A DNA stretch of 64,000 bases from Rheinheimera sp. SA_1 (lineage in GTDB: Bacteria; Pseudomonadota; Gammaproteobacteria; Enterobacterales; Alteromonadaceae), in NCBI RefSeq assembly GCF_001669775.1, contig NZ_LXWK01000017.1, forward strand, positions 62,001 through 126,000. Reading direction: 5' to 3'. The notes below the pieces were generated by a model. That model did not search any database, had not been told where the DNA came from, and saw only the letters and a program-made list of their open reading frames with translations. Position 1 is the first letter of the stretch, and every line of letters starts with the position of its first letter. The translations under genes were made by a program, and so were the position numbers. Of the stretch, positions 1 to 64,000 are shown in pieces.

Positions 1-40
1 CTGTTATAAAATCTGCATTGTTGTCGCCTGAGTCAACCCA

Positions 41-1069
41 ATGTCTTTTAGTTATTTGCCCCGTATCAGCCAAACACCACAGCAATTGATTGATCCGTCT
101 GGACAACCACAGTTTGGGCTTTTTGAACAATCGGTGCCGCAGCTTAATTTCAGCCAATTTGATTACCGCACCGTGCTCGATCAACCAGCCGGCAAACTGG
201 CGCGGTTTTTCGCACAAAAGCAGTTTCAGTTTGTCACTGTCAGCGGTGACGGCTGGCTGCTGGCTGTCGCGATTGCTGATATTCGTTACGCTAGTTCCGG
301 TTTTGCTTATTTATATCAAGCAGATAGCGCAATCTTTGAAAAAGGTTTGTTGTTACCACTGCAGTTTGGTTGTCAAATGAGCGTTTCTCCGATTGCTGGT
401 GTTGCCACTTTACATGCTGGCAAAACCCGCTGGAGCATTGAGCCAGCGACCGACAGCTGGCAGTTGCAGGTTGATTGTGGCCCGTTGCAAGCCAATCTGC
501 TGCTGCACAAACAGCAACAACCGCCGCTGGCGTTATGCGCACCAACCGGATATCAGGGTTTTACCTACACCGAAAAAAACAATGCACTGCCAGTTACCGG
601 TCAACTGTCGTTGGCCGGGAAAAATTTTCCACTCCAACAAGCGCGCGCCGGTTACGATTTTTCTGCTGGTTTTATGCGCCGTCAAACCAATTGGCGTTGG
701 GCCTCCATCAATACGTTGCTGGAGGCCCAACCCTTTGGCCTTAATCTGGCAGCTGGTGTCAATGAAACTGGTCTTTGTGAAAATGCGCTTTGGCTTGATG
801 GAAAAATTCAGCACCTGAGTCCGGCACAATTTCAGTTTAATCGTTACAACCAAGAGAGTCGCTGGCAGATCCGCACTTTATGTGATGAACTGACACTCGA
901 CTTCACGCCATTATTTTGCCGGCAGGAAAAAGTGCAGGCTGGTTTGCTGGCCAGTAATTTTCGCCAGTATGTCGGTCATTATCAGGGTGAGATCCGCTTA
1001 CGCGATGGTCAGGTGCTGCAACTGAAGCAATGTCTGGGATTGGCGGAAGATCATTACGCCAAATGGTAA
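41..1069 (+). CDS. DUF2804 domain protein
   Basis: This 342-residue protein has the look of the DUF2804 family: an N-terminal LID..GQPQFG motif, then many short beta-strand-like segments rich in W, Y and Q, and a conserved-looking end around RLRDGQVLQLKQCLGLAEDHYAKW. There is no signal peptide or membrane segment, so it is probably cytoplasmic. The family has no settled biochemical role; members resemble lipocalin-like or tocopherol-cyclase-like beta barrels, which is family knowledge and not proof of function here. A TATAAA-like box lies at about 5-10, but no clear Shine-Dalgarno sequence precedes the ATG. It is followed after 70 bp by the CreA-like lipoprotein gene on the same strand. Confidence 0.8.
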   Translation: MSFSYLPRISQTPQQLIDPSGQPQFGLFEQSVPQLNFSQFDYRTVLDQPAGKLARFFAQKQFQFVTVSGDGWLLAVAIADIRYASSGFAYLYQADSAIFEKGLLLPLQFGCQMSVSPIAGVATLHAGKTRWSIEPATDSWQLQVDCGPLQANLLLHKQQQPPLALCAPTGYQGFTYTEKNNALPVTGQLSLAGKNFPLQQARAGYDFSAGFMRRQTNWRWASINTLLEAQPFGLNLAAGVNETGLCENALWLDGKIQHLSPAQFQFNRYNQESRWQIRTLCDELTLDFTPLFCRQEKVQAGLLASNFRQYVGHYQGEIRLRDGQVLQLKQCLGLAEDHYAKW

Positions 1070-1139
1070 CTCACACCACTTAACATACTGTTTAGCCTAT
1101 ACTTTTATTATTTATGCTGTTTTAAACAAGGAGTAGCCG

Positions 1140-1655
1140 ATGAAAATATCAACCCGTGCCGCAATCAGCACCAAGACAGCATTGCTGCCAGTTGCCACTG
1201 TGTTTGCCCTGCTACTAAGTGGCTGTTCACCCAAAGAAGTCGGCGACGTCAGCCTGGGGCTTTTTACTACCAAAGATATTAAAATTCAGACCTTTAACGA
1301 CCCGGCAATTGCTGGTGTCACCTGCCATATCAGCCATGTTGAAGCCAATCTCGATTTAGCTGATCCATCGGATATGTCGATTGCCTGCCGCCAGACCGGC
1401 GAAATAACCGCGGCGATGCTGAGTAAAATTGATAAATCCAAATCCGGGGAAGTGATTTTCTCCACCTCAAAAAGTATTTTGTTTAAGCACCTGAAAATTC
1501 GCAGGATTTTTGATGCTGATAACAAGACTTTGGTGTATTTGTCCTATTCAACTAAAGAAAGTGCCGGCAGTGACAAACACTCGCTGACCACAGTACCGCT
1601 GTGGGGCAGTCAGGCCTGGCAAGAGCTGGAGCAAGCGAAAGCAGTCACAAAATAA
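1140..1655 (+). CDS. creA: CreA family lipoprotein
   Basis: A 171-residue CreA-type protein. Residues 1-29 form a signal peptide ending in LLLSGC, a lipobox, so the mature protein should be lipidated on Cys29 or nearby. The body carries the family's pattern: FNDPAIAGVTCHIS, then DPSDMSIACRQTGEI, then a C-terminal basic and aromatic segment. CreA sits in the periplasm or on a membrane, and its role is unknown despite its historical link to the E. coli creABCD locus; here no creB, creC or creD lies nearby. The start is fixed by AAGGAG six bases upstream of the ATG. A hairpin terminator follows at 1718. Confidence 0.85.
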   Translation: MKISTRAAISTKTALLPVATVFALLLSGCSPKEVGDVSLGLFTTKDIKIQTFNDPAIAGVTCHISHVEANLDLADPSDMSIACRQTGEITAAMLSKIDKSKSGEVIFSTSKSILFKHLKIRRIFDADNKTLVYLSYSTKESAGSDKHSLTTVPLWGSQAWQELEQAKAVTK

Positions 1656-1717
1656 CAGCCTATTTTTTTGGTTCCGACGGCCGCATGTTCGAACGAGCAA
1701 TTAGCTAAACACCAAAG

Positions 1718-1754
1718 AAAAAGCCGGCATTGCTTGCGCGCCACCGGCTTTTTT
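1718..1754. terminator. bidirectional intrinsic terminator
   Basis: AAAAAGCCGG and CCGGCTTTTTT arms flank a loop of about 15 bases. The stem is followed by a T-run on the plus strand and preceded by an A-run, so it can end both creA (plus) and the aminopeptidase gene (minus), which converge here. Confidence 0.85.
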
Positions 1755-1771
1755 CATTCATTACGAACTAA

Positions 1772-4700
1772 CTACAACTTATAAATATTGTCCGCTGCGT
1801 CACGGTCAATCAGCTTAATCAGCGGATCCACCCCAACAAACTTCGCGTCTTTACTGACAATAATTTCCAGTTTGTTTTCACCGCTTTTTAGCAGATGTTT
1901 CTGGTTATACAGCTGCTTAGGCTGCTCAGCAAACTCATCCGGATCCAGATCAAACACACCAATATCAATCAGTTCTGACAACGGCTGTTCAGTCTCTACA
2001 CCTTTACCATCGGCAGTCAGTTTGGCCGCATGAATGGTCAGACTTAGTTTAACTTGGCCATCCGGCAGCTCTTCGCGTTTCACGTCTTTTAACCGCAAGT
2101 CGTACAGGGTGATATTGACAAATAGGTCGTCAATAAATGCCTGATCCTGCTCGTTCACGCCCGCTTTTAAGTGCCGGACCAAATCCAGCGTGGTTGGATA
2201 TGGCGTTTGTTTATACTGGAATTCCTGCAGAAAGTTCTTCAGGTTCTGGTCCAGCACGGCAACGCCCAACCGATCTTTCAGTGACATCATCACCACTGAA
2301 CCTTTGCGGTAATGGATATATCCCTGATTTTCCGCCCGTAACAACGGCATTTCTTCCACTTGCTCGCCGCCACGATCACGCAGATAACGATCAAGTTCAT
2401 ATTTCAGGAATTTACGCAGTTTTACTTCGCCATACTTGCGTTCCATCACCCGCAGTGCACTGTATTGCGCCAGCGTTTCCGGGATTACCGCACTGCCCTG
2501 CACATTGGCGCTCCCGACCTGATGGCCCCACCACTGATGCGCCATTTCATGCGCAGTCACGTAATAAGGCATGTCAATTTCGTCGTCATCGCGCAAGTCG
2601 CTGATAAAGCCAATTTGCTCGGAAAAAGGCACAGTATTGGCAAAAGCCTGGGCAAAACTACGATAGCCAGGAAACTCAATAATCCGTAACTGTTGATGCT
2701 GGTAAGGACCAAAAGCATCATTGAAATAATCCAGTGAATCTTTCAGCGACATCAGCATCCGGTCGACGTTCCAGTGGTGATCCGGATGGTAGTACACTTC
2801 CATCGACACGCCTTTATACAGCTCTTTTTTCACCGCCAGCCGAGCTGATAAAAACGAATAGAAGTTAAACATCGGCTTATCCATCTTGTAATGGAAGTAC
2901 TTTCTGCCATTTTCCAGCCATTCTTTTTGCAGGTAACCCGGTGCAATTGCGATTTGATCCGGCGCTGTGGAGACCGTCATTTCAAACTGAATAAAGTCTT
3001 CGCCACGGCCAAAACCGCTTTCGTTATAGCGACTGCTGTCTTCAAGTTTAAAGGCTCGCTGGACAGGCGCTAAATCACGTTTGCTGCGCTCATGTCTCGC
3101 TTGCAACTCCATACCTGGCTGATAACCAAACTGCGGTAACAACGATGAATTATTGATAAAAGTGCCGTTTTCTACCAAAGAAGTATCGACATTACTGTCA
3201 ACAAAACCCTGGGTCTGCCGCACTAAACTGATCTCAACCGTCGTCACAGCCCCCGGCGCCAATGGCGTCGCAAATTCCAGCCAAGCGGTATTAAAACGTG
3301 GATCCACCGCCGACAAAGTTCCGCCTGGTACTTTAATTGTGACCTCACGGCTGTATTCCGGCAGATGCACCAGCATTTTACTGATCGGCGTACTGAACTT
3401 GTTACTCATTTGCTGCACCACAGTCGCCCGCACCAACCGTTGTTCCGGTACGATATCGACAGTGGCTTTGACATCGGAGGCGACCAGAATTGGGTCATCC
3501 TGATGTTTTTTCAGCATTTTTTCATAATCGGCCTGGATGTCCATCTGCTGTTCAGCGGTGGAAAACTGGTTTAACACCCGGGTGTTGTAATAAATCCAGC
3601 TACCGGAACCAACAAACAGCGCAAACCCCAACACGATGGCCAACTGACCATTCAAACCAATTTGGTAGCGGAATAACCGGCCACGGGTTTGCAGACTTTG
3701 CGCCGGACCACGCTGATAAAAACCGTAACCCAACACAAACATTCCCAATACCAGTCCGGCCCAATACAGCATGTACCAGCTGTGGCTTTCTAAGGTCCAG
3801 CCAAAGCGGTTTAAGTCGGAAAATGGTGCTGAGGGCGAGAAGCCAAAATGGTACATCCGATGACTAAAGCCCCACGAATCCAGCACTAATGTGGTGACAA
3901 AATACACCACAAAAATGAGCATCCCGATGTATTTATTCGGACTCAACACCTGAATAACAAAGGCCAACACCACCAGCATCATTGACGGCAACAACTGGAA
4001 ATATGCAAGCCGGATCAGATACTGGCTGATATCCAGAGTCTGCATGCCATTCAGTAATTGATAGCTAACAGTTGTCAGCATAAATACGCCATACAGCGCA
4101 GCCATCAACAACCAGACCGCCGTCAGTTTTGACAACCAGAACACCATATTCGACACCGGCAGACTGTCGACGATGTCGCCGATACCGGAGGACCGTTCGC
4201 GCCAGACCACCTCGGCACAGTAATAAATGGTGATGATGATAAATAACAAACCGGTCGAATCAGTGATCACGTTCACCATGGTTTGGGTCAGCGGCCAATC
4301 AGGCGTACCGTAAAATCCTTGTGGGTCGATCAGTGGCGCGATCAGATTAAAAATGCAGAACAAACCCAGAATAATAAACGGCATGCTGAAAAATACCTGA
4401 CGCATTTCAAAGCCGGTACGTAACAAAAACTGTTGCCAGAACGAAGATTTTCCAGCAGCAGTTTTCAGCACCGACAAGCCGAATTCCGGCACTACCAGCG
4501 CTGCTTTGGCCTTTTTACCGGCCGCTTTGGCTGCCAGCGTCAATTTGCCAAATACCCCGCCAAAAGCCAATAACAGCACCACACCAACACTGATCCAAAT
4601 CAGGCGGTTGTAAAGCAGTACACCGCTGAAACTGAGCAACTGGCTGTTTTTATCGTGGATGGTCCAGTATCTGGCGATATCACCAAAGGTTCGCAAGCCG

Positions 4701-5329
4701 AACGGATCTAACAATGCAGCTAAAGTCCGGTAAGAGGGTTCGCGGCTGAAATTTCCGGCGATCACATAAAACACAAAGACCGCCACGGCCACCAGATACA
4801 TCGCCATCATCGAACGGAATTTGTTGGCAATTGCAAAAAACAGCGCCGACAACACAAACAAGGTCGGCAGCGAAAACATCAAAAATGCTTGCAGATAATA
4901 CGTCAGCACCGTTGGGCCAAAGCGTTCCTGATCCACCCAAGGCATCAGTGATCCAATTAAAATACCAAGCGGGACACAGGCAAATACCAATGCCACCACA
5001 GCATAAGAGCCGATAAACCGCCCCAACTGATATTGCCAGCTGACCAGCGGCTTGCTGTACACCAGTTCTTCCATTTGGCTGGCATTATTGCGAAGTGCAG
5101 TACTACCGACAAAATTTACCACCAAAAACATTGAAAAAATCGACATGATCAACAAAGTCTGGCTAATGGCAAAAGGACCATTGCCCCAGACTTCACCACC
5201 ACCGCCGATCTGCACAGATTCAGACGAAGCAGCAAAAAACGTCATCAAAAAGAACAACAAGGACGTCACATAAAACGATGGCTGGCGCAGGTAATAACGC
5301 CATTCAAAGCGGATAAGTTGCCAAAACAT
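1772..5329 (-). CDS. ABC-2 permease fused to M1 aminopeptidase
   Basis: A 1185-residue membrane protein that joins an ABC-2 type permease to an M1 metallopeptidase. The N-terminal half has about a dozen hydrophobic segments in two blocks (roughly residues 15-270 and 320-590), each starting with the RFEWRYYLRQP or RTGFEMRQVFFS type of amphipathic stretch seen in ABC-2 permeases. The C-terminal half is gluzincin: HEMAHQWWGH (zinc His927 and His931, catalytic Glu928) with the third ligand in ETLAQYSAL about 20 residues on. The usual GAMEN exopeptidase motif is replaced by a PFSEQIGF segment. The start was moved to 5329 because GAGGAATTCACC stands just before that ATG and the longer frame overlaps the ATPase gene. 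It follows the ATPase gene by 10 bp, so the two form one transporter operon. The substrate is unknown; peptide export or processing is an inference. Confidence 0.9.
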   Translation of the reverse strand: MFWQLIRFEWRYYLRQPSFYVTSLLFFLMTFFAASSESVQIGGGGEVWGNGPFAISQTLLIMSIFSMFLVVNFVGSTALRNNASQMEELVYSKPLVSWQYQLGRFIGSYAVVALVFACVPLGILIGSLMPWVDQERFGPTVLTYYLQAFLMFSLPTLFVLSALFFAIANKFRSMMAMYLVAVAVFVFYVIAGNFSREPSYRTLAALLDPFGLRTFGDIARYWTIHDKNSQLLSFSGVLLYNRLIWISVGVVLLLAFGGVFGKLTLAAKAAGKKAKAALVVPEFGLSVLKTAAGKSSFWQQFLLRTGFEMRQVFFSMPFIILGLFCIFNLIAPLIDPQGFYGTPDWPLTQTMVNVITDSTGLLFIIITIYYCAEVVWRERSSGIGDIVDSLPVSNMVFWLSKLTAVWLLMAALYGVFMLTTVSYQLLNGMQTLDISQYLIRLAYFQLLPSMMLVVLAFVIQVLSPNKYIGMLIFVVYFVTTLVLDSWGFSHRMYHFGFSPSAPFSDLNRFGWTLESHSWYMLYWAGLVLGMFVLGYGFYQRGPAQSLQTRGRLFRYQIGLNGQLAIVLGFALFVGSGSWIYYNTRVLNQFSTAEQQMDIQADYEKMLKKHQDDPILVASDVKATVDIVPEQRLVRATVVQQMSNKFSTPISKMLVHLPEYSREVTIKVPGGTLSAVDPRFNTAWLEFATPLAPGAVTTVEISLVRQTQGFVDSNVDTSLVENGTFINNSSLLPQFGYQPGMELQARHERSKRDLAPVQRAFKLEDSSRYNESGFGRGEDFIQFEMTVSTAPDQIAIAPGYLQKEWLENGRKYFHYKMDKPMFNFYSFLSARLAVKKELYKGVSMEVYYHPDHHWNVDRMLMSLKDSLDYFNDAFGPYQHQQLRIIEFPGYRSFAQAFANTVPFSEQIGFISDLRDDDEIDMPYYVTAHEMAHQWWGHQVGSANVQGSAVIPETLAQYSALRVMERKYGEVKLRKFLKYELDRYLRDRGGEQVEEMPLLRAENQGYIHYRKGSVVMMSLKDRLGVAVLDQNLKNFLQEFQYKQTPYPTTLDLVRHLKAGVNEQDQAFIDDLFVNITLYDLRLKDVKREELPDGQVKLSLTIHAAKLTADGKGVETEQPLSELIDIGVFDLDPDEFAEQPKQLYNQKHLLKSGENKLEIIVSKDAKFVGVDPLIKLIDRDAADNIYKL

Positions 5330-5339
5330 GGTGAATTCC

Positions 5340-6221
5340 TCAGGCAGACTGCCGCTGACGTGAATTAAACAAAGTGGAGAAATACACGTCTTCCAGCCCG
5401 GCTGGCGCCGCGTCAAATCCTTGTGGTTGCGAAATCGCAAACACATTCAGCACAGTCCGGCCAGCAAACAAGCGTTTGGAAATCACCGGTAATTGCTGCT
5501 CCAGCTCGACCGCTTCAGCTTGCGACACTGTTTTGCTCCAGACCTGACCTTGCAGTTCGTCCACCAGTTTTAATGGCTCGCCTTGCAATAATATTTGACC
5601 ACCGGCCAATACCGCCATTTGCGGGCAAAGTTCAGCCACGTCATCAACGATATGGGTGGATAAAATAATGACTTTTTCTTCACCCAGACTCACCAGTAAA
5701 TTGTGAAATCTGTTGCGCTCTTCCGGATCCAGACCCGCGGTTGGTTCGTCAACAATTAACAGTTTCGGGTCGCCTAGCAACGCCTGCGCGATACCAAAAC
5801 GCTGGCGCATCCCACCAGAGAAGCTGCTAACGGCTTTGTCTTTATGTTGAAATAAATTGGTATGCGCCAGTAACGCATTCACCGTTTCATGTCGGGATTT
5901 TTTCTCGGATAAACCTTTGAGAACGGCCAGATGATCGAGTAAATCAAAAGCGCTGATCCTTGGATAAACATTAAAATCCTGCGGCAGATAGCCCAAAGTA
6001 CGGCGCAGTGCGTTCGGGTTTTGTAAAACATCAATACCATCAAAATTGATGGTGCCGGCATCGGCGCTTTGTAGAGTGGCGATGGTTCGCATCAGGCTCG
6101 ACTTACCAGCACCATTCGGTCCCAGCAAACCATACATTCCTTTTGGAATATTCAGGCTGACATCGGCCAATGCTTTGACGCCATTGCCGTAAGTTTTTGA
6201 TAAATTTTTGATTTCTAACAT
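5340..6221 (-). CDS. ABC transporter ATP-binding protein
   Basis: A 293-residue ABC ATPase of the ABC-2 (CcmA/DRA-like) class. Walker A is GPNGAGKSS near residue 38, the signature is FSGGMRQR near 133, Walker B is LLIVDEPTAGLD near 154, and the switch histidine is in ILSTHIVDD. It would power the permease half of the downstream fusion protein, 10 bp away. The true start is taken as 6221, where AGGAAG precedes the ATG; the open frame continues upstream without family similarity. It is divergent from the sigma-54 regulator gene, with a 242-bp gap between the two starts. Confidence 0.92.
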   Translation of the reverse strand: MLEIKNLSKTYGNGVKALADVSLNIPKGMYGLLGPNGAGKSSLMRTIATLQSADAGTINFDGIDVLQNPNALRRTLGYLPQDFNVYPRISAFDLLDHLAVLKGLSEKKSRHETVNALLAHTNLFQHKDKAVSSFSGGMRQRFGIAQALLGDPKLLIVDEPTAGLDPEERNRFHNLLVSLGEEKVIILSTHIVDDVAELCPQMAVLAGGQILLQGEPLKLVDELQGQVWSKTVSQAEAVELEQQLPVISKRLFAGRTVLNVFAISQPQGFDAAPAGLEDVYFSTLFNSRQRQSA

Positions 6222-6463
6222 GCTTCTTCCTGGCTGCTTTTTGAAGTGACGACAAAAAATATGCTGTATGGTCAATAAATGCCGATCGCAACTCGCGCAC
6301 AAGCGTCGATGGAATTTCACCAGATAGCAGAATGACAGAGCAGGGTGAAATTACCAAAGCAAAATATTTACAAAGTATTTCAGTTTGTTTCAAAACCGGC
6401 AGTCTTTGCTTGAGCCAAGCCCCTGCGCGCGATTAAGATGCTTTGCAAACACAAGGAGCGCTA

Positions 6464-7858
6464 ATGACCAAGCCACTGATTTTATTAATTGAAGATAATC
6501 GAGAAGTGCGGCTAAGTGCGCGTTTTATTCTGGAAGATCATGGTTTTAGCATCATGGAGCTAGAAAATCCCACTCAAGCTATCGACTATCTGCAACAGCG
6601 CTCTGCTGCTTTAATTCTGCTGGATATGAATTTTGCGCTGGATACCACTTCTGGTGACGAAGGCTTACGATTTTTGCGCTGGTTGCAACAACAACCGCAC
6701 AATATTCCGGTGGTCGCCATGACCGCCTGGTCGAATACCCAGCTTGTAGTTCAGGCAATGCAGCTGGGCGCCGGTGACTTCATCGAAAAACCCTGGCAAA
6801 ACCAACGCTTAGTGCAAGTAATTTCCCAGCAACTAAAGCTAAAAAACCTGCAGCAAAAAAACCAGCAGCTGAGTTCAGCCTTACACGACAGCGAACCTGA
6901 ACTGGTGTGGCAAAGTGCCAGCATGCAACGGCTGATACAACAATTGCAGGCGGTTGCTGCCAGCGATGCCAATATTCTGCTCACCGGCGAAAATGGCACC
7001 GGTAAAAGCCAGCTGGCACAGTTTATTCATCGTCACTCCAGTCGCAAAGCGGCGCCACTAGTCAGCGTCAATATGGGGGCGATCCCAGAAACTTTGTTTG
7101 AAAGCGAAATGTTCGGTCATAAAAAAGGCGCTTTTACCGACGCCAAAGAACAGCGTACCGGCCGTTTTACCCTGGCACAGAGCGGTTCATTATTTCTCGA
7201 TGAAATCGCCAGTTTGCCGTTGCCACAACAAGCAAAATTATTGCGGGTGCTGGAATCGGGGCATTACGAAGTACTGGGTTCCAGTGTCACCGAACAAAGT
7301 GATGTACGGTTACTCAGCGCCAGCAATGGCAACTTTGCGCAGTTAATCAGTGATGGGTTGTTTCGTCAGGATTTATATTACCGGCTGAATACGCTGGAAT
7401 TTCGGGTACCTGCCTTGCGGGAGCGGCCAGAAGATGTAGTGCCGTTGGTACGTTTTTTCCTGCAAAAACACGGACTACGTTATCAGAAAACGGCACTGCG
7501 ATTGTCAGCCGCAGCTGAAAAACAACTGCAAACTTACAGCTGGCCCGGCAATATCCGGGAGTTGAGCCATCTGATCGAACGCGCAGTGCTGCTATCTCAG
7601 AACACCGTCATTGAGCTCACTGACCTGGCTTTGCCACGCACGGTGATGGCTGAGTTCGCTGCCGGGTCGATGCAAGGGCCAGCTACAGTGCCGGAGTTAC
7701 AGAAATTGCCGATGATGACGCTAGAGCAAGCTGAATTACAGTTGATCCGGCAAGCGCTGGAGTATTGTCAGGGTAATAAACAAAAAACCGCCGACGTGCT
7801 TGGCATCACCAAATCGTCATTGTATCGCCGCTTGGAAAAATATGGCCTGGAATTCTAA
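6464..7858 (+). CDS. sigma-54-dependent response regulator (NtrC family)
   Basis: A 464-residue activator with three parts: a receiver (phospho-acceptor Asp54 in LILLDM, acidic pair E10/D11), an AAA+ domain with Walker A GENGTGKS near residue 179 and a sigma-54 contact loop reading GAFTDA rather than the textbook GAFTGA (a common natural variant), and a C-terminal Fis-type helix-turn-helix (KQKTADVLGITKSSLYRRLEKYG). AAGGAG lies seven bases before the chosen ATG. It overlaps the kinase gene by 17 bases, so they form a two-component pair. Its likely target is the sigma-54 promoter at 9277, ahead of the exporter operon (inference from position and from the paired palindromes there). Confidence 0.93.
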   Translation: MTKPLILLIEDNREVRLSARFILEDHGFSIMELENPTQAIDYLQQRSAALILLDMNFALDTTSGDEGLRFLRWLQQQPHNIPVVAMTAWSNTQLVVQAMQLGAGDFIEKPWQNQRLVQVISQQLKLKNLQQKNQQLSSALHDSEPELVWQSASMQRLIQQLQAVAASDANILLTGENGTGKSQLAQFIHRHSSRKAAPLVSVNMGAIPETLFESEMFGHKKGAFTDAKEQRTGRFTLAQSGSLFLDEIASLPLPQQAKLLRVLESGHYEVLGSSVTEQSDVRLLSASNGNFAQLISDGLFRQDLYYRLNTLEFRVPALRERPEDVVPLVRFFLQKHGLRYQKTALRLSAAAEKQLQTYSWPGNIRELSHLIERAVLLSQNTVIELTDLALPRTVMAEFAAGSMQGPATVPELQKLPMMTLEQAELQLIRQALEYCQGNKQKTADVLGITKSSLYRRLEKYGLEF

Positions 7859-9152
7859 ATCACTGTTTTCTCAATCGGTTGAAGCCAGTACCCTTTGGTT
7901 TTATTGGTTATTGCTACTGATAAGTACCACGCTGGTATTATTGGCAAGCTGGATTTGGCCACATTGGTGGCTGTGGCTGTTACTGACTTTGCTGTGGTAT
8001 TTACTGAACCGCCAGCAATATCTTGCCCGCAAACGAGTGTTAGCTGCTTTTAATCGCGCCAGCGTGCAGTTGGAAGCTTTGCAGAATCAAGACTACAGCC
8101 TACAGGCTAAACCGGCTTTTCAAAGCGGTATCGCCGCCACTTTTCAAAACCAGCTACATCAGTTGGGAGAGCAACTACAACAACGGAAAAGTTTTTTCGA
8201 TGAACAGCAGTTTTTGCTATATCGGTTAATCGACCAGCTAAATACGCCAATTTTAGTGGTTGATCACAAACAACAACTCAGCTACGCCAATAGTGAATTT
8301 AACCATTTATTTGGTCGGCCCTGGCAGAGTTTACGCCATGCTTCGGCCGCTTTACTCGGGCTATCCAGCGAACCAAACTGGCATTTTGTCGACCAGGATC
8401 GGCAGCGGCAATGGCAAATCCGTCATAGTCGGTTTTTGGATCAAGGTCAGCGGCATCAGCTACTGGTGTTTATCAATATTCAGGCAGCACTGCGGGAAAC
8501 CGAACTACAGGCCTGGCAACAGCTGATCCGGGTGCTCAGCCATGAAATTCGTAACTCGTTAACACCGGTGTTGGCGTTATCTGAGTATCTGAAAAGCAAA
8601 CTGCCGGCCGGGCGTGAGCAGGAAGCTTTAGACCTCATTAGCCAGCGTAGTCAGCATCTACAGGATTTTGTCAGCCGCTACAGTGAGCTCAACAAACCGC
8701 TATTGGTCCAGCGCCAACAGCTGCATGCCAGTCGGTTGGTGACAGCGTTGCAATTGTTGTTTAAAGAACAGCTGATACAAGCCAGCGGCGAAGAACTGGA
8801 ATTCTGCAGCGACGGTATGCTGCTACAACAGGTGCTGATTAATCTGCTGAAAAACGCTATTGAAGCTGGCAGCCCGATTGGCACTATTGAATTGAGCTTC
8901 CGTCAGACTGACGATCATATCGACATCTGCTTGCTCGACCGGGGTCAGGGCATTGCCAATCCGCAGGATTTATTCGTTCCCTTTTACACCACTAAACCGC
9001 AGGGCCAAGGCATTGGCTTAGTGCTGTGCCAGCAAATCATCGGACGGATCGGCGGTGAATTAAAGCTGCATAACAGAAACGATGGCAAAATTGGCGCCTG
9101 TGCGCGGATTTTGTTAAACCATGAGAAAGGGACGGAGTATTATAAACAATAA
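7842..9152 (+). CDS. membrane sensor histidine kinase
   Basis: A 436-residue kinase with two hydrophobic helices near the N-terminus (about residues 16-55) and almost no periplasmic loop, which suggests that it senses events in the membrane. Next come a PAS-like domain around residues 115-200, the phospho-acceptor box VLSHEIRNSLTP near 228, and an HATPase with N-box NLLKNAIEAG and glycine boxes DRGQGI and GQGIGL. The kinase resembles the NtrB/NtrY-like partners of sigma-54 regulators. The start at 7842 lies inside the last codons of the regulator gene, so translation is probably coupled. The next gene is separated by a regulated promoter region. Confidence 0.9.
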   Translation: MAWNSKSLFSQSVEASTLWFYWLLLLISTTLVLLASWIWPHWWLWLLLTLLWYLLNRQQYLARKRVLAAFNRASVQLEALQNQDYSLQAKPAFQSGIAATFQNQLHQLGEQLQQRKSFFDEQQFLLYRLIDQLNTPILVVDHKQQLSYANSEFNHLFGRPWQSLRHASAALLGLSSEPNWHFVDQDRQRQWQIRHSRFLDQGQRHQLLVFINIQAALRETELQAWQQLIRVLSHEIRNSLTPVLALSEYLKSKLPAGREQEALDLISQRSQHLQDFVSRYSELNKPLLVQRQQLHASRLVTALQLLFKEQLIQASGEELEFCSDGMLLQQVLINLLKNAIEAGSPIGTIELSFRQTDDHIDICLLDRGQGIANPQDLFVPFYTTKPQGQGIGLVLCQQIIGRIGGELKLHNRNDGKIGACARILLNHEKGTEYYKQ

Positions 9153-9177
9153 ATTCCGCCCCCTTTTATCACTTTAT

Positions 9178-9214
9178 CCGTCCGGTTTCGGAATAATGCG
9201 TCCGGAATCGGACG
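9178..9214. promoter_or_regulatory. two tandem palindromes, likely activator sites (UAS)
   Basis: Two related inverted repeats stand 20 bp apart centre to centre (two helical turns): TCCGgtttCGGA at 9181-9192 and CGTCCGgaatCGGACG at 9199-9214. They lie 65-95 bp upstream of a sigma-54 promoter and just downstream of a sigma-54 activator/kinase pair, which is the usual arrangement for an NtrC-family enhancer. Confidence 0.7.
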
Positions 9215-9276
9215 GCACTGAACTTCGGCAAGGCCACACTCCAACATATAACCTTAAATATCAAACATTTAACCAT

Positions 9277-9292
9277 TGGCACAGGCATTGCT
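9277..9292 (+). promoter_or_regulatory. sigma-54 (-24/-12) promoter
   Basis: TGGCAC-N5-TTGCT matches the sigma-54 consensus exactly, with the GG and GC dinucleotides at the correct spacing. It lies about 97 bp upstream of the membrane-fusion gene and is oriented into it, so it should drive the five- or six-gene exporter operon. Confidence 0.85.
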
Positions 9293-9388
9293 TTTACTAG
9301 AGCAGAACGCAGCCTCTTGGCCATTTTATGCAAATTCTAAAGCCATACTGCGACGTAGTTTTCTGTTCAGCAATAAAGGTTTAGCCAG

Positions 9389-10636
9389 ATGGACGTACAA
9401 AAAGCCAAAACAAAAACCCCCTGGAAAAAGCCATGGGTGTTGCTGGTTGCAGCAGGCTCGCTGGTGTTGGTTGGCACTTTAGTCGCCTCCCCTACCCACC
9501 GCTACAAAATAGAAAAGTCCCAGCTGCTGTTCGGCGAAGTGAAACGCGGCGATTTGCAGGTGACGGTCGATGGTTACGGCGTATTGCGCTCCGATAAACA
9601 AAAACTAATCAGTGCTTTATCAGCCGCGACCGTGGAAGAAGTGGTGTTAAAACCAGGTGCTGTAGTCAAAGCCGACGATGTGATTTTGCGGCTTAGTGAC
9701 CCGGAGTTATTACAAGATATCGAAGCCGCCAGTATGGCGACCAGTCAGGAGCGCGCCAATTTACGCCGCCAACAACTGACCAATCAGCGAGAATATCTAA
9801 CCGAAGAAGGCCGTTTTGCTGAGCTCAACGCCAACTATCAAATGGTTGCCCTGCGCCATACTGCGGAGGAAGATATGGCGAAAAAAGGTATTGTGTCGCA
9901 ACTGAGTTTTCAAACCACGGTGCTGCAAAAAGCCCAACTGGCAGAGCAAGTCGAACTGCAAAAAGACCGGCTAAAACAATTGCAGTTGGTCAATCAGGAA
10001 GCGCTGACCATTTCGCAAGAGCAATTAAACCAGGCGATTTCCCGCGAGTCACAACTTCGGCAACGGCTGGAGCGGCTGACGGTACGTGCTGGTATTGCAG
10101 GCGTATTGCAACGGTTACCGGTCGAGCTGGGCCAAAGCGTCACCGCTGGACAAGAACTGGCGCTGGTCGGCAGTACCGCCGATTTAGTCGCGTTGGTGCG
10201 GGTGTCACAAAGTAAAGCTGAGCAAATTCAACCAGGGCAAAAAGCCCGCATTAATACCAGACGCGAACAAGCCGACGCTATTGTCAGCCGGGTCACGCCA
10301 CAAGTGGTTGAAGGCACCATCGAAGTAGAACTGCAGTTCACCGAAGCGGTGCCGACCTCCGCGCGGCCGGAACTAAACATCGACGCGCAGATTTTTACTG
10401 CAGCGCTCAGCGATACGCTGTACGTCGAGCGGCCAGTCAATTTACAAAGCCACAGCGCCGGTTCGTTATTTAAGCTTTCCGCTGATGGCCAGAATTTAAC
10501 TGCCACTTCACTGCAATTTGGCGAAGAAGCAGGTCGTTTTTTACAAATCCAGCAAGGTGCTGCGGTGGGTGAACAGCTGGTGCTGTCCGATATGACGCTG
10601 TACCGCGATGCTGACAGCATCCATCTGTTGCAATAA
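9389..10636 (+). CDS. HlyD/RND-type periplasmic adaptor (membrane fusion protein)
   Basis: A 415-residue adaptor. Residues 1-12 are basic and cytoplasmic, 13-33 form one membrane anchor (WVLLVAAGSLVLVGTLVAS), and the rest is periplasmic: a split biotinyl-lipoyl/barrel-sandwich domain (near residues 60-100 and 225-260) around a long glutamine-rich coiled-coil hairpin (about 110-225), then a beta-barrel and membrane-proximal domain. Such proteins link an inner-membrane exporter to an outer-membrane channel. It is the first gene after the sigma-54 promoter and is followed within 29 bp by the ATPase gene. No TolC-like gene is in the window, so a housekeeping channel is presumably shared. Confidence 0.9.
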   Translation: MDVQKAKTKTPWKKPWVLLVAAGSLVLVGTLVASPTHRYKIEKSQLLFGEVKRGDLQVTVDGYGVLRSDKQKLISALSAATVEEVVLKPGAVVKADDVILRLSDPELLQDIEAASMATSQERANLRRQQLTNQREYLTEEGRFAELNANYQMVALRHTAEEDMAKKGIVSQLSFQTTVLQKAQLAEQVELQKDRLKQLQLVNQEALTISQEQLNQAISRESQLRQRLERLTVRAGIAGVLQRLPVELGQSVTAGQELALVGSTADLVALVRVSQSKAEQIQPGQKARINTRREQADAIVSRVTPQVVEGTIEVELQFTEAVPTSARPELNIDAQIFTAALSDTLYVERPVNLQSHSAGSLFKLSADGQNLTATSLQFGEEAGRFLQIQQGAAVGEQLVLSDMTLYRDADSIHLLQ

Positions 10637-10665
10637 TTTGCTTCACATTTTCCAAAGGAATGATC

Positions 10666-11421
10666 ATGCGCGAACAAAAAATCAATATGCAAGGCATCAC
10701 CAAAGTCTACGCCACTGACGAAATGGAAACCCATGCCTTGCGCGGCATCGATTTGGCGATTTATGCCGGCGATTTTGTGTCGATTTGCGGCCCGTCCGGC
10801 TGTGGTAAGTCCACTTTACTCTCGTTGTTGGGATTGCTGGATATGCCAAGCGGCGGCAGTTATCAGATTGAAGGCAAAGAAGTCAGTGGCCTCAGCCTCA
10901 GTGAAGCGGCCTATATTCGCAACGAAAAAATTGGCTTTATCTTTCAGTCATTTAACTTAATTGACGAACTGACGGTGTTTGACAATGTCGCGTTACCACT
11001 GCGGTATCGCCGTCAAGCTGTACCCAAAGCCGAGCTGGAAGCGCGGGTGATGGCTTGCCTGAAAACCGTGGATATGACGCATAGAGCCGGACACCGGCCG
11101 AACCAGTTATCAGGTGGTCAGCAACAACGCATCGCCATCGCCCGCGCACTGGTGGGTTCGCCCGCCCTGCTACTGGTCGATGAACCAACCGGTAACCTCG
11201 ATTCCAGGAATGGCGACGCGGTGATGGATATGCTCTGTGAGCTGAACAACAACGGCACCACCCTATGTATGGTGACGCACGACCCTCGGTTCGCCGATAT
11301 GGCCAGTCGAAAGCTGCATTTGTTGGATGGTCGTATTCTGGATGCCGACGGCACGCCATTGCTGCAACAAGCATCTGTGGATCAGCAACACGCAGCCCCA
11401 TTACGGCAAGTCGCACCATGA
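10666..11421 (+). CDS. ABC ATPase of the MacB/LolD class
   Basis: A 251-residue ATPase with Walker A GPSGCGKST, a Q-loop in FQSFNLIDELTVFDNV, the signature LSGGQQQRIAIARAL, Walker B LLLVDEPTGNLD and the switch H in MVTHD. This is the type that pairs with FtsX/MacB-fold permeases (mechanotransmission exporters). An upstream ATG at 10660 abuts the AAAGGA Shine-Dalgarno sequence directly, whereas the ATG at 10666 is six bases from it and is therefore preferred. Its stop overlaps the ATG of a tiny hydrophobic ORF (ATGA). One ATPase must serve three permease genes downstream. Confidence 0.92.
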   Translation: MREQKINMQGITKVYATDEMETHALRGIDLAIYAGDFVSICGPSGCGKSTLLSLLGLLDMPSGGSYQIEGKEVSGLSLSEAAYIRNEKIGFIFQSFNLIDELTVFDNVALPLRYRRQAVPKAELEARVMACLKTVDMTHRAGHRPNQLSGGQQQRIAIARALVGSPALLLVDEPTGNLDSRNGDAVMDMLCELNNNGTTLCMVTHDPRFADMASRKLHLLDGRILDADGTPLLQQASVDQQHAAPLRQVAP

Positions 11422-11543
11422 TCATTGGTTATCAACTGTTGCTGCTGCATGGCCTGCTGTTGCCAGCAGTATTGCTCACGGCAGCCGCGCTATGGCCAAA
11501 GCCACAAGATCCATCAGCAACTGAAAACCCAAGACAAGGATAG
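11418..11543 (+). CDS. small single-helix membrane ORF, 41 aa
   Basis: A 41-codon ORF starts at the ATG that overlaps the ATPase stop codon (ATGA) and ends five bases before the first permease ATG. It encodes a short lead (MIIGY), one hydrophobic helix of about 22 residues rich in L and A, and a polar tail ending TENPRQG. The tight fit between the two genes and the plausible transmembrane helix suggest a real translationally coupled small protein, perhaps an exporter accessory subunit. No family is recognised. It could instead be a spacer read in a frame that is leucine-rich by chance. Codon conservation in relatives would decide. Confidence 0.5.
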   Translation: MIIGYQLLLLHGLLLPAVLLTAAALWPKPQDPSATENPRQG

Positions 11544-11547
11544 GCCG

Positions 11548-14022
11548 ATGATTTCCAGCAAAGATTTCACCACAGCCCTTTATGCCCTGAGTAAAGCCAA
11601 AGGCTACGCCGTTACTGTGGTGCTGACGCTGGGCCTGACGCTCGGCACTTTGGTGGCAATGTTTAACCTCAATTTCCAAATTTTGGCGGCGCCGCTGCCT
11701 TATCCGGAAGAAGCTCGGTTGATAGCCGCTACAGCTGCCTGGTTAAAACCGGATGGTTCCATCAATAGGCCGGTGGCGACGCCCAAAGTCATCACGCAAA
11801 TCTACCAGCAATCGTCAGATAAACTTAGCGATCAGGCACTTTATGGCAATTCTGATTTTGCCACGCTGCGCGACCTGCCGCACTCACCCAGCATTCCACT
11901 GGTGTACACCACGCCAGGTTATATGCGGATGTATCAGATGCCGCTGTTACATGGCCGCGCTTTTAGCCGCGAGGAAGACGTCGGCAGCCAACAGCCGGTC
12001 GCAGTGATCAGTGAACGGTTGTGGCGAAGCCAATACAACGCTGATCCAGCGCTGCTTGGTCAAAAAATTCAAATCGGTCAGATTGCTTTTACCGTGGTGG
12101 GTATTGCCGCCGCCAACTTTGCTGAGCCAAAACTATTTGGCCCGGACACTGTGCATGATGTCTGGCTACCGTGGGATTTTAATGGCGGCTTTCAACTGCT
12201 CAGCCCAAGCGGGCTGAGCCGCAATCTGTATTATCTGGCGCAGCTGAAAAATGCCAACGACCGTCTGGCTTTTGAGCTGGAAGTACGGCCACAACTGGAT
12301 GCCTTGTTTCAGCAGGCACGCAGTGCAGCGAATCAAGGCGGTCCAAAATTTAGTGTCCGTTTTCATGCCACGCCGCTACGGCAAGTGCTGGAAGGCGATA
12401 GTCGGCAGGCAACGTTATGGATGCTGGCAGGCAGCCTGGTGTTATTGCTGATTGCCAGCGCCAATATCACCAATCTGATTTTATCGCGTGCCGCCAGGCA
12501 ACAGCGCACTATGACCATCCAGGCCGCACTTGGGGCGCAGCGCCATCATCTATTGGCGAATGTGTTCGCAGAGTTATGCGTTTTGATGACAGCTGCGCTA
12601 CTGCTGGCTTTTGCCATCGCACAGCTGGCGTATGTGTTACTGCAATGGTACGCCACCACTACCTTGCCCCGGCTACAGGAGCTTGGCTTCAACTTGCCAA
12701 CGATGTTGTTTGCGATGGCCATCAGCCTGCTGCTGACGCTGGGTTTTGCACAACTGATTAGCCGCCAGTTAAATTACCGCGTACTACAACAAAACCTGCA
12801 AAGTAGTGGCAAAGGCAGTGGCGTGCAAATCAGCAGCCGCATCCGCCAGTTGCTGATTTCAGCGCAGGTGATGTTAGCGGCAATGTTGTTGGTATGTGCC
12901 TGTCAGGTGTTATCACAATCACTGGCGCAGTTACGTCAGCAGATTGGTTTTGCCACGGCTGACCGCTATCAGGTTTTGCTGGAAGATATCGCTGCCAACC
13001 CGGCCAATGTAACCAGTGAAGTGCGCGCGGCACAAGAAAGGCAACGCGGTGCCGAACTGCTGCAAATTCGCGACTTGTTACTACAACATCCGGCCATTGC
13101 CGATGCATCTCTCAGTACCAATGCGCCTGTTGGTTTTAACGGAGTTTCCGCTGGTTTTGCCGCTTATCTGCGTCAAGCAAACCAGCAACAGACCCGGTTG
13201 GAAACGCGTGAAACTCGCACCGATCAGCACTATTTGCCAATGTTTGACATGCCGCTGCTGCAAGGGCGCAATTTTACCGCGCAAGAAGTAGCCAGCCAGA
13301 CACCCGTGCTGATTATAAACCAGGCGCTGGCAGAGCAACTGAGCCCGGATGGCAAGGTGCTGGGTCAACGTCTGTACGGCAGTGGCAACAACCAGGCATT
13401 CGAGATCATTGGCGTGACCGCCAACCGTTTTTTGCCTGCGGCCAGCGGCGTTGATGAATTGCCCTATCGCAGTTATAGCCCAAGAGCTGCTGACAACCTG
13501 TTGTTGCAACTCAAACCCGGCAGGCAGATTGACAAAAAAGCCCTGAATGCCTTGTTACAACAGGTATCGCCTCAGTTACGCACTCTGGACATCTATAGTA
13601 TCGAACACAATGCCAATCAGGTACTACTCCGCAGTTCGCTGGCCGCAGCTATCACCACCTCATTGGTGCTTATCAGCTTTGTACTTGCCACTATCGGCAC
13701 TTATGGCGTGTTGAGTTACAGCGTACAACTGCGCCGGTTTGAGCTGGGAGTGCGAATGGCGATTGGCGCCCGTCCCACCACTATTTTGCGCCAGTTACTG
13801 AGCGAGAATCTTAAACCTGTTGCTGCTGGTTTAGTGGTGGCGGCATTGCTGCTGGTCGCGCTTTGGTTAGGTTTGCAACACACAACATTGGTGATTGAGC
13901 TGTCGGCCGGTGGTTTTGCCCTACCTTTGCTGCTGATAGTGCTGATCACCACAGTCACCTCGCTGCTTTCGGTCTGGGACATTATCCGCAAGCCAGCCAT
14001 CTATGCATTACAAGGACAATAA
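11548..14022 (+). CDS. FtsX-like ABC permease 1 (duplicated, ADOP type)
   Basis: An 824-residue permease made of two MacB-periplasmic/FtsX units. Hydrophobic segments lie at about residues 20-40, 290-315, 335-365 and 385-410 in the first unit, and 435-460 and 700-810 in the second. A large periplasmic domain with the PVAVISERLWRSQY motif follows the first helix, and the IGARPTTILRQLL coupling-helix motif lies near the C-terminus. The start at 11548 is chosen for AAGGA(TAGG) just upstream; the frame before it is cysteine-rich and unlike the family. It is paralogous to the next two genes, and its 3' end is two bases from the next ATG. Confidence 0.9.
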   Translation: MISSKDFTTALYALSKAKGYAVTVVLTLGLTLGTLVAMFNLNFQILAAPLPYPEEARLIAATAAWLKPDGSINRPVATPKVITQIYQQSSDKLSDQALYGNSDFATLRDLPHSPSIPLVYTTPGYMRMYQMPLLHGRAFSREEDVGSQQPVAVISERLWRSQYNADPALLGQKIQIGQIAFTVVGIAAANFAEPKLFGPDTVHDVWLPWDFNGGFQLLSPSGLSRNLYYLAQLKNANDRLAFELEVRPQLDALFQQARSAANQGGPKFSVRFHATPLRQVLEGDSRQATLWMLAGSLVLLLIASANITNLILSRAARQQRTMTIQAALGAQRHHLLANVFAELCVLMTAALLLAFAIAQLAYVLLQWYATTTLPRLQELGFNLPTMLFAMAISLLLTLGFAQLISRQLNYRVLQQNLQSSGKGSGVQISSRIRQLLISAQVMLAAMLLVCACQVLSQSLAQLRQQIGFATADRYQVLLEDIAANPANVTSEVRAAQERQRGAELLQIRDLLLQHPAIADASLSTNAPVGFNGVSAGFAAYLRQANQQQTRLETRETRTDQHYLPMFDMPLLQGRNFTAQEVASQTPVLIINQALAEQLSPDGKVLGQRLYGSGNNQAFEIIGVTANRFLPAASGVDELPYRSYSPRAADNLLLQLKPGRQIDKKALNALLQQVSPQLRTLDIYSIEHNANQVLLRSSLAAAITTSLVLISFVLATIGTYGVLSYSVQLRRFELGVRMAIGARPTTILRQLLSENLKPVAAGLVVAALLLVALWLGLQHTTLVIELSAGGFALPLLLIVLITTVTSLLSVWDIIRKPAIYALQGQ

Positions 14023-14023
14023 T

Positions 14024-16564
14024 ATGCTGCGTTTTTCACTTCATTGCTTGTTTCAGACGGCATCACTTTTGCTGCGCCGACAGCAGCTGTATGCGCTGAC
14101 CATTATTTTAACTCTCGGCCTGACGTTGGGTGCCTTGGTTGCCACTTTTAACTTAAATTATCAGCTATTTATGGCACCGCTGCCCTACCCGGATGCCGAG
14201 CGGCTGCAGTTAGTGCGCGGAAGTCAGTGGCAGCAAGATAAACAGGTCGCCGCCGAATGGCTGCCGGCGCAAGGGCAGCTGGATGTTTACCGCAAAAACT
14301 GGCCGGAAGTGGACAGCAAAGCGCTGCACAATATCGGTATTGATGTAGCGCAAAATTTGCCCGGCAACCCGTCCTTTAACATCGGTTATATCACCCCGGA
14401 ATATTTGCCGATGTTTGACGCGCCACTGGCGCTTGGCCGCCACTTCAGCCAAAAAGAAGGGTTGGACAGTCAGGTGCCGGTGGCGGTGCTGAGTTATCAG
14501 GTCTGGCAACAGCATTTTGCTGGTGACCCGGCGGTACTTGGTAAAACGCTGCAATTTCGCGGCGTGTCTTTTTCGGTGGTTGGCGTGCTCGCTGAGCGTT
14601 TTGTCGAGCCGGTACTGGCCGCGCCAGGCTGGTCGACCGATCTTTGGCTTAGCTACGACTTTAACGATGTCGGTACGCTCAACTGGAGTTTTAGCAGTAA
14701 TCAGATCCATCTGCTATTAAAACTCAAAGCTGGTGCCAATCCACAGCAGTTAGCGCAAAGGTTAGCGCATAGCTTTGAACAATGGGCGGCACCGGAATTT
14801 GCCGCAGCCAATCAGAGCAATGCTTTTTTGAAAAATAGCACTGTGCGCTGGCGCCTTGAGCCGGTGCGCAGCCGGATTTTGGGCGATGCCGCCGGTCTTA
14901 GTCTGAGCTTATTGGCGGGCAGTCTGCTGCTGTGCGCCATTGCCATCGCCAATATTGCCAATCTGGTGCTTGGTCGCGCGATGGCTCAGCAAAGATCGCT
15001 GACCATCCGCATAGCATTGGGTGCCAGGGCGTCGCATCTGTTTCGTCAATATCTGCTGGAGTTTTCGGTGCTGGCCATTCCGGCATTGTTGTTGTGCCTG
15101 AGTGTGGCAGAAGCTTGTTATCAGAGCTTACAAGCAGGTTATGCCGGGCCGTTGCCACGATTGCAGGAGCTTGGCAGTGGCACTTTGAGCGTACTGTTCG
15201 CCATTGCCCTGTTGCTTGTGCTTTGCCTGACGCTGGCGCTGTGGCTGACCCGGCAGCTGAATTACCGCCAGCTGCAACAAAGCCTGCAGCAAAGTGGTAA
15301 AGGTTCGGCGGTGCAAGTATCCGGACGCACCCGCCAATTGCTGTTGATGTCGCAAACGCTGTTTTGTCTGGTGACCCTAATTTACTGCAGTCAGATTTTT
15401 GTGCAGGCGCTGGCCAAGCTGCGCCAGCCATCCGGGCTTGATTTACAAACCTATCAGGTGGCGCTGACGCAAGGCTCGTTACTGGCAAGCTCACAAAATG
15501 AAGAACGTCGGCAGTTGTTTGTGCAGGCCGCCGAAGCGGTAAAAGCGCAAAGCAACGCACAACTGGTTGGTGTAGGTGGTTACCCGCCAATCTCCTTCTG
15601 GCAAGCCGGGTTTCCCATGTCATCGGTCAGTCAGCACGCCGATCAATCCGCACCTGCGCCAACCTATCGGTATAACGGTGACGCTGCATATCTGACTGCG
15701 CTCGGACTTACCTTAAAAAGTGGCGAGACATTCAGCCGGCAACAAATACAAAATCAGGAAAGTGTGGTGCTGATCAGCCAAAGCCTGGCCCGAAAGCTGG
15801 CGGCAAATATCAGTACAGGTGTGAGTACAGGTGTGAGTGCAGGTGTTGATACCACGGGCAATGATCCCATTCGTACCATGCTGGACAAACCGTTGTACCT
15901 GCGCGGCGCCACCTCGCCGAGCCGGATCATTGGTGTGGTCAGCGATCTGATCCTGCCCGGTCATGCCGATAGCGCCGCGGTTTACACCCCAGCGACACCA
16001 ACTGCCTTTCCACATTTGCTGGTCAGGTTGCCCGATGGCCAAAGCCTCAGCCGTGAGCTGGTGAATCAGGCGTTGGCGCAAGTACATCCACAGCTGAAAG
16101 TATTCCGTTTTCACTCCAGTGCTGAAATTTTTGCCAGCCATACCCAGGATGCCAAAGTGGCAACAGTGGTGACTGCCGGTTTGTCGTTACTGGCGTTAGC
16201 GCTGGCTGGCCTTGGCATTTTTGCGGTCATTCGCACGCAAATTCAGTTACGCCAATATGAACTGGCAGTGCGCCAATCACTGGGCGCAAGACCACAACAT
16301 TTGCTGCAGTTGACGTTACTGGACAGTTTAAAACCCTTGTTATGGGCGGTGTTGGTGCTGACGGTTGGTTATAGCGCTTTGCAGCTGAGCCTCAATTTTG
16401 GTTGGTCCTTTGATTTTGCCGGGCAGCTACAAATAGCCCCGCTGAATGCGATATTAGCGCTATCGACGGTGCTGCTACTCACAACGCTGATTGTCGTTGG
16501 CTGCATGCGGCCGTTATTAACCAGGCCGGTGGTGCACGCCTTGCGTGGCACGACGACGCAATAA
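14024..16564 (+). CDS. FtsX-like ABC permease 2 (duplicated, ADOP type)
   Basis: An 846-residue paralogue of the flanking permeases with the same order: first helix (LTIILTLGLTLGALVATFNLNYQLF), periplasmic domain (PVAVLSYQVWQQHF), three helices with the LTIRIALGARASHLFRQ coupling helix, a second unit and a C-terminal triple helix with QSLGARPQHLLQLTLL. AAGGA stands eight bases before the ATG. A run of three 12-bp repeats at 15812-15847 inserts a TGV-STGV-SAGV stretch in the second periplasmic domain that the sister permeases lack. The gene probably exports an unknown substrate together with the shared ATPase and adaptor. Confidence 0.9.
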   Translation: MLRFSLHCLFQTASLLLRRQQLYALTIILTLGLTLGALVATFNLNYQLFMAPLPYPDAERLQLVRGSQWQQDKQVAAEWLPAQGQLDVYRKNWPEVDSKALHNIGIDVAQNLPGNPSFNIGYITPEYLPMFDAPLALGRHFSQKEGLDSQVPVAVLSYQVWQQHFAGDPAVLGKTLQFRGVSFSVVGVLAERFVEPVLAAPGWSTDLWLSYDFNDVGTLNWSFSSNQIHLLLKLKAGANPQQLAQRLAHSFEQWAAPEFAAANQSNAFLKNSTVRWRLEPVRSRILGDAAGLSLSLLAGSLLLCAIAIANIANLVLGRAMAQQRSLTIRIALGARASHLFRQYLLEFSVLAIPALLLCLSVAEACYQSLQAGYAGPLPRLQELGSGTLSVLFAIALLLVLCLTLALWLTRQLNYRQLQQSLQQSGKGSAVQVSGRTRQLLLMSQTLFCLVTLIYCSQIFVQALAKLRQPSGLDLQTYQVALTQGSLLASSQNEERRQLFVQAAEAVKAQSNAQLVGVGGYPPISFWQAGFPMSSVSQHADQSAPAPTYRYNGDAAYLTALGLTLKSGETFSRQQIQNQESVVLISQSLARKLAANISTGVSTGVSAGVDTTGNDPIRTMLDKPLYLRGATSPSRIIGVVSDLILPGHADSAAVYTPATPTAFPHLLVRLPDGQSLSRELVNQALAQVHPQLKVFRFHSSAEIFASHTQDAKVATVVTAGLSLLALALAGLGIFAVIRTQIQLRQYELAVRQSLGARPQHLLQLTLLDSLKPLLWAVLVLTVGYSALQLSLNFGWSFDFAGQLQIAPLNAILALSTVLLLTTLIVVGCMRPLLTRPVVHALRGTTTQ
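15812..15847 (+). repeat. 12-bp in-frame tandem repeat (3 units)
   Basis: Units AGTACAGGTGTG, AGTACAGGTGTG and AGTGCAGGTGTT follow one another inside the second permease gene. Each adds four residues of the S-T/A-G-V type, so copy-number change would keep the frame. Confidence 0.9.
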
Positions 16565-16609
16565 CCGCAGCGCAATAAGCACGGCACAATAAGCAAAGGA
16601 GAAATTTAG

Positions 16610-19153
16610 ATGTCACTTTACCACTGGTTCCGTCAAAGCACCGGCTCGTTATGGCGAGATAAAAGCTTCGTTCTAACCGTCGTGCTGACCATGGGCATCG
16701 CCAGTGGCGTGTTTTTATGGGTGTTGAGTCTTGGCTGGCAAGTACTGTTCAAGCCGTTGCCTTATCCACAGTCGGAACAGCTGCATCTGCTGCAATATCA
16801 ACGATTGGATGCAGCGGCTAAATTGCAATCATCAGCGATGCTGCATCCGGCGGCAGAGCTGCTTTACCGGCAAGGACAACAATGGCAGTCAACGGCTACA
16901 GCGCAAGCGCCAACCCGATCTCCAATGACCCAGGCTTTATTACATCTGGAGCAGGAAATTGTGATGTCAGATCCGGCGCAGCCACGGCTGAGTGCCGCTT
17001 ATGCCACACCAGAGCTGCAAAACATGCTCGGTATGCCGTTGCTGCTGGGGCATGGTTTTACCGATGCGCAATTGCCGGGAGCAATGAACCCTGGGGTGAT
17101 CTTAAGCTATCAGGCCTGGCAAGCATTATTCCAGCAAAGACCTGACGTGCTGAGTCAGCACATCACCATCAACGGCGTCTCGCATCCGGTGTTGGGTGTG
17201 CTTTCGAAGTCCTTTGTACCACCGCAACTACGCTCGCAATTACCGCCGGTTGATCTGTGGTTGCCCTGGGATTACAACAATGCCGCCTTTAAAGGCAGCT
17301 GGCAATTGGCGGATGAGCAGAGCTTTTTGCTGCTCAAAGGCGAACCGGCCGCGTTGCAGCAATGGCTGGCGAGCATAACGCCGCTGGCGCAACAACAGCT
17401 GGCAGAACAACTGGCGGGCGAAGCGAATTTCGCCGGTTGGACTTTACATCTGCAATTGCAGTCGGTGCAGCAGTTGATTGGCAGTGGTAGTAGCGCTTTA
17501 CTCGGTTTACTGCTGCTCGGTGGTGTCGGACTGTTAGCCATTGCCACCACCAATATTCTGAATTTGTTTTTATCGCGGCTGATGCTGCTGCAAAAACAAC
17601 TGGCGATCCGGGCCGCGCTAGGCGCACGTCGCAGCCAGCTTGGACAGCAACTGTTTGCCGAGGCTTTGCTGTTGATGCTGCTCTCAGCGGGCTTTGCGCT
17701 GGTGTTGGCACACGGCGGCTTTTATGGCTTAACACATTGGTTTGGCAGCATGTTCCCACGCAGCAGCGAGCTTGGCTTGTCATTGTTTAGCTTTGGCAGT
17801 GCCTTGCTGTTGGCTGTGCTACTGGCACTGCTGATTGCAATTTTATCGCTACAATCCGTGCGATATCATCAACTGAGTCTGGCGCTGCAAAGCAGTGGCA
17901 AAGGTGCCGGGGTGCAGATCCCGGCGCTGTTTCGCCGTAGTTTTATTTTGCTGCAATTAAGCTGCGCCATTGTGCTGGTATTTATCAGCAGCCTGGTGGT
18001 GCAGGATGCCTGGCACAAACTGCAGCGACCGCTCGGTTTAACCAGTCAGGATCTGTTGCAGGTCGAATTTTCGGTGGCTACCCTCGATTGGCAAGGCTGG
18101 GACAGTTACGCCCCGAAAGTCGCTGAGATGGCTGAGCAGCTGCGGCAACAGCCGGGGATTGCCGGTGTCAGTTTTGCCTTTAATCCGCTGGTCGATCGTT
18201 TCCAGATGGCCACCACTGAAGTGGGCTCGGCCACGGGTGCAGCATTAGGCACAGAGCGGCGCTTTTATCCCATCCACCGCAATGTGGATCAGCATTATTT
18301 TCAGGTAGCCGGGCAGCCATTGCTGGCCGGTCATGGTTTTACCGCTGCAGATATCCGCAAAGCCCATTCGCCCCATATGGTGATTAACCGCACCTTTGCA
18401 CTACAACTGCTGGGAAATCCGCAGCTAACGAACCCACAGCAACAGACCGCTGTTTTGCAACAAGTGCTGGGACGACGGCTGCAGCTGGATATGGAAAAAC
18501 AGCCGTTTACCATTGTTGGCGTCACCGAAGATATCCAGTTGCCTGGTCTTGCGGTAACACCACCGCGGTTTTATATGACGAATTTAGGCACTGCGTTATG
18601 GCTGTTGATAAAACTCGAACCCGGTGCGACCTTCAGTCAGGAGCAGATGATCCGGACTTTGCAACAAGCGCATCCACAGTTTGCGCTGACCCGGTTTGGT
18701 TTGTTATCTGATCAAGTCAATGCGCTGTTTTTGCCGAAAACCCTACTGCTGTTGGGTGCTATCGCCCTGGCGCTCTTTACCGTGTTGCTGTCCGGTATCG
18801 GCCTGATTGGCGTGATGCAATACAACCTGCAATTAAGACATAGCGAGTTTAGTATCAAGCTGGCGCTGGGCGCCCAATTCAGGCACATTCTGCGTGAATC
18901 CGGCGGCGAATACCTGCAGCTACTGGCAGGCGCAATATTACTGAGTAGCCTGCTGCTTGGCGCTGGCTGGTTTATCGTGCAACAGCAACCTCAGTTGCTG
19001 CCGGGCCTTGATGTGCTCACCTTGTTCAGTCTGGCGATCTACGGTCTGGCCTTGTTGCTGGTGACGCTCTGTGGCGTAATCGCGCATTATCTGCCGCTGC
19101 GGCGATTAAAAACCAGCGCCATCAGCATTGGATTACGGGGCGAGCATTCATGA
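16610..19153 (+). CDS. FtsX-like ABC permease 3 (duplicated, ADOP type)
   Basis: An 847-residue third paralogue. It has a first helix near residues 20-42, a MacB-like periplasmic domain (PGVILSYQAWQALF), a helix triplet with LAIRAALGARRSQLGQQLF, a second unit, and a C-terminal triplet with IKLALGAQFRHILRESGG. It is the most diverged of the three in the periplasmic parts. AAGGAG lies seven bases before the ATG, 45 bp after permease 2. Immediately after its stop codon lies the remnant of a metallo-hydrolase gene, so this end of the operon borders a deletion scar. Confidence 0.9.
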   Translation: MSLYHWFRQSTGSLWRDKSFVLTVVLTMGIASGVFLWVLSLGWQVLFKPLPYPQSEQLHLLQYQRLDAAAKLQSSAMLHPAAELLYRQGQQWQSTATAQAPTRSPMTQALLHLEQEIVMSDPAQPRLSAAYATPELQNMLGMPLLLGHGFTDAQLPGAMNPGVILSYQAWQALFQQRPDVLSQHITINGVSHPVLGVLSKSFVPPQLRSQLPPVDLWLPWDYNNAAFKGSWQLADEQSFLLLKGEPAALQQWLASITPLAQQQLAEQLAGEANFAGWTLHLQLQSVQQLIGSGSSALLGLLLLGGVGLLAIATTNILNLFLSRLMLLQKQLAIRAALGARRSQLGQQLFAEALLLMLLSAGFALVLAHGGFYGLTHWFGSMFPRSSELGLSLFSFGSALLLAVLLALLIAILSLQSVRYHQLSLALQSSGKGAGVQIPALFRRSFILLQLSCAIVLVFISSLVVQDAWHKLQRPLGLTSQDLLQVEFSVATLDWQGWDSYAPKVAEMAEQLRQQPGIAGVSFAFNPLVDRFQMATTEVGSATGAALGTERRFYPIHRNVDQHYFQVAGQPLLAGHGFTAADIRKAHSPHMVINRTFALQLLGNPQLTNPQQQTAVLQQVLGRRLQLDMEKQPFTIVGVTEDIQLPGLAVTPPRFYMTNLGTALWLLIKLEPGATFSQEQMIRTLQQAHPQFALTRFGLLSDQVNALFLPKTLLLLGAIALALFTVLLSGIGLIGVMQYNLQLRHSEFSIKLALGAQFRHILRESGGEYLQLLAGAILLSSLLLGAGWFIVQQQPQLLPGLDVLTLFSLAIYGLALLLVTLCGVIAHYLPLRRLKTSAISIGLRGEHS

Positions 19154-19198
19154 CTCACAGGAAGTGGCTCCAGCAGCCTGGGTAGCTCTTGGGATGCA

Positions 19199-19835
19199 AT
19201 GTTGTATTCGCATATTCATTATGATCACTTGAATAAAGTAGATATAAAGCGGTTGGGCCCGAAGCCAAAATATCTGGTGCCGCTGGCAGTGGCCGACCAT
19301 TTGCCACAACAACAACTGCAAATCACCGAAATGGCCTGGTATAGCCAGTTGCAGCTTGGTGCGTTGAAGGTGCAAGCGCTGCCGGCACATCACTTTAGCA
19401 ACCGCATCTGGGTGCCGTTTTTATATGAAGATTTCGGTGACAGTTCCTGGAATGGCTGGTTGCTGGAATTCAACGACAAGAAGTTGTTTTTCGCCGGAGA
19501 TACAGGCTATTCGCAGCACTTTGCTGACATTCAACAGAAATATGGCGACATTGATATTTGTTTGTTACCCATAGCTTCTTACTACCACGACACCGATGGT
19601 GATTGGTATCGGTATGTTCACAACACGCCAGAAGATGCGCTGAGTGCGGCCGTAGATTTGGGTTGCAAACTGATGATCCCCCTGGGGTTATGGCAACGCT
19701 AGCTGGAAAATGGGCGACCACAGCACTCACGCCCCGCTACAACGGTTGCTTACGATGCAACAACGGCTGAAAGATCAACCACAAGGCCAGGTGCCGCTGT
19801 TAATCCTCAACGAAGCTGACAAAGTAAAACTCTAG
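19199..19835 (+). pseudogene. MBL-fold metallo-hydrolase remnant, truncated and frameshifted
   Basis: The reading frame retains SHIHYDHLN (the HxHxDH metal motif), then ALPAHHFS, FAGDTGYS and the LLPIASY segment typical of UlaG/NAPE-PLD-like metallo-beta-lactamase-fold hydrolases. The N-terminal third expected before the HxHxDH motif is missing: the sequence runs straight into the third permease stop. At 19678-19682 a run of five C shifts the frame; removing one C restores WGYGNASWKMGDHS and a natural end at 19835. Two independent lesions make this a dead gene, unless the frameshift is a sequencing error, which would still leave the 5' truncation. Confidence 0.85.
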
Positions 19836-19839
19836 CGTA

Positions 19840-19900
19840 TTGTTAACTTCGGGGTCAGAGTCAATTGTTAACAGATGTTGTTAACAATTGACTCTGACCC
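19840..19900. repeat. long hairpin repeat, copy 1 (REP-like)
   Basis: Arms at 19851-19872 and 19880-19900 begin GGGGTCAGAGTCAATT and pair perfectly over 21 bases around a 7-base loop; TTGTTAACTTC precedes the first arm. The same unit recurs at 44217-44280 with a different loop. It sits between the convergent hydrolase remnant and the hydroxylase gene, so it may also end transcription from both sides. The sequence resembles the palindromes associated with REP-associated (RAYT/IS200-like) transposases. Confidence 0.85.
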
Positions 19901-19906
19901 TATAAT

Positions 19907-20587
19907 TTACAGTTGTGCCCATTGTCGTAACAGATTGTGGTAGTGACCAGTGAGGCTTAGTACTTCGCTGCTGTCACCGACTTGCTGGCGCAGCTGTTGA
20001 ATAGTGCGATCCAGCTCGAATAACATCGCGCGTTGTTGATCGTCTTTCACGATACTTTGGGTCCAGAAAAAGCTACACACCCTTTCGCCGCGCGTCACTG
20101 GTTTTACCTGATGCAGGCTGCTTGATGGATAAACAATTAAATCACCGGCCGGGAGTTTCACTTCATGCGCGCCGTAAGTGTCGAGCACCTGCAACTCACC
20201 ACCATCGTAGTCGTCAGGATCGGTCAGAAATAACGTGGACGATACATCGGTGCGTAAACTTAAAGTGCTGCCGGGCAAAATCCGGATCGCGCCATCGACA
20301 TGCAAACCATAATGCTCCCCTCCGCTATAACTGTTAAACAGCGGCGGCACAGTGCGATAAGGCAGCGCTACCGTTAAAAACTGCGGATGTTGATACAATT
20401 TTTGCAGAATATATTCGCCGAGCTGGCGTGCCAGCGGACTGTCGACAGGCAGTTGACGATTTTGTTTGACCTGCGCGCCTTGCGGCCCGACCGTCGCCCG
20501 GCCATCGCCCCACTCGCCAACCGCCAGCAATTGCCGCATCTGGGCAACTTCGGCTTTGCTCAGAAATTCCGGAATTTGTAACATCAT
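19907..20587 (-). CDS. piuC: PKHD-type 2OG-Fe(II) hydroxylase (PiuC/YbiX family)
   Basis: A 226-residue soluble oxygenase. The iron ligands are visible as H-x-D in YGLHVDGAI (about residues 95-100) and the distal His in [10 protein letters not shown] (about 158). The 2-oxoglutarate-binding Arg follows in [10 protein letters not shown]. PiuC/YbiX proteins are encoded next to TonB-dependent siderophore receptors and are iron-regulated; their substrate is unsettled. Here the receptor gene lies just upstream on the same strand, with a hairpin terminator between, so expression may be partly independent. AAGG stands ten bases before the first of two ATGs. Confidence 0.9.
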
Positions 20588-20676
20588 AAAATATCTGCCT
20601 TTTTATTCGAACGAAGCGCAAGTACGACGCAGTATCGCAAATATTGAGCATGTCGAAAATGCTGAATACGCAGAAA

Positions 20677-20713
20677 TCAAAAAGCCGGGATCAAGGTTTT
20701 CCCTGATCCCGGC
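20677..20713 (-). terminator. intrinsic terminator after the TonB receptor gene
   Basis: GCCGGGATCA and TGATCCCGGC arms (20684-20693, 20704-20713) form a perfect 10-bp stem. Read leftward it is followed by TTTTT. It lies between the receptor stop and the hydroxylase start, so some read-through would be needed for co-expression. Confidence 0.88.
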
Positions 20714-20764
20714 ACTTCGGACACTGAGGCACAAAACCCCAAAGTCCGGCGCCTGGAATGTTGA

Positions 20765-23062
20765 TTAAAACGCGACGTTCACACCCAGTTTGGCCGAGCG
20801 TGGTGTGCCCTGGTGGAAACGCGAGCCACCATTATTCAGACTGCCAATGTATTCTTCATCCAACAGGTTATACAGGTTAAATTGCACTGTCACTTCCGGC
20901 GTCACCGCATAAGAAGCCATCGCATCAACCACCCAATAATCAGGTACTTGCAGCACTGAGCTGGTTGCCGGATTCAGGTTGGTGGTATTCGAACGGGCCA
21001 CTGAATCCATGTAGCGTACACCACCACCGATGCTGAAGTTTTCCTGACGGTAGGTGCTCCACAGCGTGAAGGTCGTTTTTGGTGTCCACTGGATCACTGC
21101 ACCATCCGTTGGTGATGTAGCAAAACGCGAACCACGGCTGATTTTTGGATCCAACAACGCCAGACCTGCACTCAGTTCCAGGCTATCAAGCGGCATACCG
21201 ACTAAACCCAGCTCGACACCTTTGACAGTTTTTTCACCGATAGGCACGTAAGTATTGACGTCGTCGCGCACCAGCTCGTTTTTATTAACGCTTTTAAATA
21301 CCGCAGCGGTCGCAAACAGTTTCTCGTTGCGCAGATTCCATTTGGTGCCAAGTTCCAGATTGCTGCCTTTTTGCGGTTCCAGTGCCGGGTTATTCTGGTT
21401 GGTCGCGGAATTGCTCAGCTGGAAGCTGGTGCCACCTGGTGGCAACTGTGACGTGGCATAACTTAAATACACCGAACCGTCTTTGGATGGTTTGTAATTA
21501 GTGCCAATTTTGTAGCTCAACAGGTTATCGGAAGCCTGTTCATGGCTGCCAATTTTGGTGCCGACCGGAACCGTTTGCGGTGTAGCAGCCGCCTGCAGGG
21601 TAATGTTATCGGTGGTGGTATTGTAGTGCTCAGCCCGCACGCCTGCAGTTAATTGCCATTGAGCGTTTAGATCAATGGTATCCATCGCATAAATGGCTGC
21701 GGTATCGGTCGAACCTTCAGCTTTGGCGCCGGTTAATTGCACCGGAGCAAAAACATCGGCAGTCGACGGGTTATACAAATTCGCAGCAACCTGCGTGACA
21801 CCTGCTGGCGTACCTTTAGTGTAATTCAGCTGGCTTTCGTAACTGAATTCAACACCGGATGCCACAGTGTGCTGCAGGCCACCGACGTTGAAGCTTGCCT
21901 TCAGATTCGTTTGGTTAATTAAAATCTGGTTTTTCTGATCTTTGCCCTGACGTGAACGGGAAACCGTCCAGGTGGCAGGATCATTTTTGGTCGCAGCCGG
22001 AAAGCCAAGTGCATTGACACCTGTTAATACATAGTCCTGCGTCGCCACACCATAACGTGAGGTATTGGTTAAGGTCACGTTTTCAGTGAAATCGTGCTCT
22101 ACCCGCAACGTCAGCATATCCGCCAGCACATGGTCATAATCTGACGCTGAGCCATAAAAATTGCTGCGATCCACTGCAGTTAAAGCCGGACCACCACCTT
22201 GCGGGAAAGCCGCAGCATAAGTGCTGCTGTAAAAACCTTCCTCGCCAACCGTTGGCAAGCCGCCATCCTGAATATTGTCTTGTTGTACATGTAACAGGTT
22301 TAACACGGTGCGGGTTTGGGTGTTGATACCAAAAGCCAGTGAAGCTGCCAGGCCAGTGCTGTTGTTTTCAACCACATCACGGTTGGGCACACCGCTGTCC
22401 TGACGCATTACATTCACCCGAATGGCGGCGTTTTCGATCGCGAGACTGCGGTTTACGTCGGCAGTCACCCGTTTATGCGAGCCAGAGCCAACAGTCGCAG
22501 TACCGGTGGTGGAATCTTCCAGGCTGGCCATTTTTGTACCCATATTGACATAACCAGACGAGCTGCTGCGGCCGTTATCTACGCCAGCCGGGCCTTTGGC
22601 AATTTCGACCATATCGGTGTTAAAGACGTCACGGCTGATGGTGCCTAAATCGCGGATACTATCGACATAAATGCTGCCCTGCGTATCAAAACCACGCATA
22701 AAAATGGAGTCGCCGGTGGCAGTGTTGCCGTTTTCACCCATCAGCATGGTGATGCCCGGCGTATTACGCAAAGTGTCGCTTAAGCTGACGGCGGCCTGTT
22801 GCTGGAACAGCTCTTTTTTAACGATGACTATGGTTTGTGGGGTGTCCACTAACGCCTGAGTCTGCTTTGGTGAACTCGCCTTTTTTGCGATAAATTCAGG
22901 CTCGATGCTATCGGCCTTTACTTCAACTTCAGCCAGTTTACCGGCTTTGGTGGTGGTTTCAGTGGTTTGCGCTGCCATCGACATGGCCGGAATGGCCAGC
23001 AGTAACGCTGATGTCAGTGCTGACTTGGTCATAGAATGTTTTTTCGCCTGAATAAACGCCAT
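20765..23062 (-). CDS. TonB-dependent siderophore receptor (Fiu/PiuA-like)
   Basis: A 765-residue outer-membrane receptor. A signal peptide of about 31 residues ends in AMSMAAQ. The plug domain follows (TPQTIVIVKKELF, SLSDTLRNTPGI, FMRGFDTQGSIYVDSIRD, about 70-200), and then a 22-strand barrel that finishes in the typical terminal phenylalanine (KLGVNVAF). The combination with a PiuC-type hydroxylase points to catecholate siderophores or their breakdown products. The ATG is preceded by AAGGAAAAGG. A Fur-like palindrome lies 106 bp upstream, which fits iron repression. Confidence 0.92.
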   Translation of the reverse strand: MAFIQAKKHSMTKSALTSALLLAIPAMSMAAQTTETTTKAGKLAEVEVKADSIEPEFIAKKASSPKQTQALVDTPQTIVIVKKELFQQQAAVSLSDTLRNTPGITMLMGENGNTATGDSIFMRGFDTQGSIYVDSIRDLGTISRDVFNTDMVEIAKGPAGVDNGRSSSSGYVNMGTKMASLEDSTTGTATVGSGSHKRVTADVNRSLAIENAAIRVNVMRQDSGVPNRDVVENNSTGLAASLAFGINTQTRTVLNLLHVQQDNIQDGGLPTVGEEGFYSSTYAAAFPQGGGPALTAVDRSNFYGSASDYDHVLADMLTLRVEHDFTENVTLTNTSRYGVATQDYVLTGVNALGFPAATKNDPATWTVSRSRQGKDQKNQILINQTNLKASFNVGGLQHTVASGVEFSYESQLNYTKGTPAGVTQVAANLYNPSTADVFAPVQLTGAKAEGSTDTAAIYAMDTIDLNAQWQLTAGVRAEHYNTTTDNITLQAAATPQTVPVGTKIGSHEQASDNLLSYKIGTNYKPSKDGSVYLSYATSQLPPGGTSFQLSNSATNQNNPALEPQKGSNLELGTKWNLRNEKLFATAAVFKSVNKNELVRDDVNTYVPIGEKTVKGVELGLVGMPLDSLELSAGLALLDPKISRGSRFATSPTDGAVIQWTPKTTFTLWSTYRQENFSIGGGVRYMDSVARSNTTNLNPATSSVLQVPDYWVVDAMASYAVTPEVTVQFNLYNLLDEEYIGSLNNGGSRFHQGTPRSAKLGVNVAF

Positions 23063-23167
23063 GTTGCCTTTTCCTTAAATAAGTTGGCGTCGATACAGGA
23101 CGCCGGTTTGTCTGGTCGGGAGACGATGAAAATCGCGGCGGATCTTATCGATAACTATTCGCATATG

Positions 23168-23184
23168 CAAATGATTTTCATTTG
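23168..23184. promoter_or_regulatory. Fur-box-like palindrome
   Basis: CAAATGA-TTT-TCATTTG is a perfect 7-bp inverted repeat that matches the ATGATttTCAT core of Fur boxes. A further GATAACTATT half-site-like stretch lies just upstream at 23149-23158. It lies in the promoter region of the siderophore receptor gene. Confidence 0.65.
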
Positions 23185-23315
23185 TGGAGGAAATTAGCAA
23201 ATTACTTCAGGTTGCCATCAGCACGGTTCATCAAAAAAATCACCCGGTACGGATAAAGGAAAGATTAGAAAAATAGCGGCATCCTGATGGCGGATCCTGT
23301 TCAGGCAAGCGACAA

Positions 23316-24113
23316 TCAGGGCGATTTGGCGGGTTTTGCTGAAGGTAAAAACTGGTTTTTATGGCGTTGTAATTGTTGGTTAAATTGTTGAATTAACTTG
23401 CGGTTTTTGTTGTTAGCTACAAACACCAGATGCAGGCTTTTATGCTCGCGCAGGCTTTGGCTAAATTGCACCTTGCCCGCTGCAACAGCCTTAATGTCAG
23501 CGTCATGTTTCAGCAAAAACTGTAACACTCGTTTGTCGATGACAGCGGCATCCAGCTCACCACGAGCCACCTGCAACACATTGTCCTTGTCGGTGCTGTT
23601 TATTTTCGGTCGCAGCGTGTTCGCGGCAATTAACCGGTCAAGTTCGGTCATATTCAGATAATCCTGCACCACGCCAAAACGGTAGTTAGCCAGTGCCAAA
23701 AAGTTGGTTAGCAGCAAGGGTTTTTCAACCGACTCGACCAAACCAAGCTCGCTATAACCAATAGCACCGGATAATAACAACTTCGGGTCTTGCAACGGGT
23801 ATTCCGGGTAATAAGCCAGATGCCCATTCACCCCGCTGACCACCTGACTGACAGCGTTATTCCAGGGCAAAAAATCTACCTGTAGCTGATAACCGATTTC
23901 GGCAAACACCTGGCGCAACAAACCGGTGGTTTCGCCCCCCTCGGGCAAAGCAGCACCGGTATAAGGTGCCCAGTCGAGACTGGTGAAACGCAGCGGTTGC
24001 AGCTCTACGGTCGCGGCTTTAGGCTGGCTGGAATTATCGCCAGCTGCTACGGCAGGGAAATAACTGCATAGCAACAAAACAGTCGCCAGCCGCAGCTGGT
24101 GACTATTTTTCAT
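23316..24113 (-). CDS. periplasmic substrate-binding protein (SBP_bac_3-like)
   Basis: A 265-residue periplasmic-binding-protein fold. The chosen start gives a classic signal peptide (MKNSHQLRLATVLLLC...AVAAG), cleaved near residue 24. The longer open frame begins with TTG at 24209 and adds 32 charged residues that would spoil the signal; an AAGGAG lies within that extension, 14 bases before an ATG at 24167, so a start there is the alternative. Segments LDWAPYTG, GLLRQVFAEIGYQ and ELDAAVIDKRVLQFLL match the solute-binding family 3 pattern. No ABC permease is near; the adjoining chemoreceptor suggests a sensing role (inference). Confidence 0.75.
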   Translation of the reverse strand: MKNSHQLRLATVLLLCSYFPAVAAGDNSSQPKAATVELQPLRFTSLDWAPYTGAALPEGGETTGLLRQVFAEIGYQLQVDFLPWNNAVSQVVSGVNGHLAYYPEYPLQDPKLLLSGAIGYSELGLVESVEKPLLLTNFLALANYRFGVVQDYLNMTELDRLIAANTLRPKINSTDKDNVLQVARGELDAAVIDKRVLQFLLKHDADIKAVAAGKVQFSQSLREHKSLHLVFVANNKNRKLIQQFNQQLQRHKNQFLPSAKPAKSP

Positions 24114-24214
24114 CGGTGACCAGGGTTTGCTCTGGAAATCGACTGTCATCTGCCGATACTTTTTCATTTCTGAATATTGTTCTCCTTGGTAGTCCTTAGC
24201 TTTTACCAACAGCT

Positions 24215-26329
24215 TTAACTACGCAATTTCGCCAACTGATTATCAATCTCCGTGGTGATCTGTTCAATCGCCTGGCTGATATTTAAGTTAGTGCCGGAGA
24301 GCTGATTCAGATCACGGGTAGCATCATCAATAGCGGTAATATTGCGATTAATTTCCTCACTGACCTGATTTTGCTCTTCCGCCGCTGCAGCTACCTGAAA
24401 AGCGTTGTCGGCAATGGTTGATATACCGGCAGTGGCAGCAGATAGCTGAGTGTATGAGCTTTCCGCTTCGACCAAGGTTGCACTGACTTTATTGGTGTTG
24501 GCGGTGATTTGGCTGACGGTATTCGCCACTTGTTGTTGCAAGCCGTGAATAAGGTTTTTGATTTCATCAGTCGAACTATGGGTACGCGCTGCCAGCGATC
24601 GCACTTCATCGGCGACCACAGCAAAACCACGGCCTTGTTCACCGGCCCGCGCAGCTTCTATCGCGGCGTTCAATGCCAGCAAATTGGTTTGCTCGGCAAT
24701 CGCCTGAATAGTTTCAATAATACCGTTGATTTGTTGACTACTGTTGGAGACGGTTTGTACCGCTTGCCGGGTTTGTTCAAATTCACCGGCAACATTTTTA
24801 AAAGCACCCACGGTATTCTGGAATAACTGATTGGCAGCGGTTAAAGCCGCTAACGAGCTTTGTGCCCCCTCCGCAGTGCGACCGGCTAAACTGGCGACTT
24901 CATGGGCTGTTGCAGTCATCTGATGCATGGCTGACGCGACGTTCTGCACTTCCGCGGCCTGTAAATTGGTCGCCTGATTGGTTTGGCCACTGACGCCCAC
25001 CAACTGCTGGCATTGTTGCTGCAATTGCCCGGAGTTTTGTTTTAGCGCCAGGATCATTTGCCGCAGCTTGGCGGTAAAGGCGTTAAAACCTTCTGCCATA
25101 TCACGTAATTCCTGGTCACGACTGCTGGCCAATTGCCGGGTTAAATCGCCTTCAGAACCTGCCAGTTCTTTCATCAACTGGCTCATATCAACAATCGGTT
25201 GCGTTGCTGATTTTAACCAAACCGCGGTGAGCAACACAAACCCAGCAAGTAACACTAAACCCAGAATAATCATCTGACCAGTAGTCGCCGCTGCATCTTC
25301 CGATAACTGTGCCGACAACTGATTCGCCACGCTGAGCGCGACGTCTTTGGGCACGGCAATCACCACTTGCCAGTCGGCGTTAGCGGCTTCAACATTGAGT
25401 TTGCGGCTGATCACAAAGTCCTGTTGGTAGGTCGATAACTGCGCCTGATGATCGGCCAGATGCCGGCTGAAGTCGCGATCCAAATCAGGCAGCGGCTGGC
25501 CAAGTTTGTCCGGAAAACTGTTACTGGCCAGCAGTAACCCAAATTTACTAACAAGGTAAATCCGCGCTTTACCATCGTAAAGATGTTCGGCTTGTTTCTG
25601 CAATAAGGTCTGCAACACCGGCAAATTCATATCGACGCCGGACACTCCGCGAAATTCACTCCCCACCAATACCGGATACACCAACGATGTCAATAGCACT
25701 GAATTACCTGGCGTTATTTCCCATAAATAAGGTTCCATCAAGCAAGGTTTTTTCTGGTCACGACTACACAGGTACCACTCGGCTTCCCGAATGCCATGCT
25801 GATTTTTTTTGTCGACATACTTCACCGCCGGATCCGGCACCTGCACAAACTTCACCCCACCGTTTTCCCTTACCCAGTAAATTTCCATGCTGCCGGTTTT
25901 TGAACTGTGCGACTGCTCCAGCGAAAAATTGCTGTCGGCATTGTCATAACCATTGGGCTCGAACTGGCCAAACAACGAACTGATGCCGCTGTTGGCGCTA
26001 AGCAGCTCGCCGGCCATTTGCTGCACCTGCTCGCGGCTATACGGCGGTTGTTTGCTGCCATGGGCGGTGGCACTCAGCACTGCGGAGAAGTATTTGGCGA
26101 GGTCAAAATTGCGGTTAATTAGCGCTTCAGTTTCAAAGGCTATCGACGCAGCTGCTTCGTCTAAGGTTTGCTCCGCTTGTTGCTGCATCGACTTACTGAG
26201 CGCGGTGGTGGCGGAATCATTATTGCGGCTCATAGAATACCAGCCTACGCCGGTCATCACACTAATACTGATGGCAACGAACAGCGCGACGCCAAAGGTT
26301 AACTTAAATCGCAGAGAGCTTAATTGCAT
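24215..26329 (-). CDS. methyl-accepting chemotaxis protein with dCache-like sensor
   Basis: A 704-residue chemoreceptor. A first membrane helix lies at about residues 10-32, a periplasmic dCache-type sensor of about 320 residues follows (with [20 protein letters not shown] and a [13 protein letters not shown] segment), a second helix lies near 355-377, then HAMP and a long coiled-coil signalling domain. The hairpin tip reads [32 protein letters not shown], the conserved CheA/CheW contact site. No C-terminal CheR pentapeptide is present. AGGAAGATG precedes the start. It lies between a TorF-like outer-membrane protein gene (upstream) and a periplasmic binding protein gene (downstream), all on one strand. 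Confidence 0.93.
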
Positions 26330-26369
26330 CGAATCATCTTCCTATACATCATTGAATTTTATATAACTT

Positions 26370-27065
26370 TCAGAACTGGAAAGTTCGCGCTACCGATAAC
26401 GATACTTTAGCATCACCATAAAATGGCAGCGAATAATCGGTATCATCAAAGGCTAAGGTCCAGTTAAAACCCAAACCGCTGACCAGATAAGCAACCCGCC
26501 AATGGTGGTAAGTGCCATCGGTGTCGCGCAGGAATTTGTCAGTTTGGGTGGAGGTTGAACGGTCGGCGGTCAGTAATAAACTGCCGTTTTCATGCAGTGG
26601 AATGGTATGAAATAACGCCACGATGTAATGACCACCGCCAGCACCAAAATAGTCGGACGCATACCAGTAGCCAAGTTTAGTGTTGTGATATGTCAACTTG
26701 ACGTAGGCTTCAGGAAAATTAAACGCTTCGCTGTTGGCACTGCTATCGCCATGATAGGTGTATTGCGCCACGCCCACATCAATCAGCCAGTCATCATTGA
26801 GCTGATGCCAGTAACCAACAGTGGCGTCAAATTCGAGATCGGTGCCGGGCGAAAATTTTATATTTGACGCCCAAAGTCCGGCGTACCAGCCATCACCACT
26901 ACTCCAGTCCAGACTCGGTTGCAACGCCGGATCGTGGTCAGTGAGGGTAATGCCATTAAATAAGTAATTCGAAGTGTACGTGACGGTTGAGCTGACATCA
27001 GCCTGGCAATGTATTGAAAAGAGCAAACTTAGTGCAAAAAAAGCAAAGGTGGGATGTCGTAGCAT
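26370..27065 (-). CDS. TorF-family putative porin
   Basis: A 231-residue outer-membrane barrel candidate. A signal peptide (FAFFALSLLFSIHCQA) is followed by SSTVTYTSNYLFNGITLTD, the hallmark start of TorF/Gcw-type putative porins, alternating aromatic strands and a terminal FQF. The family is thought to form small barrels; the substrate is unknown. It is the first gene of a probable operon with the chemoreceptor 40 bp downstream. Confidence 0.85.
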   Translation of the reverse strand: MLRHPTFAFFALSLLFSIHCQADVSSTVTYTSNYLFNGITLTDHDPALQPSLDWSSGDGWYAGLWASNIKFSPGTDLEFDATVGYWHQLNDDWLIDVGVAQYTYHGDSSANSEAFNFPEAYVKLTYHNTKLGYWYASDYFGAGGGHYIVALFHTIPLHENGSLLLTADRSTSTQTDKFLRDTDGTYHHWRVAYLVSGLGFNWTLAFDDTDYSLPFYGDAKVSLSVARTFQF

Positions 27066-27240
27066 CAGTTTCTCCGGAAGGAAGTGACAGCAGAACAGCA
27101 GACTAAAGGTATAGCAGGGGAAAACTGGTATTCGCCAGTGAAGCGGGAAAATAAGCGGGAGTTAAATTCGCTAAATAGCTGAATCAGAAACAAAACCAGA
27201 ATAACCGCTGGTTGCGATTTGAATTGTCAATCGACCGTAG

Positions 27241-27308
27241 GGCGCTACTCGCCGCGTTAGCGGCAGTACGCCGGATGGCGTCACTCACCGCGACAGTGGT
27301 AGTGCGCC
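27241..27308. repeat. two tandem covarying hairpins, 36-bp period
   Basis: Unit 1 (27241-27272) and unit 2 (27277-27308) fold alike: GGCG-x-YACT-C-RCC-loop-GGY-AGTR-CGCC. Stem changes are paired: TACT/AGTA versus CACT/AGTG, and GCC/GGC versus ACC/GGT. The unpaired positions (27245 and 27281; 27250 and 27286) also correspond. This is what a selected or mobile REP-like element looks like. No gene overlaps it. Confidence 0.75.
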
Positions 27309-27330
27309 GGGTGGCAACAAAAATCCACGC

Positions 27331-27369
27331 AAAAAAAGGCGGACTTGGTAAGTCCGCCGTACTTTTTTT
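27331..27369. terminator. intrinsic terminator, likely the original end of lysS
   Basis: GGCGGACT-TGGTA-AGTCCGCC has A-runs and T-runs outside the stem on both strands. It follows no intact gene. Read on the minus strand it stands 51 bp after the stop codon of the duplicated lysS tail at 27420-27452, so it probably served lysS before the islet arrived. Confidence 0.8.
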
Positions 27370-27421
27370 CATAAAATTAAAGGTTTGTGTCTGGCGCTTC
27401 GGCACCAAAGCAACCGCAATT

Positions 27422-27452
27422 AACTGCCCTGTTTATCGGTATGACGCATATG
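27422..27452. repeat. left direct repeat (att-like; lysS tail copy)
   Basis: This 31-bp stretch matches 31010-31040 at 30 positions; the difference is C27429 versus G31017. Read on the minus strand it still encodes HMRHTDKQGS and then a TAA stop, i.e. the end of lysyl-tRNA synthetase with one substitution. Confidence 0.88.
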
Positions 27453-27578
27453 TGGCTTGATCTTCAGCGGAGTATTTTTACCATATGAACTCATTCATAA
27501 ATTGCATTAAAAATGCGCTGTTGATAGTGTAGTTAATATATGGACACACAGGTATCCCACTATTTAAAGGTTTGTTAA

Positions 27579-28769
27579 ATGGACTCAATTCATGACCCGA
27601 TAAGGCACTTGCGCTATCTCCGTCAATCATTGTCACAAGATAATGAATCTATAGGGTTTTTCATATCTGCGGGGTGTCCTTTATCTGTCCCCATGGATGA
27701 AGATAAATGGCCTTTAATCCCTGATGTAGCCAATCTCACCAAATATGTAAACTCCCAGCTTGCCACTGATGTTGACTATATAAAGTTTCTTGAAGAACTC
27801 GAAAAGTCAGGAAGAAACAAAGAAAACATTGAAGAGGTATTAAGTTTCCTACGAATGTTGCTCTCTGTATCAGTTGGAGGAGACGTTAGAGGTTTAAATC
27901 AAATTCAGATTGAGGAAATTGAAAAAAAAATATGTCGTCTTATTTCTTCAAAAATTGATGTTAATCTGCCTAATGATGAGACTCCATATCATTATTTTGG
28001 AAAATGGATACGGTCCATAGACAGAAAAAATGCGATTGAGATTTTTACAACCAATTATGATTTGCTTTTAGAACAAGCCCTTGAAGAATTAGAAATACCC
28101 TATTTTGATGGATTCGTTGGAGCAAGGCGGCCATTTGTGGACCTTCGAGCGATAGAAGATAACCTAATTCCCAGCCATTGGGTGCGCTTGTGGAAGATAC
28201 ATGGATCTATAAATTGGCGCATGGAAAAATCGGGAGTGAAACATTTTGTTTATAGAGTTTCAAATATAGATCCAAATAATGTAAATATGATTTACCCATC
28301 TCACTTGAAATATGAAGAAAGTAGGAAAATGCCATATTTGGCATTAATGGATCAATTAAATAGATTTATTAGGAAAAAATCTTCATTTTTAGTAATGGCC
28401 GGTTATTCATTTAACGATGGTCACATTAATGATTTAATAATTGGCGCTCTAAAGTCAAACCCATCAGGTATGATAGTAGCTCTAATGTTCGGTAATTTTG
28501 AAGACATTGAAAACCCTTTAAAATACAATGAAGCATTCAGGTTAGCAAAAAACCAACACAATTTAAACATATGGTTTGATGACTGCGCAATTATCGGGAC
28601 AGTGAAAGGATTGTGGGTTAGAAATCCCAGAAGCGAAGATCATGACGATAGAATAACAGCATTGGTAACTCATGACGCCACGGAAAACAGATACTTTGTG
28701 AAGCTCGGTAACTTCCTAAACTTTACACAATTTCTTGTTAGAATAATTGGTTCTGACGAGGAATCTTAA
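27579..28769 (+). CDS. SIR2-family protein of a SIR2-HerA defence system
   Basis: A 396-residue SIR2_2-type protein. Visible marks are the nucleotide-binding start FFISAGCPLSVP (about residue 27), FTTNYDLLLEQAL (about 160, the conserved Asn/Asp), WKIHGSINW (about 206, catalytic His) and FLVMAGYSFNDGHINDLI (about 268). In defence systems such domains hydrolyse NAD+ when triggered. The HerA gene starts one base after the stop. AAAGG lies eight bases before the ATG. Codon use is AT-rich, unlike the flanking genes. The gene is recognised by family pattern; its specific phage trigger cannot be told from sequence. Confidence 0.92.
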   Translation: MDSIHDPIRHLRYLRQSLSQDNESIGFFISAGCPLSVPMDEDKWPLIPDVANLTKYVNSQLATDVDYIKFLEELEKSGRNKENIEEVLSFLRMLLSVSVGGDVRGLNQIQIEEIEKKICRLISSKIDVNLPNDETPYHYFGKWIRSIDRKNAIEIFTTNYDLLLEQALEELEIPYFDGFVGARRPFVDLRAIEDNLIPSHWVRLWKIHGSINWRMEKSGVKHFVYRVSNIDPNNVNMIYPSHLKYEESRKMPYLALMDQLNRFIRKKSSFLVMAGYSFNDGHINDLIIGALKSNPSGMIVALMFGNFEDIENPLKYNEAFRLAKNQHNLNIWFDDCAIIGTVKGLWVRNPRSEDHDDRITALVTHDATENRYFVKLGNFLNFTQFLVRIIGSDEES

Positions 28770-28770
28770 A

Positions 28771-30666
28771 ATGAAAAATAATGATTCAATAGTAGGTGAA
28801 GTACAAGATGTTGATGGCACAAATGTCAGTGTTCTTATATCAAAAAATTCTTTAACGGGCTTCATATATATAGATGGCCAAGGCTATAGAGTTGGTCAAA
28901 TTGGAAGTTTTGTTCGTATTCCACAGGGATATAATAATCTCTATGGAATAGTCAGTCATGTAGGAGCGAGCGCCTCACCGAAAAGTACGGAAAAATCTGA
29001 TATCATTGATAATCGTTGGATGAAAATCCAGCTAATAGGTGAAAGTGCACGTAACGGATTATTTAGTAGAGGATTGTCACAGTACCCAACTATCGGAGAT
29101 AATGTTTATATAATTTCAGAAAAAGAACTGAAAAATATATACGGGCAACCAGATGAACCGTACTTCGTCAAATTAGGTCATATAACTAATGCAGAGTCTA
29201 TCCCTGCACTGATTGATATAAATAAACTAATCACTAGACATTCTGCCGTTCTTGGTACTACTGGCTCAGGTAAATCTACAACAGTTGCAAGTATCATAGA
29301 TGCTATTTCAGATAAGAAACGATATCCATCTTCAAGAATTTTAATGTTAGATCTTCATGGTGAGTATGGACGTTCATTCAAAGATAAATCAAATCTGTTT
29401 AAGATAAACTCAGACCCTACCGCAAGAATTCCAGAGCTAGAGCTTTATATACCATATTGGGCTCTAAATTTTGAAGAGCTGATGTATGTTTGTTTTGGTG
29501 AATCATTACCAGACAAAGAAAAAAACATGCTCATGGAAAGAATTCATAAATTAAAAGTTATCAATTTAAAATCCCACCCCAAAACTGGTTGCAATGTCGA
29601 TTCTTTGAGTGTGGATTCTCCCGTCCCTTTTGATATACACAAGCTATGGTATGATTTATATATTGAGACTTATGGAACGTACTATAAGAGAGACGGGGAA
29701 AAACCTTTGGAATCATTAGCATTTGATGTTGATGATAATGGAGAACAGCTAGTGGGAAACTATAGAAATGGAATTGCACCAATATTCAAAAATGTCAAAA
29801 ATGAAAAAGACGATCCAGAAAAAATAAATCATGTTTCCAGTGCGCTAGGTGGTAGTGGTATTAATATTGGAAGATATTTAGTGACTCTTGGGGCAAGGCT
29901 CCGATTACCGAGATATAACTTTGTGTTTGATCCGACCCCATTTAGACCAGATGAACACGGAGCAATATCTGCTGACGTCGACAAGCTAATTGAAGATTGG
30001 ATAGGTTGTAAGCAACCCATAACTATTTTAGACTTATCTGGAGTGCCATCAGATATAATTAAAACTGTCGTTGGTGCGGTGTTGCGAATTATTTATGAAG
30101 CACTATTTTGGTCTAGAAACTTGTCCCAAGGTGGGAGGCATCGGCCAATACTTTTGGTTATGGAAGAAGCCCACATCTATCTTAATAATGATAAAGAAAA
30201 TATGGCCTCCATGGTTGTTGAGAGAATTGCAAAGGAAGGCAGAAAGTATGGTATTGGCGCCATGATTGTTAGTCAAAGACCTTCTGAGATAAATTCAACA
30301 ATCCTTTCACAGTGTGGGACATTTTTCGCTTTAAGACTTACAAACACACAGGACCGTGGGCATATATCTTCAGTATTATCTGATAATTTGAATGGCTTAA
30401 CCAATATGTTGCCTATCTTGAAGACTGGAGAAGCAATTATAATAGGTGAAGCTGTAAAGTTACCGATGAGGACATCCATCTCACCTTTGCCTAAGCCATT
30501 CAGACCAGATAGTCAAGATCCTGTTGTGTATGATCAATTTGCTTTAGATGATACACAGGCACCCGGTGGGTGGGGTATTGCCAACGAAGATAATCCAAAT
30601 TATTCCGAAGTTATTGAAACGTGGAGAAATCAAAATCCACGAATTAGCCGTGTTATCATTAAATAA
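28771..30666 (+). CDS. HerA-like ATPase/translocase of a SIR2-HerA system
   Basis: A 631-residue HerA-type hexameric ATPase. An N-terminal HAS-barrel-like region (about residues 1-130) precedes Walker A LGTTGSGKSTTV (about 168), LMLDLHGEYG, the Walker B segment ILLVMEEAHIYL (about 466) and VSQRPSEIN with an arginine-finger region (LRLTNTQDRGHI). Together with the adjoining SIR2 protein, such pairs form a large complex that blocks phage through NADase and nuclease or helicase activity (published SIR2-HerA/Nezha systems). The ATG at 28771 has GAGGAA upstream and follows the SIR2 stop by one base, so the two are coupled. Codon use is strongly AT-rich. Confidence 0.93.
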   Translation: MKNNDSIVGEVQDVDGTNVSVLISKNSLTGFIYIDGQGYRVGQIGSFVRIPQGYNNLYGIVSHVGASASPKSTEKSDIIDNRWMKIQLIGESARNGLFSRGLSQYPTIGDNVYIISEKELKNIYGQPDEPYFVKLGHITNAESIPALIDINKLITRHSAVLGTTGSGKSTTVASIIDAISDKKRYPSSRILMLDLHGEYGRSFKDKSNLFKINSDPTARIPELELYIPYWALNFEELMYVCFGESLPDKEKNMLMERIHKLKVINLKSHPKTGCNVDSLSVDSPVPFDIHKLWYDLYIETYGTYYKRDGEKPLESLAFDVDDNGEQLVGNYRNGIAPIFKNVKNEKDDPEKINHVSSALGGSGINIGRYLVTLGARLRLPRYNFVFDPTPFRPDEHGAISADVDKLIEDWIGCKQPITILDLSGVPSDIIKTVVGAVLRIIYEALFWSRNLSQGGRHRPILLVMEEAHIYLNNDKENMASMVVERIAKEGRKYGIGAMIVSQRPSEINSTILSQCGTFFALRLTNTQDRGHISSVLSDNLNGLTNMLPILKTGEAIIIGEAVKLPMRTSISPLPKPFRPDSQDPVVYDQFALDDTQAPGGWGIANEDNPNYSEVIETWRNQNPRISRVIIK

Positions 30667-30676
30667 GGAGATTGTT

Positions 30677-30886
30677 GTGGAAAGAGTAAGCGTTTCGTCA
30701 AGTAATATCGATTCTGTAGGATATGATGAATACTCATCGACTTTAGAAATAGCATTTCACAATGGGAGCGTGTATCAGTATTTTGACGTACCACAACAAG
30801 AATACATTGCTCTAGTAAACGCTGGCTCAGTTGGTGGGTATTTAGCGAATAACATAAAAGGTAAATACCGATATTCAAAAATATAA
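30677..30886 (+). CDS. KTSC domain small protein, 69 aa
   Basis: A GTG-started 69-residue protein, ten bases after the HerA stop, with AAGGAG exactly six bases before the GTG. It is a bare KTSC domain: VSSSNIDSVGYD, then LEIAFHNGSVYQYFDVP (with the YxY motif), and a C-terminal GGYLANNIKGKYRYSKI. The family is named after the C-terminal extension of some lysyl-tRNA synthetases and is suspected of RNA binding. The third position in the islet and the tight spacing suggest that it belongs to the SIR2-HerA operon; it also lies tail to tail with lysS. Its role in defence is untested. The longer open frame upstream overlaps HerA and is not coding. Confidence 0.82.
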   Translation: MERVSVSSSNIDSVGYDEYSSTLEIAFHNGSVYQYFDVPQQEYIALVNAGSVGGYLANNIKGKYRYSKI

Positions 30887-30943
30887 CATTTTACTTAGGC
30901 CTCGCTTCCAAACAATTTCGAATAATGTATTAAATCAGAAAAT

Positions 30944-30976
30944 TCAAAAAAACCGGCGAAATGCCGGTTTTTATTT
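30944..30976. terminator. bidirectional intrinsic terminator
   Basis: AAACCGGC-GAAAT-GCCGGTTT with A- and T-runs on both sides ends the islet operon (plus) and present-day lysS (minus). A second small inverted repeat, AGTTCATT/AATGAACT at 30983-31004, lies between it and the lysS stop. Confidence 0.85.
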
Positions 30977-31007
30977 TACTACAGTTCATTCATCTTAATG
31001 AACTATA

Positions 31008-32534
31008 TCAACTGCCGTGTTTATCGGTATGACGCATATGCGGGAACAAAATCACATCGCGGATGCTTGGCGCATTGGCCAGTAACATCACCAGACGGTC
31101 GATGCCGATGCCCTGGCCTGCGGTTGGTGGTAAACCGTGTTCCAGTGCGGTGACGTAATCTTCGTCATAGAACATCGCTTCATCATCACCGGCGGCTTTT
31201 TGGGCTACTTGCTCGTGGAAACGTGCAGCTTGGTCTTCGGCGTCGTTCAGCTCGCTAAAACCATTGCCTAATTCACGGCCGCCAATGAAAAATTCAAAGC
31301 GGTCAGTGATTTCCGGGTTGTGGTCGTTGCGACGCGCCAATGGCGAAATCTCAGCCGGGTATTCAGTGATAAAGGTTGGTTGTAACAGCTTGGTTTCGAC
31401 CAGCTCATCAAACACTTCCATCAGAATACGGCCATGGCCATAGTTAGCTTTGACTTCAATGCCAAGCGATTTAGCAAATTCCGCCACTGCTTCGCGCGTG
31501 GTCAGTTGCTCAATCTTCACTTCCGGGTTGTAGTGCAGAATAGATTCCGTCACTGACATGCGGGCAAACGGTTGACCAAAATCAAAGGTATGACCCTGAT
31601 ACGGCACTTCAGTTGTACCCAGCACCGACAACGCCAGACCACGGAATAACTCTTCGGTTAAGTCCATCAGGTCGTTGTAATCGGCATAAGCCCAGTAGAA
31701 TTCCAGCATGGTAAATTCTGGGTTATGGCGGGTTGATACACCTTCGTTACGGAAGTTACGGTTCAGCTCAAACACTTTTTCAAAACCACCCACCACCAGC
31801 CGTTTTAAATACAGCTCTGGTGCAATCCGCAGGAACATTTGCATATCCAACGCATTGTGGTGCGTTTCAAACGGACGAGCCGAAGCGCCACCCGGAATGC
31901 TTTGCAACATCGGGGTTTCGACTTCTAAAAAGCCTTTGCTGTTAAAAAACTGCCGAATATAGGCCACAGTTTTTGAACGGATTAAAAAGGTTTTGCGCGA
32001 CTCGTCATTGACGATTAAGTCTAAATAGCGCTGACGGTAACAAGCTTCCTGATCGGTTAAACCGTGGAACTTGTCCGGCAGCGGCCGTAATGCTTTGGTT
32101 AATAAACGGATTTCGTCTAACCATACCGTGAGTTCGCCGGTCTGGGTTTTAAACAGCACACCGCTGCCACCGACGATATCGCCTAAGTCCCACTTTTTAA
32201 AACCTTCGTTGTAGACGTTTTCCGGCAGGCTATCGCGCGCCACGTACAACTGCAATTTGCCGCCAACATCTTGAATCGTGGTGAAACTGGCTTTACCCAT
32301 AATGCGGCGCAGCATCATCCGGCCAGCCACAGTCACACGAACCTTTTTCTCTTCCAGTTCTTCTTTGGTCAGATGCTCATACTCTGCATGGATCTGATCT
32401 GAAGTGGCATCGCGGCGAAAGTCATTTGGAAAGGCATTGCCCAGTTCACGCAACCCAGCCAGCTTATGTTTACGCTCAGCAATCAGTTTATTAACGTCCT
32501 GATGTTCTTCAATTGGATTGTTCTGTTCAGACAT
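31008..32534 (-). CDS. lysS: lysyl-tRNA synthetase, class II
   Basis: This 508-residue enzyme charges tRNA-Lys. An N-terminal OB-fold anticodon-binding domain (about residues 65-170, [20 protein letters not shown]) precedes the class II core: motif 2 [23 protein letters not shown] (about 265) and motif 3 [11 protein letters not shown] (about 480). It is full length for the family. AGGAAC precedes the ATG, and prfB ends 25 bp upstream, the usual prfB-lysS operon. The last ten codons lie in a direct repeat whose other copy is 3.6 kb away, so the present 3' end was probably supplied by the inserted islet while the frame was kept. Confidence 0.97.
31010..31040. repeat. right direct repeat (att-like; inside lysS 3' end)
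   Basis: This is the intact lysS copy of the 31-bp repeat. It encodes [10 protein letters not shown] and its last base belongs to the TGA stop. The partner is at 27422-27452. Confidence 0.88.
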
Positions 32535-32559
32535 AGTAAGTTCCTGATAGTAAGCTAAA

Positions 32560-33658
32560 TTACAAACCGGCTTTTAAGCTGGCTTCAATAAATTTGTCGA
32601 GATCGCCGTCCAATACCGACTGGGTATTACGGGTTTCCACACCGGTACGCAAATCTTTGATCCGCGAGTCATCCAGTACATAAGAGCGGATTTGACTGCC
32701 CCAGCCGATATCCGATTTGGTATCTTCCAGCGCTTGTTTTTCGGCGTTTTGTTTTTGTAATTCAAACTCATACAGCTTGGCGCGCAGTTGCTTGTAAGCA
32801 TTGTCGCGGTTTTTATGCTGCGACCGGTCATTCTGACACTGCACCACAATATTGGTTGGTAAGTGGGTAATACGGACCGCAGAGTCAGTTCTGTTAACGT
32901 GCTGACCACCGGCACCTGACGCGCGGTAGGTATCAATCCGTAAATCGGCCGGGTTGATATCAATTTCGATATCATCGTCAACTTCAGGGGATACAAACAC
33001 CGAAGCAAACGAGGTATGGCGGCGGTTACCCGAGTCAAACGGGCTTTTGCGCACTAAGCGGTGCACGCCGGTTTCAGTACGTAACCAACCGTAAGCATAC
33101 TCGCCGGTAAATTTGATGGTGCAACCTTTAATGCCAGCGACGTCGCCGTCGGTAACTTCATAAAGTTCTGGTTTAAAGCCCTTGGCATCGCCCCAACGCA
33201 GATACATCCGCATCAGCATGCTGGCCCAGTCCTGGGCTTCGGTGCCGCCAGAGCCGGATTGAATATCTAGGTAACAATCACTTGGATCGCTTTGGCCGGA
33301 GAACATCCGGCGAAATTCCAGTTTAGCCAGTTGTGCTTCTAAATCAGCGAGTTCGGTTTGCGCTTCAACAAAGGTATCTTCGTCTTCGGCTTCAACGGCG
33401 AGTTCAACCAAACCGGCGACATCTTCGAGGCCTTGATCCAGTTTATCGATGGTATTGACGATTTGCTCCAGCGCCGAACGCTCCTTGCCTAAGGCCTGGG
33501 CTTTTTCCGGATTGTTCCAGACATTGGAGTCTTCGAGCTCGCGGGAAACTTCTTCTAACTTTTCTTTCTTGGCATCGTAGTCAAAGATACCCCCGAAGCA
33601 CATTAGTGCGTTCAGCTAAGTCTTTGATACTGTTATAAACTGGATTAACTTCAAACAT
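32560..33658 (-). CDS. prfB: peptide chain release factor 2, with programmed +1 frameshift
   Basis: RF2 is encoded in two frames. The first 25 codons start at the ATG at 33658 ([10 protein letters not shown]...) and run to CTT TGA at 33586-33581; a CGGGGGTAT Shine-Dalgarno-like stretch just before the CTT is the known frameshift stimulator. After +1 slippage reading resumes at GAC and continues to 32560 (about 365 residues). The SPF tripeptide anticodon mimic (KSPFDSG) and the GGQ hydrolysis motif ([10 protein letters not shown]) are present. RF2 thereby controls its own level: poor UGA termination raises frameshifting. It is normally cotranscribed with lysS, as here. Confidence 0.97.
33581..33594 (-). 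promoter_or_regulatory. RF2 programmed frameshift site
   Basis: On the minus strand this reads GGGGGTATCTTTGA: an internal Shine-Dalgarno-like G-run, a CTT slip codon and the in-frame UGA. It matches the conserved prfB recoding signal, so the in-frame stop is not a mutation. Confidence 0.95.
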
Positions 33659-33782
33659 GATTTTTAATGGCGCCTTAAAAATAAGGCGGCAATTGTAGCA
33701 AAATTTCAGCAGCAGGTGCAGCCTTTTCCTGACTTACAGACGTCTGGGGCGCCGATGATTTTTGCATGATGGTCGCTGACGC

Positions 33783-35768
33783 TTAGGGTAACAATGGAAA
33801 TTGCACATAAAAGCTAGCACCTTGCCCAGGCACCGAGTCAAAACCAATCGTCCCCTGCATCGATTCGGTCAGTTGTTTCGACAATGCCAGCCCTAAACCC
33901 GTGCCGCCTTTTTGCCGGGCGTCACTGCTATCAGCCTGTGAAAACCTTTGAAAAATAAGCGGTTTAAAATCTTCGGGTATCCCCGGACCTTGGTCCTGTA
34001 CCAAAATTTGCAGCCGTTGCTGCTGCCGCTGCAACAAAATATGTACTGTACTTTGTGGCGGTGAAAACTTCACTGCATTGGAAATTAAGTTCGCCATGAT
34101 CTGGGCAAAACGTAATTTATCGATCTGAATTTGCCACAGCTCAGCGCCAGCTTCAGCTGACAGTTGCAAAGTGACTGCACGCTGATGTCCGTAGTGGTGA
34201 TTGTCGGCCACGCATTGTTCGACCAGCGCCAACACCAGCTCTGGCTGCACGACAAACTGCATCATGCCAGCCGACAATTTTTCAATATCGAGTAAGTCGT
34301 TGATTAAGCTGCTTAGACGCTGACAATTATTGGTGGCCAGCAGTAGCATTTGCTGTACCTGTGTGGGTAATTCTCCTAAAACTCCGGACGAAACCAGCGC
34401 CAGCGCAGCGTTGATTGAGGTTAAGGGCGTCCGCAATTCATGGCTAACAGTGGAAACAAATTCGCGTTTCAGCTGCTCCAGCTGTTGCCTTTCGGTAATG
34501 TCCTGCGCTGAAGCATACACTTTGCACGTCGCTGGATCGCGAATAGAAGACCATTGTAAGGTCAGGTAATGACCGTCTTTATGCCGGTAACGATTGATAA
34601 AACCTGACGCAGCTTTACCTTGGCTTATTTCAGTGACTACATCTTCAGTTGGCAATAAATCTGCCGGGTGGATGAAGTCAGTAAAAGGCCGGCTTAGTAA
34701 TTCGGCTTCGCTATACCCGGAAATTCGGCAAAATGCGGCGTTGACCCGTTCAAAATAATTCTGATCATTGGCAATACACAACACATCACGTGACAAAGTA
34801 AAAAATTGCTGTAATTCACAGCGGAGTTGTTGTTGAGCGGTCACATCCTGCACCGAGCCGATGAGCCTGGCTGTAGTACTAGTCGCAGGCGAAGTCCACT
34901 TCGCTACTTCATGAACCCAGCGAATGCTGCCATCGGGTAAGATAATCCGGTGCATCACGTTGTGTTCACCGCCAGCTTCAGCCAATGCTTCACTTTGCCG
35001 CACCAATGATCGGTCTTCCGGATGGAGTTGCTGATAAAACGAGGTTCTGCTCGGCGAAAAATTGGCTGGTGATACGCCAAAAATGTCATACACCATTGGT
35101 GACCACCAAAGTTCATCGCTGTTCATATTGGCTTCCCAAAAGCCAATTCTGGCGTGCCGGCTGGCCATTTCCTGCCGTTCCAGCAATACCTGATAATCCC
35201 GCTGCAAAGCCAGATGCTGGCTGAAGGTATGCACGGTACTGGCCACCGACGCCATGGCGGTGACAAAGTGTTGCTCGTCAACACTCCACTGACGCGGGGC
35301 AGTGACCTGTTCGATACAAATCACACCGCAGAGACCCTGTTCAGACTGGATCACCGCATCCAGCATCGAATGAATGCCTGCGGATTGCAGATAACCGTCG
35401 TTAAATTCCGCAGTCGCCGGATGGCTGGCTGCATCTGAAGCAGCAATTAATACATCCTGACTTAACGCCTGAAAATACTTCGGATAGCTGCTGCGTTGCA
35501 GACAGAAACCGTTTAAGTGCGATTTATGCTGATATTCAAATAAATCAATACATTGTAATGCATCTGCAGCGCTAAATAACCACACACTGACCCGGTCGGC
35601 ATAGAGCGCATGGCTGATTTGTTCGGTCAGAAAACGCCAGGCCTGATGGGTATCGCTGGCAAACAACAGCGGGGATGCCAGAATTTTCGTTTGTAGTGCC
35701 AGCAGTTGCCGCCCCTGACGAGGCGCAGCGGTGGTGTTGCCGGCAGATACTGCTGACGGTTGCGTCAT
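33783..35768 (-). CDS. GAF-PAS-PAS sensor histidine kinase
   Basis: A 661-residue soluble kinase. An N-terminal GAF domain (about residues 30-185) is followed by two PAS/PAC domains (about 200-320 and 330-430; WVHEVAKW and NRYRHKDGHYLTLQW are PAC-like), then the phospho-acceptor box FVSTVSHELRTPLTS (about 440), and an HATPase with NLISNAVKFSPP, DQGPGIPEDF and GGTGLGLALS. There is no receiver or membrane helix. The ATG at 35768 was chosen because the upstream 37 codons do not look coding, though no clear Shine-Dalgarno sequence is seen. No regulator gene is adjacent. It interrupts the usual recJ-prfB order. Confidence 0.88.
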   Translation of the reverse strand: MTQPSAVSAGNTTAAPRQGRQLLALQTKILASPLLFASDTHQAWRFLTEQISHALYADRVSVWLFSAADALQCIDLFEYQHKSHLNGFCLQRSSYPKYFQALSQDVLIAASDAASHPATAEFNDGYLQSAGIHSMLDAVIQSEQGLCGVICIEQVTAPRQWSVDEQHFVTAMASVASTVHTFSQHLALQRDYQVLLERQEMASRHARIGFWEANMNSDELWWSPMVYDIFGVSPANFSPSRTSFYQQLHPEDRSLVRQSEALAEAGGEHNVMHRIILPDGSIRWVHEVAKWTSPATSTTARLIGSVQDVTAQQQLRCELQQFFTLSRDVLCIANDQNYFERVNAAFCRISGYSEAELLSRPFTDFIHPADLLPTEDVVTEISQGKAASGFINRYRHKDGHYLTLQWSSIRDPATCKVYASAQDITERQQLEQLKREFVSTVSHELRTPLTSINAALALVSSGVLGELPTQVQQMLLLATNNCQRLSSLINDLLDIEKLSAGMMQFVVQPELVLALVEQCVADNHHYGHQRAVTLQLSAEAGAELWQIQIDKLRFAQIMANLISNAVKFSPPQSTVHILLQRQQQRLQILVQDQGPGIPEDFKPLIFQRFSQADSSDARQKGGTGLGLALSKQLTESMQGTIGFDSVPGQGASFYVQFPLLP

Positions 35769-35901
35769 GAGAAACGTTGACTCGCGGGTTTTGCGGATGA
35801 GGTTATTAGGTGTAGCAGCCTGCCAGATACACAGCAAGCCCGACCCACCGCATGACACAAAGCTGCACTGTTCTAACACCGCAGCTTTGTTACCTGGACA
35901 A

Positions 35902-37629
35902 CTAGACGGCCGTCATTTGCCGCACTAACAACTGCAGGTTTTGCTGATCGCGAAAATCATTGATATCGAGCTGATACGCCAGCTGCACTTGCTGCACATT
36001 GGCATTAGGCCAGGTTTTATTGTCGGCATTAAACCAGATGGCATCGACCAGCGTGCCATCGCCAGCCTGTAACATCATCTTCAGATGTTTATCTGCCAGC
36101 ATCCGTTGTTGCACCAGCTTAAATCGACCTTCAAATACCGGCTCCGGGAACGACTGCCCCCAAGGCCCGGCTTGTTGCAGGATGGCGGCCATTTCCACCG
36201 TCAGATCACTGCTGGCCAGTTCCCCATCGGTGTAAATCACGGCCGTCAGCAGCTCAGGTGTCAGATATTTTTTGGCGATAAAATTCAGTGCCAGCTGGAA
36301 AGTTTCCAGCCGATCTTCGGCAATGGTTAAACCAGCCGCCATGGCGTGGCCACCGAATTTTTTAATCAGTCCGGGATATTGGCTGGAGATTTCTTCCAGT
36401 AAATCACGGATATGCACACCATGAATTGAACGTGCAGAACCTTTTAATTCTCCGTCATCACCCTGAGCGAAAGCAATCACCGGCCGGTGATACAACTCTT
36501 TCACCCTGCCTGCGAGAATACCGATCACGCCCTGATGCCAATCGGCATGGTACAAACACAAACAATCGGGTAACTGGGCTTCGGTAAAAGATAATTTTTG
36601 CAAAAAAGCCAGCGCTTCGGCTTGCATACCTTGTTCAATTTCACGCCGTTCGACATTGAGACTGTCAAGCTCAGCGGCTAAGCGGCGGGCAATATTAATA
36701 TCCGGCGCCAGCAAACAAGAAATACCAATCGACATATCATCCAGCCTTCCGGCCGCATTTAACCTGGGCGCCAGTGAAAAACCAAAATCGCTGGCAGTCA
36801 GTTTTTCAGCTTTGCGATTGGCGACATCGATCAGTGCCTGAATACCGGGCCGTACTTTGCCAGCGCGGATCCGCTGCAATCCCTGATGCACTAAAATTCT
36901 ATTATTACTGTCCAGCGGCACCACATCAGCCACAGTGCCAAGCGCAACTAAATCCAATAGTTCGGCCAGATTAGGTTCGGGGCTGATGCCAAAATCACCG
37001 CGTTCGCGCAAGGCTGAGCGCAGAGCTAAGAGCAGATAAAATGCCACACCAACACCGGCCAAGGCTTTACTTGGGAATTCACAACCCGGCTGATTTGGAT
37101 TGACGATGGCATCGGCCGCTGGAAGTTCGTTGCCGGCCAGGTGGTGGTCGGTGACTAACACCTTCACCCCGGCTTTTTTCGCCAGCGCTACCCCTTCGAT
37201 AGCGGAAATACCGTTATCGACGGTGATGATGAGCTCTGCACCCTGCGCCACCGCCAGTTCGGCCATTTGTGGTGACAAGCCATAACCAAAGGCAAAACGG
37301 TTGGGAACCAGATATTCCAGATGTTTAAAACCAAAAGCTTTGAGCCCGGCCAATAACACGGCAGTACTGGTGGCGCCATCGGCATCAAAGTCGCCAACTA
37401 TAATAATTTGTTGTTGTTGATCAAGCGCCTGGGTTAATAATACCACTGCTTCGGTGATGCCTTTGAGCGCCGCGAACGGCAGCAAATTGGCGGCAGAGCG
37501 TTGCAACTCTTCTGGTAAGCCAATACCCCGATGTGCATAAATACGTTGCAACACCGGATGCACAGGTAAAGAAAAAGCGGCGCTGCTTTGCACCGCTCGT
37601 AACTGCAATTGTTTCAGCCGGAAGGTCAT
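35902..37629 (-). CDS. recJ: single-stranded-DNA exonuclease RecJ
   Basis: A 575-residue 5'-3' exonuclease of the DHH superfamily used in recombination and mismatch repair. Metal-binding motifs are visible: VGDFDADGATSTAVL (about residue 78), TVDNGISA (about 135), VTDHHLAG (the DHH motif, about 158) and NPNQPGC. A DHHA1 region follows with GGHAMAAGLT (about 425), then an OB fold. Length and order match the family. It lies between dsbC (12 bp away) and the extra kinase gene. Confidence 0.97.
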   Translation of the reverse strand: MTFRLKQLQLRAVQSSAAFSLPVHPVLQRIYAHRGIGLPEELQRSAANLLPFAALKGITEAVVLLTQALDQQQQIIIVGDFDADGATSTAVLLAGLKAFGFKHLEYLVPNRFAFGYGLSPQMAELAVAQGAELIITVDNGISAIEGVALAKKAGVKVLVTDHHLAGNELPAADAIVNPNQPGCEFPSKALAGVGVAFYLLLALRSALRERGDFGISPEPNLAELLDLVALGTVADVVPLDSNNRILVHQGLQRIRAGKVRPGIQALIDVANRKAEKLTASDFGFSLAPRLNAAGRLDDMSIGISCLLAPDINIARRLAAELDSLNVERREIEQGMQAEALAFLQKLSFTEAQLPDCLCLYHADWHQGVIGILAGRVKELYHRPVIAFAQGDDGELKGSARSIHGVHIRDLLEEISSQYPGLIKKFGGHAMAAGLTIAEDRLETFQLALNFIAKKYLTPELLTAVIYTDGELASSDLTVEMAAILQQAGPWGQSFPEPVFEGRFKLVQQRMLADKHLKMMLQAGDGTLVDAIWFNADNKTWPNANVQQVQLAYQLDINDFRDQQNLQLLVRQMTAV

Positions 37630-37641
37630 ACTGGTTTGCCA

Positions 37642-38352
37642 TTAACGAGCATTTAAGGTCGCGACCAACGCCGCTGCGGGCTGATATCCGGGAATTAAGG
37701 TGCCATCAGCCAATACAATGGCCGGCGTGCCGCTGATGCCAAAACTCTGACCGAGATTATATTGATCAGCTACGGTATTTTTGCATTGGGCTATGGTCAC
37801 TTTGTCACCGGCTTTGGCTGTATTCATCGCCAGTTGCGGGTTTTTCGCACACCAGATGGACTGCAGCTCAGTGTAAGTCTCGCTCGAAACACCGCCACGT
37901 GGGAACGCCAGGTAGCGCACGGTAATACCTTGATCTAAATAGGTTTGTATCTCGCTGTGCAGCTTACGGCAGTATCCACAGCTGGTGTCGGTGAATACCG
38001 TAATGACGTGTTTTTCATCTTTGGCTTTAAATTCGATCACCGAGCTTTGCATCGCTTGAATGCCAGACTTGCGTACTTCCTGCAGAATTTTATCGTTGAC
38101 CAGTTGTTTGTTGGTTAAGTCGTAAATATTGCCTTCAATCAGAAACTGCCCATGATTGGCGGCGAAAAACAAACCTTTGTCGGTTAACACTTGCTGTACT
38201 CCCGGGATCACGGAATCAGCCACTGAATTCACTTTTAAACCAACCTGAGCTAGTTCAGCTTTCAGTTTGGTGTGGTCATCAGACACTGTTGCTGCAGCCA
38301 ATGAACCGGTCACCATTGCTAACACCAGACCTAACACAACTTTTTTCATCAT
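37642..38352 (-). CDS. dsbC: thiol:disulfide interchange protein DsbC
   Basis: A 236-residue periplasmic disulfide isomerase. A signal peptide ends near SLAAA (about residue 21); a DsbC/G dimerisation domain follows to about 90, then a thioredoxin fold with the active site CGYC in FTDTSCGYCRKLH and a cis-proline in SGTPAIVL. A second Cys pair (CAKN...QCKN) fits the structural disulfide of DsbC. AGGAATT precedes the double ATG. It lies between xerD and recJ, as in E. coli. Confidence 0.96.
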   Translation of the reverse strand: MMKKVVLGLVLAMVTGSLAAATVSDDHTKLKAELAQVGLKVNSVADSVIPGVQQVLTDKGLFFAANHGQFLIEGNIYDLTNKQLVNDKILQEVRKSGIQAMQSSVIEFKAKDEKHVITVFTDTSCGYCRKLHSEIQTYLDQGITVRYLAFPRGGVSSETYTELQSIWCAKNPQLAMNTAKAGDKVTIAQCKNTVADQYNLGQSFGISGTPAIVLADGTLIPGYQPAAALVATLNAR

Positions 38353-38381
38353 TTAATTCCTGTATGTCATCTATAAAGCCA

Positions 38382-39329
38382 TCAGCCGCGAGGATGATGT
38401 TGTTGATGGATCTGTTGCAAGCGCAATTGCGCTACATGGGTGTAAATTTGCGTTGTCGACAAATCACTGTGCCCGAGCAACATCTGTACGACCCGCAAAT
38501 CGGCCCCATGATTCAATAAATGGGTAGCAAAAGCGTGTCGTAAGGTATGGGGTGACAAAGGCGTGGAGATTGCCGCCACCTGTGCATAAAATTTAATCCG
38601 GTGCCAAAAGGTCTGCCGGGTCATCTGACTGCCGCGTTGACTTGGAAACAGTACATCGCTTTGGGTGCTCAGCAATAAACCACGACCTTGCGCCAGATAA
38701 CGTTGCAGCCATTCTACCGCGACTTCACCAATCGGCACCAGTCGCTCTTTGCTGCCTTTACCGGTGACCCGAATCACCCCCTGACGCAGGTTCAGTTGTT
38801 GCATCGTCAGTGTCACCAGTTCGCTGACTCTAAGACCGGCAGCGTACAACAATTCCAGCATCACTTTATCGCGAAACTGAATTAAATCATTCACATCAGG
38901 TGCTGACAACAAGGCATCAACGTCGGCTTCTGATAAAGACTTGGGTAATGACAAACCGATTTTTGGGTTGAGCAAGGAGGCGATTGGGTTATCACTAATC
39001 TGGTGACTCTGATGCAGCCACTGATAAAAATTACGCAAACTGCTGAGTGTTCTGGCGGTGCTACGCGGTTGCATACCTGCATCATGGCGGTGCGCCAGAT
39101 ATTGATTGAGCACATCAGCAATGGCCTGACATAACTGGCGCTGATGGCTATGCAGAAAAAACGCAAACTTTCGTAAATCAGTGCCATAAGCCGCCAATGT
39201 ATGTTCACTGACGCCTTTTTCCAGCCACAGTTGATCAAGATATTGCTGGATCAATGCGGCTTCTGCCGCTGGCAGTTGTGGTGTCACGGCCCCCTGTTTC
39301 GGTCGACCTTTTGCTGTCAGACGTGTCAT
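38382..39329 (-). CDS. xerD: tyrosine recombinase XerD
   Basis: This 315-residue site-specific recombinase resolves chromosome dimers at dif with XerC and FtsK. An N-terminal SAM-like core-binding domain (about residues 25-110) precedes the catalytic domain with Arg in AAGLRVSELVTL, Lys in GKGSKERLVP, H-x-x-R in HTLRHAFATHLL, His in LLGHSDLSTTQ and the nucleophile Tyr in IYTHV. The N-terminal extension of about 20 residues is longer than in E. coli. It is the chromosomal enzyme by its xerD-dsbC-recJ context, and not an islet integrase. Confidence 0.95.
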   Translation of the reverse strand: MTRLTAKGRPKQGAVTPQLPAAEAALIQQYLDQLWLEKGVSEHTLAAYGTDLRKFAFFLHSHQRQLCQAIADVLNQYLAHRHDAGMQPRSTARTLSSLRNFYQWLHQSHQISDNPIASLLNPKIGLSLPKSLSEADVDALLSAPDVNDLIQFRDKVMLELLYAAGLRVSELVTLTMQQLNLRQGVIRVTGKGSKERLVPIGEVAVEWLQRYLAQGRGLLLSTQSDVLFPSQRGSQMTRQTFWHRIKFYAQVAAISTPLSPHTLRHAFATHLLNHGADLRVVQMLLGHSDLSTTQIYTHVAQLRLQQIHQQHHPRG

Positions 39330-39471
39330 TGTTCGTTCCCTTTCACCAGCGCGTGTTGCTAACCAAAACGCCAGGATAAGCTGCCATAATCAAACCGGAC
39401 TGCGCTTTCTGCCACAGCACGCTTCTGGTAAACTGCCGGCCATCCCATCGTTGCCTGCTGCTGAGTTTGTT

Positions 39472-40017
39472 ATGTCGTTAAAAATCGCCGTGTTTTATGG
39501 CTCAACTACTTGTTACACCGAAATGACCGCGGAAAAAATTCAGGCTCTGTTAGCGGTTGACGCAGCGTTACCAACTGGCAGCAGTGTAACACTCCATAAT
39601 CTGAAACAGCAGCCTCTGGCGACGATGGCCAATTATGATGTGCTGATCCTGGGAATTTCGACCTGGGATTTTGGCGAACTACAGGAAGATTGGGAAGCGC
39701 ACTGGGATGACATTGCTGCTGTTGATTTGTCCGGCAAAATAGTAGCCATTTACGGCATGGGCGATCAGCTGGGTTATGCCGAATGGTTTGTTGATGCCAT
39801 TGGCATGTTGCACCAGGCGATCAGTGACCAGCCCTGTCAGCGCATCGGCTTCTGGTCGACACAAGGTTACGATTTTATCAAATCCAAAGCGGTTACTGAT
39901 GACGGTGAATGGTTTTATGGGTTGGCACTGGATGAAGAAAACCAATATGACCAGACGGACGAGAGGTTGTCATTGTGGTTAAATCAGATTGTCGAAGAAA
40001 TGATTGAGTTGGTATAA
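39472..40017 (+). CDS. fldB: flavodoxin, FldB type
   Basis: A 181-residue long-chain flavodoxin. The FMN phosphate loop is FYGSTTCYTEMTA (residues 8-20), the isoalloxazine contacts are STWDFGELQEDW and GMGDQLGYAEWF, and FWSTQGYDF marks the long-chain insertion. It carries single electrons to partner reductases. The ATG at 39472 was preferred because it gives the family start MSLKIAVFYGS. It is divergent from xerD across 142 bp, a placement shared with E. coli fldB. Confidence 0.93.
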   Translation: MSLKIAVFYGSTTCYTEMTAEKIQALLAVDAALPTGSSVTLHNLKQQPLATMANYDVLILGISTWDFGELQEDWEAHWDDIAAVDLSGKIVAIYGMGDQLGYAEWFVDAIGMLHQAISDQPCQRIGFWSTQGYDFIKSKAVTDDGEWFYGLALDEENQYDQTDERLSLWLNQIVEEMIELV

Positions 40018-40159
40018 AGCCCAACTTAGCATGCTAAAAAACCGCGTGTGGCGATGAACAGCCGGGTTTAAGCGACCAACACCATACTGTGCAGAAAAAG
40101 ACCACAAATGTTAAAAAAGTACTTGCGATCTAAATTAGTAATGCATAGAATGCCGGCCA

Positions 40160-40255
40160 TTGAAGGGCAAGTCAGCTGAAAAGCTGAACACGCAAAGCTT
40201 CAGGTCTACAGGTAAATCAACAATTTACCCACGACGGCTGAGCTACCATCGTTCA
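40160..40255 (+). promoter_or_regulatory. cyclic di-GMP-I (GEMM) riboswitch
   Basis: The stretch carries the GEMM-I landmarks in order: AAGGGCAAG, a stem with GAAA tetraloop (AGCTGAAAAGCT), the invariant ACGCAAAGC, CAGGTCTACAGG, a variable second stem (GGTAAAT/ATTTACC) and the closing ACGGCTGAGCTACC, which holds the tetraloop-receptor side. It lies about 110 bases ahead of the DUF3718 gene. No strong terminator follows it; a CATATCCATATTGATATG hairpin at 40268-40285 could be part of the expression platform, so control may act on translation or on RNA stability. Confidence 0.85.
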
Positions 40256-40367
40256 AAGCGATGTAAAACATATCCATATTGATATGCCTGCGTGTTCTGC
40301 TATGACCTGCCTTTCCAGACCAAATTTTTGTTCAAGTAACAAACAACTTTAGGATCCGGAGCTGGCT

Positions 40368-40736
40368 ATGAAATTGAAATTTTTACCACTGATTGCTGTT
40401 TTTGCAACCCCACTTTTCGCAACTTCTGCCAGCGCCAATGAGCAGGTTGCTGAATCAATTTGTGCATACATTGCAGCAAACGATAAAAACAGCCTGCGTA
40501 AAACTTTATCTGACAGCCGCATCCGCATCAAAAACGTCTATGACGGCGTTAGCTGTGACGGTCTGCCGATGATCCGGTTTGCTATCAAAAACAACGCTGC
40601 TGATGCCGCTGAATTCATCATTAAACAGTTACCAGGCAGCTTCGTCGCCAAAATGGGTGACTCTGAGTGGGCAGCCAGCAATGGTTTTGCTGCATCACCA
40701 ATTCTGGAAGCGATCAAAGCGCGTAGCGCCAGCTAA
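40368..40736 (+). CDS. DUF3718 family secreted protein
   Basis: A 122-residue exported protein. The signal peptide is MKLKFLPLIAVFATPLFATSASA, cut before NEQ. The mature part has two Cys (SICAYI and GVSCDG) likely to form a disulfide, and the DUF3718 pattern SLRKTLSDSRIRIKNVYDGVSCDGLPMIRFAIKNNAADAAEFIIKQLP. The function is unknown. GGAG stands seven bases before the ATG. The c-di-GMP riboswitch upstream implies a link to surface or biofilm lifestyle. Confidence 0.85.
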   Translation: MKLKFLPLIAVFATPLFATSASANEQVAESICAYIAANDKNSLRKTLSDSRIRIKNVYDGVSCDGLPMIRFAIKNNAADAAEFIIKQLPGSFVAKMGDSEWAASNGFAASPILEAIKARSAS

Positions 40737-40757
40737 TTCAGGACTCTGAATCTGTAT

Positions 40758-40782
40758 AAAAAGGCGCTGCGGCGCCTTTTTT
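40758..40782. terminator. intrinsic terminator
   Basis: AAGGCGC-TGCG-GCGCCTT with a T6 run follows the DUF3718 stop; the A-run on the other side also lets it serve the convergent glycosylase gene. Confidence 0.9.
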
Positions 40783-40795
40783 AATGGATGTTAGG

Positions 40796-41986
40796 CTACG
40801 ATTTGGTGATGTTCGAATTATCACCTTCAGACGACAACCATGAGATCAAGGCAGGCGCAGCCCTGACCAACTGCCACTGCTCGCAGCCATTAAAAGCGGC
40901 ATATTCAGCCAGCGCTTGTGTCATTGCCTGGCGCAGACCATCGGTCAGACGAGTTCCTTCGTTAAACACCAGATGCTGCACCAATAACACTTTTTCGGCA
41001 CGCACGGCTTTCACATCCATCTGCCCTATCAATTGTTGCCGATATAAAATCGGTAAACTGTAATAACCAATTTTGCGTTTTTCGGCCGGTACATAGACTT
41101 CAATCTGATAATCAAAATCGAACCAGTGCTGTAAACGTTGGCGCTGGATCACTAAATTATCAAAAGGGTTTAACAAACTAACTTTGCGGGATACCGGCGC
41201 TAGTTCCGGCAAATTTTGCGGATAAAAATAACGCTGGCCCTGCTGCATAAAACTGCCAAGTTCACCACCCGCTTGCCGCTCCAGTAATTGCTGCTGCACC
41301 TCTGGCTTTAATCCAGCACGTAAATAACTGATTTGCGCGGCACTACCACAACCATGGCTTTGCAGGTAACGATCAATCAGATAGCCGACAAATTCTGCAT
41401 TGGATGGAACCCGCAGATCCAAATCCGTCGGCAACACCCGCTCGGTTAAATCAAACACTTTTTGAAACTTTTCGCGGCGTACGACCATCAGCTCGCCTTG
41501 CATAAACAGCTGCTCCAGCGCTTGTTTCGCTGGTTGCCAGTCCCACCAGGGGCCATTTTTTGCTGCAGTGGCGGTAAAATCACTGGCTTTGAGCGGGCCC
41601 TCGGCGGTGATCCGGGCGCGCACCAATTGCATCATCTGGTGATCTGGCGCAAACCAGTGTTTTTTCCCTTGCTGCAATTGTTGTTTGCGAAACAGACTAA
41701 AGCGAAAATCCTGCATCGGCAGATAAGCCGCGGCATGCGACCAATATTCAAAGATTTTCCGCTGCGCCAGCAGTTCGTCGAGCCACTGCGGCTGATAATT
41801 GGCGATGCGGCTTTGCAGTACGTGGTGATGCGCCCGCTCGACAACATTAATCGAATCAATCTGCACATAACCAAGCTGCTCAATCATGGCAAGCGTGGCC
41901 GCTTTGCCCCGCCTCTGCTGATGAAGGCCTTGCTGCTGTAAATTCAGCTGCACCCATTGCTCTGGACTTAACGGCATACTTGACAT
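40796..41986 (-). CDS. YcaQ-like winged-helix DNA glycosylase
   Basis: A 396-residue member of the YcaQ/AlkX (HTH_42) family that unhooks interstrand crosslinks and alkylated bases. The family signature is visible: GYVQIDSINVVERAHHHVLQSR (with the QxD catalytic motif) and KIFEYWSHAAAYLPMQDF. Further winged-helix repeats and a C-terminal LVIQRQRLQHWFDFDYQIEVYVP..KRKIGYYSLPIL segment match. The start at 41986 has AGGGA twelve bases upstream; a GTG at 42028 is the other option. The trmN6 stop lies 50 bp upstream. Confidence 0.9.
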   Translation of the reverse strand: MSSMPLSPEQWVQLNLQQQGLHQQRRGKAATLAMIEQLGYVQIDSINVVERAHHHVLQSRIANYQPQWLDELLAQRKIFEYWSHAAAYLPMQDFRFSLFRKQQLQQGKKHWFAPDHQMMQLVRARITAEGPLKASDFTATAAKNGPWWDWQPAKQALEQLFMQGELMVVRREKFQKVFDLTERVLPTDLDLRVPSNAEFVGYLIDRYLQSHGCGSAAQISYLRAGLKPEVQQQLLERQAGGELGSFMQQGQRYFYPQNLPELAPVSRKVSLLNPFDNLVIQRQRLQHWFDFDYQIEVYVPAEKRKIGYYSLPILYRQQLIGQMDVKAVRAEKVLLVQHLVFNEGTRLTDGLRQAMTQALAEYAAFNGCEQWQLVRAAPALISWLSSEGDNSNITKS

Positions 41987-42036
41987 GAATTGTGCTATTC
42001 CCTGTATTCGGTTAAATGTTGCGTTCACAGTTGCGG

Positions 42037-42786
42037 CTAAAACTTCAGATAAAAATCACGAAGTAACGCCCGATATTCGGCGCTGTAACTGCCGTCAAAG
42101 GCATGGATCAGCAACTGCTCGCTAACAACCTCAACCACTGAGGGCGCAGTAGGCGGCAGCCGACTTAAACTAAATAAACAGCGCAGCGGCGGTTTGCCCG
42201 CTTTGCTTTGCACCCAACATTGCCGCTGTAACAACCAGCCAGATTGTTGTGCCAGCATCATCAATTGCAGGGCGCCAGCTGTTGGCAACACCAGACTAAA
42301 CACACCGTCAGGTGCCAGCAACCTGGCCGCGGCTGTCAATAAATCAGTAAATGATAAAGTATCAGTGTGCCGCGCCTGATTACGTTTGGGATCCGAGGCT
42401 TTGAGACTATCGACAAAAAACGGCGGATTGCTAATGATCAGCTGGTAGCGCTGGTCAGACGGATGGTCAGCACTGGCCGGATAGGTTAGAATGTCGCCTT
42501 TGATCAAACGGATCTTGTCGTGCCAGGCACTTTGCCGGAAATTTTCCGCGGCAACATCAGCAGCTTGCGGATCCAGTTCTAGTGCGTCGAAGATCACAGC
42601 AGCCTGCTGTTGGCAACGTTGCGCCAGCATGAGCGTCAGAATACCGCTGCCAGTACCGATATCAAGGATAGCGCCAGCCGCAGGCAACTGCGTCCAGGCA
42701 CCTAACAGCAAGGCATCGGTGCTGACTTTCATCGCACAATCGCGGTGATCAACATAAAATTGTTTACAACGAAAACCTGTGCTCAT
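42037..42786 (-). CDS. trmN6: tRNA1(Val) (adenine37-N6)-methyltransferase
   Basis: A roughly 249-residue class I methyltransferase of the YfiC family. It starts with GFRCKQFYVDHRDCAMKVSTDALLLGAW, then the SAM-binding loop ILDIGTGSGILTLML, an acidic EL-D residue pair and the catalytic NPPF motif (IISNPPFFVDSLKASDPKRNQARH). The open frame continues 25 codons upstream to 42861, but the family normally begins just before GF-KQF, so 42786 is preferred with some doubt. It is divergent from srmB, the same arrangement as in E. coli. Confidence 0.9.
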   Translation of the reverse strand: MSTGFRCKQFYVDHRDCAMKVSTDALLLGAWTQLPAAGAILDIGTGSGILTLMLAQRCQQQAAVIFDALELDPQAADVAAENFRQSAWHDKIRLIKGDILTYPASADHPSDQRYQLIISNPPFFVDSLKASDPKRNQARHTDTLSFTDLLTAAARLLAPDGVFSLVLPTAGALQLMMLAQQSGWLLQRQCWVQSKAGKPPLRCLFSLSRLPPTAPSVVEVVSEQLLIHAFDGSYSAEYRALLRDFYLKF

Positions 42787-42945
42787 CACCAGCCCGGGAC
42801 CGAAAAAATCACCACGCAGTAGCTTATTGAGCTGCTGCCAATTGTCAGCAGTGTAAGGCATCTACAGCGCGCTTGTCAGCCTGTAAGGTGCAAAGCTGTT
42901 CTGGCACGACTAAAGTTAATTTGTTTATTTAAGAGATAAGGTACT

Positions 42946-44211
42946 GTGACTGTGACTGAAGAAATCAGCCAAGCCGAAATAACCTCCTTTAACGATTTTC
43001 AGTTTGATGACGACGTCAACAAAGCGCTGAGTTTTGCTGGTTTTGTCAAACCAACCAGCATTCAGCAACTGGCGATCCCACCGGCGATGGAAGGTCGGGA
43101 TATCCTGGCGAGCGCCCCGACCGGTACTGGTAAAACGCTGGCGTTTTTATTACCGGCTATTCAATACCTCATTGATTTCCCACGCCGTGATCCTGGTTTT
43201 GCCCGTGTGTTGATCATGACACCGACCCGCGAACTGGCGTTTCAGATTTTTGAACAAATCAAAGTGCTGACTCAGTTTACCGGCCTCAATGTAGGCGTAA
43301 TTACCGGCGGCATTAACTACGGCAGTCACAAAGAGACCCTGGAGAAAAACAACGATTTACTGGTGGCGACACCGGGTCGGTTGATTGAATATCTGAATGA
43401 AGAAAGTTTTCAGGCCGACGAAGTTGAAGTGCTGATTTTAGATGAAGCTGACCGCATGCTGGACATGGGGTTTGTCGGCGAGATGGACCGCATTATCGTT
43501 GAAGCAAAACGTCGGCGCCAAACCATGCTGATTTCGGCCACGCTGGAAGGCGTTGCCATCAGTCGTTTTGCCACCCGAGCGCTAAAAGAGCCATTGTTAC
43601 TGGAAGCCGCCCCCCCGCGCCGCGAAATGGGCAAAATCACCCAGTGGATCCATTTAGCTGATGATGGTGAACATAAACTGGCCTTGTTGCTGCACCTGTT
43701 AAAACAGCCGGAAATGACCAAAGTGATCGTGTTTATCAAGACGCGCGAACGGCTGGCGACTTTAACCGGACAATTAGAAGCCGCCGGCATTAAAACCTGC
43801 TGGTTACAAGGCGAAATGCCACAAGATAAACGGATGACCGCGGTATCGCGTTTTAGCGCCGGTCAGGTACGGATTTTATTGGCCACTGACATTGCTGCCC
43901 GTGGTCTGGATATCGACGATATCAGCCATGTCATTAACTTCGACATGCCACGCACTGCCGATATTTATATTCACCGCATCGGCCGCACCGGCCGTGCCGG
44001 TAAAAAAGGCATCGCCATTTCACTGGTAGAAGCACACGACATTGGCATCGTTGGCAAAGTTGAACGTTATACCGAACAAGCGCTGAAACGCCGGGTGATT
44101 GAAGAGTTACGACCAAAACACAAAGAAGCCAAGGCGCCTGGCAAAACCAAAAAGCCGAAGACTGTGGCCAAGAAAAAAGCCCTGAAAAAAGCGGCAAAAG
44201 CCCGCGGTTAA
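42946..44211 (+). CDS. srmB: DEAD-box RNA helicase SrmB
   Basis: A 421-residue ATP-dependent RNA helicase that assists assembly of the large ribosomal subunit. It has a Q motif (GFVKPTSIQQLAIPPAM), motif I APTGTGKT, motif Ia PTRELA, motif II DEAD, motif III SAT, motif V ATDIAARGLDI and motif VI HRIGRTGRAG. The C-terminal 50 residues form a Lys/Ala-rich basic tail (shorter than in E. coli) suited to RNA binding. LVEAHD and ISATLEG match SrmB rather than other DEAD proteins. A GTG start follows AAGG by four bases. A hairpin repeat follows the stop. Confidence 0.94.
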   Translation: MTVTEEISQAEITSFNDFQFDDDVNKALSFAGFVKPTSIQQLAIPPAMEGRDILASAPTGTGKTLAFLLPAIQYLIDFPRRDPGFARVLIMTPTRELAFQIFEQIKVLTQFTGLNVGVITGGINYGSHKETLEKNNDLLVATPGRLIEYLNEESFQADEVEVLILDEADRMLDMGFVGEMDRIIVEAKRRRQTMLISATLEGVAISRFATRALKEPLLLEAAPPRREMGKITQWIHLADDGEHKLALLLHLLKQPEMTKVIVFIKTRERLATLTGQLEAAGIKTCWLQGEMPQDKRMTAVSRFSAGQVRILLATDIAARGLDIDDISHVINFDMPRTADIYIHRIGRTGRAGKKGIAISLVEAHDIGIVGKVERYTEQALKRRVIEELRPKHKEAKAPGKTKKPKTVAKKKALKKAAKARG

Positions 44212-44216
44212 ACGAG

Positions 44217-44280
44217 TTGTTAACTTCGGGGTCAGAGTCAATTGTTAACTGTTTTTTGTTAACAATTGACTCTGACCCCA
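44217..44280. repeat. long hairpin repeat, copy 2 (REP-like)
   Basis: Arms at 44228-44249 and 44258-44279 are perfect 22-base complements that begin GGGGTCAGAGTCAATT, with an 8-base loop ending in T6. The same TTGTTAACTTC lead as copy 1 precedes it. It lies between the srmB and DUF5916 stop codons, which converge here. Confidence 0.88.
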
Positions 44281-44284
44281 ATTG

Positions 44285-46549
44285 TTACAGCATCCAGGCG
44301 TAACTAAACTTCATAAACACTGAACGTTCGGCACGGGTGAGATCCTGTACTTCGTCGTCACTAAAAGCGTTGTCGCTGTAGCCGGCAAAGAATAAGGTTT
44401 GTGGGTTTAACTTGTACGAATACAGCAGCTGCGAGCCCAGTGTTTTAGAACGTTCGGTGACATCGCCGGTGTTATTCAGCGGGTTTTGCTCGATATCCGA
44501 ATAAATCAGCGCCAGCCGTAAAAAACTGCGCACTGAAAACTGGTAACTCAGCCGCAAATCCGTCAGATTGGCGGTAAAGACTTCAGCCGCATCAGCGTCC
44601 AGCGTACGATAAATATGCCGTGCCTGAATTTGCATATGTGCGTCGACGTTCCATTTCAACTCAGGTGAAAGCTCTAAACCATCGCCCAGACGGTTATTTC
44701 GAAAATCGAGTTTTTCCCCCACTTCGGCTTCAAAACCCAGAAACACCCCAGCATATGGCTGCAATTCAGCGCCGGCACCAAAGGTATTTTCTGTGAACAA
44801 CTGACTATTGCCATCCACCTGCAAACGGCCATCATCGAGTCTGCTACCGACCCGGTCGCGTCTGGTTAAGCCAACAAAACCATAAGATTGCGCAGCGCCC
44901 CACAGCTGTACTTCCATCTCAGCTTCTTTTTCCAGCAACTCGCCATCAGAGTTGTGAGTAATATCCCAGTCGCCCCACAACTGCAGCCGGTTCCACCAGC
45001 GGCTTTCGGAAAACCACTGATAAGTAGCACCGTGGGTTTGTTTGTTAAAATCGGTTTGTGGCTGATAGCCCATATCGGCACGGAAATTCTCGCCCATCGC
45101 CTGATAACGGCTGTACCAGCTCCAGTCGCGATTTTCATGTTGATAATCAAGATACTGCGAACCATCGCTGATGCCTTTCGCCGATGCCCGCAGCGCCGCT
45201 TCACCACCCAGTTGTGCCGAGAGCGCCGTTGGATATTCACTGTCGCTATGCAGCACCTGCGCAATCAGCCGGTTTTGATCATTCCACTGATATTTCGCAT
45301 CCAAACCATGCACGAAGTTATGATAATCGTCCGATTGACGTAAGGTGCTGATCCAACCCACCGACAATTCCGACGTTAAATCGTTGCGATAACGCAGCAC
45401 GGCGTTTTCACTTTTCTGATCCAAAAAGGCGATATCGGAGCTGATGTTGCCCGGCACGATGAAGGTGGTGGTTTTGTCGTTGGCAGCAAAAAACGCAAAC
45501 GACTGCGATTCGTGGCGGCCCGTTAACTTCACCCCGGCATCCGGGGAGGATACGTTGCGGGTATAAACCAAATCTAATGGCGACGAAAAGTAGTCGGCGT
45601 TATCGAGGAAAAATGCCCGTTTTTCGTTAAAAAACAAGGCAAAAGTATCGTTAACCGATACCTGTGCTTCGTCGGCTTCGACCTGCGAAAAATCCGGGTT
45701 TAACGTCGCGTTAAAGCTGATGTCCGGGGTGATTCCCCATTTCACATCCAGACTCGGTTCCAGATTATTCTCTGTTTGCCAGTCGCCTTTGCTGTTTGCT
45801 GCCACGTCACGCTGCTGGCTCGCGCCTGTGACCAGCGCCGGTACTAAGGTAAAATGATTACTTTGTTTGGCGCCGGCAAAACCGTTGGCCGCCGTCATCT
45901 GACAAATCCAGCACGGATTAGCCCGTTCAATTTTATTCGTGGATAAACGATGTTTGACATCACGCGGATAATACCGCAATAACTCCAGCTTCCAGGTTTG
46001 GCTGGCGAGCCGGTCGTTAAAATTCAGCATTCGCAGTGGAATTGCGACTTCCACCTGATAGCCCGTCGCGGTGATTTTACCCGCACTGTGCCAGATACCG
46101 TCCCAGGCATCACTTTCCATTTTGGTAATTTCATTTTCAATCGAGTCGGCCTGCACACCAAACGGATTGATAAAAAACTGGTAGGCTAATTTGCTGTCAT
46201 TGTAGGTATCGATTTTGATCCCTACATTATCGTCATCCCAAATCTTGTCGCGGTCGCGATAAAAGGCCCTGATTTTGCCCGGGTCTGGGTCTTGCGCAAC
46301 AAAAGAAATATAAAAAAACTCACCATCTTCCATCACATAGGCTGTGGTTTTTACCGGCGCCGGCGTATTTTCAGCAGGTCTGGTTTCATAGATGATTTCG
46401 ACCGGTGTGGCTTGTTGCCAGGCTGCTTCGGATAAATCAGCATCGATCACGATGCTGCCGGTGACTTTGGGAATGGTAATTTCGGATGCTTCACCGGCAT
46501 GAAACCACAAGCCGCCAAACATCAGCATATAACGACAAAATTTAGTCAT
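44285..46549 (-). CDS. DUF5916 outer-membrane protein with CBM9-like domain
   Basis: A 754-residue exported protein. After a short signal (about residues 1-21) comes a carbohydrate-binding family 9-like beta-sandwich (IVIDADLSEAAWQQATPV..., about 30-210), followed by an outer-membrane barrel of the DUF5916 type with alternating aromatic strands to the C-terminus (VFMKFSYAWML). An NPCWICQM segment with two Cys near residue 215 may hold a metal or disulfide. The family is common in marine bacteria; its role is unsettled, perhaps binding or uptake of a glycan or peptide. It stands alone, with 250 bp to gsk. Confidence 0.85.
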   Translation of the reverse strand: MTKFCRYMLMFGGLWFHAGEASEITIPKVTGSIVIDADLSEAAWQQATPVEIIYETRPAENTPAPVKTTAYVMEDGEFFYISFVAQDPDPGKIRAFYRDRDKIWDDDNVGIKIDTYNDSKLAYQFFINPFGVQADSIENEITKMESDAWDGIWHSAGKITATGYQVEVAIPLRMLNFNDRLASQTWKLELLRYYPRDVKHRLSTNKIERANPCWICQMTAANGFAGAKQSNHFTLVPALVTGASQQRDVAANSKGDWQTENNLEPSLDVKWGITPDISFNATLNPDFSQVEADEAQVSVNDTFALFFNEKRAFFLDNADYFSSPLDLVYTRNVSSPDAGVKLTGRHESQSFAFFAANDKTTTFIVPGNISSDIAFLDQKSENAVLRYRNDLTSELSVGWISTLRQSDDYHNFVHGLDAKYQWNDQNRLIAQVLHSDSEYPTALSAQLGGEAALRASAKGISDGSQYLDYQHENRDWSWYSRYQAMGENFRADMGYQPQTDFNKQTHGATYQWFSESRWWNRLQLWGDWDITHNSDGELLEKEAEMEVQLWGAAQSYGFVGLTRRDRVGSRLDDGRLQVDGNSQLFTENTFGAGAELQPYAGVFLGFEAEVGEKLDFRNNRLGDGLELSPELKWNVDAHMQIQARHIYRTLDADAAEVFTANLTDLRLSYQFSVRSFLRLALIYSDIEQNPLNNTGDVTERSKTLGSQLLYSYKLNPQTLFFAGYSDNAFSDDEVQDLTRAERSVFMKFSYAWML

Positions 46550-46734
46550 CAGGGAGGTGTCTCAATAGAAAATTAGCGTGGATCACGTGTCGCGGCCAAA
46601 AAAGCAACAAGGCTATACCCAAAAATCAGATACGGGTGCCCGCCGACAACAGATTAAATAGCGCCACACTATAAAGAGCAGCGTAACGCTTTACAAATTG
46701 ATGCGTCCAAGCAGCATAATCTGTCGACCAAGAC

Positions 46735-46756
46735 AAAGCCGCCCACTGGCGGCTTT
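46735..46756. terminator. hairpin after gsk, probable terminator
   Basis: AAAGCCGCC-CACT-GGCGGCTTT is a perfect 9-bp stem 45 bp after the gsk stop. The T-run on the minus strand is only three bases, so termination may be weak or Rho-assisted. Confidence 0.55.
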
Positions 46757-46800
46757 GCCGGATACAGCTTAACTAGCTGATTTTCATATAAAGAAGCGAT

Positions 46801-48099
46801 TTACCTTTCCCAGTAAGCTTCTTCTAAACTATCTTCTTTTTCCGGTAGACCACGCGACAAACGTGGCGCATTTTGCACCAGAATGGCGTAGCTGACGCGG
46901 TTGGCGTATTTACAAATTTGCGCAAACGACGAATAAGCCAAGTAAGGCAGTTCATGCTTACTGGAAAGTGGCAGCGCATGGCGGTGGTAATAATTGGCGG
47001 CAATATCGTGCAGTATGGCCGCTAAGGCACCATCACCTGCACCATTGGTATTTTTAATCCGCTCCGGCCCGCCTAAATAAGGGTCGATATGCGAATAAAC
47101 TTTCACTGGGTTTTTACAGTGCTGTTTTTGCACCGGACGGCTGAATTCAAACTGGTTGTAATCAGCAATAGTGCCGGATTTTATTGGATTGGTCGTTTCG
47201 CGTTTACCCGGCTCATCGGTGTAACCACACAAATACAGGCCTTCAGGTCCAGCGGTCACCAACACCATATCGGTCAGTTCCAGTACCGCTTCGGCGGCTT
47301 GCAGCGGGTCGGCAAAACCGGTTAAGGCTTCGGCTTCCAGTTCGTTCATCGCCAGCACATCGACATAATCACGCACCGTCGCTAGAATCAGCTCGCGATG
47401 TTCTTCCACCAGATGTTTGGTACCAAGACTCATCACCACCGGTACACCGTGTTTTTTGGCAATTTCCAGCAACCGTTGCATGGCTTGTTGGATCGGCTGG
47501 CCTTTGGCGCGCAGCGGATAAGCACTGACCACCACCGCTGCTGCTTTAGCGATAATATCTTCCGGAATATAGGCTGGCGTGAGCGCATCCATTTCACCTG
47601 GATCGATGACAAAAGTCCGCTCACCATCCGGGGTGATCATGGTAATGCCACGACCAATATCGCCAGACACCCCTTGCAAATGGTTCATATCCACTTTCGA
47701 GCTGGTGTGACATAAATAGTGATAAGCCGGACTACCGAGCTGAATGCTGGCCGACATCACGCCCAATAACACCGATTTATCGTCAGCCAGCACCGAATAG
47801 TTGTGAATGGTGTTGCCGATGGTGCCTCCGGCGAAATGGTCAGAAATAGCGCCGTTTTGCACCAGTTCCTGATAAATCTGATCAGCCTTACCGTGTTCAA
47901 CTAAGTTAGATAAGCCTTTGCCAATGGTATACTTTTCTAAAAATTCGTCCGACACATTGGCAATCACATCGACAATGGTCTGATCTAAACCCACCACATA
48001 AGTGTCCAGTTCTGGCCGCACTTCGAAGCTTGGGAGTTGTAGTTTTGGTTGGGAAACCGGGAAATAATGCTTCAGTTTACGGCGGCCGGGAAATTTCAT
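46801..48099 (-). CDS. gsk: inosine-guanosine kinase
   Basis: This 432-residue PfkB-family kinase phosphorylates inosine and guanosine to IMP and GMP in purine salvage. It is nearly collinear with E. coli Gsk: start MKFPGRRKLKHYFPV, FAGGTIGNTIHNYSVLADD (PfkB signature 1 region), the anion-hole/catalytic NTNGAGDGALAA (Asp base, about 346) and the end LPEKEDSLEEAYWER. The high similarity across the whole length leaves little doubt. It stands as a single gene between yaaA and the DUF5916 gene. Confidence 0.96.
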   Translation of the reverse strand: MKFPGRRKLKHYFPVSQPKLQLPSFEVRPELDTYVVGLDQTIVDVIANVSDEFLEKYTIGKGLSNLVEHGKADQIYQELVQNGAISDHFAGGTIGNTIHNYSVLADDKSVLLGVMSASIQLGSPAYHYLCHTSSKVDMNHLQGVSGDIGRGITMITPDGERTFVIDPGEMDALTPAYIPEDIIAKAAAVVVSAYPLRAKGQPIQQAMQRLLEIAKKHGVPVVMSLGTKHLVEEHRELILATVRDYVDVLAMNELEAEALTGFADPLQAAEAVLELTDMVLVTAGPEGLYLCGYTDEPGKRETTNPIKSGTIADYNQFEFSRPVQKQHCKNPVKVYSHIDPYLGGPERIKNTNGAGDGALAAILHDIAANYYHRHALPLSSKHELPYLAYSSFAQICKYANRVSYAILVQNAPRLSRGLPEKEDSLEEAYWER

Positions 48100-48208
48100 G
48101 CTGGATTCTCAGAGAAGGTCAGGCCAGTATTTTAGCAAAACTGGCTGTAAAAGCGCAGCCGCAATTTTACAGCGGCAAGCATTGGGTGTTTCGGTTCAAA
48201 CCAGGTGG

Positions 48209-48988
48209 CTAAGAATCTGCCAACCGACGTAAAAATACCAGTTCGCTGTTGGATGATGCAGCAGCATTAAACTGATAACCACTCAGGTTAAAATCTTTCA
48301 GGCCCGATGGCTGATCAATCTGTTCAGTAATCACATACCGCGCCATCAAACCACGGGCTTTTTTGGCAAAAAAGCTGATAATTTTATAATCACCGTTTTT
48401 AAAATCGCGAAATTGCACTTTCATTATCGGCCGTGCCAATAACTTTGGCCGCACCACTTTAAAATACTCCTGCGAAGCTAAATCCAGCAGCATCGGCGCG
48501 TTTAACTGTTCCAACTGTTGATTAAGTTCGGTGGTGACGATGTCGCCCCAAAACTGGTACAGGTTCTGGCCGCGTTTATTTGCAAGCGAAGTACCCATTT
48601 CCAGCCGGTATGGCTGCATCAAATCCAGCGGTTTCAGCACCCCATACAGGCCACTTAAAATGCGCAGTTTTTGCTGGGCATACTGCACCTGTTCGGCTGT
48701 TAAACTGGCGGCGTCCAATCCTTGGTAAACATCACCGTTAAAAGCAAATAGTGCTGGTTTGGCATTCTCAGCAGTAAAAGGCAATTGCCAGTCAGCAAAA
48801 CGCGCGGCATTTAAACCGGCCAGTTTGTCGCTGATATGCATCAACTGTGATAACTGCAGTGGTTTGAGTTTGCGACAGACCTTAATCAGTTCACTGCTGT
48901 GTGCCAGCAAGGTAGGCTCTGTCGCCGAAACATCAGGGGCAGGAGTTTGATAGTCTAAATCTTTTGCCGGAGAAACAACCATTAACAT
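48209..48988 (-). CDS. yaaA: peroxide stress protein YaaA
   Basis: A 259-residue YaaA (DUF328) protein, known in E. coli to lower free iron and limit oxidative DNA damage during peroxide stress. The start MLMVVSPAKDLDY, then LMHISDKLAGLNAARF, FNGDVYQGLDA, LRILSGLYGVLKPLDLMQPYRLEMGT and YQFWGD match the family throughout. The ATG at 48988 has AAGG ten bases upstream; eleven further upstream codons in frame are not family-like. It is separated from gsk by 109 bp. Confidence 0.94.
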   Translation of the reverse strand: MLMVVSPAKDLDYQTPAPDVSATEPTLLAHSSELIKVCRKLKPLQLSQLMHISDKLAGLNAARFADWQLPFTAENAKPALFAFNGDVYQGLDAASLTAEQVQYAQQKLRILSGLYGVLKPLDLMQPYRLEMGTSLANKRGQNLYQFWGDIVTTELNQQLEQLNAPMLLDLASQEYFKVVRPKLLARPIMKVQFRDFKNGDYKIISFFAKKARGLMARYVITEQIDQPSGLKDFNLSGYQFNAAASSNSELVFLRRLADS

Positions 48989-49035
48989 TGAACTGAACCT
49001 TGTACCGCGAAAAGCCGGCACTATAGCAAAACTAC

Positions 49036-49080
49036 GCTAGTTCAGGCCAGTCCGGGCTAGTTCAGACCAGCTCAGGCCAG
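49036..49080. repeat. short imperfect direct repeats
   Basis: TAGTTCAGGCCAG, TAGTTCAGACCAG and CTCAGGCCAG follow in close order between the yaaA start and the response-regulator stop and overlap the last codons of the regulator. The origin is unclear; slippage is enough to explain them. Confidence 0.6.
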
Positions 49081-50697
49081 CTGTAATAATGAGCTCAGCT
49101 CTTTCATTACCGCCTGAAACCGGCGTTGATTGGCATCCGACAACTCACTTTGTTCGAGGATCACCACACAACGGCGCGCCAGCCGGGCACTGTCTTTGTT
49201 CACCCCACCAATTTTACTGATGGTTTGCAGCAGATTCAGGGCCAGACTTGGGTTGTAGGGCATATAGTCAAAGGCTTTATTAAAGAACTCCAGCGCCCGG
49301 CCAAAATAACCATTCTGGTAGGCGTCCAGGCCATCGTTGTTCAGGGTCTTAATTTCTTCTCGCAAATTATCGTGTTGTTTGTGTTCGTGTTGGATCAGCA
49401 CCGTTAGCGTATTTGCCAGCAAATCTTCGTGATTCACCACTTCGCTGAGTTTTTCCATATATTCATCAGAGCGTGACAAATTACCGGCCTCAAAATAGGC
49501 CTTGGCTTTATCCAGACATGCTTCCACCGACAAAGTACGGCTACCCTCCGCTGCATCACTTTTCACCAGCAAATCCCGCGCTTCGTCAATATTGCCTTTG
49601 AGAATATTGATGCGCGCCCGCACCGCCAGCTCTTCGTGGATATAAGTTTCGAGCGAAAATCTTTTGCCGATATTGCCAAGAATTTCATCGGCCTTTTTTA
49701 ATAATCTGGCTTGCTCCAGTTTGTTGACGTCTTTCGCCTGCTCAATAATCGCCCGCACATAATTCAGGAAGTTATCGGGCGTGTCGTAAATGGAATAACG
49801 CGCTGCATTCAGTAACCGTGCGTACACCTTCACTGTATCTTCTTTTAAACCGTTGATTTCCGCCAAATTGGCCAGGGCTTTTTGCCGCTGATAGTTTTTG
49901 GGTGATAATTTGGTGACTTCACTTAAGGTTTCATAAGCGTCTTTCAGCAGCTGCCGTTTGATGAACAACCGCGCTAACCAGTCCAGCGCTTCGACTTTGG
50001 TTTCGTCCATCCGCGACAATTCACGCAGTTCAAACTCGGCTTCCAGCCAACGCTGCTGACAAAACCGCGCTATGGCCTGGCCTAAACGAGCCCAGGCATA
50101 GTCACGCCGTGTCAGAATATGGCCATAAAGTTGCTCTGCTGCCTGAAAATGTTCCATCTGCAGCAGTAATTCTCCTTTGAGACGGACGGCAAAAATGGCA
50201 AAATCAGGGTCAGATTTAATCACGGTTTCGCAGGAATTGGCCGCTTCAACAAATAAGCCCTGGTGAATTTCATCATAGGCTTTGGCCAACGACGTTTTTA
50301 TCTGCAAAGCGCGCAGCAGGCGCTTTTCCAATTGAATAAAGGTAAAAGGTTTCAGTAAATAGCTGTCAGGTTGCAGTTCCACTACGCCGTGAACTATCTG
50401 CCGCTGACTTTCGGCACTGATAATCAAATAACAACATGAGCTTTTTAATAAACTCAAATGACGCAGTGCTTCAAATAACTGATAACCGTCTTTACCCTCA
50501 CCGAGGCTAAAATCGGACAGGATAAAGTCATATTCAACTTCGGTACAATTGGCAATAGCAGCATTGGCATCGGACACTGTTGCAATATGTTCGAAACCTA
50601 TTTTTTGTAACATGCTTTTGATTGACGCGCGCACAGGATCACAATCATCAACGACCAGGACTTTTTTGTGTTTGTAAAATTTGGGCGTCAACGTCAT
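49072..50697 (-). CDS. response regulator with TPR-like repeat output
   Basis: A 541-residue protein. Residues 10-130 form a receiver (VLVVDDCDPVR acidic pocket, Asp in FILSDFSLGE, Lys in YLLKPFT). The rest is alpha-helical with TPR-like repeats (FQAAEQLYGHIL, AWARLGQAIARFC, AFDYMPYNPSLALNLLQTIS) and no DNA-binding or enzyme domain. Such PilG/ChrR-like receiver-TPR proteins act through protein contacts. AAGG stands seven bases before the ATG. No kinase is adjacent. Its function is unknown. Confidence 0.85.
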   Translation of the reverse strand: MTLTPKFYKHKKVLVVDDCDPVRASIKSMLQKIGFEHIATVSDANAAIANCTEVEYDFILSDFSLGEGKDGYQLFEALRHLSLLKSSCCYLIISAESQRQIVHGVVELQPDSYLLKPFTFIQLEKRLLRALQIKTSLAKAYDEIHQGLFVEAANSCETVIKSDPDFAIFAVRLKGELLLQMEHFQAAEQLYGHILTRRDYAWARLGQAIARFCQQRWLEAEFELRELSRMDETKVEALDWLARLFIKRQLLKDAYETLSEVTKLSPKNYQRQKALANLAEINGLKEDTVKVYARLLNAARYSIYDTPDNFLNYVRAIIEQAKDVNKLEQARLLKKADEILGNIGKRFSLETYIHEELAVRARINILKGNIDEARDLLVKSDAAEGSRTLSVEACLDKAKAYFEAGNLSRSDEYMEKLSEVVNHEDLLANTLTVLIQHEHKQHDNLREEIKTLNNDGLDAYQNGYFGRALEFFNKAFDYMPYNPSLALNLLQTISKIGGVNKDSARLARRCVVILEQSELSDANQRRFQAVMKELSSLLQLA

Positions 50698-50834
50698 TAC
50701 GGCCTTAACAAATCAGAATCGGCGATGGGCGGCTCTCGGGTGACAACACGTAAAACGTGATAAAACTACTATAGTAACACGATAAAAATTGAGCAACTGT
50801 TTGGCAGGAATTCAACATTTACCCGCATTATTTG

Positions 50835-50851
50835 TTGTAATATTCCTACAA
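50835..50851. promoter_or_regulatory. HexR-like palindrome upstream of talB-pgi
   Basis: TTGTAATATTCCTACAA has TTGTA/TACAA arms and fits the TGTAATnnnATTACA type of box bound by HexR, the central-carbon regulator of gammaproteobacteria. It lies 60 bp before the talB start. Two mismatches in the inner half make this a prediction only. Confidence 0.45.
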
Positions 50852-50911
50852 ATAAATAGAATCGAAGGCAATTTCAGCATTTAGCTGACCAATAAATGGT
50901 AATTAAACGAT

Positions 50912-51865
50912 ATGAGCACATTATTAGCCCAACTAAAAGCTGTGACGACCGTTGTTGTCGACAGCGGTGATTTAAACGCCATCGAACAATTCCGGCCGGT
51001 TGATGCTACCACCAACCCATCTTTGTTACTGAATGCCAGCCAATTAGAGTTTGCGAAACCTTTATTGGCTCAGGCAGCTGCTTACGCAAAAGCCAAAGCT
51101 GCGGATCAGTCGTCACAACTTAGTCTGGCGTCTGACAAATTCGCTGTTGATGTCGGTACCGCCATCAGCAAACTGGTGCCGGGTCGCGTTTCAACTGAGG
51201 TTGATGCCCGTTTAAGCTTTGATACGCAGGCCACTATTGCCAAAGCGCTGCAGCTGGTTGCGCTGTATCAGGAAAATGGCATTGGCAAAGATAAAATTCT
51301 GATCAAAATTGCCTCCACCTGGGAAGGCATTCAAGCCGCCCGCGTGCTAGAGCAACAGGGCATTCAATGCAACCTGACGCTGTTATTCCATATGTGTCAG
51401 GCTCGCGCCTGCGCCGAAGCTGGTGTGTTCCTGATTTCGCCTTTTGTTGGCCGTATTCTGGACTGGTACAAAGCCAGCACCGGTCAAAGTTACGATGCCG
51501 AAACCGACCCTGGCGTGATTTCAGTACGGGAAATTTACCGTTATTTCAAACAACATGGCCATAATACTATTGTGATGGGCGCAAGCTTTCGCAATATCGG
51601 TGAAGTACTGGCGCTGGCCGGTTGTGACCGTTTAACCATTGCCCCGCCATTGCTGGACGAGTTGGACAAACAAACGGGTGATCTGACAGTGTATTTAAAA
51701 GACACTGGCGCCACCACCGCAAAACCGGCCAGTCTGACTGAAACCGAATTCCGCTGGGCACTGAACGAAGACGCCATGGCAACCGAAAAGCTGGCTGAAG
51801 GCATTCGTAAATTTGCTATCGACCAACGTAAACTGGAACAAGTGATTAGCCTGGCGCTGCAATGA
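50912..51865 (+). CDS. talB: transaldolase
   Basis: A 317-residue class I transaldolase of the non-oxidative pentose phosphate pathway. It carries [10 protein letters not shown] (residues 30-40), the Schiff-base Lys in [13 protein letters not shown] (about 131), [18 protein letters not shown] and [13 protein letters not shown], and is collinear with E. coli TalB. There is no strong Shine-Dalgarno sequence before the ATG. It is followed by pgi after 42 bp, so the two enzymes of sugar-phosphate interconversion form an operon. Confidence 0.96.
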
Positions 51866-51907
51866 TCCACGCCCGACACACCACTGATTTTGCACAAGGA
51901 GTTTAGA

Positions 51908-53521
51908 ATGCCGTCTGCAGTTTGGCGCGAGCTGGCGCAACTTGCGAAACAACCATTAAACCTGCGGCAGGAATTTGCTGCAGATCCAGAGCGCGCGAAG
52001 CGATATGCGCTAAACGCCTGTGGTATTGAGCTGGATTATTCTAAAAACCTGATTAACGACGCCATCTGGCAACATTTACTTGGACTGGCGCAAAATAGCG
52101 ATTTAACCAGCAAACGGACACAGATGTTTGCCGGTGATAAAATCAACAGCTCTGAGCAACGCAGTGTCTGGCACACCGCGCTGCGCGCGCCTTTGTCAGC
52201 GAATCTGACTTTAGATGATGCGGATATCAGCGCCGAAATCAGTGCCTGCCATGCGCAGATGTTTGCGTTAGTCGAGCAACTGAACAGCCTGCAATACTCT
52301 GGTTATACCGGAGAGCCGATCACCGATTTAATTTGGATCGGCATCGGGGGCTCGTTATTGGGCCCGCAAATGGCGGTAGAAGCACTCACACCTTACAATA
52401 TCAGCCCGCTGCAAATTCATTTCGCCGGTAATATTGATGGCGCTGTAGTCAGCGATGTGGTGAAAGGTTTGGATCCGGCGACAACACTGGTGTTTGTGGC
52501 TTCCAAATCCTTTGGTACTGAAGAAACCAAACAAAACGCTTTGGCCATTCGTCAATGGTTTACCGACAACGGCGCCGATCAGGCAGCGATTGCCCGTCAT
52601 TTCTGGGCTACCTCGTCAAATATTAAAGCTGCAGCTGAATTTGGCATCGAAAGTGACCATATTCTGCCGATGTGGGATTGGGTTGGTGGCCGGTATTCGT
52701 TGTGGTCTGCCATCGGTTTTCCACTTTGTCTGATGCTCGGCACCGTGCAGTTTAATCAGCTGCTGGCTGGCGCCCATGCCATGGATCAACATTTCCAGCA
52801 GGCTGAACTTGCCGAAAATATGCCGGTGATTTTGGCCTTGTTGGGTGTTTGGTATATCAATGGTTTAGGTTGTCAGACCCAGGCACTATTGCCATACAGT
52901 CATTATCTGCGACTGTTGCCGTCTTATGTGCAGCAACTCGATATGGAAAGTAACGGCAAAGGTGTCGATATCGCAGGTGACGCTTTAACTGCGGCCACTG
53001 CACCGGTGATCTGGGGCGACGCCGGCACCAACGGCCAACATGCCTACCACCAGTTATTGCATCAAAGTGCATTGGCGGTACCTGCTGATTTTATTCTGCC
53101 GATTAAACCAGCCCATGATCTGCAGGATCATCATCATCGCTTAGCCGCGCATTGTTTTGCCCAGACCCAGGCGCTGATGCAAGGCAAAACGCTGGACGAA
53201 GCCACCAGTGAAGTTCTGGCTGCCGGCGGCACTGCTGCACAAGCGGAAGCACTTGCGCCGCATAAAGTATCGCCAGGCAATAAACCGAGCAACACCCTGT
53301 TGCTGCCAGAACTGTCGCCGTTTTATTTAGGCGCGTTATTGGCGTTGTATGAACATAAGGTGTTTGTGCAAGGCGTGCTTTGGAATATCAATTCCTTTGA
53401 TCAATGGGGCGTCGAGCTTGGCAAACAACTGTCGACACCGATTTATCAGGTGTTGTCGGGTCAGCAACAGCATCAGTTTGATGCATCGACTGAGCGGTTG
53501 ATTAAGTTGTTTCAGCAATAA
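51908..53521 (+). CDS. pgi: glucose-6-phosphate isomerase
   Basis: A 537-residue phosphoglucose isomerase. It has the signatures WIGIGGSLLGPQMAVEAL (about 143), VFVASKSFGTEET (about 198; SIS fold), WDWVGGRYSLWSAIGFPL (about 258) and a C-terminal FDQWGVELGKQL. ATG 51908 has AAGGAG seven bases upstream; a preceding in-frame ATG lies before that site and is not used. It follows talB and ends at a terminator. The FGTEET spelling replaces the more common FTTxET (SKTFTTxET motif), a conservative variant. Confidence 0.96.
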   Translation: MPSAVWRELAQLAKQPLNLRQEFAADPERAKRYALNACGIELDYSKNLINDAIWQHLLGLAQNSDLTSKRTQMFAGDKINSSEQRSVWHTALRAPLSANLTLDDADISAEISACHAQMFALVEQLNSLQYSGYTGEPITDLIWIGIGGSLLGPQMAVEALTPYNISPLQIHFAGNIDGAVVSDVVKGLDPATTLVFVASKSFGTEETKQNALAIRQWFTDNGADQAAIARHFWATSSNIKAAAEFGIESDHILPMWDWVGGRYSLWSAIGFPLCLMLGTVQFNQLLAGAHAMDQHFQQAELAENMPVILALLGVWYINGLGCQTQALLPYSHYLRLLPSYVQQLDMESNGKGVDIAGDALTAATAPVIWGDAGTNGQHAYHQLLHQSALAVPADFILPIKPAHDLQDHHHRLAAHCFAQTQALMQGKTLDEATSEVLAAGGTAAQAEALAPHKVSPGNKPSNTLLLPELSPFYLGALLALYEHKVFVQGVLWNINSFDQWGVELGKQLSTPIYQVLSGQQQHQFDASTERLIKLFQQ

Positions 53522-53553
53522 TCTGTAGTGATGATTTCGCGAAGTTATCTTTA

Positions 53554-53582
53554 TTAGGGCCGCAGTTTGTGGCCCTTTTTTA
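53554..53582 (+). terminator. intrinsic terminator after pgi
   Basis: AGGGCC-GCAGTTTGT-GGCCCT followed by T6, 35 bp after the pgi stop. Confidence 0.88.
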
Positions 53583-53768
53583 TACAGTAATAGTGCCCTC
53601 CTCTTGTCTGCCGGTTTTCTGCAATCAGACCAATCCAAACCCGCCTTCATAAAATTTATCGCCAATTGTTCATTTTCAATTCATTTTTCTGTCATCTGAC
53701 TATTTTAATTTGTCACAAAGTGTGATATCAATTTTGGCGATAATAACAACAACTCAGCGAGGTGCAGT

Positions 53769-53945
53769 ATGGAAAGCTTTGAGGACTTACTGAACATGTT
53801 GGAGCGCCCAGCCGCGAAAAGCAGTCGAGCGGTGAAGCGCAAATGGCGCGAAATCGAGGCCGTCAAAGAACGGCAGAGATTACGCAAAGAGCTCGAAGAC
53901 ATTGACTTTAGTTTCGACGACGACCTGATTGAACAGCTGATGTAA
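53769..53945 (+). CDS. DUF3545-like small protein, 58 aa
   Basis: A 58-residue ORF with GAGG about seven bases before its ATG. The sequence runs MESFEDLLNMLE, a basic segment AVKRKWREIEAVKERQRLRKEL and an acidic tail IDFSFDDDLIEQLM, the pattern of the DUF3545 family of short proteins in Vibrio, Shewanella and relatives. It is predicted to be one long helix. The function is unknown. Its own promoter region lies after the pgi terminator, and a terminator follows directly, so it is a single-gene unit. Confidence 0.8.
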   Translation: MESFEDLLNMLERPAAKSSRAVKRKWREIEAVKERQRLRKELEDIDFSFDDDLIEQLM

Positions 53946-53951
53946 CCATTT

Positions 53952-53981
53952 AAAGCCCTCCTTTTTTACGGTGGGCTTTTT
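53952..53981 (+). terminator. intrinsic terminator after the DUF3545-like gene
   Basis: AAAGCCCTCC and GGTGGGCTTTTT arms close over a T/A-rich loop six bases after the stop codon. Confidence 0.8.
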
Positions 53982-54113
53982 AGTTTCTGGCGTTCAGCAA
54001 ACCGCACCATAATGACTGCAGCTTAAAGGCTGCGGTCGTTATCTCTAATGATGAGTTACTGCCAAAAGGTTGATGTTCTCACCTAGCCGCAATAAAGTGG
54101 ACTGCCGTTACCT

Positions 54114-54776
54114 CTATACCTGCCATTGCACAGCTGTTTTGCCCTGCGCTGTTAACCACTGATTGGCCGCAGCAAAATGGCCGCAGCCCAAAAAGCCACG
54201 ATGTGCCGACAAGGGCGACGGGTGTGGCGCTGTCAGAATGTGATGTTTGATACCATCAATCAGCTTTTGCTTTTTGATGGCGTGTGAACCCCACAGCAAA
54301 AACACCACAGGCTCGGATTTGCTGCTAATGGCGCGAATGACGTTATCGGTAAATTGCTCCCAGCCTAAATGCCGGTGCGAATTCGGCTGATTGGCGATAA
54401 CTGTCAGCACGGTATTGAGCAGCAATACGCCCTGCGTCGCCCAATTTTCCAGACAGCCATGTTTGGGCATCTGAAAATCCGGATACTCGAGGGCCAGCTC
54501 TTTGTACATGTTTCGCAGCGAAGGCGGGATAGCGACACCAGGACGTACCGAAAATGACAAACCATGCGCCTGATTCGGCCCGTGATAAGGATCCTGCCCA
54601 ATAATCACTACTTTCAGATTGTCAAAATCAGTGAGTTTAAACGCCGAAAACACATCGGCTTCCGGCGGGTAAATCACTTCCCCGGCGGCGCGCGCCTGCT
54701 TAACCGCGTCTATAGTTTGCTGAAAATAAGGCTGAGATTTCTCAGCCCCAATCACATCATGCCAGTTTAGATGCAC
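54114..54776 (-). CDS. ung: uracil-DNA glycosylase
   Basis: This 220-residue family 1 enzyme removes uracil from DNA. The water-activating loop [18 protein letters not shown] (Asp about 62) and the minor-groove loop [17 protein letters not shown] (His about 187) are intact, with the uracil-specific Asn in LLLNTVLTV. It is full length. It lies 69 bp after thrC on the same strand and is probably expressed separately. Confidence 0.97.
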
Positions 54777-54845
54777 TATCGAATTCCTTGAGCGAGAGTC
54801 GGGTAACCCTAGTTATCTGAAGCTATCGCTGCAAGTAACCAACAA

Positions 54846-56135
54846 TTACTTTTCCAGCGACAACAGAACTTTACGCAATTCTACAAAATCCGCCGCCATA
54901 TCAACAGCTAAACTTGCCTCACCGGCAACGGCAGCGAGCGCCGGCGGTAAAGCGATTGGATTACCGAGAATATTCTCGACCTGCTCTTTAAATTTCGCCG
55001 GATGAGCAGTGCCTAAGAAAATCCCAAATTCACCAGGTTGCAGTTCACGTTTTAACGCGCGGTAAGCGACAGCGGCATGTGGTTCACTTAAATAACCCAG
55101 CTGGGCCAATTGGCGCATTGCCAATTGCGTGTCTTCTTCATCGACCATGGTGGTGACTAAATCGCTACGCTGAATGACACCTTGCGCCAGCAAGTCTTCG
55201 ACCCGTGGCCAGTTATTTGGCGCGCTGACGTCCATCGCATTGGATAAAGTTGCGACTGTCGGATTAACCTGCCAATCGCCACTTTGCCAATAACGCGGCA
55301 CAGTATCATTGGCATTGGTGGCAGCAATCATTCGTTTAATCGGTAAACCTAACACTTTGGCAATTAAGCCCGCCGTTAAATTACCAAAGTTGCCGCTGGG
55401 TACCGAAATCACGATGTTGTCGCGTTTATCGGCTGGCACTTGCGCCACAGCTTCAAAGTAATAACATATTTGCGCAAACAAACGGCTGATATTTATCGAA
55501 TTGGCCGAGTTGATATTCAGGCGTTTGACCAATTCGCGGTCATTAAATACTTCTTTCACCAACGCCTGACACTGGTCAAAATCGCCATCCACCGCCAGCG
55601 TATGAATATTTTTACCCAAAGTGGTGAACAATTTTTCCTGCAGCACACTGATTTTTCCTTTCGGGAATAAAATCACCACTTCGGCACCAGCGCGTTGGTA
55701 AAAGGCATGGGCGACTGCAGCACCGGTGTCACCCGATGTTGCGGTGACAATGGTGGTATTGGAAACGCCCGAGCGTTGCTGCGATGCCATTAAAGCACGC
55801 GCCATAAAACGGCCGCCAAAATCTTTAAAGGCTAAGGTCGGACCATGGAATAGCTCCAGACAGGCAACATCCTCGGTCACCCTGGCTAAAGGTGCACCAA
55901 AAGCAAAAGCTTCTGCCACCAGCGCTGATAATTCAGCTTCTGGTAATTCATCGCCAATCAATGCCTGTAAAATAGCGGCGCTGCGCTTGGCAAAAGGCTG
56001 CGCCAATAACGCATCCACATCGAGCGTTGGCCAGCTGTCCGGGAAAAACAACCCTTGTTGCTCGCCCAAGCCAATCCGCACCGCTTCTAAAAAGCTGACT
56101 TGCTGAGTTGGTACTTTGATATTTCTTAACTGCAT
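54846..56135 (-). CDS. thrC: threonine synthase
   Basis: This 429-residue PLP enzyme makes threonine from phosphohomoserine. The PLP Lys lies in FHGPTLAFKDFGGRF (about 108), the phosphate loop in TATSGDTGAAVAHAF, and NSINISRLFAQICYYFEA is the conserved central motif. It is the last gene of the thrABC operon, 55 bp after thrB, with the usual gene order. Confidence 0.97.
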   Translation of the reverse strand: MQLRNIKVPTQQVSFLEAVRIGLGEQQGLFFPDSWPTLDVDALLAQPFAKRSAAILQALIGDELPEAELSALVAEAFAFGAPLARVTEDVACLELFHGPTLAFKDFGGRFMARALMASQQRSGVSNTTIVTATSGDTGAAVAHAFYQRAGAEVVILFPKGKISVLQEKLFTTLGKNIHTLAVDGDFDQCQALVKEVFNDRELVKRLNINSANSINISRLFAQICYYFEAVAQVPADKRDNIVISVPSGNFGNLTAGLIAKVLGLPIKRMIAATNANDTVPRYWQSGDWQVNPTVATLSNAMDVSAPNNWPRVEDLLAQGVIQRSDLVTTMVDEEDTQLAMRQLAQLGYLSEPHAAVAYRALKRELQPGEFGIFLGTAHPAKFKEQVENILGNPIALPPALAAVAGEASLAVDMAADFVELRKVLLSLEK

Positions 56136-56190
56136 TTCACTGAATCCTGTTTTATGTACTGCTTACAAAATCGGCTTTAAAATTCTGCTG

Positions 56191-57129
56191 TTAATCTGCT
56201 AACACCCGCGCACCAGCTGTATCCAAGGTACAAATATGGGTCATTGCATCCTGATTTTTTTCATAATGTTCGCGAAAATAATCCGCCGCAAATTGCGTTT
56301 GTTGGTCGTTCTGACAAACCGCAAACAACGTCGGCCCGGCACCGGAAATACCAACATGACCAATACCTGCCGCCATTAATGCTGCGCGAATGGGCGTCAG
56401 CTCCGGAATTAGCGGCAACCTTGCAGGTTCTGCCACTAAATCCTGCAACGCGGCAAAAGCTTCGGTTTCATCCTGGCAATACAAAGCGCTGACAAACCGC
56501 GACAACATATTGGCAAAACGGATGCTGTGCTTCAGGCTCAGCTCTTTTGGCATCACTTCCCGCGCCGCTTTGGTCGACAGCACAGTGCCCGGATAACACA
56601 GCACTACTTGCCAGTGGGCAAACCATGGCAAAGGCCGACACAGCAGCGGACTTTCCGGCAGCATCAGCTGTAAACCACCGTACAAAGATGGCGCGACATT
56701 GTCGTAATGCACCGCGCCACTGACGCCACCTTCACAAACAGCGGTCAGTTGCAGCAGCTCAAAATCCGATAACGGTTTACCGAAATAGTCATTAAAGGCA
56801 AAACAAGCCACCACAATAGAGCAGGCGCTGGAACCTAATCCACTGCCAACCGGCAGATGCTTTTTCAGGTGCAACTTTAATCGTGGCAAAGTCTTACCGA
56901 CCTTTTGCTCAAAGGCGTAAAAGCACTTGATCACCAGATTGTCGGTGACATCACCCGGCAACTGATGCACATAACGTCCTGAAAGCTTAAGCGTTAATTC
57001 AGCCGCTTCAGCTTCGATCACCAGCTCATCCCCCAATAACTCACCATTTTTTGGCGCAAAAGCAGCGCCCAGTAAGTCAAACCCAACCGAAAAATTGCCG
57101 GTTGAAGCTGGTGCAAAATACGACTTCAT
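56191..57129 (-). CDS. thrB: homoserine kinase
   Basis: A 312-residue GHMP kinase that phosphorylates homoserine. It carries STGNFSVGFDLLGAAF at the start (residues 9-24), the ATP loop LPVGSGLGSSACS (about 90-102) and the C-terminal GHVGISGAGPTLFAV. It starts two bases after the thrA stop, so translation is coupled. Confidence 0.97.
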   Translation of the reverse strand: MKSYFAPASTGNFSVGFDLLGAAFAPKNGELLGDELVIEAEAAELTLKLSGRYVHQLPGDVTDNLVIKCFYAFEQKVGKTLPRLKLHLKKHLPVGSGLGSSACSIVVACFAFNDYFGKPLSDFELLQLTAVCEGGVSGAVHYDNVAPSLYGGLQLMLPESPLLCRPLPWFAHWQVVLCYPGTVLSTKAAREVMPKELSLKHSIRFANMLSRFVSALYCQDETEAFAALQDLVAEPARLPLIPELTPIRAALMAAGIGHVGISGAGPTLFAVCQNDQQTQFAADYFREHYEKNQDAMTHICTLDTAGARVLAD

Positions 57130-57131
57130 CG

Positions 57132-59597
57132 TTACATCTCCTGCTGCCAGCCAAGGGTCCGCATCACATCACCAAAGACCCCAGCCGCCGTCACCGCAGC
57201 ACCGGCGCCATAACCACGCAGCACAAACGGAATTGGCTGGTAATACCGGGTGTGAATGGCCAGCGCATTTTCGCCGTCTTTGACTTTGGCGAGCGGATGG
57301 TTGCTATCTAATGCCTTAACCGACACCTTACACTTGCCTTGGTTAATTTCGCCGATATAGCGCAGCACCTTGCCTTGCGCCTCCGCTGCCGCCACTTTGT
57401 CGGCAAACCAGCTGTCTAGCTCTGGTAGCTGTTGCATAAAGTCGCTGACGTTGCTGCCTGGAGCAAAATCTGCCGGTAGTACCGATTCCACCGTCACATC
57501 GGTTAAATCCAGCTGCATACCGGCTTCACGGGCTAAAATCAATAACTTACGCGCCACATCCATGCCAGATAAATCATCACGTGGATCAGGTTCAGTAAAG
57601 CCCAACGCCTTAGCTTTGGCCGTCACATCGGACAGTTTAACGCCCTGCTCCAGCTCGCCAAACATATAGGACAATGAACCTGACAAAATTCCTTCAAATG
57701 CCATAAGCTCGTCACCGGCGTTCAGCAACCCCTGTAGCGTATCGATGACCGGCAATCCAGCACCTACGGTGGTTTCGTACAGGAAACGGCGGCGGTTTTT
57801 CTGCGCCACGCTGCGAAGCTCGCGGTAATACTCCAGGCTCGCGGTATTGGCTTTTTTGTTAGGCGTGACCACGTGAAAACCAGCGGCTAAGAAGTTGGCG
57901 TATTGCATCGCCACCGGCTCGGCACTGGTGCAATCAATCAGCACCGGGTTGGTTAAATGATGATCCTGTACAAACTGTGTCAGCGCGGCCAGACTAAACT
58001 GGGCTTTTTGATCGGTAATGCGCTGCTGCCAGTTGCTTAAATCGATACCCTGCCCATCCAATAACAAAGCTTTGGAATTGGCGATACCGTACACCGTCAG
58101 CCGCACATTACGTTGCTTTAAGAACTGCTGCTGGCGTTGGAACTGCGCCAGTAATTCGCTGCCAACCACACCACAACCGACCAGAAACACGTCGATACTC
58201 GGTACATGGCTGAAAAAGTTTTCATGGCATACCTTCACCGCATTACGACAGGCTTTTTGTTCCACCACTGCAGAAATAGAACGCTCAGAAGAATCCTGCG
58301 CAATGGCCACCACATTGACCCGAGCCTGTGATAACGAAGCAAAAAACTTCGCTGCTACACCCCGGTGCTGGCGCATGCCATCGCCGACCAGACTGACAAT
58401 TGCCATATCCGACTGAATGGATAACGGCCGTAACAACTTACCTTGCAATTCCAGTTCAAACTCGGTTTCCAGCGCTTGTTTCGCCACGCCTAAATCAAGT
58501 TGCGCCACACAAAAGCTAATGCTGAATTCACTGGAGGATTGAGTAATTAAACTGACTGACACCTGCTCGCGCGCCATGGTGGCAAAGACGCGGGAAGCCA
58601 TCCCTACCACGCCTTTTAGGCCAGGGCCCGATACGGTGATCAGCGCCAGATGTTCCAGGCTGGAAATGCCTTTCACCAGTGAATCGCCATTGTTATTGGC
58701 ATCGATGCAGGTGCCTGGCGCCGCCGGGTTTAAGGTGTTTTTAATATAACAAGGAATTTGGTAACGCGCTAACGGGCCAATGGTCTTTGGATGCAGCACT
58801 TTGGCGCCAAAATACGACAGCTCCATTGCTTCGTCGTAGGACAAGTGGTCGATCAGCTGCGCCTGTTTCACCTGCCGCGGATCTGCGCTGTACACGCCAT
58901 CAACATCGGTCCAGATCTCACAAACACTGGCGCGCAGACTGGCAGCGACTATGGCTGCTGAATAATCCGAGCCATTGCGTCCAAGCAGGCATAATTCACC
59001 TTTGGCGTTGCTGGAAACAAAACCCGCCATCACAAACACTTGTACCTGCTGCGGTGCGGCACTAATCGCGGCTGCAAGTGCCACCTCTGACGCGGCAACA
59101 TCTGCCACTGCGTTTAAAAAGTCGCCCTGACTTTTCACGCACTGTACTGAATCCAGCGCTGCCGTCTGAATATGCAAACCTTGCAGCAGTCCGGTCATCA
59201 GCGCGACACTAAATTGCTCGCCTAAACCGAGGATCCTGGCTTTGATGTGATCCGGACAATATTGTAGTAAAGCAACACCCTGTAACTGGGCCGAAAGTGT
59301 TGCATATTGTGCTTCACGCACCTGCGTTAAAGTGTTATTGGCCGCTTCTGACAACTGCGCCTGCGCTTGTTGCTGCAGGCCAGATAACCGTTGTTGCCAT
59401 TGTTGTAACACCGGCAGATAGTCGGTGCCCAAAAATGCCAGGTCAGTCAGTTCCACCAACATATTGGTGACACCCTGGGGTGCCGACAGTACCAGCGCAA
59501 TAGGTTCTGCGCTAAGTTGTTGTTTTACAATGCCAGCAACTTCCAAAAATCGTTCAACTGACGCTAACGACGAACCACCAAACTTCAGCACCTTCAT
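57132..59597 (-). CDS. thrA: bifunctional aspartokinase I / homoserine dehydrogenase I
   Basis: An 821-residue fusion. The aspartokinase part (residues 1-295) starts [17 protein letters not shown] and has [15 protein letters not shown] and the [11 protein letters not shown] loop. Two ACT-type regulatory domains span about 310-460 ([41 protein letters not shown]). The homoserine dehydrogenase part follows ([58 protein letters not shown]). It catalyses the first and third steps toward threonine and is feedback-regulated in relatives. A threonine leader attenuator precedes it. Confidence 0.97.
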
Positions 59598-59620
59598 GTG
59601 TTTTCTCCTTTAAGAAACGC

Positions 59621-59656
59621 AAAAGGCCCGTGACTGGTGAGGTCACGGGCCTTTTT
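59621..59656 (-). terminator. thr operon attenuator
   Basis: AAGGCCCGTGAC and GTCACGGGCCTT arms form a 12-bp stem around an 8-base loop, with T4 after it on the minus strand. It lies between the thr leader peptide gene and thrA, where the attenuation hairpin is expected. Confidence 0.9.
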
Positions 59657-59679
59657 CAAGACAATACGCCGCCGACCTC

Positions 59680-59739
59680 CTACCCCGCAGGGTTGGTGGT
59701 AATAATCGTGGTGGTTGTATTGTTATTTTTATATTTCAT
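59680..59739 (-). CDS. thrL: thr operon leader peptide, 19 aa
   Basis: A 19-codon ORF on the minus strand reads MKYKNNNTTTTIITTNPAG, with six Thr and two Ile codons in a row of eight. Ribosome stalling there when charged tRNA-Thr or tRNA-Ile is scarce would stop the attenuator hairpin from forming. An in-frame ATG nine bases further upstream (59748) would add MSV. Its stop lies 24 bp before the attenuator stem. Confidence 0.92.
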   Translation of the reverse strand: MKYKNNNTTTTIITTNPAG

Positions 59740-59888
59740 GACGCTCATATGCTCAAAGTTTTAGACGTCTGTCAATCTAAATGCATAGAAATAATTGTTT
59801 TTTTGTCGTTAAACCAACACTTTTTGCCGTTGAACGACAAATATTCCAGTTTTGGTCGCACTGAAGGTGAACAAATAACCTTCGGCTC

Positions 59889-60860
59889 TTAGTTCACTTT
59901 CTTCTGATATTCGGTCTCACCAGCCAGATAACTGCAGACCCGATTACGGCCAGCACGCTTGGCGTTGTAAAGCGCCATATCGGCACAGCGGATCACATCA
60001 TCATGCAACAGGTGTTGTTTTGGCAGCAATTCAGCCACCCCCATGCTGATACTGGCGCGAATGGTTTGTTGGTTAAACAACATCGGATATTCGGCTACCG
60101 CCTGACAAATCCGTTCCGCCACTTCTACCGCACCATCCAGACCGGTATCGGGCAGAATAATGCCAAACTCTTCACCACCGTAACGGCCGAACAAATCAGA
60201 ATCACGCAGTAAACTGCTGATAAAAGATGCCAGTTGGATCAACACAAAATCACCACCCAAATGGCCATATTTGTCGTTTAGATCTTTGAATTTATCCAGA
60301 TCAAACAAAATCAGCGACAAAGGATGGTGATAACGCTGCGCCCGATGAATTTCCTGCTTCAGTTGCTCTTCCCAATACCGACGATTCAGCACCTTGGTCA
60401 AGCCGTCCTGACGGTTCGCTTTTTCAAGCTCAATCAGCGTTTTACTTAAATGCTGCTGATACACAAAAGCATCGGTAGCATCTTCAATCAAAATGCAAAT
60501 GAGTGGCTGTTCAGACTGCTCAGAATTTAACGGTAACATGCTGCAGTTTTGCGCCATATATTGGCTGCTGCTGGTGATGGGTCTTAGATGCGGTAACTTA
60601 AAAATATACTGCCGTTGCTCCCAGCTGCTAAAAGCCGGAGTGTTTAAATCCAGCACGCTCATCAGCTTCCGCTTCAGCCAGGCTTCCGGCAAATCGGCAA
60701 ATACTGTAAATAACGATTTGCCCTGCACTTCGGACAACTGCAATGAAGCGTGACGTTCGACAAAAGCGTTTAGATAATGGATCTGATATTCGTCGTCGAC
60801 CACTATCACACCGCTATTGAGTTGCGCCAGGATCGGACTGCTTAACCAGGCATGCGACAT
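59889..60860 (-). CDS. PAS-GGDEF diguanylate cyclase
   Basis: A 323-residue soluble cyclase. A PAS-like domain occupies about residues 10-140 (GVIVVDDEYQIHYLNAFVE). A GGDEF domain follows (DGLTKVLNRRYWEEQL, FDLDKFKDLNDKYGHLGGD) with an active GGEEF signature and an inhibitory RxxD site five residues before it (RDSDLFGRYGGEEF), so product feedback is likely. The ATG at 60860 shares its A with the upstream gene's stop codon (TGATG), so it is coupled to the CheC-like gene. It probably makes c-di-GMP in response to the regulator encoded first in the operon. Confidence 0.93.
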   Translation of the reverse strand: MSHAWLSSPILAQLNSGVIVVDDEYQIHYLNAFVERHASLQLSEVQGKSLFTVFADLPEAWLKRKLMSVLDLNTPAFSSWEQRQYIFKLPHLRPITSSSQYMAQNCSMLPLNSEQSEQPLICILIEDATDAFVYQQHLSKTLIELEKANRQDGLTKVLNRRYWEEQLKQEIHRAQRYHHPLSLILFDLDKFKDLNDKYGHLGGDFVLIQLASFISSLLRDSDLFGRYGGEEFGIILPDTGLDGAVEVAERICQAVAEYPMLFNQQTIRASISMGVAELLPKQHLLHDDVIRCADMALYNAKRAGRNRVCSYLAGETEYQKKVN

Positions 60861-61474
60861 CAATAATCTTCCAGGATCCGATCAAGAATACGTTGGATAT
60901 TGGTAACGGCTTCACCTGGGATCAGCAAAATCATGTCGCAATTAAAGGAGTGATCAACCAGTTGATAACTGATGTCAACTTTCAGCGCATGTTCCCAGTG
61001 AAACGAGGTACTGCGCAATAAACTCGACAAATCGCCTTTCACCGAAGACAACACCCGTGGCGCGCTGTAAGACAGGCTATTTTCGATTTGATCGGCTAAA
61101 CCGTTTAAGAAGGTGGTAGTTAGAATAGAACTGATATCGGTCAACATTTCAATTTCAGAAACATCGCCCACTTCATAACCAAGTAAGGCTGAGATCTTAT
61201 GGGCGTTTTCCATCTGATATAGCACTATGGCTTCGCCACGCACACCTTCATTGCCGAAAAAACCCTGGCTGACCAGTGCGGCTTCGGTATCCTGATAGCG
61301 GTTTTCAAATTCAGCAGGGATATGGCTGGCGCCAACTAAGGCGATCGAGGGTACTTGCAAATGCACAAAAGTATTGAGAAACCGGGCAAGTTTGTCACTG
61401 GCAAGTCCCATCGCCACATTGATGATTTCCTGCAGACAATCGCGTTGTTCTTCGCTGAATCCGAAAGTACTCAT
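60860..61474 (-). CDS. CheC-like chemotaxis phosphatase/adaptor
   Basis: A 204-residue CheC/CheX-fold protein. The first helix pair carries an intact active-site pattern, LQEIINVAMGLASDKLA (E-x-x-N). The second pseudo-repeat reads DISSILTTTFLNGLADQI, where the expected Glu and Asn are Asp and Ser, so that site is probably dead. CheC proteins dephosphorylate CheY-type receivers; the neighbouring single-domain receiver is the obvious partner. It overlaps the receiver gene by four bases (ATGA) and the cyclase gene by one base. Confidence 0.82.
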   Translation of the reverse strand: MSTFGFSEEQRDCLQEIINVAMGLASDKLARFLNTFVHLQVPSIALVGASHIPAEFENRYQDTEAALVSQGFFGNEGVRGEAIVLYQMENAHKISALLGYEVGDVSEIEMLTDISSILTTTFLNGLADQIENSLSYSAPRVLSSVKGDLSSLLRSTSFHWEHALKVDISYQLVDHSFNCDMILLIPGEAVTNIQRILDRILEDY

Positions 61475-61836
61475 ATCAATCCATACTGTTTTAAAATACT
61501 GTGCAGCTTGTCTTCATTGACCGGCTTATGAATAAAAGCTAAAGCGCCGAGTTCCATCACCCGCTTTTTCATCTCAGGTTGGATATCAGCAGAAATGACA
61601 ATGACAAAACAGTCGATACTTTCGGCTTTGATTGCTTCCAGCACACCAATACCATCAAGCTCTGGCATGGTTAAATCGAGAAAAACCAGCCCAATTTCCT
61701 GTGCACGTAGAATAGCAAGTGCTTCTAAACCGTTACCGGCAGTCTGAAATTCAGCGTCAAAAGATTCAGGTAAACTCTTGCGCACTTGTTTACGCGCCAA
61801 CAACGAGTCATCACAAATAAGCACTGGCAAAGCCAT
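61471..61836 (-). CDS. single-domain response regulator
   Basis: A 121-residue stand-alone CheY-like receiver: LICDDSLLARKQV (acidic pocket), phospho-Asp in LVFLDLTMPELDG (about 53), Ser in VIVISADIQ and Lys in FIHKPVNED. It has no output domain and therefore acts through partners: presumably the CheC-like protein (dephosphorylation) and perhaps the cyclase. The ATG at 61836 follows GAGG by ten bases; a TTG five codons earlier is less likely. It is divergent from a membrane histidine kinase gene, its probable phosphodonor. Confidence 0.92.
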   Translation of the reverse strand: MALPVLICDDSLLARKQVRKSLPESFDAEFQTAGNGLEALAILRAQEIGLVFLDLTMPELDGIGVLEAIKAESIDCFVIVISADIQPEMKKRVMELGALAFIHKPVNEDKLHSILKQYGLI

Positions 61837-62159
61837 TAGGTACAGCCTCAATTAATTCTAATTATTCTGCGAAGTTACGGGCAAAATATAACCAGTAACC
61901 CTAGCTAATGCAACAGATACCCACAAATTGCCATACCAAATTTGCGGTTATTAACAAGCTTGCTTTAATTTTCAGCAAACCTGAAATTCAGCTATAGTTG
62001 CAACTGGAAAATGGCTTGAAACAACAACTTGCATCATGCTAAATCCAGAATCTTACAAATACCGGAACTAAATCTGACATTTCTATTTTAATTGTTGTTT
62101 TTTTTAGCTAATTTTACAGCACCGGATGGATATCCAAAGCTGAAATCACAGGTAGTCAG
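61837..62159. other. AT-rich divergent promoter region, no gene seen
   Basis: The 323 bp between the receiver operon and the histidine kinase gene are AT-rich, with a T-run at 62098-62104. No convincing ORF, tRNA, riboswitch or palindrome was recognised. Promoters for both directions must lie here. Confidence 0.6.
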
Positions 62160-63902
62160 ATGCAGCAAAAAAGTTTATCAAGGAAACTGCTGACCAAAGT
62201 GTTGTCAGTTTATTTCGTTTTAACCTTCGTGGTGACCCTGGGGCAGATTGTTGCTGAGTACTTTAATACCAAAAACCATATCAACGGCGAACTGGCAACG
62301 CTGCAACAAACGATCTCTGGCAGCTTGACCAGAGCCATCTGGGAGCTGAACACCACACAGGCGTTGATCATTGCCGATGGCTTGCTGGCGATCCCATCTA
62401 TCGAAGGCATTATCGTGCGTGATGACAGCGGTGCTGTGATTACCCAGTTAGGTCAATATATCGATATCAGCGAGCGCTACAGCAATCAACTGGTGAAAGA
62501 AGGTGTGCGCCTGACCGAGCAAAAATCGGGCTTGTTTGGTTATACCTTTCCGCTGATTTTTGAATTTTCCGGCCGCGCCACCCAGGTTGGCGATGTGACG
62601 TTATTTTCCAGCCGCACTATCGTACTGGATCGGATTAAAATCGGCATCTACTTCCTGATCGGTAATGCCCTACTTAAAACTACCTTTTTAATTATTCTGT
62701 TTCTGATCGCCTTCCGTCGACAACTGACCTTGCCGCTGGCTGAATTAACCCAACAAATTGAAGAGCTTGAGCTGGATAATCTCGATGGCGCCAAAGTTGA
62801 AATTCAGCATGGGGATACCAACGAACTCAGCGTGATGGCGGATGCCTTTAACCGTTTAATTGCCAGGGTACAGGATTACAAAGGTCAGCTGGAAAACACC
62901 CAAAAACAACTACTGCAATCGAATGAAAAACTGGATCAACACAATCTGATTCTGGAGCAGGAAGTTGCCCGTAAAACCTCTGGCCTTAGCCAGGCAATGA
63001 TGGATTTACAACAGCAAAAACAAGAGCTTGAAGTCAAGCAGCAAGCACTTCGCGAAGAAATAGAACGCCGTCGTCACACCGAAGAAGCCTTGCGCGGTAA
63101 ACAAACCGAACTAGAAAAACTGGTCACCGACTTACGTCAGGCACAAGACCGGTTAGTACAATCAGAAAAAATGGCCGCATTAGGTGGTTTAGTCGCAGGT
63201 ATTACCCATGAAGTGAATACACCGGTTGGCATTGGCGTGACTGCGACCAGTTTCCTTGCCGAAAAACTATCGGCACTGGAACATGCGTATCATGAAAAAA
63301 GCTTATCACCCAAGGCGCTGGAACATTTTATTGAAGAAGCCAAACAAGGTACTGAGTTACTGAACACCAATTTGATCCGCGCATCTGAGCTGATTGCCAG
63401 CTTTAAACAAATTGCCGTTGATCAAACCAGCGAAGCGATAAGAACCATCCAACTCGCTGATTATCTGAATGAAATCATTCGTAGTTTGCAGCCACATTTC
63501 AAAAAAACCAAACACCATATTGAGGTGAATTGCCCGGAAAACCTGATCCTCAGCTGTCCGGCCGGTGCCATTTCTCAGATTTTCACCAACCTGCTGATGA
63601 ATTCCTTGATCCACGGTTTTGAAGATATGACCGAAGGTAATATCAACATCACCGTGGTTGATGAAGGCAATGTGGTAGACATCAATTATGCCGACAACGG
63701 CAAAGGTTTAACGCCGGAACAACTGGAAAAATTGTTCCATCCGTTTTTCACCACTAAACGTGATCAGGGCGGCAGCGGTCTTGGCACCCATATCACCTAC
63801 AACCTGGTGCGCCAAACGCTGGCCGGCAGCATTCAGGTAAAAAGCGAACCTGGCCATGGTCTGGCTTACCACATTCGCTTTCCGAAGGTGTTGAAGCGCT
63901 AG
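62160..63902 (+). CDS. membrane sensor histidine kinase with HAMP and coiled coil
   Basis: A 580-residue kinase. A helix lies near residues 13-33, a periplasmic sensor of about 130 residues follows, a second helix lies near 163-187, HAMP runs to about 240, then a long Gln/Glu-rich coiled coil (about 240-340). The phospho-acceptor box is ITHEVNTPVGIGVTA (about 350) and the HATPase shows TNLLMNSLIHGFEDM and DNGKGLTPEQ with GGSGLGTHI. The HEVNTPVG box is the HisKA variant common in kinases paired with stand-alone receivers. It is divergent from the receiver/CheC/cyclase operon and likely feeds it. Confidence 0.9.
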   Translation: MQQKSLSRKLLTKVLSVYFVLTFVVTLGQIVAEYFNTKNHINGELATLQQTISGSLTRAIWELNTTQALIIADGLLAIPSIEGIIVRDDSGAVITQLGQYIDISERYSNQLVKEGVRLTEQKSGLFGYTFPLIFEFSGRATQVGDVTLFSSRTIVLDRIKIGIYFLIGNALLKTTFLIILFLIAFRRQLTLPLAELTQQIEELELDNLDGAKVEIQHGDTNELSVMADAFNRLIARVQDYKGQLENTQKQLLQSNEKLDQHNLILEQEVARKTSGLSQAMMDLQQQKQELEVKQQALREEIERRRHTEEALRGKQTELEKLVTDLRQAQDRLVQSEKMAALGGLVAGITHEVNTPVGIGVTATSFLAEKLSALEHAYHEKSLSPKALEHFIEEAKQGTELLNTNLIRASELIASFKQIAVDQTSEAIRTIQLADYLNEIIRSLQPHFKKTKHHIEVNCPENLILSCPAGAISQIFTNLLMNSLIHGFEDMTEGNINITVVDEGNVVDINYADNGKGLTPEQLEKLFHPFFTTKRDQGGSGLGTHITYNLVRQTLAGSIQVKSEPGHGLAYHIRFPKVLKR

Positions 63903-64000
63903 CCATGCTCTAAAACAAGGATGGCCACTGGCACGTTGCTGCAACATTGAACAGCTGAGTTGTTGGTGGCCATGAAGCTGTTGTGCCGCATCGGGTAATC

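Follow-up and report, generated by a model that had tools for sequence, protein, structure and literature searches.

A 3.6-kb islet with a putative SIR2-HerA-KTSC defense operon inserted at the 3' end of lysS in Rheinheimera sp. SA_1

A small islet with genes for a SIR2-domain protein, a HerA-type ATPase, and a KTSC-domain protein is inserted at the 3' end of lysS in Rheinheimera sp. SA_1. The insertion itself is well supported by a flanking direct repeat and by the empty site of a relative, and we consider it probable that the 3.6-kb block is an integrative islet bearing a SIR2-HerA-KTSC defense operon that arrived by site-specific recombination at the end of this gene. The features are compiled in Table 1, with positions counted in the window, i.e., the whole stretch of 64,000 nt that was analyzed.

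Table 1. Features of the islet and of the adjoining lysS gene (window coordinates)
Feature	Position	Strand	Evidence or remark
Orphan terminator-like hairpin with a 9-bp stem, flanked by T runs	27338..27358		
Orphan native lysS tail, HMRHTDKQGS-TAA	27420..27452	-	Sequence; matches G005 empty site
Left att core (distal junction), 23 bp, in orphaned native lysS tail	27430..27452	-	Identical to right core
Left non-coding islet end, upstream region of SIR2	27453..27578		
SIR2-domain protein, 396 aa, FTTNYD at 156, KIHGS at 206	27579..28769	+	Pfam SIR2_2; PADLOC PDLC04093
HerA-type ATPase, 631 aa, GTTGSGKST at 162, LLVMEEAH at 461	28771..30666	+	Pfam DUF87/HerA_C; PADLOC PDLC04105
KTSC-domain protein, 69 aa, GTG start	30677..30886	+	Pfam KTSC, E 1.3e-24
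Terminator-like hairpin, bidirectional, in the KTSC-lysS intergenic region, now 3' of lysS	30948..30972		
Islet-supplied lysS tail (HGS-TGA end), contains right att core 31018-31040	31008..31040	-	
lysS, target gene, intact, 508 aa	31008..32534	-	99% aa identity to G005

RESULTS

Two lysS tails flank the islet

The direct repeat that bounds the islet comprises 37 bp (copies at 27419-27455 and 31007-31043, 92% identity, spacing 3588), and its 23-bp core TGTTTATCGGTATGACGCATATG is exact in the left and right copies. When up to 3 mismatches were allowed, the core was found at just these two sites in the 5.16-Mb genome, with no third copy. In the 16 kb downstream of lysS, the best match of the lysS tail comprises 34 of 37 bases; random 37-mers from the window (n = 60) reach a maximum of 25 and a mean of 21 matches in the same 16 kb. 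The GC content between the two tails is 36%, versus ~44-55% in the surrounding 500-base windows, and no tRNA genes were found in the 64,000-nt window. A preliminary description of this DNA had reported a 31-bp lysS repeat (30/31) at 27422-27452 and 31010-31040, on both sides of an AT-rich block with SIR2, HerA, and KTSC genes, and had read the left copy as HMRHTDK-x-GS plus TAA. The match and its coordinates were reproduced, the left copy reads HMRHTDKQGS-TAA, and the gene families were confirmed (SIR2 and HerA by Pfam and PADLOC, KTSC by Pfam).

A direct repeat on both sides of a block is also what a transposon with target-site duplication would leave. This origin is scarcely credible here: the copies differ at 3 of the 37 positions and both encode a full gene end, a transposase is lacking, the repeat finder returned no inverted repeat pairing the ends, and no transposase-bearing relative with the same ends was found.

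An empty site reveals the direction of the insertion

The preliminary description had proposed a comparison with relatives that lack the islet. One genome of the same genus, G005, has the empty site, in which lysS runs into a tail of the left-copy type, CAGGGtAGcTAA, followed by TAA and the same downstream flank. On its lysS side, it is 93.6% identical to lysS of the window up to the core; from there onward, it matches the left copy (CAGGG.AG.TAATTG) and then the window at 27198-24214 (88%) and 23984-20001 (89%). In G020, G017, and G019, lysS is followed by homologues of the 24.2- to 27.0-kb part of the window, and the islet is absent. Joining the window at the shared core yields a LysS protein of 508 residues that ends in HMRHTDKQGS-stop.

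The same picture emerged from the counts of lysS tails. Among the 22 genomes of the genus, searched throughout with 1 mismatch allowed, the tail pattern occurs in two copies in this genome alone, in one copy in 18, and in none in three (G007, G010, and G018); these zero counts are not evidence, because the tail of G007 has diverged, the contig of G018 ends inside lysS, and G010 lacks a full lysS hit. A coding-tail repeat downstream of lysS was detected at 1 of 60 loci, which is again the locus of this genome, so that the suggested search for other cargo between two lysS tails came back empty in both data sets. The 60 loci, each with 0.5 to 16 kb downstream, stem from 60 of 98 genomes (this one, 18 of the genus, and 41 that represent other genera in the order); two weak 20- to 22-bp matches to post-stop sequence at one locus (L123) were left out of the coding-tail count.

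The empty site in G005, the single tails elsewhere, and the joined frame together identify the islet as the newcomer, the left copy as the native gene end, and the right copy (HGS-TGA) as islet-borne. The HGS/QGS ending is kept in 17 other loci of the genus, all of which (17/17) stop with TAA, so the TGA is a mark of the islet's own tail. In 100-base bins, the identity of lysS to that of G005 is even (91-97% at the nucleotide level, 100% in the last short bin), which indicates that no donor lysS body was imported; an imported lysS tract was accordingly rejected on the comparison with G005. The earlier proposal that an element entered the end of lysS, restored it, and displaced the native tail by 3.6 kb is thus supported by the empty site. 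The opposite pattern, i.e., islet-free relatives that have the 31010-side sequence and the 30944 terminator and lack the left copy, was not observed.

Most LysS proteins of the genus continue past the MRP-type end that is common in the rest of the order, with an extension of the form H[TS]DK[HQ]GS, and the att core of the islet falls inside this extension.

The scan for terminators returned 7 terminator-like sites in comparison with 3.1 expected from shuffles. The orphan terminator that had been placed at 27331-27369 stands as a hairpin with T runs (Table 1), whereas its native counterpart in G005 is just partly conserved: the hairpin is kept in part and lacks the T run, and a strict terminator scan of G005 at this site found none. 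By eye, REP-like GC-rich repeats are visible past the native end of lysS (27231-27312), and G005 seems to hold extra REP-like copies at the matching site.

The cargo resembles the HerA-SIR2 system Nezha

The three cargo genes are open frames without internal stops, and the SIR2-family gene lies adjacent to the gene of the HerA-type ATPase. The SIR2 protein matches the PADLOC model PDLC04093 (E 8e-153) and PDB entry 8w9l (E 1e-92), and the HerA protein matches PDLC04105 (E 5e-166) and 8wiv (E 9e-179); both structures derive from one complex, because several entries are common to both match lists. The motifs given in Table 1 are intact. We take FTTNYD and KIHGS to be the catalytic motifs of the SIR2 protein, and GTTGSGKST and LLVMEEAH are presumably the Walker A and Walker B motifs of HerA. 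The scores remained below the cutoffs of the NCBIfam models SIR2_antiphage and HerA_antiphage (60.9 versus 500; 255.3 versus 850 and 184.3 versus 800 bits).

The KTSC protein matches residues 630-696 of the 8wiv HerA chain (E 8e-13), so that the domain is fused in the characterized HerA and split off in the islet. In 8wiv, KTSC makes up the C-terminal portion of HerA, but it is a separate gene here, and we infer that the small protein is a detached version of this domain. Judged by its similarity to 8w9l and 8wiv, the pair of a SIR2-like NADase and a HerA ATPase corresponds to Nezha, and the cargo is, as far as sequence can tell, a split-KTSC form of this known HerA-SIR2 system. Nezha is described as depleting NAD+ in Vibrio cholerae (PMC11559045). 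By analogy, a HerA/SIR2 assembly of the islet would most likely hydrolyze NAD+ upon phage infection and block phage replication. HerA coupled to a KTSC gene is also described for the HerA-KTSC-endoDNase systems, in which an endoDNase replaces the sirtuin, whereas the islet has SIR2 and KTSC together (PMC9503650).

KTSC follows HerA on its 3' side in all 21 chromosomal relatives of the cargo (8/8 close and 13/13 further ones; the close set leaves out three Pedobacter hits with 24-25% partial identity). Five of 53 plasmid records were opened, and four of them contain KTSC, which is absent from the Klebsiella record (31% HerA identity). KTSC hence seems to be a regular component of this SIR2-HerA branch. 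The system is sparsely distributed: HerA occurs in 1 of the 22 genomes of the genus, i.e., in this one, and at E 1e-100 in 3 of 369 genomes of the class and 7 of 398 of the phylum, this genome being counted in both, and KTSC was found in 2 of 98 genomes. No HerA was detected in viral contigs, and phages provided one distant match, annotated as a terminase. The KTSC domain is named after the C terminus of LysRS. A functional link between KTSC and lysS was nevertheless rejected, since LysS was not found in any of the 4- to 22-kb stretches available for the 21 chromosomal relatives and KTSC is rare; the position of KTSC beside lysS is taken as coincidence.

At least 4 of the 21 chromosomal relatives (L072, L142, L144, and L152) have a tyrosine integrase within ~3 kb of the system, which is located at tRNA-Met in L072 and next to tmRNA in L142. 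One plasmid relative, according to its annotation, likewise carries the system within ~3 kb of a tyrosine integrase. In L073, a Methylococcaceae metagenome-assembled genome, two recB 3' tails (6812-7076 and 13611-13875; 265 bp, 93%) flank SIR2-HerA-KTSC together with DUF2130 and PIN genes, and an apparent EF-G gene follows (by eye). No integrase was present among the scanned ORFs of this islet (the ORF at 13373-13645 lies outside the scan); it is a possible counterpart of the insertion at lysS. In the available stretches of all relatives but L072 and L073, no convincing gene-tail repeats were seen.

No integrase found in the islet or at lysS

Each islet ORF of 60 aa or longer either corresponds to SIR2, HerA, or KTSC or overlaps one of these genes, and none is an integrase. 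The islet thus lacks the integrase of its own that characterizes a self-mobile island. It shares with CIMEs the absence of integrase and transfer genes (judged from ORFs of at least 60 aa, with the three genes Pfam-scanned) and the presence of att sites as direct repeats of the target on both sides, here the 37-bp repeat with its 23-bp core and the corresponding empty site.

Five tyrosine-recombinase hits, considered as candidate resident helpers, were obtained in the genome, none of them in the islet. They include XerC, an integron integrase, and one that, by gene order, is presumably XerD. The integron integrase (G000:C3:81260-81862, L155; TIGR02249, 470 bits, cutoff 265) is located near a contig end. 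On the contig that also holds the window, an integrase-family protein of 411 aa and an integrase fragment of 124 aa are encoded ~9 kb apart (G000:C17:465810-466232 and 475136-475432, L156), in a region that is a possible genomic island. The integron integrase might in principle have inserted the block as a cassette, which we regard as extremely improbable, since no attC-like end was seen by eye. Moreover, IntI is not known to leave a duplicated gene tail of 23-33 bp.

Neither a lysS-specific integrase that could act as a helper nor an integrase-bearing element at lysS was found in the 22 genomes of the genus, the 60 lysS loci, viral contigs, searches with the islet ends in 275 genomes of the family, plasmids, and phages. 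The exact lysS tail pattern had no match in viral contigs. The LysS protein had one hit there (L160), which was rejected as a lysS-targeting element: an apparent tRNA-Gly and integrase genes follow lysS (by eye), and the insertion is therefore one into the tRNA gene, not into lysS.

The non-coding ends of the islet

Non-coding stretches of ~125 and ~120 bp separate the islet genes from the cores. In a comparison with 275 genomes of the family, 6 of the 274 others had weak, short matches to the left end, and the right end matched 80 of these 274 (81/275 including its own genome), mostly on the hairpin at 30948-30972, a common terminator type in the family. At E 1e-5, neither end had a match in plasmids, and the right end had none in phages. 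The longest match common to both ends is 8 bp, a length reached by 56 of 100 shuffles, and integrase arm sites are consequently not recognizable.

The right end bears on the alternative of a Campbell-type event, i.e., a RecA-dependent or illegitimate insertion of circular or transformed DNA that bore the lysS 3' end of a related species, a terminator, and the defense operon, without any site-specific enzyme. The lysS-side end of the islet indeed resembles a second-hand lysS 3' end: HGS tails are found in many members of the genus, a similar AAAAACCGGC...GCCGGTTTTT hairpin follows lysS in 3 of 18 other loci of the genus (G012, G017, and G019), and 29 bases of the hairpin stretch recur exactly at another site of this genome (on contig C12), which makes this end look home-made for the group. 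The absence of an integrase gene fits as well. However, the homology comprises just 23-37 bp, lysS upstream of it shows no imported tract against G005, and the hairpin type is so widespread, judging from the family-wide matches of the right end, that it says little in favor of a lysS source. We therefore consider this route unlikely.

DISCUSSION

Integration at the 3' end of a conserved gene by a tyrosine integrase is the best explanation of the observed geometry, in which the repeat is flush with the stop codon and the gene end is restored, and we infer that an enzyme of this type carried out the insertion. Recombination would have taken place with the last ~23-33 bp of lysS, while the attP of the islet would have borne a near-identical lysS end with its own TGA stop and the bidirectional terminator. 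The native tail, its TAA, and its terminator have thereby been displaced by 3.6 kb. Owing to the similarity of the two ends, LysRS keeps its length of 508 aa and differs in a single residue (Q to H). Counting against this explanation are that it rests on a single case, that no integrase of lysS specificity was found, that none of the other lysS loci among the 60 has a repeated coding tail and viral contigs lack the exact tail pattern, and that arm sites are not recognizable.

As the islet has no integrase gene, the enzyme was either lost earlier, as in a CIME, or acted in trans. Loss is the core of one version of this explanation, in which the islet is the remnant of a larger lysS-targeted ICE, IME, or prophage whose integrase and transfer genes were removed by internal deletion. 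It agrees with the definition of CIMEs as given in PMC7563491 and with the integrases near at least 4 of the 21 chromosomal relatives; yet all other ORFs of at least 60 aa overlap the three genes and only the short non-coding ends are left, so that the deletion had to trim the element down to one operon. We hold this version to be possible, if tentatively so. A rather doubtful alternative is that the islet never had an integrase and is a minimal cassette, composed of a lysS-mimicking attP, the operon, and the bidirectional terminator, which would spread in the family through an unseen lysS-targeting integrase acting in trans. The recB-tail islet of L073 with its like cargo is a hint that cassettes of this kind may turn up at the ends of other genes as well.

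The preliminary description had called an integrase-less insertion into the end of an essential synthetase gene unusual. This was overstated, as both halves of the claim are in print for Streptococcus. ICEs of this genus integrate at the 3' end of lysS by means of a tyrosine integrase and with direct repeats of 13 or 17 bp, and the repeats of elements with site-specific tyrosine integrases are given there as spanning 12-54 bp (PMC4701971). CIMEs, which are integrase-less, att-flanked cargo elements of 1.2-13 kb in composite islands, are likewise described for Streptococcus (PMC7563491). The insertion is therefore less unusual than claimed. The streptococcal lysS ICEs, as far as described, share the target gene end and short direct repeats with the islet, but they, or their decayed forms, encode a tyrosine integrase, whereas the islet of 3.6 kb does not. 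CIMEs share with it the att sites on both sides, a content of cargo only, and the lack of an integrase; they are described as deletion derivatives of ICEs or IMEs that move through accretion with such an element at an att site, and the islet is likened to them by its structure. Unlike the CIMEs described for Streptococcus, it resides in a gammaproteobacterium, has lysS as its target, and carries defense cargo. On this analogy, we call it a CIME-like defense islet.

A limited literature search found no earlier report of integration at lysS in Gammaproteobacteria, and the present case extends the use of lysS as an integration site beyond the streptococci. With its clean boundaries and an empty-site relative, it exemplifies a defense system that moves as little more than an operon and an attachment site and whose landing point is the end of an essential gene. 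It also ties KTSC as a free protein to the C-terminal portion of a solved HerA chain.
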